The notes under the pieces were generated by a model, which was given only the letters and a program-made list of their open reading frames with translations, made no database searches and was not told the DNA's origin. Of a stretch of 39,854 nt of DNA, positions 1-39,854 are shown piece by piece (the first letter of the stretch is position 1; each line of letters starts with the position of its first letter). Made by a program: the position numbers and the translations under genes. Source of the stretch: Alphaproteobacteria bacterium (GTDB taxonomy: Bacteria > Pseudomonadota > Alphaproteobacteria > Micropepsales > Micropepsaceae); contig JAGWXR010000007.1 of NCBI GenBank assembly GCA_018969785.1, forward strand, positions 1 to 39,854, in the 5' to 3' direction.

Positions 1-127
1 GCCGCGAGCGCGTTTTCATCGGTCCATTTCTCGACAAAGACGAGCCTGAGCGGGTTCTCGTGGTCGACGTGGACCGCGTGGGCAGGCAATCGGGTCGGGC
101 GATGACACTGCCAAGCACGATGATCAT
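1..127 (-). pseudogene. ABM-domain (antibiotic biosynthesis monooxygenase / quinol monooxygenase-like) gene remnant, cut by window edge
   Basis: On the minus strand from ATG at 127: MIIVLGSVIARPDCL in one frame, then HAVHVDHENPLRLVFVEKWTDENALA in another. Both pieces look like ABM family N-terminal motifs, but the linker between them is missing and the frame is broken. Confidence 0.55.
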
Positions 128-300
128 TGAACATCCCAAGGTCCGGCGAGAGAGGCTGCGCCTTGAGACTAGCGGCCCCTGCGCCTGGATGCCACCTGGC
201 CTTGGGCGGTAGAGGCAGCCCCGCGCGCCGCACGCCTTTCCCGGCATGCACGAGGGGTATAGAACGGACGGTGCCACCTTCACGCACGGGAGTGACATCC

Positions 301-1341
301 TTGAGCGAGCCGATCCTCGAGCCAGACCTTCCCATCATCGATGCCCATCATCACCTGTGGGACCGGCCGCAGGCCATGCTTTCCAGCCTGCCGCCATCGA
401 CGCACGGGTTCATGGACGTCCTGCGCAGCACGCCGCGCTACCTGCTGGACGAGATCCTCGCGGACCTGCGCAGCGGGCACAATATCCGCGCCACGGTCTA
501 CATGGAGTGCGGGGCGATGTACCGGGCCGATGGCCCGGTCGCGATGCGCTGCGTGGGCGAGACCGAGTTCGTCAATGGCATCGCAGCCATGACGGCCAGC
601 GGCACCTATGGCGACGTGCGCGTGGCGGCGGGCATTGTCGGCCATGTCGACCTGACCATCGGCGAGGCGGCGCGGGACGTGCTGCAGGCACATGTTGCCG
701 CCGGCAATGGACGGTTCCGCGGCATTCGCCACCAGGGCGCGCATGACGAGGATCCTGCCGTGCTCGGACCGCTGCACGGGCGCCAGCCGGCCGGCCTCTA
801 TCGCGATGCGGCCTTCCGAAAGGGGTTCAGCCAGCTGGCACCGCTCGGCCTTTCCTTCGATGCGTGGCTGCTTGAGCCTCAGATCCCGGACGTCATCGAT
901 CTTGCGCGCGCCTTTCCCGGGACGACGATGATCCTCGACCACGTGGGAACACCGCTTGGCATCGGGCGGTACGCGGGCAAGCGGGAGGCGCGCTTCGATA
1001 CCTGGCGGACGAATATCCGCGCGCTTGCGGCCTGCCCCAACGTGCATGTGAAGATCGGCGGATTGCCCATGCCGTTCTGCGGCTTCAGGGATCGCATGGC
1101 CGGGCCCGATGAAGCGTCGGCCACGCTGGCCCAGCAATGGAAGCCCTATGTCGAGACATGCATCGAGGCGTTCGGCGCAAAACGCGCGATGTTCGAAAGC
1201 AATTTTCCCGTCGACCGCTTTGGCGCCAGCTATGTCGCGCTCTGGAACGCATTCAAGCGCCTGGCGGCCGGCTGTTCGGCCGACGAGAAGACGGCGCTGT
1301 TCAGCGGAACGGCGGCGCGGGTCTACCGGATCGCTGCCTGA
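301..1341 (+). CDS. Amidohydrolase family (TIM-barrel metal-dependent hydrolase)
   Basis: LPIIDAHHHLWD metal-binding motif, VDLTIG, MILDHVGTPLG and FESNFPVD motifs; likely TTG start at 301 inside the longer ORF 127..1341. Confidence 0.85.
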   Translation: MSEPILEPDLPIIDAHHHLWDRPQAMLSSLPPSTHGFMDVLRSTPRYLLDEILADLRSGHNIRATVYMECGAMYRADGPVAMRCVGETEFVNGIAAMTASGTYGDVRVAAGIVGHVDLTIGEAARDVLQAHVAAGNGRFRGIRHQGAHDEDPAVLGPLHGRQPAGLYRDAAFRKGFSQLAPLGLSFDAWLLEPQIPDVIDLARAFPGTTMILDHVGTPLGIGRYAGKREARFDTWRTNIRALAACPNVHVKIGGLPMPFCGFRDRMAGPDEASATLAQQWKPYVETCIEAFGAKRAMFESNFPVDRFGASYVALWNAFKRLAAGCSADEKTALFSGTAARVYRIAA

Positions 1342-1425
1342 GGGCAGGCGCGCCGGTGTGATGGCCGTCGCTTGTTTCGGGCGTGGTGACGCACAAGATC
1401 ATCGGGGTCCACAGGAGGAAAACCG

Positions 1426-1872
1426 ATGAAACGAGTGATGCTGATTTCCATGGCTGTTGCCGGGCTTGCCCTGCCCGCCCATGCGGCCGGGCCCGACCTT
1501 GTGTCGGATTTCGACGTTGGCAGCGGAACCGTGATCGTGAAAAACACGGGTACGGCGCCGGCCGGGCGCAGCATCGTGACGGTCACCTGCAAGCGGCTGC
1601 GGCCTCCCGTTGCTGGCGGCGGCGGTGGCTGTCCGGAAATACCGGCCAGTTTCCGGATGAACTATACCAATCCTGCCTTTCCGAACGGGATCTTCGTGAA
1701 TGTCGGCGCGCTCGCGCCCGGTGCCACGTTCACCCACACGCTGCCGTTCTATCGCGGGCTCGTGTTCGCGTCCGGTACCTATGAGTTTGTCTCGCGTGCG
1801 GATGCGAGCCTGATGGTCGGCGAGACGAACGAGGGCAACAACCAGACTGTGCGCACGCGCGTGGCGCCGTAG
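1426..1872 (+). CDS. Secreted CARDB-like domain protein
   Basis: Sec signal peptide MKRVMLISMAVAGLALPAHAA followed by PDLVSDFDVGSGTVIVKNTGTAPAG; strong SD (acaggagg) upstream. Confidence 0.65.
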   Translation: MKRVMLISMAVAGLALPAHAAGPDLVSDFDVGSGTVIVKNTGTAPAGRSIVTVTCKRLRPPVAGGGGGCPEIPASFRMNYTNPAFPNGIFVNVGALAPGATFTHTLPFYRGLVFASGTYEFVSRADASLMVGETNEGNNQTVRTRVAP

Positions 1873-1996
1873 GGTTGACCGGGGCTGCCAGCGCTTACGC
1901 CGCGAAGACGTGGGTGGTCTGCCTTCGCAGACCATGACCACCTTTTATTGATGCTGGTGGTGGTTCAAGAAAATGCTGCGGAGAGGAACTCCCTCC

Positions 1997-2069
1997 CCGA
2001 CGCGTGCCGCGTCGGCACTCCCTCGCAAGCGAGGGTGAGATGCGCGTTTCCTCCTCACGCCGTGAGGAG
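1997..2069. repeat. Three consecutive hairpin-forming palindromes
   Basis: ccgacgcg-tgc-cgcgtcgg (1997-2015), ccctcgc-aa-gcgaggg (2020-2035), ctcctcacg-c-cgtgaggag (2051-2069). Confidence 0.7.
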
Positions 2070-2139
2070 CATCTGTGTTTGAAGTCAAGGCTCTTATGGA
2101 GCTGTCGGTTGCCAGAGACGGTTTTCGCCGACCAAGGGA

Positions 2140-2164
2140 GGAAATGGGGTCGGACACCATTTCC
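2140..2164. repeat. Inverted repeat ggaaatgg-N9-ccatttcc (REP-like)
   Basis: 8-bp perfect arms read directly from sequence; the aaatggggtcggacaccattt motif resembles REP-type intergenic repeats. Confidence 0.55.
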
Positions 2165-2205
2165 CCGTTTCTCCAGCCTGCTTGAGGCGGTTGAGGGGTT
2201 GAAAG

Positions 2206-2282
2206 AGCGGGCGGGACGCCCGCGTTCCCAGCAGGCAGAGCGCGAAGCGCCAGTTCCCGGGAGCGCGGGCGTCCCGCCCGCT
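2206..2282. repeat. Near-perfect inverted repeat with 24-bp arms (REP/MITE-like)
   Basis: agcgggcgggacgcccgcgttccc (2206-2229) versus gggagcgcgggcgtcccgcccgct (2259-2282); one mismatch, 29-nt loop. Confidence 0.75.
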
Positions 2283-2297
2283 GTCCTGGTGACTTCG

Positions 2298-2347
2298 GTC
2301 AGCGCGGGGCCATGCGGATGGCGCCGTCGAGGCGGAGGCACTGGGCG
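2298..2347. repeat. 50-bp direct repeat, copy 1 (duplicate of SDR 3' end)
   Basis: gtcagcgcggggccatgcggatggcgccgtcgaggcggaggcactgggcg, identical to 5786-5835. Confidence 0.95.
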
Positions 2348-2420
2348 ATATTCACGCGCCACGCACCCCATCCTTTTGCGATGGAGTGCGTGTTTTGGCT
2401 GGTTTCTTGCGCAACCGCCA

Positions 2421-5035
2421 TCAGAAGCGCAACGATGCACCGATGGTGACGCGATGGGTCATCTCGTCATCCGTGTCGAGTTCGAAATCGGCGTCGTAAC
2501 CGGCATGCCAGAGAATGCCTCCTGCGTCCTGCTGGACGCCGAAGCCGACCGTCAGCACATCGCTGAAGCGACCCGGCATGGCGACTGCCTGGGTTGCCAT
2601 GGCGCTCGCCGCGGCCGCCAGCGATGCCCAGGCCGGGTCCTGATCGCCCGACATGTCGTTGGTGTAGTGCACATGCAGGGTCGGCCGGAAATCGACCTGC
2701 AGTGTCGCCTCGAGACCTGCTGAGGTTTCGAGGCGTTGGAAGTGGTAGGTGGCGAACGACACATTCCCGCCAGCGCCACCCGCCTCTGTGTATCCATCGA
2801 CAAGACCGCTTGCCCATGAGACGCCGAACACCGGACCGAAGTGAACCAATTCGTCCTTTACAAGGTAGCCGACCTTGGCCGCCAGGGCATGAGCCTGGCC
2901 CTCGGTATTGCCGACCGGCGACAGGCCGTAGGCGCCGGACCGGCGAATGTCTTCGAACCAGAGGCGCGTGAAGCCGTAGCTGGCCTGCGCGAAGAGGTTT
3001 TCGCCGGAGAAACCGAGATAGGCCGAACCGCCCAGTGCCGTGGCTTCGTGACCGAAACCGCCGGAGAGCCTGACATCCGCATTCGAAACGGTGAACGCGG
3101 CGCCGGCGATCGTGCCTGGTGCAATGCCTGTTTCGACACCCATCGTGCCATCGAGGGTCTGCGATACATAGCTGGCACCACTGATGACCGGATCGATGTC
3201 CTGATAGGTTCCGACCATCCACGCGCTCAAGCGGCCCTGATCTGTCATCGCCCCGAGCTGACGTGCACTGTCAACGTGTGCACTGATTGCACGGCCTGCC
3301 CCACGACCGGCGATGTCAATCGTCTCTGCAAGGGCGCCGACAACGACGGGCGTCGCTTGAATCATGGCCTGCAGGTAGAGCGGATCGACATAGGTCGGCA
3401 GGGTAAGACGGTAGACCATGAACATGTTGTCGTTCACGAAACCGCTGTTGTAGCTGTTGATTGTCGTTGTCCCGTTGGTCACGCCACCATTTATGTTGCC
3501 GTTGGTGGTCAGGAAGTCGTTGTCATTGCCCACAAAAAGGAAGACATCCTGCGGCTTTTCTTCCTCGAGTGTCGGCAGGAGACCCATGGCTTCCCACTTC
3601 TCCGACAGGGTCGTGAGGTTGGTGCCCGCGCCGGTCGCCAGGTTCAGACCGAAGCGGGTCAACTCGGTCGAATTGATCAGGTTGACGAGCTGCACCTGCT
3701 GAACGGGCACGATCGAGACGTCCAGCACGCCGGGTGCCGAGGTCACGACGCCGCCGGGCGTGGTTTCGCGCGCCGTTCCTGCGATGTTGGTGGCACCGGC
3801 CGTATCGATCAGCATGACCGACTTGAATACCGGCGGACGCCCATCGTTGCCGACGGCCGCCGTCGGGTCATTTCCCAAGCCGTTGCCATCGCGCGACAGG
3901 ACGAGAAACTGCGTGCCGTTCAGGGCGAGGATTTCGCTCTGCGCCGCGGTGCGGTTCGGTGCCTGGCCTGCCGTCACTGTTCCATTGGTATTGCCTCGGT
4001 TAAGAACCGGCAGTTCCATGACGTAGTGCGCCACGGGCGCCGTCGGGTTAGCACCTGAAATGTCGTAGCCAATCAGCCGTGTCGTGTTGCGCAGGGCGTC
4101 ATTGGACAGCGTTGAGTCCTGGAGCGTTGCGCTCTGCAACATTACCCACAGGGTCTTGCCGTCGGGTGTAATGGTCAATCCCTCGAGGCCCTGATTGAGC
4201 CTGCGGCCTGTCTGGCCGGCGACGGCATCGGCGGTGGTGAAGTTCACCACGCCGCCTACACGCGGCAGGATTGCCGGTATCGCCGGGATGTAGCCAATCA
4301 TCTGACCGGTTGCGCTGAAGCGGAAGATGCCGGTCTGGTACTCGTCGCTGACCCAGAACGTTCCATCCGGCGCCAACGCCACGGCCTCGGCATCGAGGCT
4401 GATGCGTCCTGCGCCGAGTCCCGAAGCGGGACCGCCAAAGGTAAAGCCGTTTTGCGTGAAGGTGTTCGAGCCGGGCTCAAGACCCGTGAACGGCGCTCCG
4501 GTGAAGTCGGCGAACAAGAAGCCACCGTTCGGTGACAGCGTCATCTGGTTCTGGGATGTGGTTGCCTGCGGAAGGTCGACGCCCGTGTAAGGACTGAAAG
4601 AGAAGTTCCACGCATTCAGGCGTCCGTTGTAGTTCGAAAAGAAGGTGCCAGGCTGGCCCGTTATCGCGAAATTGGGACCCCGGTCAGGCAGGGTGTACAT
4701 GCCGCCCGAATACTGGCCTGTCACGGGGTCTCTGCGCCAGGTGCTGTTAATGAAGGACATGCCTGAGAACGAGCCCAGCGTGTCGTTGTTGAAGTCACGG
4801 CCCGTCGACGTGTAGCGGCCCGCGCCAACCATGCCCTGGTTCGTGTAGGTGCGCCCGCCGAGGGCTACTGCCCCACGCCACCCGTTGTGTTGGGTCCCTG
4901 AAAGTTGGTTGACGTGGTCGGCGCGTTCGTCACCGTTATCGGCGTGGCTTGTGCCGTCGCAGCGCAGATTGCAAGGCAGGAAACGCCGGACAGGAACATG
5001 CCAGCGCGCACTCGTTTCATCGCATTCGTTTTCAT
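2421..5035 (-). CDS. Esterase-like-activity-of-phytase domain protein with C-terminal autotransporter beta-barrel; apparent frameshift near 4871-4874
   Basis: GLEGLTITPDGKTLWVMLQSA and TLPDRGPNF motifs (phytase-like PF13449 type); about 250-aa C-terminal barrel ending in ...VTIGASLRF. Signal peptide MKTNAMKRVRAGMFLSGVSCLAICAATAQA from ATG 5035 is in a different frame from the ORF 2421..5093. Confidence 0.75.
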
Positions 5036-5247
5036 GTTGACCCCAAGCCTCAGGGCGTCCCCCGACGCCTCTCACCCGGTGATTAACAGACATGGTTATC
5101 AGAAATATGTAGACGCTCCGGTCTGTGACAGAATGTCATGAGGGTCAATACGCTGGCCGTCTCACCGACGCCACGCTTGTCCGGACGCCTTTCACGCGAA
5201 CAATGGCTTCGAGGCTTCACCCAGAGGCGAGTTCATCGCCAGCCGTG

Positions 5248-5676
5248 TCACAAACTGCTGTTATTTATGCGCTGTCGTGCGAAGCCAAGGACCTCTTTGC
5301 ACATGTTCAGGTCTGACAACACGATTTCGTCGCCATCGAAGGCCGTGCCGGTTGCTTCCAGGTTCCGACTAAATCGACCCGCGTAAGTTTCGGCGAATGC
5401 CATGATTGCCCGAGGGACCCGCTGCAACGCTTCAGGCGAATTCACATCACCCTTGCCAACGACGACCAAAGCCGCCAGCAGGAATTCGTCGGTGGCTGAC
5501 CTTGCATCACGAGCCAGATCCTGTTGCCCCGGCAGCGCCTTGTCTTCACCCATAAGCGCGTACAAACTCCGCATGAGGCCTGCGCAGCGGATGAATGGAT
5601 AGCTCATGTCGGTGGCATCTGGCGCCAATGCGAACCACGATTCCAGGCTGTCGTCCAAAAGCGACGACTCTTCCAT
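5248..5676 (-). CDS. Hypothetical 142-aa protein
   Basis: In-frame ATG at 5676 with an upstream ggaga RBS; begins MEESSLLDDSLESWFALAPDATDMSY. The longer ORF 5248..6579 only adds antisense SDR sequence. Confidence 0.6.
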   Translation of the reverse strand: MEESSLLDDSLESWFALAPDATDMSYPFIRCAGLMRSLYALMGEDKALPGQQDLARDARSATDEFLLAALVVVGKGDVNSPEALQRVPRAIMAFAETYAGRFSRNLEATGTAFDGDEIVLSDLNMCKEVLGFARQRINNSSL

Positions 5677-5785
5677 GAGAGGTCTCCGAGATCTTCTTGT
5701 AAACCTTAGCCAACGTGTGTGGCGCCTTTGTGAACCCTGATGACTTGCTTGCGCTCGCGTCCGGGATGACGGGGTCATTGTGCGT

Positions 5786-5835
5786 GTCAGCGCGGGGCCA
5801 TGCGGATGGCGCCGTCGAGGCGGAGGCACTGGGCG
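5786..5835. repeat. 50-bp direct repeat, copy 2 (stop codon and last codons of SDR)
   Basis: Identical to 2298-2347. Confidence 0.95.
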
Positions 5836-6569
5836 TTGAAGTAGGTGTTGCGGGTGAGCTCGAGGACGAGGCTGGCGAATTCCTCGGGCTTGCCGAGGCG
5901 CTTGGGGAACGGGACGGAGGCGGCGAGGCTGTCGAGGACCTTCTGGGGCGCGCCGAGCATCAGGGGCGTTGCGAAGATGCCGGGCATGATCGAATTGACG
6001 CGGATGCCGAGATCCATCAGGTCGCGGGCGAGCGGCAGGACGAGGCCGTTCACGCCGGCCTTGGCTGAACCATAGATCACCTGCCCGATCTGGGCGTCCT
6101 GCGCGGCGACGGAGGCGGTGAGCACGATCGAGCCGCGTTCGCCGTCCTCGAGTTCCTTCAGGGTCGCCATGCCTTCGGCGGCGATCGAGGCCATGCGATA
6201 GCTGGCGACGAGGATGCCGTTCACGCCATAGGCATAGTCCTCGGTCGGGGTGCGCTTGTAGCGGCCGGCTTCCTTGTCGAAGGCGAGCGTCTTGCCGCGC
6301 TTCGAGGTCATGGCGCAGTGGACGAGAACGCGCTCCTGGCCGTGGGCGGCGCGGGCCCTTGCAAAGCCCGCGAGGGCGCTGTCCTCGCTCGTGATGTCGA
6401 CCTTGCAGAAGATGCCGCCGATTTCCTTCGCGATCGCCTCGCCCGCGGCTTCGTTGATGTCGAAGATCGCGACCTTCGCGCCCGCTGCGGCCAGGGCCTC
6501 GGCGCTTGCCTTGCCCAGACCCGACGCGCCGCCGGTGACGATGGCAGCAACCGTGTTGTCGATTTTCAT
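5787..6569 (-). CDS. SDR family oxidoreductase (3-hydroxyacyl-CoA dehydrogenase type-2-like)
   Basis: VTGGASGLGKASAEALAAAGAKVAIFDIN Rossmann motif; YGSAK catalytic motif; GIRVNSIMPGIFATP. Confidence 0.9.
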   Translation of the reverse strand: MKIDNTVAAIVTGGASGLGKASAEALAAAGAKVAIFDINEAAGEAIAKEIGGIFCKVDITSEDSALAGFARARAAHGQERVLVHCAMTSKRGKTLAFDKEAGRYKRTPTEDYAYGVNGILVASYRMASIAAEGMATLKELEDGERGSIVLTASVAAQDAQIGQVIYGSAKAGVNGLVLPLARDLMDLGIRVNSIMPGIFATPLMLGAPQKVLDSLAASVPFPKRLGKPEEFASLVLELTRNTYFNAQCLRLDGAIRMAPR

Positions 6570-6666
6570 TGTCTCTCATCCCCTGCTGGTGCGTGACGCG
6601 CGGCGCCTGGCGCCTGACCCTGTTTGGCGCAAACGCCGCGCGGGCGCAACGAGGAGATGATTTCCC

Positions 6667-7050
6667 TTACGCGCCAGCGGCCCGGGGCGGCGGCACGCGG
6701 TCGACCTGGTCGAAGTACTTGCGGGCCAAGGCCACGAGCTGGGCGTCCGACAGGCGCTCGGATACTTCCCAGCCCTTGATCGCCGGCATGAGCTGCGGGC
6801 GGTGCTTTTCGATGTAGTGGCGGAAGTCGGCGTGCGACTGCCGCGCGCCGGTGACGAGGATCTCGGGCACGCCCTTCAGCGCCTCGCAGACATCGGCGTA
6901 GAACTCGTGGATCGCGCGCACGTCGCTGCCGTGCTGGTGGGTAAAATGCTTGTGGTCCTTGACCCTTGTGCTCTCGACCTCGCTGGCCGAGAACTGGTGG
7001 ATGAAGGCGTTGTGGTGGTCGATCCAGACGACGGCGTGGTACTGGGACAT
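6667..7050 (-). CDS. Translational-machinery/eRF1-like small protein
   Basis: MSQYHAVVWIDHHNAFIHQFS...HKHFTHQHGSDVRAIHEFYADVCEALKGVPEILVTGARQSHADFRHYIEKH, resembling proteins annotated as 'translational machinery protein'. Confidence 0.65.
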   Translation of the reverse strand: MSQYHAVVWIDHHNAFIHQFSASEVESTRVKDHKHFTHQHGSDVRAIHEFYADVCEALKGVPEILVTGARQSHADFRHYIEKHRPQLMPAIKGWEVSERLSDAQLVALARKYFDQVDRVPPPRAAGA

Positions 7051-7133
7051 GGTTCGTGTCTCCTTCGGGGTGATGCTGGAGCCAGAAGACACCGGCTGGC
7101 CGCGCCGCGCCTTGATTCAGGTCAAGTCGACCT

Positions 7134-7943
7134 TCACGAGCCGGCGCTGATGGCGGCGGCTGCGGCGATGACCGCGAGGATCGACAGGCCTGCCTGCGCC
7201 GCGGGGTCGCGGGCCCAGGCGCGCAGGCCCTGGGGCATGTCGCGACCGCCCAGCGTGCCGAGGCCCACGAGCACGAGGGAGAGCCATGCCAGCATCCATC
7301 CTGTCCCCGACAATCCGGCGCCCTCGCCTGCGGGCGCGAGGCTGAAGTGAACGGGTACGATCCCGGCTGCCATGGCGGTGAGGAGGATGCCCGCAAGCAT
7401 CACGGGCAGCGCCGGGAGGCCGGTACCGGGCGCGGCCGACTGCAGGCCCGCGCCCCAGAAGGCCATCGCCGCCATCACGGCCCAGGGCAGTCGAGGGTCC
7501 GATGGTTCCAGTGCGCCGACGAGGGCGCCTGACAGAAGTGCCACGAGCACAGCCCATGCCGCGCGCAGTGCACGGAAGGTCGGTGAGCGGGGTTGCGATA
7601 CCCCGTCCAAGGCAATGAGGAGCAGGAAGAGCAGCAGCGAGGCCTGCGCTGCGTATGGCGCTGCCGGGACGGCAAGGCCCTTCTTGCCGAGCCAGGTGCG
7701 CACCGGGTCGAGAAGATGCGCGTCGAGGGGCTGGAAGACGGTGCCGATAGCGGTCGCAAGCGATGCGCGCGCGCCTGGCAGCCAGCCGCCCTCGCCCGGC
7801 GCGCCCGTCAGGGTCGCGATGAGGGCAATGGCCAGCAGGATTGCCAGCGTCCTGATGATCCATCCGGCCCCCATGCCACCCCCAATGGCTGCGCCGCCTT
7901 TCCGATACGTGACAGAATAGGAGGTCGGCCGGACGAGTTCCAT
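7134..7943 (-). CDS. Hypothetical integral membrane protein
   Basis: Multiple hydrophobic segments (LAILLAIALIATLTG, LLLFLLLIALDG, AVLVALLSGALVGAL, LVLVGLGTLGG). Start uncertain: ATG 7943 or 7874. Confidence 0.6.
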   Translation of the reverse strand: MELVRPTSYSVTYRKGGAAIGGGMGAGWIIRTLAILLAIALIATLTGAPGEGGWLPGARASLATAIGTVFQPLDAHLLDPVRTWLGKKGLAVPAAPYAAQASLLLFLLLIALDGVSQPRSPTFRALRAAWAVLVALLSGALVGALEPSDPRLPWAVMAAMAFWGAGLQSAAPGTGLPALPVMLAGILLTAMAAGIVPVHFSLAPAGEGAGLSGTGWMLAWLSLVLVGLGTLGGRDMPQGLRAWARDPAAQAGLSILAVIAAAAAISAGS

Positions 7944-8065
7944 AGCCGCGAGGACCCGGAGGAGATGCTGCGTTGCCTGAATGACGCAACGGATTTTCGT
8001 GTCCCCTGACCCGCGCGCAAACAACGCAATTGAAGGCCAAACGCATTAGCGTTAAGCCTTGGCCC

Positions 8066-8269
8066 ATGACTGCAGGCAGCATCGTTGTCCTGGCTTCCAC
8101 GCTGGTGGTGGCCGTCATCCTCGGGTTCGGGCTCTACAGCCTGTTCCGCGGCGGAGATTTCTCGCGCACGTGGTCGAACAAGCTGATGCGCATGCGCATC
8201 GTCGCTCAGCTTGGCGCCATCATCGTCATCCTCGCCGTGCTCTGGCTGACAGGACGCGGCCCACAATAG
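8066..8269 (+). CDS. HIG1-domain / twin transmembrane helix small protein
   Basis: MTAGSIVVLASTLVVAVILGFGLYSLFRGGDFSRTWSNKLMRMRIVAQLGAIIVILAVLWLTGRG; two TM helices around the NKLMRMRIVAQ loop. Confidence 0.8.
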   Translation: MTAGSIVVLASTLVVAVILGFGLYSLFRGGDFSRTWSNKLMRMRIVAQLGAIIVILAVLWLTGRGPQ

Positions 8270-8279
8270 GGTCATCAAC

Positions 8280-8846
8280 GTGGTCGTTCTCAACCGCATC
8301 TACACGCGTACCGGCGACAAGGGCGACACGGGCCTTGGTACGGGCAAGCGCGTGCCGAAGTTCGACCTGCGCATTGAGGCCTATGGCACGGTCGACGAGA
8401 CCAATGCGTGCATCGGCGTGGCGCGGCTATCGTCGTCGGGGGAACTCGATGCCATGCTGGCGCGGGTGCAGAATGACCTGTTCGACCTGGGGGCGGACCT
8501 CTGCATCCCCGAGGACGGGAGCGAGATCGCGCAGAAGGCCCTGCGCATGAAGGATGCGCAGGTCGAGCGGCTTGAACATGAAATCGATGCAATGAACGCC
8601 CGGCTTCAGCCGCTGACCTCGTTCGTGCTGCCCGGTGGCACGGCGACAGCCGCACACCTGCATGTTGCACGCACGGTCTGCCGTCGGGCCGAGCGGCTGA
8701 TCGTCAAGCTCGCACAGGGCGAACCGGTCGGTGCGTCTGCCGTGAAATACGCGAACCGGCTGTCGGATTTCCTGTTCGTGGCGGCGCGACTGGCCAACCT
8801 GCCGCAAGGCGACGTGCTCTGGGTGCCGGGCGCCAATCGGACCTGA
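8280..8846 (+). CDS. Cob(I)yrinic acid a,c-diamide adenosyltransferase, PduO type
   Basis: RIYTRTGDKGDTGLGTGKRVPK, ETNACIGVAR, LPGGT, CRRAER and NRLSDFLFVAAR motifs. Confidence 0.92.
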   Translation: MVVLNRIYTRTGDKGDTGLGTGKRVPKFDLRIEAYGTVDETNACIGVARLSSSGELDAMLARVQNDLFDLGADLCIPEDGSEIAQKALRMKDAQVERLEHEIDAMNARLQPLTSFVLPGGTATAAHLHVARTVCRRAERLIVKLAQGEPVGASAVKYANRLSDFLFVAARLANLPQGDVLWVPGANRT

Positions 8847-8920
8847 ACTTTGCTTTAGTTGAAATCCGCACAGTGCCGCCTATCTTCGAGGCATCGTCAT
8901 TCCCTGCTGCGGAGACCGTC

Positions 8921-9445
8921 ATGAAGCGGCTTCAGGTGATCGGCGCGTTTGTCGCCCTGGCATTTGCGTTCCACGGCGCATCGCTTGCCGCTCAGCCAGC
9001 CGGTGCCGGAAAGGCGACGGGCGGGAGCTTTGCCAACGGCATCACGCGCCTTGAGCTGACCAAGGTGCTGACCTCGCACGGGATGACCGTGCGCGATGCG
9101 ACGCAGAACGAGGCGGACCCCTGGCTCAAGGCCAGGACGCCGAAGGGTGTCGAGTTCTACATCAACATGTACCAGTGTGCGGGCGAAGGGCCTTCGGGGC
9201 GGCGCTGCACGAACCTGCAGTTCCTGGCGCAGTGGGAGCGCAACAAGAACACGACGATCGAGGCGGCCAACGTCTATAACCAGAAATTCGTGTTCGGCCG
9301 GGCGTATCTCTCGCAGGACGGCAAGACGTTCATGTTCGACTATTCCATCAACATCCAGGACGGCGTGACGGCCGGCAACCTGCGCAAGCAGGTCGACAAC
9401 TGGCTGCGGGTGCTGGACGACGTGCGTGGACTTTTGAAGGTCTGA
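8921..9445 (+). CDS. Secreted YbjN-domain-like protein
   Basis: Signal peptide MKRLQVIGAFVALAFAFHGASLAA; then GITRLELTKVLTSHGMTV...YINMYQC...NVYNQKFVFGRAYL. Confidence 0.6.
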   Translation: MKRLQVIGAFVALAFAFHGASLAAQPAGAGKATGGSFANGITRLELTKVLTSHGMTVRDATQNEADPWLKARTPKGVEFYINMYQCAGEGPSGRRCTNLQFLAQWERNKNTTIEAANVYNQKFVFGRAYLSQDGKTFMFDYSINIQDGVTAGNLRKQVDNWLRVLDDVRGLLKV

Positions 9446-9543
9446 GGGGCCCTCGGCCGGCCTGAAAAACTGGTTCCCTGCCCCACCTCCTGCATTCTAG
9501 ACTGCGCGGGCTGCGCCGGGATGGCGCGGCATGCGAGGTACCC

Positions 9544-10239
9544 ATGGTCTTCCTTCCGCTCAAAGACGACAATCCGCTGCGCGTGATCCCGTTCCAGTAC
9601 GCGACGCTGATGCTGATCGCGATCAACGTGCTGGTGTTCATCTGGCAGGACTCGCTGCCGGAGGCGGAACTCGTGAATGTCGCGATGTCGGGCGGGCTGG
9701 TGCCGAGCGTGTTCCTCGGGGATGCACGATTGCCCGCTCATTTCACGGACCTGCCGACGGAGGTGACGCTCCTGTCCTACATGTTCCTGCACGGGGACTG
9801 GTGGCACCTGATTGGCAACATGCTGTTTCTCTGGGTTTTCGGCGACAACGTCGAAGACGCGATGGGATTCTTCCGCTTCCTGTTCTTCTACCTGTTCTGC
9901 GGCGTGGTTGCGGGGCTTGCGCATACTTTTGCGCACCCGGTCTCGGAGGGGCCGCTGATCGGTGCGTCAGGCGCGATCGGTGGCGTGGTCGGCGCCTATC
10001 TTGTGCTCTATCCACGCGTGAAGATGTGGGTGCTGGCCTTCGCGCGCATCCCGCTGAAGATCCCGGCCTACCTGATGGTGGGCGCGTGGCTTGCCTTCCA
10101 GATCTTCTCCGTGCTCGTGCAGGTGGAGAGCGATACGGCCTGGTGGGCGCATCTGGGCGGCTTTGCGGCGGGCGTGGTGCTGGTTTTCATTTTCAGGCGG
10201 CCCGGGCATCCCCTGCTTGCCGGCGGGTCGCACCACTAG
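9544..10239 (+). CDS. Rhomboid family intramembrane serine protease
   Basis: FLHGDWWHLIGNMLFLWVFGDNVED, GASGAIGGVVGAYL (catalytic Ser), WWAHLGGFAAG (catalytic His). Confidence 0.93.
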   Translation: MVFLPLKDDNPLRVIPFQYATLMLIAINVLVFIWQDSLPEAELVNVAMSGGLVPSVFLGDARLPAHFTDLPTEVTLLSYMFLHGDWWHLIGNMLFLWVFGDNVEDAMGFFRFLFFYLFCGVVAGLAHTFAHPVSEGPLIGASGAIGGVVGAYLVLYPRVKMWVLAFARIPLKIPAYLMVGAWLAFQIFSVLVQVESDTAWWAHLGGFAAGVVLVFIFRRPGHPLLAGGSHH

Positions 10240-10330
10240 CGTCACCTGCCCGGGATGTCAGGGCAAACGGCCATTAACCTCTGCCCTGTGGGATTTGGGG
10301 CATGGTTCAAACGTAAAATGTGGCGCTTCG

Positions 10331-10359
10331 TTGACAGGTTTATTGCTTGCCCGTAATTT
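10331..10359 (+). promoter_or_regulatory. Predicted sigma70-type promoter for the etfBA-hbd operon
   Basis: ttgaca (10331-10336), 17-bp spacer, taattt (10354-10359). Confidence 0.6.
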
Positions 10360-10482
10360 GTGCACCGCACAATTGCATCCAGCAGCACGAGGCTCGATCG
10401 GCCAGGTCCATCGCAAAGCCGCAAGCCAGATCAGGATTTCCAGCAAACGGGGCCATGAGGCTCCAACAGAGAGATGTTCCGC

Positions 10483-11232
10483 ATGAAGGTGCTTGTTCCG
10501 ATCAAGCGCGTCGTCGACTACAACGTGAAGATCCGCGTGAAGGCGGACCAGAGCGGTGTCGACCTCGCCAACGTGAAGATGTCGATGAATCCGTTCGACG
10601 AAATCGGCGTGGAAGAGGCCATTCGCCTCAAGGAAAAGGGCGTTGCCACGGAAGTGGTGGCCGTCTCGATCGGTCCGAAGGAGACGCAGGAAACGATCCG
10701 CACGGCGCTTGCCATGGGCGCTGACCGCGGGATCCTGGTCACGGCGCCGGCTGATGTGGAACCGCTGTCGGTAGCCAAGATCCTGGCGGGCATCGCCAAG
10801 GCGGAAGGCCCGCAGCTGATCATCCTTGGCAAGCAGGCGATCGACGACGACTGCAACCAGACGGGACAGATGCTTGCCCAATTGCTGGGCTGGGCGCAGG
10901 GCACGTTTGCCTCGAAAGTCGTCATCGAGGGCGGCAAGGCGGAAGTGACGCGCGAGGTCGATGGCGGCCTGCAGACCGTGAGCCTTGCGCTGCCAGCCAT
11001 CGTGACGACGGACCTCAGGCTCAACGAGCCGCGCTATGCGTCGCTGCCCAATATCATGAAGGCCAAGAAGAAGCCGATCGACGAGAAGACGCCGCAGGAC
11101 TATGGCGTCGACGCCGCGCCGCGGCTCAAGGTGCTCAAGGTCAGCGAGCCTGCGAAGCGCAAGGGCGGCGTGAAGGTCAAGACAGTCCAGGAACTGGTCG
11201 AGAAGCTGAAGAACGAAGCGGGAGTTATCTGA
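10483..11232 (+). CDS. etfB: Electron transfer flavoprotein subunit beta
   Basis: [64 protein letters not shown]. Confidence 0.95.
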
Positions 11233-11233
11233 G

Positions 11234-12178
11234 ATGGCCGTTCTGCTGATTGCCGAGCACGACAACACATCGCTCAAGGATTCCACCGCGAAGGCCTTGT
11301 CGGCCGCGGCCGCGCTTGGCGGGCCGGTCGACATCCTGGTTGCGGGACACAATGCAAAGGGCGTTGCGGCGGCGGCTGCGAAGCTTGCCGGCGCGTCGAA
11401 GGTGCTGCTGGCTGATGATGCGCAGTATGCGCACCAGCTGGCCGAGACGATGGCGAGCCTGATCGTCGAGCTCGCGGGCAAGTATGACAGCATCGTCTCG
11501 CCGGCCTCGGTGAGCGGGAAGAACTTCATGCCGCGCGTGGCGGCGGCGCTGGACGTCGCGCAGGTGTCTGAAGTGGTCTCGGTCGATGCGGCCGACACAT
11601 TCACGCGCCCCATCTATGCGGGCAATGCCATGCAGCAGGTGCAGGTGCCGGCGGGCTCGAAGAAGGTGCTCACCGTGCGCGCGACCGCGTTCAAGGCGGC
11701 CGAGGCGAGCGGCGCGGCGCCGATCGAGACGATCGGGGCTGCGGCCAATCCGGGCGTGTCGCAGTTCGTGCGCGAGGAACTTTCGAAGTCGGAGCGGCCC
11801 GAGCTTGCGGGCGCGCGCGTCGTGGTTTCGGGTGGACGCGGCATGCAGTCGGGCGAGAATTTCCAGATGCTCGAGAAGGTTGCCGACCGCCTGAAGGCTG
11901 CCGTTGGCGCCAGCCGCGCGGCGGTGGATGCTGGCTTCGTGCCGAATGACTACCAGGTCGGGCAGACCGGCAAGGTGGTGGCGCCGGAACTCTATATCGC
12001 GGTCGGCATCTCGGGAGCGATCCAGCACCTGGCCGGCATGAAGGATTCCAAGGTCATCGTCGCGATCAACAAGGACGAGGAGGCGCCGATCTTCCAGGTG
12101 GCCGACTACGGGCTTGTCGCGGACCTGTTCAAGGCGGTTCCCGAACTTGACGACGAACTGAAAAGCAAAGGCTATTGA
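11234..12178 (+). CDS. etfA: Electron transfer flavoprotein subunit alpha
   Basis: [60 protein letters not shown]. Confidence 0.95.
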
Positions 12179-12225
12179 CCGCCCGCGGGCGGCCGCAACC
12201 GACAGGGCAGCGAGAAGAGGATCCC

Positions 12226-13101
12226 ATGGACATTCAACGGATCGGTGTCATCGGCGCCGGGCAGATGGGCAATGGCATTGCCCATGTCTGTGCGCTCGCC
12301 GGGTATGACGTGCTGCTTCACGACGTGAAGACGGAGAAGATCGACGCGGCCTTCGAGCTGATCGCGATGAACCTGTCGCGGCAGGTCGCGCGCGGCAAGA
12401 TCAGCGATGCCGACAAGGACCGCGCGATGAAGCGGCTTTCGGCGGCGCCGTCGCTCGACGCGTTCTCGAACGTGGACCTCGCGATCGAGGCGGCTACCGA
12501 AGACGAGAAGGTCAAGCGCCAGATCTTCCAGAGCCTTTGCCCGAAGCTGAACAAGGGCGCGATGATCGCGAGCAACACCTCGTCGATCTCGATCACGCGG
12601 CTGGCGTCGGTCACGGACCGGCCGGAGCGTTTCATCGGGCTGCACTTCATGAACCCGGTGCCGCTGATGCAGCTCGTCGAGCTGATCCGCGGGATTGCCA
12701 CGGAAGAGGAAACCTTCCAGGCGATGCAGGGCCTCGTAAAGCGGCTTGGAAAGACGCCGGCGAATTCGGAAGACTTCCCCGCCTTCATCGTCAACCGCAT
12801 CCTGCTGCCGATGATCAACGAGGCTGTCTATACGCTCTATGAGGGCGTGGGCACGGTCGATGCGATCGACACGGCCATGCGCCTGGGCGCGAACCATCCG
12901 ATGGGACCGCTGCAACTGGCGGACTTCATCGGGCTGGACACCTGCCTGTCGGTGATGCAGGTGCTCTACGAAGGGCTTGCGGATTCCAAGTACCGCCCCT
13001 GCCCGCTCCTGGTGAAGTATGTCGAGGCCGGCTGGCTTGGCCAGAAGACGAAGCGCGGCTTCTACGACTATCGCGGCGAGAAGCCGGTCCCCACGCGCTG
13101 A
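12226..13101 (+). CDS. 3-hydroxybutyryl-CoA dehydrogenase
   Basis: IGVIGAGQMGNGIAHVCALAGYDV, NTSSISITRLASVTDRPERFIGLHFMNPVP, GLDTCLSVMQVLYEGLADSKYRPCPLLVKYVEAGWLGQKTKRGFYDY. Confidence 0.93.
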   Translation: MDIQRIGVIGAGQMGNGIAHVCALAGYDVLLHDVKTEKIDAAFELIAMNLSRQVARGKISDADKDRAMKRLSAAPSLDAFSNVDLAIEAATEDEKVKRQIFQSLCPKLNKGAMIASNTSSISITRLASVTDRPERFIGLHFMNPVPLMQLVELIRGIATEEETFQAMQGLVKRLGKTPANSEDFPAFIVNRILLPMINEAVYTLYEGVGTVDAIDTAMRLGANHPMGPLQLADFIGLDTCLSVMQVLYEGLADSKYRPCPLLVKYVEAGWLGQKTKRGFYDYRGEKPVPTR

Positions 13102-13118
13102 GCGTGGCGTTCGTCCCT

Positions 13119-13706
13119 TCAGGGCGTGCGTGCGGTGTTCATCGCCGTGCGTACGAGTTCCTTTGCCTCGGGTGAATCCCACTCCATCGGGCCAATCACG
13201 CGGCCAAGTTCGGTGCCCTCGGGATCGATGAGCAGCGTCGTGGGCAGGCCGGGTGCGCGCAGGTCGGTGGTTGAGCGCATCGAGGGATCCACATAGACGC
13301 CGAGGTGCCGCACGCCGGTGCGTTCGAAGAATTCCTGCACCGCCTTGCTGCCGCCCCGGTCGATGCTGAGGGCGAGAACCACGACGCCCTCGTCGCCGAG
13401 TTCCTTCTGAAGGCGGTCGAGCATGGGCATTTCGGCCACGCAGGGCGTGCACCAGGTGGCCCAGAGGTTCAGCACCACGACCTTGCCGCGGAAGTCGGCG
13501 AGGGTGAGGCTCTTTCCCGCGGCGTCGGTGAACGCGAGCGCCGGCACGGGCCGGGCCTCGGTTGCGGGCTTGAAGGCGCTCGTGTCGCCAAAGCCCTCGG
13601 GGCGTTCACCTTCGCCTGCCGGCATGCGGGTGTAGACGACCACCGCCAGTAGCGTCACAATGGCCAAAGCAGCAGCAATGAAGAGATGTCTTCTGTTGAG
13701 TTGCAT
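13119..13706 (-). CDS. TlpA-family thiol:disulfide oxidoreductase, membrane anchored
   Basis: N-terminal TM ([21 protein letters not shown]), [20 protein letters not shown] (WCxxC), [13 protein letters not shown]. Confidence 0.92.
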
Positions 13707-13736
13707 CTTCCTAGGTTCCCGGGACGTCAGGACGGC

Positions 13737-15119
13737 ATGAGCAAGAACGAGATGTGGGGCGGCAGGTTCGCGCAGGGCCCCAGCGAGATCATGAAGGACA
13801 TCAATGTCTCCATCGATTTCGACCGGCGCCTGTACGCCCAGGACATTATGGCCTCGACGGCGCACGCGCGCATGCTGGCCGAGCGCGGCATTATCGCGCA
13901 AGAGGATGCCAAGGCCATCATCGCGGGGCTGGCGCAGGTCAAGGCCGAGATCGAAAGCGGGCAGTTTACCTTCTCGCGCGAGCTTGAAGACATCCACATG
14001 AATGTCGAGGAGCGGCTGAAGCAGATCATCGGCGCGCCGGCCGGCCGATTGCACACGGCGCGCTCGCGCAATGACCAGGTCGCCACGGATTTCCGGCTGT
14101 GGGTGCGCGATGCGATCGACCGGCTGGACGGAGGGCTCGTGCAGTTCCAGCGGGCGCTCGTCCGCCGGGCGGGCGAGCACGCGGCAACGGTGATGCCCGG
14201 CTTCACGCACCTGCAGACGGCGCAGCCCACGACGTTCGGGCATCACCTGATGGCCTATGTGGAGATGGCCGCGCGTGACCGGGCGCGGCTTGCGTCGGCG
14301 CGGCGGACCACGAACATGAACCCGCTGGGCTCGGCGGCGCTGGCGGGGACGTCGTTCCCGATCGACCGGGAGATGACGACGGCGAGCCTTGCGTTCAGCG
14401 AGCCGATGCGCAACTCGCTCGATGGGGTGTCGTCGCGCGACTTTGCGCTGGAGTTCCTGGGGGCCTGCGCGATCCTGGCGACGCATCTTTCGCGCCTGGC
14501 CGAGGAGATCGTGCTTTGGACATCGCCTGCCTTCGGGTTCGTGCGGCTGCCGGATGCGTGGTCGACGGGGTCCTCGATCATGCCGCAGAAGCGCAACCCG
14601 GATGCGGCTGAACTGGTCCGGGCCAAGTGCGCGCGGGTGACGGGGTCGCTGGTCACGCTGCTGGGGGTCATGAAGGCACTGCCGCTGACCTATTCGAAGG
14701 ACATGCAGGAAGACAAGCAGGCCGTGTTCGACGCGGCCGATTCGGCGGAACTCGCCCTGGCCGCGATGGCGGGGATGGTCGCCGACCTGACCGTCAACGC
14801 CGCGGCGATGCGGGCGATGGCCGGCAGCGCCTTTTCCACCGCCACCGACCTTGCGGACTTCATCGTGCGCGTGCTGGGTAAGCCCTTCCGCGAGGCCCAT
14901 CACATCACGGGCCGGATCGTGGCGCTGGCGGAAGCGCGGGGGTGCGGGCTTTGCGAGCTCTCGCTTGCAGACATGCAATCTGTTGAGCCCGGCCTCACGG
15001 CCGATGTAATGTCGGTCCTGGGCGTCGAGGCGTCGGCGGGCAGCCGCACCAGCCTTGGCGGCACGTCACCGCAACGCGTGATGGAACAGGTTCAACTGTG
15101 GCAGGAGCGACTGAAATGA
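13737..15119 (+). CDS. argH: Argininosuccinate lyase
   Basis: [49 protein letters not shown] signature. Confidence 0.96.
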
Positions 15120-15229
15120 TTACGCGCGTCATCGTGGTGCTGGCCGTGATTGCCGGTCTTGGTGTTTCGGCCTGCGGAAAGCGTGGCCCGCTCGAGCCGC
15201 CCAAGCCGTCGGTTGGACAAGTCCGCTAG
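15116..15229 (+). CDS. lptM: Small LptM/YifL-like lipoprotein (37 aa)
   Basis: [37 protein letters not shown]; lipobox GVSAC followed by [13 protein letters not shown] overlap with argH stop. Absent from the supplied ORF track. Confidence 0.85.
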
Positions 15230-15265
15230 GCACAACCGGCTCCCTCCCCGCGAAGGTCCCCACCC

Positions 15266-16525
15266 TTGCACCATTTTCATTACCGGAATGGCACGCTCCA
15301 CGCCGAAGACGTGGCGGTGAGCGATATCGCCGACGCCGTCGGTACGCCGTTCTACTGCTATTCGACGGCAACGCTCGAGCGCCACTACAAGGTGCTTGCG
15401 GCGGCGCTACCGGCGGGAACGCTGATCGCGTTTGCGGTGAAGGCGAATGGCAGCCTTGCGGTGATCCGTACGCTGGCACGGCTGGGCGCGGGCGCCGACA
15501 TCGTGTCGGGGGGCGAGCTGAAGCGGGCGATTGCCGGAGGTGTTCCGGCCTCGAAGATCGTGTTCTCGGGCGTTGGCAAGACGCGCGAGGAGGTCGGGCT
15601 GGCGCTTTCGCACGGCATCCTGCAGTTCAATGCCGAGAGCGAGGAAGAGCTTGCGGTGATCAGCGAGGTCGCCACCTCGCGCGGGCAGAAGGCCAGCGTG
15701 GCGCTCAGGATCAATCCGGATGTCGATGCGCGCACGCATGCCAAGATCTCGACGGGCAAGGCCGAGAACAAGTTCGGCATTGCCTGGCACCGGGCGGAAG
15801 CCGCCTATGCGCAGGCCGCAGGCCTGCCGGGCATCGATGTTGCCGGCGTCGACATGCATATCGGCAGCCAGATCACCGAGATCGAGCCGTTCCGGGAGGC
15901 CTTCGGCAAGCTGGCCGGGCTCGTGCGCCGCCTGCGGAGCCAGGGCATGCGCATCAAGCGCATCGACCTGGGCGGGGGGCTTGGCGTGCCCTACACGAAG
16001 GGCGACGAACCGCCCCTGCCGGCGTCCTATGGCGAGGTGGTGCGCGCGGTGTTCGCGGGGCTTGATGCGGACCTCATCGTGGAGCCCGGGCGCCTGATCA
16101 CGGCCAATGCCGGGATCCTTGTTTCACGCGTCGTGCATGTGAAGCGAGGGGACCAGCGCACCTTCGTGATCCTCGATGCGGGGATGAACGACCTGGTGCG
16201 GCCGGCGATGTATGACGCCCACCACGACATCATCCCTGTCCGGGAGCCGGAAAAATCAGAAAACAGGGTTTACGACGTGGTCGGGCCGGTCTGCGAAAGT
16301 GCTGACCAGTTCGCGCGAAACCTAGCGTTGCCGCCCCTTTCGGCGGATGAACTCGTGGCCATCCTTTCGGCGGGGGCCTATGGCGCGGTGCAGGCTTCAA
16401 GCTACAATGCGCGGCCGCTGGTGCCGGAGGTCCTGGTCAGTGGCCGCCATTTTGCGGTCACGCGTCCAAGGCAGACTGTCGAAGAGATGATTGCGCGGGA
16501 ACGAATGCCGGACTGGCTCGGCTGA
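15266..16525 (+). CDS. lysA: Diaminopimelate decarboxylase
   Basis: FAVKANGSLAVIRTLARLGAGADIVSGGEL (PLP lysine), HIGSQI, EPGRLI, CESADQFA. Confidence 0.96.
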   Translation: MHHFHYRNGTLHAEDVAVSDIADAVGTPFYCYSTATLERHYKVLAAALPAGTLIAFAVKANGSLAVIRTLARLGAGADIVSGGELKRAIAGGVPASKIVFSGVGKTREEVGLALSHGILQFNAESEEELAVISEVATSRGQKASVALRINPDVDARTHAKISTGKAENKFGIAWHRAEAAYAQAAGLPGIDVAGVDMHIGSQITEIEPFREAFGKLAGLVRRLRSQGMRIKRIDLGGGLGVPYTKGDEPPLPASYGEVVRAVFAGLDADLIVEPGRLITANAGILVSRVVHVKRGDQRTFVILDAGMNDLVRPAMYDAHHDIIPVREPEKSENRVYDVVGPVCESADQFARNLALPPLSADELVAILSAGAYGAVQASSYNARPLVPEVLVSGRHFAVTRPRQTVEEMIARERMPDWLG

Positions 16526-16574
16526 CGGTGTTCCTTCCCCGTTTGCATGCTGTCGCTGAAACAACGGGGAACGC

Positions 16575-19043
16575 GTGACGCCGCAGAGCAATCCACCGCA
16601 GGATGAACCGGGCCCGGGCCTGCCGCGCGAGGTGCGCCGGCATGTGCTGCTGAGCTGGCTTTCGCTTGCGGCCGAGCGGCTCTATCCGGTGGTCTGGCCC
16701 GCCGGCGGCGTCGTGGGCGCGTTCCTGGTGCTGGCGCTGTCAAACGTGTTCGTCTACCTGCCCGCCTGGCTGCACCTGCTTTTGCTTGCGGGGCTGTTCT
16801 GCGGCACGGGCTGGGCGGTGGCGTGGTCGCTGCGACAGTCGAGCATCCCGACGCATGCGCAGGCCATCAGGCACCTGGAGCTGACGAGCGGCCTCGTGCA
16901 CCGGCCGCTCAGCGCGCTGGAAGACAAGCCTGCCCTGATCGCCGACAACGACACGCGCCAGCTCTGGCGGGCGCACCAGCGCTGGGTGGTGGCGCACCTG
17001 AGCCGCCTGAAAGTTGGATGGCCGTCGCTGTCACTGACCTCGCGCGATCCGCATGCGATCCGCGTGCTGCTTGGCATTGCGATTGCCGTGCTTGGCGTGG
17101 CGAACTGGGATGAGGTGCCTTCGCGGCTGCAGACCGCGCTTTCGCCCGGCGTTGCGCAGGGACAGGTTCCCCCGACCGTCGAGGCCTGGGTCACCCCACC
17201 GGCCCATACGGGCGAGGCACCAAAGCACCTGACGGCGCTCACGCGGGGGGTGGATGACGACCGGCCGATCCGGATCCTTGCAGGCTCGGTGCTTACGGTG
17301 CGCACGCATGGCGCTGCGTCGGCGGCGCTGCGTGCGTCGGCGATCGACGGCCCCTCGCCGCGACAGCTCAGGCCGCAGTTCCTGTCGGCGGGTGGCGATG
17401 CGCGCGATGCCAAGCTCGTGATCGACGAGAGCATGACCGTCCGGCTTTCCATGAATGCAAACCTGGTCGGGATGTGGCGCTTCGAGGCTGCTGCGGATGC
17501 GGCGCCGAAGATCTCTTTCAAGTCGCCGCTGGCGGTCATGGAGGCGCAGTCGCTGCGGATCCACTACGCGGTGCAGGACGACTATGGCGTGGTCTTCGCG
17601 CAGGCGCGGGTCGAACTGGCGGAGAAAGGCTTCAAGGGAGCCACACAGCAGCCGCTGTCGCTTGACCTGCCCTTGCCGCCGGCGCCGGCGCGCAATGGCG
17701 ATGCGATGATCTTCAAGGACCTGACATCCCATCCGTGGGCGGGGCTCAAGGTCAGCGTGCAGCTGATCGCGAAGGACGAGCCGGGGCAGACGGGACGTTC
17801 ACCGGCCGTCGTGATCACGCTGCCCGAGCGGCGCTTCAGCGATCCGCTGGCGCGTGCCCTGGTCGAGCAGCGGCGCAACCTGGCGCGCGATCCGGCGAGC
17901 AGCGGCATGGTGGCTGCAGCGCTGGACGCGCTGACGCTGGCGCCGGAGCGGTTCGTGCCGGATACGCGCATCTATCTTGCCATGCGCACGGCCGCGCATG
18001 AGGTCAGGCGGATCCGCCTTGATGCCGTGCGGATCGACGAGAACCGTGTCCTTTCGGCGCAGGAACTGCTCTGGGATATCGCCGTGCGCATCGAGGAGGG
18101 TGATGTCGGGCAAGCGCAGGCCGAACTGCGCGATATCCAGCGCAAGCTGATGGACGCGCTGGCCAAGGGCGCGCCCGACGCCGAGATCGAGCGGCTCATG
18201 GCGCAGCTGAGGGCGGCGATGGAGAGGAACCTGAAGGCGCTGGCCGAGCGTGCGGGGGTCGACAACCCGGTGCTCGAGAGCCAAGGGGGACAGGTGATCC
18301 GGCCGCAGGACCTCAAGTCGATGATCGACCAGATCGAGGAGCTCGCACGGCAGGGATCGAAGGCGGCGGCCCAGCAGAAGCTGAGCGAGTTGCTGAACCT
18401 GCTTGAAAGCGTGCAGACGGCGCGCGGCGGGCGCATGTCGCCCGAGCAGCAACAGGCGGCCAAGACGCTCGAGCAGCTGGGCCAGCTTGCGGCACGGCAG
18501 CGGGAACTGATGGACCAGACCTACCAGGAGCAACAGCAGAACGAGCAATCCGGCACGCGCAAGCCATCCACGCTGAAGGGCGCGCAGGAGAAACTGAGCG
18601 ACGAGCTGTCACCGATCATCAAGCAGCTGTCGCGCAGCAAGGAGATGGCAGACGCGCTGAAGCGGGCACAGGATGCGATGGATGACGCCTCCGACGACCT
18701 GGGCGCAGGGGATCTCGGGCCTGCCGTGAAAAGCCAGCAGCGCGCGATTGAAGAATTGCGCAAGGGCGGCCGTGCCATGGCGCAGCAACTCATGCAGCAG
18801 ATGACCGGTTCCGGCGCCATGGTGCCTGGCTCGAACGGTGCCGGTGGCGGCGACAACGAGGATCCGTTCGGGCGGCCGCAGTCGGCGAGTGGCTCGACCA
18901 CGGGCAATTCGGTGAAGGTGCCGGACAAGTCGGACATCCAGAAGGCCCGCGAGATCCTGCAGGAACTGCAGCGCCGGGCGGCCGAACGTGGCCGGCCGGA
19001 TGCGGAGCTTGAATATATCGAGCGGTTGCTACGCCGGTTTTGA
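16575..19043 (+). CDS. TIGR02302 / DUF4175 family membrane protein
   Basis: Two N-terminal TM segments, LTSGLVHRPLSALED, Gln-rich coiled C-terminal half, EILQELQRRAAERGRPDAELEYIERLLRRF terminus. Confidence 0.88.
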   Translation: MTPQSNPPQDEPGPGLPREVRRHVLLSWLSLAAERLYPVVWPAGGVVGAFLVLALSNVFVYLPAWLHLLLLAGLFCGTGWAVAWSLRQSSIPTHAQAIRHLELTSGLVHRPLSALEDKPALIADNDTRQLWRAHQRWVVAHLSRLKVGWPSLSLTSRDPHAIRVLLGIAIAVLGVANWDEVPSRLQTALSPGVAQGQVPPTVEAWVTPPAHTGEAPKHLTALTRGVDDDRPIRILAGSVLTVRTHGAASAALRASAIDGPSPRQLRPQFLSAGGDARDAKLVIDESMTVRLSMNANLVGMWRFEAAADAAPKISFKSPLAVMEAQSLRIHYAVQDDYGVVFAQARVELAEKGFKGATQQPLSLDLPLPPAPARNGDAMIFKDLTSHPWAGLKVSVQLIAKDEPGQTGRSPAVVITLPERRFSDPLARALVEQRRNLARDPASSGMVAAALDALTLAPERFVPDTRIYLAMRTAAHEVRRIRLDAVRIDENRVLSAQELLWDIAVRIEEGDVGQAQAELRDIQRKLMDALAKGAPDAEIERLMAQLRAAMERNLKALAERAGVDNPVLESQGGQVIRPQDLKSMIDQIEELARQGSKAAAQQKLSELLNLLESVQTARGGRMSPEQQQAAKTLEQLGQLAARQRELMDQTYQEQQQNEQSGTRKPSTLKGAQEKLSDELSPIIKQLSRSKEMADALKRAQDAMDDASDDLGAGDLGPAVKSQQRAIEELRKGGRAMAQQLMQQMTGSGAMVPGSNGAGGGDNEDPFGRPQSASGSTTGNSVKVPDKSDIQKAREILQELQRRAAERGRPDAELEYIERLLRRF

Positions 19044-19412
19044 TCCGGCCTTGCGGGCGGAGACGACTTCGTCGACCACCTCGCCAATGCGGGCGATCGT
19101 GAAGGGCTTGGAAATCACGCGGCAGATCACCTCGCTCAGGCCCTGCGCCCGCTCGATCTGGTGCTCGTGGCCGGACATGATGATGATCTTGAGCCTGGGG
19201 TAGTCCCGGCTGGCGGCGAGCGCGAGGGCGATGCCGTCCATGATGGGCATGTCGATGTCGGTCAGCAGCAGGTCGAACTTGCCCGTTTTCAGGAACTCAA
19301 GGGCCTCGGACCCGTCCTGGGCCTGGGTGACCTTATGGCGTCGCTGTTCGAGCCCCCGGGCGATGAATTCCCTGAGCGCATACTCGTTCTCAGCGATCAG
19401 GATCCTTGCCAT
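19029..19412 (-). CDS. cpdR: Single-domain response regulator, CpdR-like
   Basis: MARILIAENEYALREFIARGLEQRRHKV...FDLLLTDIDMPIMDGIALALAASRDYPRLKIIIMSG...VISKPFT. Alphaproteobacterial CpdR-like layout downstream of hpt. Confidence 0.75.
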   Translation of the reverse strand: MARILIAENEYALREFIARGLEQRRHKVTQAQDGSEALEFLKTGKFDLLLTDIDMPIMDGIALALAASRDYPRLKIIIMSGHEHQIERAQGLSEVICRVISKPFTIARIGEVVDEVVSARKAGSKPA

Positions 19413-19431
19413 CCGTCACGTTCCAGTTCTG

Positions 19432-19965
19432 TCACTGACATAGGACAGCGATATGGGGCAGTCCACGGAATTTGTGGTCATGATCCATGCCATACCCTAC
19501 GACAAAGGCGTCCGGGCACCTAAAACCCACAAAATCCGCATGACAATGGTCCTCCCGGGCAGCCGTGGCCTTGTCGAGAAGCACGCAGATCCGCACCGAA
19601 GAGGCCCCCCGGGCCCGCAGGTGGTCCTGCGCGAAGGCCAGGGTCCGGCCGCTGTCGAGGATGTCGTCGACGACGAGAACGTCCCTGCCCCGGACGTCGA
19701 GCGCCGCGTCCCGCAGCAGGGTAACCGTGCCCGAGGATCGGGTCGAGCCGGCGTAGCTTGAGAGGATCATGAAGTCGACGGCCGGGTCGCAGCCCTCGGC
19801 GGCCAGCGCCCGGATGAGGTCGGCTGCGAACACGAAGCTTCCGGTCAGGATGGCCACCATGACGAAGCCCGGTGACATCTCACCGGCAATGTTGCCAGCC
19901 ATCTGATGCAGGCGGTCGGCAATCTCGGCGGTGGAATAGAGAGGCCTCAGTTCTGCCTCGGGCAT
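19432..19965 (-). CDS. hpt: Hypoxanthine phosphoribosyltransferase
   Basis: VLVVDDILDSGRTL PRPP motif; VAILTGSFVFAADLIR. Confidence 0.92.
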   Translation of the reverse strand: MPEAELRPLYSTAEIADRLHQMAGNIAGEMSPGFVMVAILTGSFVFAADLIRALAAEGCDPAVDFMILSSYAGSTRSSGTVTLLRDAALDVRGRDVLVVDDILDSGRTLAFAQDHLRARGASSVRICVLLDKATAAREDHCHADFVGFRCPDAFVVGYGMDHDHKFRGLPHIAVLCQ

Positions 19966-20759
19966 CAGCGTTCTTCCACCGGCTCGAGGCGGAACTCGAG
20001 ATCGAAGGACTCAGGCGGCGGGCTTTCGAGGCGGGCACTGAAGGGCGACTTGCCGCGGGGACCGACGGTGTCCTTGTCGGGCCTGACGACCCAATGGTGG
20101 AGTTCCTTGCCCTGCTTGTCGCGCACGGCAATGCGTATGCTGGGTGCAGACAGCTGGGTGTCCGTCACGTTCACCAGTTCGCCCTTGATGACGATGATGG
20201 GAATCGAGTTGGCGTAGTCGAGGCCCTGCGTTGCGACAACGTCGAAACCGGTGCGGTTCACCTCTATGCCCAGGGCGTTGTAGATGCCGACCGTGGCCGG
20301 CGCGAAATTTGCGATGTCGCGCGGCATCGAGAAGAAGATCACCAGGAACAGCGACAGGATGCTGACGCCTGCCACGAGGCCGACCATGCCGCGATACCTT
20401 GCGTTGCCCTGGTCGCGCGCGGGCCTTGGCTGGCGCGGCACGACCTGCTCGGGGGGCACGGAAAGGGGTTCGTAGGCGGGAGAGGGTCTCGGGTCGAAGG
20501 GCTGGGTGAAGGACCCGGGTTCAGGTGCGTAGTCAGGTTCAGGCGCCGGCGGGGGGCCCAACATGCGGCCGCGGTCGGTGATGGGCCCGACATGCTCGGG
20601 TTCCTCGACGGGCACGGGAATGGGTGTTGGAAGATCGGTGCTGGGTTCCTGGAACCAGGTGTGCTGGCAGCGGGCACAGCGCACGTGTCTTCCTGGGGGG
20701 CGGATATCTCCGCCTCCGAGGAAATAGCGAGTTGCGCACCGTGGGCAGGTAATTATCAT
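19965..20759 (-). CDS. MJ0042-type zinc-ribbon / DUF3426 membrane protein
   Basis: MIITCPRCATRYFLGGGDIRPPGRHVRCARCQHTW zinc ribbon, Pro-rich linker, TM, DUF3426-like C-terminus. Confidence 0.88.
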   Translation of the reverse strand: MIITCPRCATRYFLGGGDIRPPGRHVRCARCQHTWFQEPSTDLPTPIPVPVEEPEHVGPITDRGRMLGPPPAPEPDYAPEPGSFTQPFDPRPSPAYEPLSVPPEQVVPRQPRPARDQGNARYRGMVGLVAGVSILSLFLVIFFSMPRDIANFAPATVGIYNALGIEVNRTGFDVVATQGLDYANSIPIIVIKGELVNVTDTQLSAPSIRIAVRDKQGKELHHWVVRPDKDTVGPRGKSPFSARLESPPPESFDLEFRLEPVEER

Positions 20760-20873
20760 TCCAGGCTAACGCCCGCGTCGATTCCGGGTTTTTCTGACAT
20801 ACCGCCTCTGCGCCCGCAAGCAGGCGCAGTCCGGGCGCCCTCTCCTAAACCATTAACCGAAAAGGATTAATCG

Positions 20874-21572
20874 GTGGTTCGATTCGAGAATGTCGGGATG
20901 CGTTATGGCCTGGGGCCAGAAGTGCTCCGCGACATTTCCTTCACATTGGAGAAAGGCACGTTTCATCTCTTAACAGGTCCTTCCGGGGCGGGGAAGTCGT
21001 CGCTGCTGAAGCTCATGTACCTTGCCGAGCGGCCCTCCCGGGGGGCGATTTCCATGTTCGGGCGCGACATTGCCAGCACCCCGCGGGAAGACCTGCCCGC
21101 CCTTCGCCGGCGGATCGGGGTGGTGTTCCAGGACTTCCGGCTGCTTGACCACCTGTCCGTGTTCGAAAACGTGTCCCTGCCCCGGCGGGTCACCGGCGAG
21201 CAGGAGGGGGCCTATCGGGCCGAGGTCGAGGAATTGCTGCAGTGGGTCGGGCTCGGCAACCGGCTGAATGCAAAGCCCGCGACACTGTCGGGCGGCGAGA
21301 AGCAGCGCGTGGCGATCGCGCGGGCTGTGGTTGCCAAGCCCGAATTGCTGCTGGCCGACGAACCTACGGGCAATGTCGACCCGGAGATCGGTGCGCGCAT
21401 CATCAGGCTATTCATCGAACTGAACCGGCTTGGCACCTGCGTGCTTATTGCCACGCATGACCAGCGCATCCTCGAGCGGCTGCCGGCAACCAGCATCTTC
21501 CGGCTCGCGGAGGGGCAACTCACGGTGACGAAGCCCCGGGACCTTCTCACGCAGGAGGCGCGCCGCGCATGA
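20874..21572 (+). CDS. ftsE: Cell division ATP-binding protein FtsE
   Basis: MVRFENVGMRYGLGPEVLRDISFTLEKGTFHLLTGPSGAGKSSLLKL, LSGGEKQRVAIARAVV, LLADEPTGNVD; GTG start. Confidence 0.95.
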   Translation: MVRFENVGMRYGLGPEVLRDISFTLEKGTFHLLTGPSGAGKSSLLKLMYLAERPSRGAISMFGRDIASTPREDLPALRRRIGVVFQDFRLLDHLSVFENVSLPRRVTGEQEGAYRAEVEELLQWVGLGNRLNAKPATLSGGEKQRVAIARAVVAKPELLLADEPTGNVDPEIGARIIRLFIELNRLGTCVLIATHDQRILERLPATSIFRLAEGQLTVTKPRDLLTQEARRA

Positions 21573-22462
21573 ACCGAAGGACATCCGCCGGGCTGATGCC
21601 TTCCGACAGCGCGTCAGGCGCGACACTGCACACGATTGTTGCGGTCATGAGCTTCCTTGCCTGTCTTGCGCTGGGCGGCGTGCTGACGCTGAGCCGCCTT
21701 GCGACGCAGTGGACGGAGGGGCTCTCGGGTTCGGCCACCGTGCAATTGCTCGCATCGCCCCAGATCTCGCCGGAAGACCAGGTGAAGGAGGCCCTGAGCC
21801 TTGTCACACAATGGCCCGGTGTCCTGTCGGCGCGCGCGCTGACAAGGGAGGAGGCCAATGCCCTGCTTGAGCCGTGGCTCGGCGAAGGCAAGCTTGTCGA
21901 GGAGATCCCGGCGCCGCAGCTGATCGAGGTGACACTTAGACCGGGGCAGCCGATCGAACTGGACGGGCTGGCGCGCAAGCTTGCCGACACAGTGCCCGGT
22001 GCGCAGCTTGACGACCATGGCCGCTGGAACGCCGAACTGGCGGGCTTTGCGGCCTCTTCGGCTGCCATCGGGTGGTCGATGCTGCTGCTGATCGGGCTTG
22101 CGACGCTTGCCATCATCGTCTTTGCCACGCAGGCGGGCCTTCGCACGCATCGCGAGATCGTCGAGGTGGTGCACATGATCGGGGCGCGCGACGTTTTCAT
22201 CGCCAAGGAGTTCCAGAACCATTTCCTGTGGCTGGGGATCCGCGGTGGCGCCATCGGGCTCGTCATCGCGCTGCTCACGCTTGTTGGCAGCAGCCTGCTC
22301 TGGGACAGCCGTGCCACGCCGGTTGCGGGGCAGTACCTGCCGCAGATCACGGGCTCGCCCCTGCTCTATCTCTGGCTTCTCATGGTGCCGGCAGGGCTGG
22401 GGCTGATCGCGATGATGACGGCGCGGCTGACCGTGCTGCGCGTTCTGGGCCGCATGCAATGA
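21569..22462 (+). CDS. ftsX: Cell division protein FtsX (permease)
   Basis: Overlaps ftsE by ATGA; four TM layout with HREIVEVVHMIGARDVFIAKEFQNHFLWLG. Confidence 0.92.
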   Translation: MNRRTSAGLMPSDSASGATLHTIVAVMSFLACLALGGVLTLSRLATQWTEGLSGSATVQLLASPQISPEDQVKEALSLVTQWPGVLSARALTREEANALLEPWLGEGKLVEEIPAPQLIEVTLRPGQPIELDGLARKLADTVPGAQLDDHGRWNAELAGFAASSAAIGWSMLLLIGLATLAIIVFATQAGLRTHREIVEVVHMIGARDVFIAKEFQNHFLWLGIRGGAIGLVIALLTLVGSSLLWDSRATPVAGQYLPQITGSPLLYLWLLMVPAGLGLIAMMTARLTVLRVLGRMQ

Positions 22463-23007
22463 CGCGGCTGGTGCTGCTCGACCGCGACGGGGTCCTGAAC
22501 GAAGATCGCGCGGACCATGTGAAGAACCCGGGCGAACTGGTCATGATTCCGCGGGCGGCCGTGGCCTGCGCGCGGCTGAACCGGGCGGGCCTCAAGACCG
22601 CGATCGTCAGCAACCAGTCGGGCGTGGGACAGGGGCTTCTCAGCGCATCGATGCTCGAGCGGATCCACGAACGCCTGCGCGCGGCGCTGGCGGCAGAGGG
22701 CGCGCATGTCGACCTGATCCTGACCTGTCCCGAACCGCCGTGGTCGGACCATGAACGCCGCAAACCCCGGCCCGGGATGCTGCTCGAGGCGATGCGCCAC
22801 TTCCGCATTTCCCCCGGGGAAACAGTCATGATCGGCGACCAGCTGCGCGACCTTGAGGCCGCGCGCGCGGCGGGGGTCCGCCGGCTTCTGGTGCGAACGG
22901 GAAAAGGGGCGGAATTGCAGGCCCGAGGACTGCCTGACGACATTTTGCCGGTTGCCGTCTATGATGACCTCCATTCGGCGACCGACGCCCTTCTTCAGGA
23001 GACCTGA
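22459..23007 (+). CDS. HAD-IIIA family phosphatase, GmhB-like
   Basis: LVLLDRDGVLNED, AIVSNQSGVGQG, KPRPGMLLEAM, VMIGDQLRDLEAARAAGVR; ATGA overlap with ftsX. Confidence 0.85.
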   Translation: MTRLVLLDRDGVLNEDRADHVKNPGELVMIPRAAVACARLNRAGLKTAIVSNQSGVGQGLLSASMLERIHERLRAALAAEGAHVDLILTCPEPPWSDHERRKPRPGMLLEAMRHFRISPGETVMIGDQLRDLEAARAAGVRRLLVRTGKGAELQARGLPDDILPVAVYDDLHSATDALLQET

Positions 23008-23011
23008 CGCC

Positions 23012-23701
23012 TTGTACCGCCACACTTCCGGACCGCTGGCCTGGATCGGCCTTGCCTTCCGCCTGGCGGTGGCGGCGTTCGTGGTGTGCGCGCTGGGCTT
23101 CCCGGTGTGGGTCTGGTCGCTGGAGCGGGCCTCGTCGGAGCCGGCGGATGCCGACGGCATCATCGCGCTGACGGGGGGCGAAGGGCGGCTCCAGGCTGCG
23201 ATTGCCCTGCTCGACCGGGGCAAGGGCGAGCGGCTGCTCATTTCGGGCGTTCATGCCGAGACGACGCGGGCGGACCTGTTCGATGCCGCCGGCAGTGCGC
23301 CGCGGCAGGCTGCCTGCTGCGTGGACCTGGGGCGCAGCGCCGAGAACACGATCGGCAATGCCGGCGAGGCCGCGCAGTGGATCGCGACCCACCAATACAA
23401 GCGCGTCATCGTGGTGACGGCCAGCTACCACATGCCCCGCAGCCTGCTCGAGCTGCATGCGGTCAAGCCCGAGATCGAGTTCATCTCCTACCCCGTTTTC
23501 CCGGACGACATCCGGCTCGATGACTGGTGGAAGGATCCCTACACGTCGAGCGTCCTTGCCGGCGAGTACATGAAGTTCCTCGCGGCCACGGTCCGGGTCG
23601 CGGTGGCGTCAAGCCTCTGGACCCAGGCCGCCCACCCCCCTGAACCGGCCAGCATCGAAGCCGCTCCCGCGGCCCTCACGACCCGCAGCAGCAGCAACTG
23701 A
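23012..23701 (+). CDS. YdcF/DUF218 family membrane protein
   Basis: DGIIALTGGEGRLQAAIALLDRGKGERLLISGVH, SAENTIGNA, VIVVTASYHMPRSLLEL; TTG start. Confidence 0.88.
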   Translation: MYRHTSGPLAWIGLAFRLAVAAFVVCALGFPVWVWSLERASSEPADADGIIALTGGEGRLQAAIALLDRGKGERLLISGVHAETTRADLFDAAGSAPRQAACCVDLGRSAENTIGNAGEAAQWIATHQYKRVIVVTASYHMPRSLLELHAVKPEIEFISYPVFPDDIRLDDWWKDPYTSSVLAGEYMKFLAATVRVAVASSLWTQAAHPPEPASIEAAPAALTTRSSSN

Positions 23702-23726
23702 CACGTCCGGCACGCAAGAGATTCCC

Positions 23727-24464
23727 GTGACCACCATTCGCCTCATCCTGTTTCAGCTCTATTTCTGGTCCTGGTCTGCCCTGATCAACCTGGCCTACCT
23801 GCCGGCGCTCCTGATGCCCCGGCGCGTCGTGGCGCATGGCATGGAGATCTGGGCGCGCGTCTGCTTCTGGGGCCTTCGGCACATCGTGGGGCTCGACTTC
23901 GAGGTGCGTGGACGCGAGAACCTGCCTGCCGGACCGGCGATCTTCGCGGTCAAGCACATGTCGATGTGGGAGACGATCGCGCAGCACATCCTGCTGCCGG
24001 ATCCGGCGATCGTCATGAAGCGCGAATTGCTGATCCTGCCCTTCTACGGCTGGTATGCGCGCAAGTGCGAGATGATCGTGATCGATCGCGACGGCCACGC
24101 GGCGGCACTGCGCAACATGATCCGCACGGCGCGCGAACGCATTACTGCCGGCCGGCCGATCGTCATCTTCCCTGAGGGTACGCGCAAGCTGCCGGGCGAT
24201 GCTCCCGACTACAAGCCAGGCGTGGCTGCGCTCTATGGGTCGCTGCACGTTCCCTGCGTTCCGGTGGCGCTCAATTCAGGGCAGTTCTGGAGCCGCAAGG
24301 GCATCAGCCCGCGGCCGGGGCGGATCGTGCTCGAGATCCTGCCCCCGATCCAGCCGGGGCTGGCGCGCGGGCGCTTCATGGCGGACCTCGAGGCCGGCAT
24401 CGAGACGGCCACGCGGCGGCTGCTTGAAGAAGGACAAATGCAGCCGTCGACGGCGGTTGCCTGA
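23727..24464 (+). CDS. plsC: 1-acyl-sn-glycerol-3-phosphate acyltransferase
   Basis: AVKHMSMWET variant of the HxxxxD box, IVIFPEGTRK, YKPGVAALYGSLHVPCVPVALNSG. Confidence 0.93.
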   Translation: MTTIRLILFQLYFWSWSALINLAYLPALLMPRRVVAHGMEIWARVCFWGLRHIVGLDFEVRGRENLPAGPAIFAVKHMSMWETIAQHILLPDPAIVMKRELLILPFYGWYARKCEMIVIDRDGHAAALRNMIRTARERITAGRPIVIFPEGTRKLPGDAPDYKPGVAALYGSLHVPCVPVALNSGQFWSRKGISPRPGRIVLEILPPIQPGLARGRFMADLEAGIETATRRLLEEGQMQPSTAVA

Positions 24465-24589
24465 ATTTCCGCGCGCGGCGCGGTTAATGACTGGTCGCCT
24501 GCGGCCTCACGAACATAGCGCGAACGCTTTATTGTGACGTTCACGACCGTCATGTAAAGTCAGGCCTGCTGGCAGCAGGACCTTCGGCG

Positions 24590-26977
24590 ATGAATGGCCC
24601 GGGCGATATCTCGCGGCAGATCTGGGATCTGAAGTACCGTCTCAAGGGCGCTGGCACCACCAGCGAGGAGACGATCGCGGACACGTGGGCGCGGGTTGCG
24701 GGCGCGGTTGCGCTGGCCGAACGTGCCGAGACGCGCGCGCACTGGCGAGACCAGTTCCTCGGCATCCTGCAGGACTATCGTTTCCTGCCGGCCGGGCGCA
24801 TCCTTGCAGGTGCCGGGTCGGGGCGTGCGGTGACGCTGTTCAACTGCTTCGTGATGGGCACGATCCCGGACGACATGGCGGGGATCTTCGAGAGCCTGAA
24901 GGAAGCCGCGCTGACCATGCAGCAGGGCGGCGGGATCGGGCATGACTTCTCGACGCTGCGGCCGCGCGGGGCGCCGGTCAAGCGCGTGGGCGCGGACGCG
25001 TCGGGACCCGTGTCGTTCATGGATGTCTGGGATGGCATGTGCAAGACCGTCATGTCGGCCGGCGCGCGGCGCGGGGCGATGATGGCGACGCTGCGCTGCG
25101 ACCATCCGGACATCGAGGCCTTCATCGAGGCGAAGCGCGAGAAGGACAGGCTGCGGAATTTCAACCTGTCTGTGCTTGTCACGGACCGCTTCATCGAGGC
25201 CGTGCGCCAGGACGAAGCCTGGGACCTCGTGTTCGAAGGCCAGGTCTATCGCACCGTGTCGGCGCGCGGGCTGTGGGACCGCATCATGGCGTCGACCTAT
25301 GCCTATGCCGAGCCCGGGGTCATCTTCATCGACCGGATCAATGCGCGGAACAATCTCTGGTACGCCGAGCGGATCTCGGCGACGAACCCGTGCGGCGAGC
25401 AACCGCTGCCGCCCTATGGGGCGTGCCTGCTGGGGTCGCTCAACCTTGTCACGTTCGTGCGCGATCCGTTCAGCGATGCCGCGCGGCTGGACGAGGCGGC
25501 GCTGGATGCAGTCGCGCGCGTGGCCGTGCGCTTCCTCGATGACGTGGTCGACGTGTCGAACTATCCGCTGCCGCAGCAGGAGCGGGAAGCCAAGTCCAAG
25601 CGCCGGATCGGCCTTGGCGTCACGGGGCTGGCGGATGCGCTGATCATGTGCCGGGCTAGCTATGGCAGCGCGGAGTCGCTGCGACTGATCGAGCGCTGGA
25701 TGGGCTGCATCCGGCGCGCGGCCTATCTGGCGTCGTGCGAGATCGCTGCCGAGAAAGGCCCCTTCCCGCTCTTCCAGCGCGAGCCCTATCTTGACGGGGC
25801 GAGCGTGAGGGAGCTCGAGGATGACGTGCGCGCGGCCATTCGCACGCAGGGCATCCGCAACGCGCTGCTCACGTCGATCGCGCCCACGGGGACGATCTCG
25901 CTTGTGGCCGACAATGTGTCCTCGGGGATCGAGCCCGTGTTTGCCTATGCCTATCGGCGCAAGATCCTTCTGGCGTCGGGCGAAGCCCACGAGCAGGTCG
26001 TGGAGGACCACGCCTACCGCCTCTACCGCAAGCAGTTCGGCGAGGGTGCGCTGCCCGACTATTTCGTGAATGCACAGGACCTGTCGCCGGAGGCCCATAT
26101 CGCGGTACAGGCGGCCGTGCAGAAGTACGTCGACAGCTCGATTTCCAAGACCGTGAACTGCCCGGCCGACATTCCCTTCGAGCGGTTCAAGGACATCTAC
26201 CTCAAGGCGCATGACAGTGGCTGCAAGGGCTGCACCACATGGCGGCCGAACGACGTCACGGGATCGGTGCTGACCCCGGTCGAGACGCCGGCACCTGCTG
26301 CGGGCGTGCCGGAGGAAGCGGACGCAGCCGGCAGCGTTGCCGGGGCTGTGCCGGCGCGGCCGAAGCCCGTGTCGACGGAGGGCGGGGTCGTCTACATGAC
26401 GCGTCCGCTCGACCGTCCGGAGGCGCTGCCAGGGACGACCTACAAGGTGCGCTGGCCCGATTCGGACCATGCGATCTACATCACGCTCAACGACATCATC
26501 GAGGGTGGGCGGCGACGTCCGTTCGAAATCTTCATCAACTCCAAGAACATGGAGCATTACGCGTGGACGGTTGCGCTCACGCGCATGATCAGCGCGGTAT
26601 TCCGGCGCGGCGGCGACGTTTCGTTCGTCGTCGACGAGCTGAAGGCCGTGTTCGATCCGCGTGGCGGGCAGTGGGTCAACCGGCAATATGTACCCTCGCT
26701 GCTGGCGGCGATCGGCGGGGTGATCGAGGAGCACATGCTCGCGATCGGGTTCCTGACGCGCGCGACGGATGCGCCCGCCGTGCCGGCCAAGGTGGCGATG
26801 ATTTCAGATCGGCTTGCGCCTGCGCCCGAGACAGCGGGTCCGCTGGCGGGCGCGGCTCCTGACCTGCCCGCGGCGGGGCTGTCGACCAAGTTCTGCCCGC
26901 GCTGCAGCAGTCCCGGGCTGATCCGCATCGAGGGCTGCGATACCTGCCTGAACTGCGGCCACTCGCGATGCGGGTGA
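24590..26977 (+). CDS. nrdJ: Adenosylcobalamin-dependent (class II) ribonucleotide reductase
   Basis: FLPAGRILAGAG, NCFVMGTIPDDMAGIF, QQGGGIGHDFSTLRPRG, NPCGEQPLPPYGACLLGSLNL, APTGTISLVADNVSSGIEP; C-terminal CPRC...CDTCLNCGHSRCG. Confidence 0.95.
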   Translation: MNGPGDISRQIWDLKYRLKGAGTTSEETIADTWARVAGAVALAERAETRAHWRDQFLGILQDYRFLPAGRILAGAGSGRAVTLFNCFVMGTIPDDMAGIFESLKEAALTMQQGGGIGHDFSTLRPRGAPVKRVGADASGPVSFMDVWDGMCKTVMSAGARRGAMMATLRCDHPDIEAFIEAKREKDRLRNFNLSVLVTDRFIEAVRQDEAWDLVFEGQVYRTVSARGLWDRIMASTYAYAEPGVIFIDRINARNNLWYAERISATNPCGEQPLPPYGACLLGSLNLVTFVRDPFSDAARLDEAALDAVARVAVRFLDDVVDVSNYPLPQQEREAKSKRRIGLGVTGLADALIMCRASYGSAESLRLIERWMGCIRRAAYLASCEIAAEKGPFPLFQREPYLDGASVRELEDDVRAAIRTQGIRNALLTSIAPTGTISLVADNVSSGIEPVFAYAYRRKILLASGEAHEQVVEDHAYRLYRKQFGEGALPDYFVNAQDLSPEAHIAVQAAVQKYVDSSISKTVNCPADIPFERFKDIYLKAHDSGCKGCTTWRPNDVTGSVLTPVETPAPAAGVPEEADAAGSVAGAVPARPKPVSTEGGVVYMTRPLDRPEALPGTTYKVRWPDSDHAIYITLNDIIEGGRRRPFEIFINSKNMEHYAWTVALTRMISAVFRRGGDVSFVVDELKAVFDPRGGQWVNRQYVPSLLAAIGGVIEEHMLAIGFLTRATDAPAVPAKVAMISDRLAPAPETAGPLAGAAPDLPAAGLSTKFCPRCSSPGLIRIEGCDTCLNCGHSRCG

Positions 26978-26984
26978 GCGCCAT

Positions 26985-28130
26985 GTGCAGACGGTGACGA
27001 ACGTGCGCTTTGCCGCCAACGTGATGACACGGATGCGCGACGTCGGCGCCTGGGTCCGCCAGCAGGCCTTGCTGCGCTGGCGCAGCGTCGTGATCCTGAT
27101 CCCGGTTGCGGCCATCGCGCTGGGGCTTGCCGGCTATGGCGTGTGGTGGCGCATGCTTGCCGACCGGGTGCAGGAAACGCTGTCGGGGATCCAGGGTGAG
27201 CAGAAGGCCCTGGGACGGAACCTCGAGTGGAGTGCGCTGACGATCGGCGGGTTTCCCTACATGGTCGATGCGACGCTGAGCAAGACGCGGCTGCTTGCAC
27301 CCGACATCGGCACCGTGTGGGACGGCGAGCGCGTGGTGGTGCGGCTGCGGCCGCTCTCGCCCGGATCGATCAAGATCTCGCTCGAGGGGCCGCAGCACTT
27401 CCTGCACGTCGCCAACGGACGGTGGATCGAGGGCGATGTCGAGGCGGACAAGGCCCTCATTTCCGGGCGCAGCAAGGACACGATGCAATCCGTGTCGGCG
27501 GAGTTCGAGCGGCTGACCGGCAAGGGACGGCTGGATGCCTCGGATGTGTCCTTCATCCTCGAGCGGGGTGTTGCGGGCCTGGCGCTCAACGCGGCGCCGG
27601 GCGCGACGGACCTGCCGCGCCTCGACCTGTCGGCGCAGGTGACGAACCTTGCGCTGCAGGGACAGGTCGCGCTGCCGCTGGGTCCGGCGGTCGACAGCCT
27701 TGCCATCGACATCGGGCTTTCACTGCCGCGGACCCTGCCGGTGGCGACGGCCGATGCGGTGCTGGCGGCGTGGCGAGCGACGGCGACGCCTGTCGAGATC
27801 AGGACCTTCTCGTTCGAGTGGGGTGGCGTCTACCTTGCGGCGACGGGAAAGCTGCTGGTCAATGCGCAGGGCCTTCCGGAAGGCAACCTGAAGCTCACGA
27901 TCGGGAATCATTCGCGGATGCTCCAGGTGATGGAGGAGCTGGGCTGGATCTCGCGCGAGACGCATGCGCGCGCCAAGCCGATCCTTGATGTCATGGCCTT
28001 CGTGAGCGGCGATCCCAAGCGCAAGATCAGCGTGCCGCTGCGCTTTGCGGGGCGGGATGTCTACCTGGGGCCTGCGCGGGTGCTGACGCTGGAACCGCCG
28101 GCGCGCAACGGCGATCCTGCCCTGCCCTGA
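26985..28130 (+). CDS. DUF2125 domain-containing protein
   Basis: N-terminal TM then WSALTIGGFPYMVDATLSKTRLL and related DUF2125-like repeats; start codon uncertain. Confidence 0.8.
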   Translation: MQTVTNVRFAANVMTRMRDVGAWVRQQALLRWRSVVILIPVAAIALGLAGYGVWWRMLADRVQETLSGIQGEQKALGRNLEWSALTIGGFPYMVDATLSKTRLLAPDIGTVWDGERVVVRLRPLSPGSIKISLEGPQHFLHVANGRWIEGDVEADKALISGRSKDTMQSVSAEFERLTGKGRLDASDVSFILERGVAGLALNAAPGATDLPRLDLSAQVTNLALQGQVALPLGPAVDSLAIDIGLSLPRTLPVATADAVLAAWRATATPVEIRTFSFEWGGVYLAATGKLLVNAQGLPEGNLKLTIGNHSRMLQVMEELGWISRETHARAKPILDVMAFVSGDPKRKISVPLRFAGRDVYLGPARVLTLEPPARNGDPALP

Positions 28131-28141
28131 CGCGCGGCCGG

Positions 28142-29077
28142 TCAGCCCTGCTTGGTCGTGTCGCGTCCGAAATTGGCAGCGGGGGTGTCCTGTCCCGCCT
28201 CGATGACGCTGCGCCTGATGGCGCGCGTGCGGGTGAACAGGTCGAAGAGCATGTCGCCTTCGCCCCAGCGAATGGCGCGCTGGAGGCGGGAAAGGTCCTC
28301 GGAGAAGCGGCCAAGCACCTCGAGCACCGCCTCGCGGTTGTTCAGGAACACGTCGCGCCACATCGTGGGGTCGGAGGCGGCGATGCGCGTGAAGTCGCGA
28401 AAGCCGCCGGCCGAGAACTTGATGACTTCGCCCTGCGTCACCTGCTCGAGGTCGCTGGCCGTGCCGACGATGTTGTAGGCGATGAGGTGGGGAACGTGGC
28501 TCGTGATGGCGAGCACGATGTCGTGGTGCTTCGCCTCCATGAACTCGACCCGCGACCCGCAGCCGCGCCAGAACTCCGCCAGCGTGTCGACGGCCGCCTG
28601 GTCAGTGCCGGGCGGCGGGGTCAGGATGCACCAGCGGCCGTCGAAGAGTTCGGCAAAGCCCGCGTCAGGGCCCGAGTGCTCGGTGCCTGCGATCGGGTGC
28701 CCGGGAATGAAGTGGACACCCTGCGGCACGTGGGGGCCCACGTCCCTGAGGACGGCCATTTTCACCGAGCCCACGTCAGTCAGGATCGCGCCGGGGCGCA
28801 GGGCGCCGGCGATTTCCTGCGCGACGCTGCCGAAGGCGCCGACGGGCGTGCAGAGGATCACGAGGTCGGCGTCGCGCACCGCGTCGGCGGCGTTTTCATG
28901 GATGGTGTGGCAGAAGCCGCGATCGGCGGCGCGCTTCCTGATGTCGGCGGTGTGCGCGGTGCCCGCAATGTGGGCGGCGAGGCTGCCACGACGGATGGCA
29001 TAGGCGAGCGAGGACCCGATGAGGCCGACGCCGACAAGGGCGACCTTCGTGAAGATGGGGCCGGTGCGCGTGGTCAT
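28142..29077 (-). CDS. Prephenate/arogenate dehydrogenase family protein
   Basis: VALVGVGLIGSSLAYAIRRG, DVGSVKMAVLRDVGPHVPQGVHFIPGHPIAGTEHSGPDAGFAELFDGRWCILTPP. Confidence 0.94.
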   Translation of the reverse strand: MTTRTGPIFTKVALVGVGLIGSSLAYAIRRGSLAAHIAGTAHTADIRKRAADRGFCHTIHENAADAVRDADLVILCTPVGAFGSVAQEIAGALRPGAILTDVGSVKMAVLRDVGPHVPQGVHFIPGHPIAGTEHSGPDAGFAELFDGRWCILTPPPGTDQAAVDTLAEFWRGCGSRVEFMEAKHHDIVLAITSHVPHLIAYNIVGTASDLEQVTQGEVIKFSAGGFRDFTRIAASDPTMWRDVFLNNREAVLEVLGRFSEDLSRLQRAIRWGEGDMLFDLFTRTRAIRRSVIEAGQDTPAANFGRDTTKQG

Positions 29078-30153
29078 GCCATGAACTCCGCGAGCGCGGC
29101 GACGGCCGCGCGGTTGCCTTCCTCGGAACCGACGGAGATGCGCAGGCAGTGGGGCAAGCCGTAGGACGAGACGGCGCGCACGATCACGCCGCGGCTTGCG
29201 AGGAACTCGTCGGCGGCGGCCGCGGTGCGCGGACCCGTGCGGTCAAAATCGACGAGGATGAAATTCGCGACGCTCGGGTGGACCTTGAGGCCGAGTGCGG
29301 CGATCTCGGCTGCAAGCCAGTTGCGCCAGCGGCTGTTGTGTGCCCTGCCCGCGGCCACGTGTGCCTGGTCCCTCACGGCGGCCACGGCTGCGGCCTGGGC
29401 GGGGGCGGACACGTTGAAGGGACCGCGCACGCGCTCATAGGCGTCGACCACGCCTGCCGGTGCATAGGCCCAGCCCACGCGCAGCGCCGCGAGGCCATAG
29501 ACCTTGGAGAAGGTGCGGGTCATGACCGTGTTCGGCGTCGAGGCCACGAGGGCTGCGCCGGTCTCGTAGCCTTCGGCATCGACATACTCGGCGTAGGCGG
29601 CATCGACCACGAGGAGGCATTCCTCGGGCAGGCCCGCCCGCAGGCGGCGCAGCTCGGCTGAGGTGTTGAAGCTGCCGGTCGGGTTGTTCGGGTTGGCGAG
29701 GAACGCGATGCGCGTTCGATCGGTCGCATGCCTGAGGAAGCCGTCGACATCGGTGCGCAGGTCGGGCTCGGGCACGACGACGGGCGTTGCGCCCGCCGCG
29801 AGCGTGGCTATCGGATAGACAAGGAAGCCATGGGCGCTGAAGAGGATCTCGTCGCCGGGGCCGGCGTAGATCTGCGGCAGGAGGTGCAGGATCTCGTCGG
29901 AGCCGTTGCCGCAGATGATGCGGCCGGCCTCGAGCCCGTGTGTTTCGGCGATGGCCTGGCGCAGGGCGCGGGCGCTTCCGTCCGGATAGAGGTTCAGCCC
30001 GACGGACGCGGCGGTAAAGGCCTCGATCGCGTTCCTGCCTGCTCCAAGCGGCGTCTCGTTGGAGGAGAGCTTGTAGACGGGTCCGCGGACGGGCGCCTCG
30101 GAGCGTCCGGCGACATAAGGCGCAATGTTCAGGATTCCGGGTACGGGCTTCAT
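29074..30153 (-). CDS. hisC: Histidinol-phosphate aminotransferase
   Basis: [57 protein letters not shown]. Confidence 0.94.
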
Positions 30154-30258
30154 GGGCAACTTATTAGGGTATCCAACGCGATCTGTGCAAAGAAAACGTT
30201 GACTTGCGCGCAGGGCTTCCTTCAATCCCAGAAGCAACCGACGTCGATTTGCGCGCAA

Positions 30259-31431
30259 ATGTCATCCGCCTTCCAACCCCTGTCAGCCGCATCAAGTGTC
30301 GCAGGCGAAGCTGCCGGGCAGGCCTTTACCTTTCCGCCGTCGCAATACCTGCCGCTCGATTCCGGCGAACGCCTCTCGCCCCTGTCGATTGCATGGAAGA
30401 CTTTCGGACGCCTGAATGCCGACAGGTCGAATGCCGTCCTGCTCTGCCATGCGCTGACGGGAGACCAGTATGCCGCGGAGACCCACCCGGTCACCGGCAA
30501 ACCCGGCTGGTGGTCGACCATGGTGGGGCCCGGGCTTCCGATCGACACCAACCGTTTCCATGTCATCTGCTCGAACGTGATCGGCGGGTGCATGGGATCG
30601 AGCGGGCCGCACGACATCGATCCTGCGACCGGCATGCCTTATGGACTGCAGTTCCCGGTCATCACCATCAGGGACATGGTGCGGGCGCAGGCGATGCTGC
30701 TCGACCATCTCGGCATTGCCACGCTTGCCTGCGTGGCAGGCGGGTCGATGGGCGGAATGCAGGCCCTGCAATGGGCTTCCAGCTACCCCGAACGGGTGCA
30801 TGCAGTGCTTGCGATTGCCACGGCGGCGCGCCACTCGGCGCAGAACATCGCCTTTCATGAAGTCGGGCGGCAGGCGATCCTTGCCGACCCGGAATGGAGC
30901 GAGGGCAAGTACCAGACCCTTGGCACGAACCCGCGCAAGGGGCTGGCGGTGGCGCGCATGGCGGCGCACATCACCTACCTGTCGGAGGCGGCACTGCACC
31001 GCAAGTTCGGCCGCAACCTGCAGGACCGCAACGCCCTGTCCTACCGGTTCGATGCCGATTTCCAGGTCGAGAGCTATCTGCGCTACCAGGGGGCGAGCTT
31101 CGTCGAACGCTTTGACGCGAATTCGTATCTCTACATCACGCGGGCCATGGACTATTTCGACCTGGCGGCGGACCACGGCGGCGTGCTGGCGAATGCGTTC
31201 AAGGGAACACAGACGCGCTTCTGCGTGGTGTCGTTCACCTCGGACTGGCTCTTTCCCACAGCCGAATCCAAGAAGATCGTGCATGCGCTGAATGCGGCTG
31301 GTGCCAATGTCAGCTTTGTCGAGTTCGAGACGGATCGCGGGCATGATGCGTTCCTGCTCGACGTGCCGGAGATGTTCCAGACACTGCGCGGTTTCATCGA
31401 TTCCGTTGCGCAGGCCCGGGGGATCAGGTGA
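30259..31431 (+). CDS. metX: Homoserine O-acetyltransferase
   Basis: [68 protein letters not shown]. Confidence 0.95.
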
Positions 31432-32063
31432 TGCGGGGCGCGCTGCGGCAGGAACTGCTGCGCATTGCGGACATGGTACCGGCGGGCTCGCGGGTGCTGG
31501 ACGTGGGATGCGGGCGTGGCGAGCTGATCGGCTATCTCAAGCAGGCCAAGGGTGCGGATGCGCGCGGAATCGAGCTCAGCCAGTCGGGCGTGAATGCCTG
31601 CGTGGCGCAGGGACTGCCCGTCGTGCAGGGGGATGCCGACACGGATCTTCGTGACTACCCGCCGGGCAGCTTCGATGTCGTGATCCTGAGCCAGACGATC
31701 CAGGCCACCCGCCGGCCGAAGGACGTGCTTGACGAGCTGCTGCGCATCGGGCGCCAGGTCATCGTGTCGTTTCCGAACTTCGGCTTCTGGAAGGTTCGTA
31801 CACGGATCTTCTTCAGCGGGCGTATGCCCAAGACCGGGCTTCTCAGCCATGACTGGTACGAGACACCGAACATCCACCTGTGCACCATTGCCGATTTCGT
31901 GGCCCTGGCCGAGACGGTCGGTGCGCGGATCGAGCGGGCGCTGGCGGTCGATGACGGCGGGGACGTGCGCGAGGTCACGCGTCCGGGATACTGGGACAAC
32001 CTGATGGCGGAGTCTGCGATCTTCCAGCTTTCGCGGGGGCCTGGCCCGCAAGGACCGGCCTGA
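31431..32063 (+). CDS. metW: Methionine biosynthesis protein MetW
   Basis: GSRVLDVGCGRGELIGYL, SFDVVILSQTIQATRRPKDVLDELLRIGRQVIVSFPNFG; start overlaps metX stop. Confidence 0.95.
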   Translation: MRGALRQELLRIADMVPAGSRVLDVGCGRGELIGYLKQAKGADARGIELSQSGVNACVAQGLPVVQGDADTDLRDYPPGSFDVVILSQTIQATRRPKDVLDELLRIGRQVIVSFPNFGFWKVRTRIFFSGRMPKTGLLSHDWYETPNIHLCTIADFVALAETVGARIERALAVDDGGDVREVTRPGYWDNLMAESAIFQLSRGPGPQGPA

Positions 32064-32754
32064 AGGGCACGCGCTGCCGGTGGCCCTTGATGGGTGCAAC
32101 CGACATCACTTCCTTGGTGGCCTCCACCAGATGGACGCCAGCCAGCTTCGGCCAGAGCACCTGCCCCCATGCGTTCCATCGCGTTCCCGACTGCAGCAGC
32201 CACGACGCGCCGAAGGGCGGCATGAACAGCGTCGAGGCGATCGCCGTCGGCGTGAACAGCGCATCTGCCAGCAGGACCTGGAGCTGCGTGCGGGTGAACG
32301 GTCGGCCATGGCCGAAGGGCGTGGTCTCGAACTGGGCCCAGAGGCTGGTGCGGTTCGGCACGATGAAGATGACGCGGCCTTGCGGGGTGAGCACGCGCCA
32401 GACCTGGCGCAGGAGCGGACGCAGGGATTCCGTGTTCTCGACAAGGTGCGCCACGATGATCCGGTCCATGCTGGCGTCGGGCAGCGGGATCGCCGCCTCG
32501 TCGAACAGCGCCGTCAGGTTCGGGGCATGCGGTGGCCAGTGCTGCGCGCCCTGCTGTGCCGGCATGAGGCACAGGGTGCGGGCCGCCTCTGAACGGAACG
32601 GCCGCAGATACGGAAGCGCGTAGCCCAGGCCCACCACAGCCTCGCCGCGCACGGACGGCCAGAGTTCCCTCAGGCGGCGGCGGATGAACTTCGCCGAGGC
32701 CTGCCCGAGACGTGTCTCGTAGAAGGCCTGGAGTTCCCTCGCGTCAAGGAGCAT
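31975..32754 (-). CDS. SAM-dependent methyltransferase-like protein
   Basis: FDEAAIPLPDASMDRIIVAHLVENTESLRPLLRQVWRVLTPQGRVIFIVPNRTSLWAQFETTPFGHGRPFTRTQL. Confidence 0.85.
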   Translation of the reverse strand: MLLDARELQAFYETRLGQASAKFIRRRLRELWPSVRGEAVVGLGYALPYLRPFRSEAARTLCLMPAQQGAQHWPPHAPNLTALFDEAAIPLPDASMDRIIVAHLVENTESLRPLLRQVWRVLTPQGRVIFIVPNRTSLWAQFETTPFGHGRPFTRTQLQVLLADALFTPTAIASTLFMPPFGASWLLQSGTRWNAWGQVLWPKLAGVHLVEATKEVMSVAPIKGHRQRVPFRPVLAGQAPAKAGRSQTPPSGCPSIPDA

Positions 32755-33610
32755 CGCCCGTCTTGCCCGGCTTGTCGGCTGAGCTCTTGCGCCTGAGATG
32801 CGCGGCCCAGCGCGGGTTCAGGTTGGTGATCGGGAAATAGATGAAAACGTCAGTGGTGCCGAACTGGTGGTCGATCACCGCACCGTTGCCGACCTTTGCG
32901 CCCGAGCGGATGTAGCCCTTGACCAGCGGCGGAAGCGCGTGAAGGGCTGCGGCCTCATCGATCGCCTCCTTCGGCATCATGTTCATCGGGACGGCCCGAT
33001 CGGGCAGCGCGTTCACGATCTCGCCCGGTGGGGCGAGGTGGAAGTGGTAGAGGAAGGACAGTTGCAGCGCCAGCTGCGCGGGGTCTGTCCCCGGCAGGGA
33101 GGCGCAACCAAACATGAGGTCCACCTTGTGGCGCAGGAGATAGACGAAGATGCCGCGCCACAGGAGCTGCATGGTCGGCCCGGTGCGATAGTCCTTGAGC
33201 ACGCAGGACCGGCCAAGTTCGAGCAGCTTCTGCCCCTGGCGTTTCCGGAGCATTTCGCCGATGTCATATTCGCCCGCGGTGTAGAAGCCATGGGGCGACC
33301 TTGCTGCGGCCTCGCCACTTGTCAGGCGGTAGGTACCGATGATCCGGTCACCATGCGCGCGATCAACGACGAGCATGTGCCGGCAATAGGGATCGTACTG
33401 GTCGAAGTCACGGCCTTCTGCCTGCATCTCGGGCGAGGGCCTTGCGTTCATCTCGAGATAGAAGACCTCGTAGCGCAGGCGCTGGGCGGCCACGATTTCG
33501 GCTTCGGTCGTGGCGAGTCGTGCCTCAAGGGCGCCAGCCGTGTCGAGCAGGGGATCTTCATTACCGGAGAGGTCACTCGGCGCCGCGTCCTGCGCTGACA
33601 TCATATTCAT
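32744..33610 (-). CDS. GNAT-family N-acyltransferase, OlsB-like (ornithine lipid-type)
   Basis: EIVAAQRLRYEVFYLEM, YDPYCRHMLVVDR, ELGRSCVLKDYRTGPTMQLLWRGI, LMFGCASLPGTDP. Confidence 0.82.
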   Translation of the reverse strand: MNMMSAQDAAPSDLSGNEDPLLDTAGALEARLATTEAEIVAAQRLRYEVFYLEMNARPSPEMQAEGRDFDQYDPYCRHMLVVDRAHGDRIIGTYRLTSGEAAARSPHGFYTAGEYDIGEMLRKRQGQKLLELGRSCVLKDYRTGPTMQLLWRGIFVYLLRHKVDLMFGCASLPGTDPAQLALQLSFLYHFHLAPPGEIVNALPDRAVPMNMMPKEAIDEAAALHALPPLVKGYIRSGAKVGNGAVIDHQFGTTDVFIYFPITNLNPRWAAHLRRKSSADKPGKTGDAP

Positions 33611-33789
33611 ACATTCGTTGCGGCGAGGGCGGGTCTTCTCGCACAGGTGGTTCGAGCGTGCAGTCTAAAGGAGCGACCGGGGGCTTGGCAAAGGAATGGT
33701 TGAATACCCGCCCCTTTCCCGGTGCTGGACTTAACGATGAGAAGCGGGCAAGCCTGTCGGGACCGTCACAGATTTGCTAGGATTCGCTC

Positions 33790-35442
33790 ATGGCAGAGGT
33801 TTCCGGTCCCCCCAAGGCGCAGTCATCGAATTTACTCTTGCGTGCCGCGCATGCGCTTGGCAGCCGCAAGGCAGCAACCATGACAGCGCTCGGGTTTTCC
33901 GCGGGGCTGCCGTTTGCGCTGCTGACGGGCACGATCAATGCCTGGTTCAGCGCGGCGAATGTCGATCTTGCGACGATCGGCGTGCTGTCGTGGATCGGGC
34001 TTGCCTATGCGTTCAAGTTCCTCTGGTCGCCGGTCGTCAACATGGCGCCACCCTTCCCGTTCTCGCGCTTCGGGCGCCGCCGCGGCTGGATCCTGACCTG
34101 CCAGTGCGGGATCGCTGCCAGCATCCTCGTGATTGCGTCGAGCGATCCCTCGACCGGCCTTGCCGTCATGGCGATCGCGGCAGCTGCCGGGGCCTTTGCC
34201 TCGGCGACACAGGACATCTCCATCGATACGTGGCGTATCGAGGTTGCCGACGAGACAGCGCCCATCGACCTGCTGTCGGCGGTCTACCAGTTCGGTTACC
34301 GGGTCGCGGCGTTCATCGGCGGTGCCGGCGCCCTGTTCCTTGCGGATGCGCTGCCATGGAACATCGTGTTCGGCATCGGCGGGCTGATCATGCTTCTTGC
34401 AACGGCCGGCGCGCTGGCGGCGCCGGAGCCGGTGATCGATCGTGCGCGTGAAGCCACCAAGGCACCCGCAAGCCTTGCGTCCCCGCATCTGCGGGCATCG
34501 GTCGTGCTTGCCGTGCTTGCTGCATGGGCGTGGGCGGCGATCACCCTTGTGGCGTTCATGGCCACCGCGGTCGCCTCGGATCCTGCCCCGGACGCGAAAG
34601 GGTTCACGCAGACCTATGGGCCGCTCATCGTGATTGCGACGGTGATCTTTCCCTGCGCGCTTGCGGCTGCGATCGCACATCTTCCGGCCGGGCGCACCCT
34701 GCTTGACCGCCTGCATTATCCGCTTCGCGTCACGGCATCGACGGACCGGCTTTATGAGGCGATCGTCGAGCCCTTCGTCGAACTGATGGGCCGGCTCAAG
34801 TGGGCTGCCGTGCTGGTGCTGGCGGTGATCCTGAGCTACCGGCTCACGGATGCGGTCTGGGGGCCGTTTGCCTTTCCCTTCTATCTCAACGAACTCCAGT
34901 ACACGAAGACCGAGGTTGCGTTTGCGTCGAAGACCTTCGGCGTCGTGATGCTGATCGCCGGTGTCTCGATTGCCGCCTGGGCCATGATCCGCGTGGGGCG
35001 CATGGCCTCGATGATCACGGGTGCGATCGCGGCTGCCGTCACCAACCTGCTCTACGCGGACCTGGCGGTCGGCAGCCCGGGCATCGACAGCTTCCTGACC
35101 TTTACGGGACTGATGTCGCTTGGCGAGGGGGCCGGGGCCGATCCGCGAATGCTGCGCCTGATGACGGCCATTGCGGGCGAGAACATTGCGGCGGGGTTTG
35201 CCGGCGCGGTGTTCGTTGCCTATCTCTCATCGCTGTCGAGCCGCCTGCACGGCGCCGTCCAGTTCGCGGTATTCAGTTCGCTGACGATGCTGATCGGGAC
35301 GCTGGGACGCGGTGCGCTGGGTGACATGATCAAGACCGACGGCTATGCCAATGTCTTCATCATGACCATGTGGATCGGCGGGATCGCCGTCATTGCGTGT
35401 GCGCTCGAGTGGATCCGGCAGTCGCGGCTTCCACCCGAATAG
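33790..35442 (+). CDS. AmpG-family muropeptide MFS transporter
   Basis: GFSAGLPFALLTGTINAWFSAANVDLATIGVLSWIGLAYAFKFLWSPVVN; RRGWIL; multiple TMs. Confidence 0.88.
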   Translation: MAEVSGPPKAQSSNLLLRAAHALGSRKAATMTALGFSAGLPFALLTGTINAWFSAANVDLATIGVLSWIGLAYAFKFLWSPVVNMAPPFPFSRFGRRRGWILTCQCGIAASILVIASSDPSTGLAVMAIAAAAGAFASATQDISIDTWRIEVADETAPIDLLSAVYQFGYRVAAFIGGAGALFLADALPWNIVFGIGGLIMLLATAGALAAPEPVIDRAREATKAPASLASPHLRASVVLAVLAAWAWAAITLVAFMATAVASDPAPDAKGFTQTYGPLIVIATVIFPCALAAAIAHLPAGRTLLDRLHYPLRVTASTDRLYEAIVEPFVELMGRLKWAAVLVLAVILSYRLTDAVWGPFAFPFYLNELQYTKTEVAFASKTFGVVMLIAGVSIAAWAMIRVGRMASMITGAIAAAVTNLLYADLAVGSPGIDSFLTFTGLMSLGEGAGADPRMLRLMTAIAGENIAAGFAGAVFVAYLSSLSSRLHGAVQFAVFSSLTMLIGTLGRGALGDMIKTDGYANVFIMTMWIGGIAVIACALEWIRQSRLPPE

Positions 35443-37648
35443 GCCTCTCGACCTCTGCGGGGGCGAAGCGCTGAAACACGGCTGCGAGCGCCACAGGGTC
35501 GAGCGGCTTGGCCAGGAAATCATCCATGCCCGCGTCGATGCAGACCTGGCGGTCACCCTGAAGCGTGCTTGCCGTCAATGCCACGATGGGCGTGCGCGTC
35601 TTGCGGCGGCCTGTCTTTTCGGCCTCGCGGATACGGCGCGTGGCTTCAAGGCCGTCCATCTCGGGCATGTGCACGTCCATGAGGACGATGTCGTAGGGTC
35701 GCGCGGCAAGGGCCTCGAGCGCCTCGCGTCCATTGCCGACGGTATCCACCGTATGGCCGAGCTTTCCCAGCATGGCGGTCGCCAGCATGACATTGATGCG
35801 ATTGTCCTCGGCCACGAGGACGCGCAGGGCACGCGCGGAAACGCGGACGGGGTCGCCTCCTGGCGAAAGGCGGTCATCGGCATCGACGGCGCGTTCGCCA
35901 TCAAGAACGGCGCGCACCCGGCGGACCAACGATTGCAGGCGCACGGGCTTGATCAGGTAGCCGTCGAAGCCCGAAGACTGGAATGCCGGCAAGGCGCTGC
36001 GCTCGTTGGGTGAAATCAGCACGATCGACTTCACGCCCTGCAGGCGCGCCTTGAGGCGGACGAGGACTTCGCCGGGCGGCGCGTTGCCGGCGCGTGCGTC
36101 CATGATGAGGAGATGGAACGTGCCGCCAGCCAGCGCGGTCTCGAGGGCAGCCAGTCCCTTGGCGGCGAAGGCATCCGCACCGGCATCGCACAATTGCTGC
36201 ACAAGTACCTCGGAGAGGCCCGCGAAAGCGGTGTGCACGAGGACGCGGACGCCGCTGAGCGACGGGGCTGCCTCAACCTGGGCGGGCGCGCGACGCGCGG
36301 GCAGCGTGAACCAGAACCGCGAGCCCTTGCCCAGCGTGCTCGAGACGCCGATCCTGCCGCCGAGCGCCTGGACCAGGCGCTGGGTGATGGCGAGGCCGAG
36401 GCCTGTGCCACCGTAACGCCGGGCGAGCGAGGAGTCGGCCTGCGTGAATTCGGCGAAGATGCGCGGCAACGCATCCTCGGCGATGCCGATGCCGGTGTCG
36501 GCCACCTCGAAGCGGATAAAGCCCGGGTCTTCGTCGGCCTGCATGGAGATCCGCACGCCGCCGTGGTCGGTGAACTTGACGGCGTTGCCGGCGAGGTTGA
36601 GCAGGACCTGGCGAACGCGCCCCTCGTCGGAAATGAAATTACCCGCGAAGCGCGGGTGGGCGTAGGTCACGATCTCGATGCCCTTCTCGGCGCAGCGCTG
36701 GCTCAGGAGTTCGGCCACACTCTCGATCAGGGCGCGGGGGGCGAATTCGACGTCCTCGAGCACCATGGCCCCGGATTCAATCTTCGAGAAATCGAGAATG
36801 TCGTTGATGATGCCCAGAAGGGCTTCGCCGGAGTCGCGGACGGCACTTGCATAGGAGCGCTGCTCGGGCGTGAGGGGCGTGTTCAGCAACAGGCCTGTCA
36901 TGCCGATCACCCCGTTCATGGGTGTCCGGATCTCGTGGCTCATGGTGGCGAGGAACATGGACTTGGCGCGGTTGGCGCCCTCGGCGCGGTCGCGCGCCTC
37001 GCGCAGGGCCGTCTCGAGCCGATGCCATTCGGTGACGTCGCGACCGACGCTCTGGATCTCGCAGACCCGGCCGCGGTCATCACGGATGGCATGGTCTTCC
37101 CATGTGATCCAGCGCCAGCCGCCGGCTGTCTGGACGCACTGCGTGTATTTCTGTTCGGGGTCGCCCAGCGTGCTTCTGGCGGGTCCGGGCTGCCCGCTTG
37201 TCTCGTCGGGATGAAGCCGCGCAGCGAAGATGCGCCCGAGTGCCTCTTCCCGCTTCACGCCAAAAGCCTTGCAGAAGGCGTCGTTCACCAGCGTGAGGCG
37301 GCCGTCGGGAAGCTTGCGCAGGATGATGTTGCCCTGCTGGTCCACCATCGTTCGATAGCGCCGCTCGCTGAGCTCGATTTCCTGGTTGCGGTGCTGGAGC
37401 GTGTTGATCGTGTTCTCGAGCTCGCGCTTGAGGTGGGCGAGTTCGCCCGAGCGCTCGTCAAGCTGATCGGCCCGGCGCTGGGTGACGAGAAGCAGGAACA
37501 GGAGAACCGACATGCCGGCGATCGAGACGCCGGCAATGATGAGGTGGCTTGCGTTCGGGACAGAGCCTTCCCACAGCACCATGCTGCCGGCCGCGGACAC
37601 CGCCACGGTCAGGGCGATGATGGACAGTATCTTGTGGGCAAGAGGCAC
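35390..37648 (-). CDS. PAS-containing hybrid sensor histidine kinase (HisKA-HATPase-REC-REC)
   Basis: Two N-terminal TMs, PAS, MSHEIRTPMNGVIGM H-box, RFEVADTGIGI, GTGLGLAIT; terminal receiver VLVAEDNRIN...VLMDVHMPEMDG. Confidence 0.93.
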   Translation of the reverse strand: MPLAHKILSIIALTVAVSAAGSMVLWEGSVPNASHLIIAGVSIAGMSVLLFLLLVTQRRADQLDERSGELAHLKRELENTINTLQHRNQEIELSERRYRTMVDQQGNIILRKLPDGRLTLVNDAFCKAFGVKREEALGRIFAARLHPDETSGQPGPARSTLGDPEQKYTQCVQTAGGWRWITWEDHAIRDDRGRVCEIQSVGRDVTEWHRLETALREARDRAEGANRAKSMFLATMSHEIRTPMNGVIGMTGLLLNTPLTPEQRSYASAVRDSGEALLGIINDILDFSKIESGAMVLEDVEFAPRALIESVAELLSQRCAEKGIEIVTYAHPRFAGNFISDEGRVRQVLLNLAGNAVKFTDHGGVRISMQADEDPGFIRFEVADTGIGIAEDALPRIFAEFTQADSSLARRYGGTGLGLAITQRLVQALGGRIGVSSTLGKGSRFWFTLPARRAPAQVEAAPSLSGVRVLVHTAFAGLSEVLVQQLCDAGADAFAAKGLAALETALAGGTFHLLIMDARAGNAPPGEVLVRLKARLQGVKSIVLISPNERSALPAFQSSGFDGYLIKPVRLQSLVRRVRAVLDGERAVDADDRLSPGGDPVRVSARALRVLVAEDNRINVMLATAMLGKLGHTVDTVGNGREALEALAARPYDIVLMDVHMPEMDGLEATRRIREAEKTGRRKTRTPIVALTASTLQGDRQVCIDAGMDDFLAKPLDPVALAAVFQRFAPAEVERPIRVEAATAGSTRAHTQ

Positions 37649-37735
37649 GGACCTGTTGTTCCTGCAAGGTTCGGGGACACGACCCTCGCAGGCTTGAATT
37701 TAGCTTTCCTTAATCGGCCCGGTCGTTGCGGGGGT

Positions 37736-38254
37736 TCAATTGCCCTTGCCTGACAGCAAGCCGCGGATCAGCATCGCACCGATGCCGCCGCCCGCCGCGG
37801 TCGTGCCGAATACCTGGGAAAGCGTCATCGGATCGAACATCGGCTCGCTTCCCGGCGGGAGCGAGGGGTCGCCGGTCGTGACGGCACCGGTCAGGGCCGT
37901 CATGATGGCGGTGAAGTTCAGCAGCGGGGTCGTCCCGTCGGCAATCGCGGTCCAGCCGAGGGCCTGGGTGATGGAGGTGCCGAGCGTGCCTGAGATGCCG
38001 CCGGCCACAGCGCCGGCGCCGGCGGCGGTTGCCTGGCTCGTGCCGCGGCGGGTCACCGAGTAGTACATGCCGGTCAGGGCGGCGATGAGGCCACCTGAGG
38101 CAAGCTGGCCGCTGAGGCCGTAGCTCATGATCAGGTCAGCCACGCCCGCAACATTGAACGAGTTCGCGAAGGCCAGCCCGACCTGGAGGATGGTTCCGAG
38201 AAGCCCGGTGGAAATCACGCCGGGCTGGATCAACAGGTAAAGAAAGCGCGTCAT
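37736..38254 (-). CDS. Hypothetical membrane protein (172 aa)
   Basis: MTRFLYLLIQPGVISTGLLGTILQVGLAFANS; repeated Gly/Ala-rich hydrophobic segments; no family recognised. Confidence 0.6.
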   Translation of the reverse strand: MTRFLYLLIQPGVISTGLLGTILQVGLAFANSFNVAGVADLIMSYGLSGQLASGGLIAALTGMYYSVTRRGTSQATAAGAGAVAGGISGTLGTSITQALGWTAIADGTTPLLNFTAIMTALTGAVTTGDPSLPPGSEPMFDPMTLSQVFGTTAAGGGIGAMLIRGLLSGKGN

Positions 38255-38423
38255 CAATTTTCCTCCATACTGCTTGCGCGGCAGGCTAGCACGTGTCGCT
38301 GATGCAAAAGCGGCGCAGTCCGGGTGATTCTGCGCCCCTCCGGCGGGCGGGAACAAGGGCCTCGATCCCCCATTCCTGCGGCGAGCGTCACAGGGGGACC
38401 ACAAAATCCGGTAGGGGCGTGGC

Positions 38424-39854
38424 TCAGGCGGCGAGCTGGAGCCTGCGGTAGGACAGTGCCTCGGCGATGTGGGGGCGCGAGACCTGCGGCCTGCCCTCGA
38501 GGTCGGCGAGCGTGCGCGCCACGCGCAGCACCCGATGGTATCCGCGGGCCGAGAGTTTCAGCGTCTCGACGGCCTTGACGAGAAGGGCCTGGCCTGCGTC
38601 GTCGGGTGCGGCCACGCGCGCGAGCATGACGCCGTCGGCCTCGGCGTTGGTGCGCACGGCCATGTCCCTGTATCTGTCGGACTGGATGGCCCGGGCGGCG
38701 CTTACCCTCAGGGCAACATCGCGCGAGCCTTCCGCGGGTGGCGGGAGCGCGAGATCCTGCGCGCTGACGGGCGAGACCTCGACATGCAGGTCGATGCGGT
38801 CGAGCAGCGGGCCCGACAGGCGCGACTGGTAGTCGGCGCCGCATTTGGGCGCGCGGCCGCAGGCGCGGTCGGCCTCGCTCATGTAGCCGCAGCGGCAGGG
38901 GTTCATGGCGGCAATGAGCTGCACGCGGCTGGGATAGCGCACATGCGCGTTGGCACGGGCGACGAGGGTTTCGCCGGTCTCGAGCGGCTGGCGCAGCGAA
39001 TCGAGGACCTGTCGCTGGAACTCGGGCAGCTCGTCGAGGAAGAGGACGCCGAGATGCGCGAGGCTGACTTCACCGGGGCGGGCGCGGATGCCGCCGCCGA
39101 CGAGAGCTGCCATGCTGGCTGAGTGGTGCGGCGCGCGGAAGGGACGCCTTCGGCCGATGGCACCGTTCTTCAATTCTCCCGCAAGGCTCTGGACCATCGA
39201 TACCTCGAGCGCCTCGCGCGGATCGAGTGCGGGAAGAAGGCCCGGCAGGCGGGCGGCGAGCATGGACTTGCCGGCGCCCGGCGGGCCGATCATGAGCAGG
39301 TTGTGGCCACCCGCGGCGGCGACCTCGAGGGCGCGCTTGGCGGTTTCCTGGCCCTTCACGTCGCGCAGGTCGGGCACGGCTACGGTGTCGTCGGCCAGTC
39401 GTGGCCTTGGCGGAGAGAGGACCTGGATGCCCTTCAGGTGATTGACGAGTGCGACCAGGCTTGGGGCGGCAATGACCTGCAAGCCCTCGGCCCATGCGGC
39501 CTCGGGGCCGGCAGATTCAGGGCAGATGAAGGTGCGGCCGAGCTCCAGCGCCTTGATCGCGGCGGGCAGGACGCCGGCAACGGGAACGATGGCACCGTCG
39601 AGCGAGAGCTCGCCCATGGCGAGGCAGCCGGCCATTTCGAGCGATGGCAGGACGCCCATGGAGGCAAGAAGACCGAGCGCGATCGGCACGTCGTAGTGAC
39701 TGCCCTCCTTTGGCAGGTCGGCGGGTGAGAGATTGACCGTGATGCGCTTGAAGGGGAGCGCGAGGCCAATCGCGTGGAGCGCGGCCTTCACCCGGTCGCG
39801 GCTTTCGGCCACGGCCTTGTCGGGCAGGCCGACGATTGTCATGCGCCCCGCGTT
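38424..39854 (-). CDS. comM: YifB/ComM-family Mg-chelatase-like AAA ATPase (5' end beyond window)
   Basis: MTIVGLPDKAVAESRDRVKAAL, MIGPPGAGKSMLAARLPGLLPAL, RPFRAPHHSAS, GEVSLAHLGVLFLDELPEF; frame stays open to 39854. Confidence 0.93.
   Translation of the reverse strand, partial: NAGRMTIVGLPDKAVAESRDRVKAALHAIGLALPFKRITVNLSPADLPKEGSHYDVPIALGLLASMGVLPSLEMAGCLAMGELSLDGAIVPVAGVLPAAIKALELGRTFICPESAGPEAAWAEGLQVIAAPSLVALVNHLKGIQVLSPPRPRLADDTVAVPDLRDVKGQETAKRALEVAAAGGHNLLMIGPPGAGKSMLAARLPGLLPALDPREALEVSMVQSLAGELKNGAIGRRRPFRAPHHSASMAALVGGGIRARPGEVSLAHLGVLFLDELPEFQRQVLDSLRQPLETGETLVARANAHVRYPSRVQLIAAMNPCRCGYMSEADRACGRAPKCGADYQSRLSGPLLDRIDLHVEVSPVSAQDLALPPPAEGSRDVALRVSAARAIQSDRYRDMAVRTNAEADGVMLARVAAPDDAGQALLVKAVETLKLSARGYHRVLRVARTLADLEGRPQVSRPHIAEALSYRRLQLAA

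Follow-up and report, generated by a model that had tools for sequence, protein, structure and literature searches.

The 39.85-kb window analyzed here, the whole stretch of DNA under study, comes from a draft assembly of an uncultured alphaproteobacterium (2.12 Mb in 210 contigs, 86.7% complete) and raises the question of how the 3' end of an intact SDR gene came to stand twice, in the same orientation, on either side of an autotransporter gene and an orphan open reading frame (ORF). Both the identity of the two 50-bp copies and the placement of one of them across the last codons and stop codon of the SDR gene had been claimed in an earlier note on this DNA, and both were confirmed. The copies at positions 2298–2347 and 5786–5835 match at 50 of 50 positions on the same (plus) strand, their identity breaks off abruptly beyond both repeat ends, and no such pair arose in 100 dinucleotide shuffles. 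On the minus strand, the 50 bp correspond to the last 46 coding nucleotides, the TGA stop codon, and 1 further nucleotide of the gene for a 260-aa SDR protein (5787–6569, minus strand; PF13561/PF00106). Copy 2 is the native 3' end of this gene, and copy 1 is a detached tail. The feature is real and recently formed, and most likely a scar left where DNA was acquired at the SDR 3' end.

The repeat is confined to this locus. Within the window, no further copy of the 50-mer was found at up to 3 mismatches, nor any other repeat of at least 32 nt. When the whole assembly was searched with the 27-nt core of the repeat, allowing up to 3 mismatches, the core was found at 2 exact places and, with a single mismatch, at one more, where a paralogous SDR gene on C146 ends. 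A generic repeat, for which many genomic copies would have spoken, is thereby ruled out. The paralogue itself (C146, L036, approximately positions 731–770) is 68% identical to the resident gene overall, with nearly all of the last approximately 38 nt in common, a likeness that reflects either conserved C-terminal codons or gene conversion.

Comparison with relatives bears on both the source and the age of copy 1. SDR orthologues in relatives have 84% to 88% protein identity, and in 8 relatives the tail matches at 35 to 43 of the 46 coding nucleotides, with all likeness vanishing just after the stop codon. Copy 1 carries the species-specific variants of the resident SDR gene where the relatives differ, indicating that it was derived from the resident gene, recently, and not from the paralogue. 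In three relatives, the orthologues differ at 5 to 9 of the 49 final positions (third codon positions differ by 31% to 40% over the gene), as against 0 of 50 between the two copies, which argues for a recent event. A tail identical to a true, resident SDR 3' end is also what would remain of a tandem SDR duplication after nearly all of one copy had been deleted, an alternative offered in the earlier note. However, no SDR pseudogene extends beyond the 50 bp near position 2300, none of the relatives has an adjacent SDR pair or pseudogene, and the atypical cargo would require a separate event, so that we regard this history as highly improbable.

Between the copies lie 3,438 bp (2348–5785) of atypical composition, holding a phytase-like autotransporter gene and a 142-aa orphan ORF. 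The G+C content is 60.8%, compared with 65.5% (sd 1.7) in same-length genome segments, and the tetranucleotide distance is 0.276, compared with 0.194 (sd 0.026; n = 268 in both cases); 2 of the 268 overlapping segments, drawn from about 30% of the assembly, are as extreme as the insert, for G+C and tetranucleotides alike. The compositional shift is clear at the SDR side of the insert and gradual at the left side. Homologous autotransporter genes elsewhere are not consistently lower in G+C than their own flanks, and the deviation is therefore not simply due to the type of protein encoded. Neither gene of the insert was found in 10 congeners, save for partial relatives of the autotransporter in 2 of them (41% and 38% identical). 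Taken together, the lineage-specific distribution of the cargo, its low G+C, and its odd tetranucleotide usage make a recent insertion likely, and the cargo was probably acquired.

The autotransporter gene lies on the minus strand, with an esterase-like phytase passenger (PF13449; Pfam E value of 3e-33) and a C-terminal barrel region at 2421–4875 and a signal-peptide segment at 4870–5034. The two are in different frames. Three-frame translation places the start codon of the signal peptide near 5034, and its frame stops before the passenger is reached, with the break near 4865–4880. In the homologues, signal peptide and passenger share one frame, unlike in the 890-aa ORF here, and the break represents either decay or a sequence error. 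Thus, both genes that the earlier note placed in the 3.4-kb interval are present, with the amendment that the first approximately 75 residues of the 890-aa ORF are in the wrong frame, and the out-of-frame signal peptide is an addition to that account. Another five genomes of the family contain homologues that are 41% to 49% identical over most of the length; the neighbors differ among these five loci, and none of the homologues stands beside such an SDR gene. The orphan ORF (5248–5676, minus strand) has codon-position G+C values of 0.60/0.45/0.65, like a real gene, and is without a match in the protein-family collections (Pfam, NCBIfam, PHROGs), in plasmids, phages, and viral contigs, and in 95 further genomes from the order. 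A plasmid or viral origin of the cargo was considered and rejected: the orphan has no plasmid, phage, or viral match, and for the autotransporter, viral contigs yielded no relative and large plasmids only distant ones. A terminator-like hairpin (2360–2392, plus strand; 13-nt arms, 92% complementary) with a T-run after it lies within the insert at a distance of 12 bp from the boundary of copy 1, and the autotransporter unit stops short of the junction.

The explanation that we tentatively favor, with a probability of about one in three, is that the insert was recently acquired directly behind the SDR gene by recombination anchored in that gene. The incoming DNA would have carried the same SDR 3' end adjoining the cargo, and one side would have been joined by recombination within the common SDR sequence. 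The other side may have been closed by the same crossover, if the donor was circular, or by illegitimate joining 46 coding nucleotides inside the resident gene, as in homology-facilitated illegitimate recombination, and the outcome would be a second, orphaned copy of the SDR tail. Homology-facilitated illegitimate recombination is known from several transformable bacteria and, as a rare event, from E. coli (PMC3240628 and work cited there); one homologous and one illegitimate joint would leave such an asymmetric repeat. The boundaries found here would fit: one coincides with the stop codon plus 1 nt, and the other falls at an arbitrary point inside the SDR gene. Because the likeness among relatives ends after the stop codon, recombination between DNAs that share the SDR gene but not the downstream sequence would give exactly the left boundary observed, and a repeat consisting of SDR sequence plus 1 nt, with an arbitrary right boundary of copy 1, fits SDR-anchored recombination at least as well as it fits attachment (att) sites. 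From this anatomy we infer an insertion, its direction, and a homology-based rather than an integrase-based mechanism. Several points count against SDR-anchored recombination. No donor, in which an SDR gene is followed by the same cargo, was found among the loci of relatives or the homologue loci of the family, and no empty site either; 50 bp would be short for RecA if it were the entire homology; and the composition changes gradually on the left in a 210-contig draft that is 86.7% complete.

A site-specific event catalyzed by an integrase that is now absent would give the same picture, as in cis-mobilizable elements (CIMEs; PMC5704250) and the microcin H47 island (PMC3191183). The earlier note had read the repeats as attL and attR. 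By this account, which we hold to be possible but unlikely, they would flank a small non-autonomous island, CIME-like or microcin H47-like, whose recombinase acts in trans or was lost and which might still be excised. Direct repeats do stand at both ends of the foreign cargo, one of them within the putative target gene, and joining the copies in silico, as in excision, regenerates the gene end and leaves the SDR protein unchanged, which follows from any exact repeat at this position. The statement that no recombinase is encoded between the repeats was borne out, since the insert contains no recombinase ORF; CIMEs, however, lack such a gene by definition. Elsewhere in the assembly, itself 86.7% complete, PF00589 is matched three times, once over its full length (probably by a Xer protein) and twice in part, in no case on the contig of the insert, and the serine recombinase family PF00239 is not matched, so that no recombinase matching the element was found. 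Near the orthologous SDR gene, no PF00589 match was found in 9 relatives, the nearest being approximately 26 kb away, in G014.

Reuse of the SDR gene end by other elements was equally absent. Among 80 related SDR loci retrieved from 85,000 species genomes, with up to 10 kb on each side where the contig permits, none has a second copy of the SDR tail, and a recurrent attachment site at this gene was rejected on that basis. The clean single-copy junction that the earlier note proposed to seek by synteny was found in no relative, because the SDR flanks differ in every one of them. What stands of the attL/attR proposal is an insert acquired at the SDR 3' end; the independent tests lent no support to att sites as such.

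The core of the repeat does hold a dyad, CGGGGCCAT-GCGG-ATGGCGCCG, which none of 500 SDR-internal 50-mers matched under one of the three arm and spacer settings tried in a post hoc search. It is suggestive of an integrase-type event, yet most of it follows from the conserved C-terminal codons (GAIRMAP). The boldest extension, which treats the 3,488-bp unit as a minimal mobile cassette of two genes, attached at the conserved SDR dyad and mobilized in trans, is the least probable reading of all; if it were true, a surface autotransporter would be reversibly gained and lost. If the insert were mobile in any form, a very small cassette without an integrase would be bringing a surface protein to the end of a metabolic gene. 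Evidence for a mobile element is lacking, and the insert is a fairly ordinary accessory one.

Several known systems resemble the locus in part. CIMEs, decayed ICEs or IMEs that retain attL and attR, likewise have cargo flanked by direct repeats, one with the end of the target gene, and lack integration genes (PMC5704250). In contrast to them, the insert has no ICE or IME relative, its att function is putative, and it comprises only two genes in 3.4 kb. The microcin H47 island is similarly small, devoid of an integrase, and bounded by direct repeats, and it demonstrates that a small island of this kind can be mobilized in trans (PMC3191183); it differs in its length of 13 kb, its extensive imperfect repeats, and its measured excision and integration (PMC3191183), whereas the insert is known from sequence alone. 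The wzy locus of Salmonella Typhimurium DT8 also lies between two perfect direct repeats, there named attL and attR, but its reversible excision has been observed and strains in both states exist (PMC12074656); for the insert, the second state was not found. Exact repeats of a gene end may serve as marks of recent acquisitions, and such layouts alone are no proof of att sites.

The left flank of copy 1 offers a further explanation. A REPIN-like hairpin (2206–2282, plus strand) with 24-nt arms that are 96% complementary and a 29-nt loop ends 15 bp before copy 1, a proximity that also goes beyond the earlier note. All nine genomes examined from the genus, the source genome among them, contain its family of paired inverted repeats, and none of three genomes from other genera does. 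Genes of the RAYT type (PF01797, Y1 transposase) have the same distribution (9 of 9 and 0 of 3) and in several congeners stand between copies of the repeat (for example, G001:C24, G006:C268, G008:C95, and G002:C25), an anatomy that identifies the family as a REPIN/RAYT system. If the cargo and the SDR gene were already neighbors, 50 bp of the SDR end could have been copied by template switching or end joining into a break beside this strong hairpin, and such short templated copying would need neither homology nor a recombinase. Against a repair-made partial duplication stands the boundary of the repeat, which would have to land by chance no more than 1 nt from the stop codon, at odds of approximately 1 in 10 for an overlapping 50-bp copy, and the foreign cargo would go unexplained. 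We consider this route doubtful, ranking it behind the integrase-type event and ahead of an assembly artefact.

The last of these, which we judge improbable, would have the contig run through a collapsed 50-bp repeat, by misassembly or in a mixed population, for instance one with a chromosome and a 3,488-bp circle or with a variant strain. The assembly graph would look no different for a chromosome accompanied by a circle than for the integrated form, the assembly is a metagenome-type draft of 210 contigs, and several sampled contigs terminate in exact repeats of 41 to 47 nt, as detected by BLAST. On the other hand, the window contains no N, the junctions between repeat and insert have no common sequence that could produce a false overlap, and the core of the 50-mer is found with other flanks on no other contig.

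Other repeats are present to the left of the insert and within it. The intergenic elements at 1904–1938 and 1978–2069 have copies elsewhere in the genome, and the former occurs also in congeners. Just inside the right end of the insert, positions 5735–5772 are 89% like C123:1207–1244, which adjoins a copy of the 1978–2069 element.
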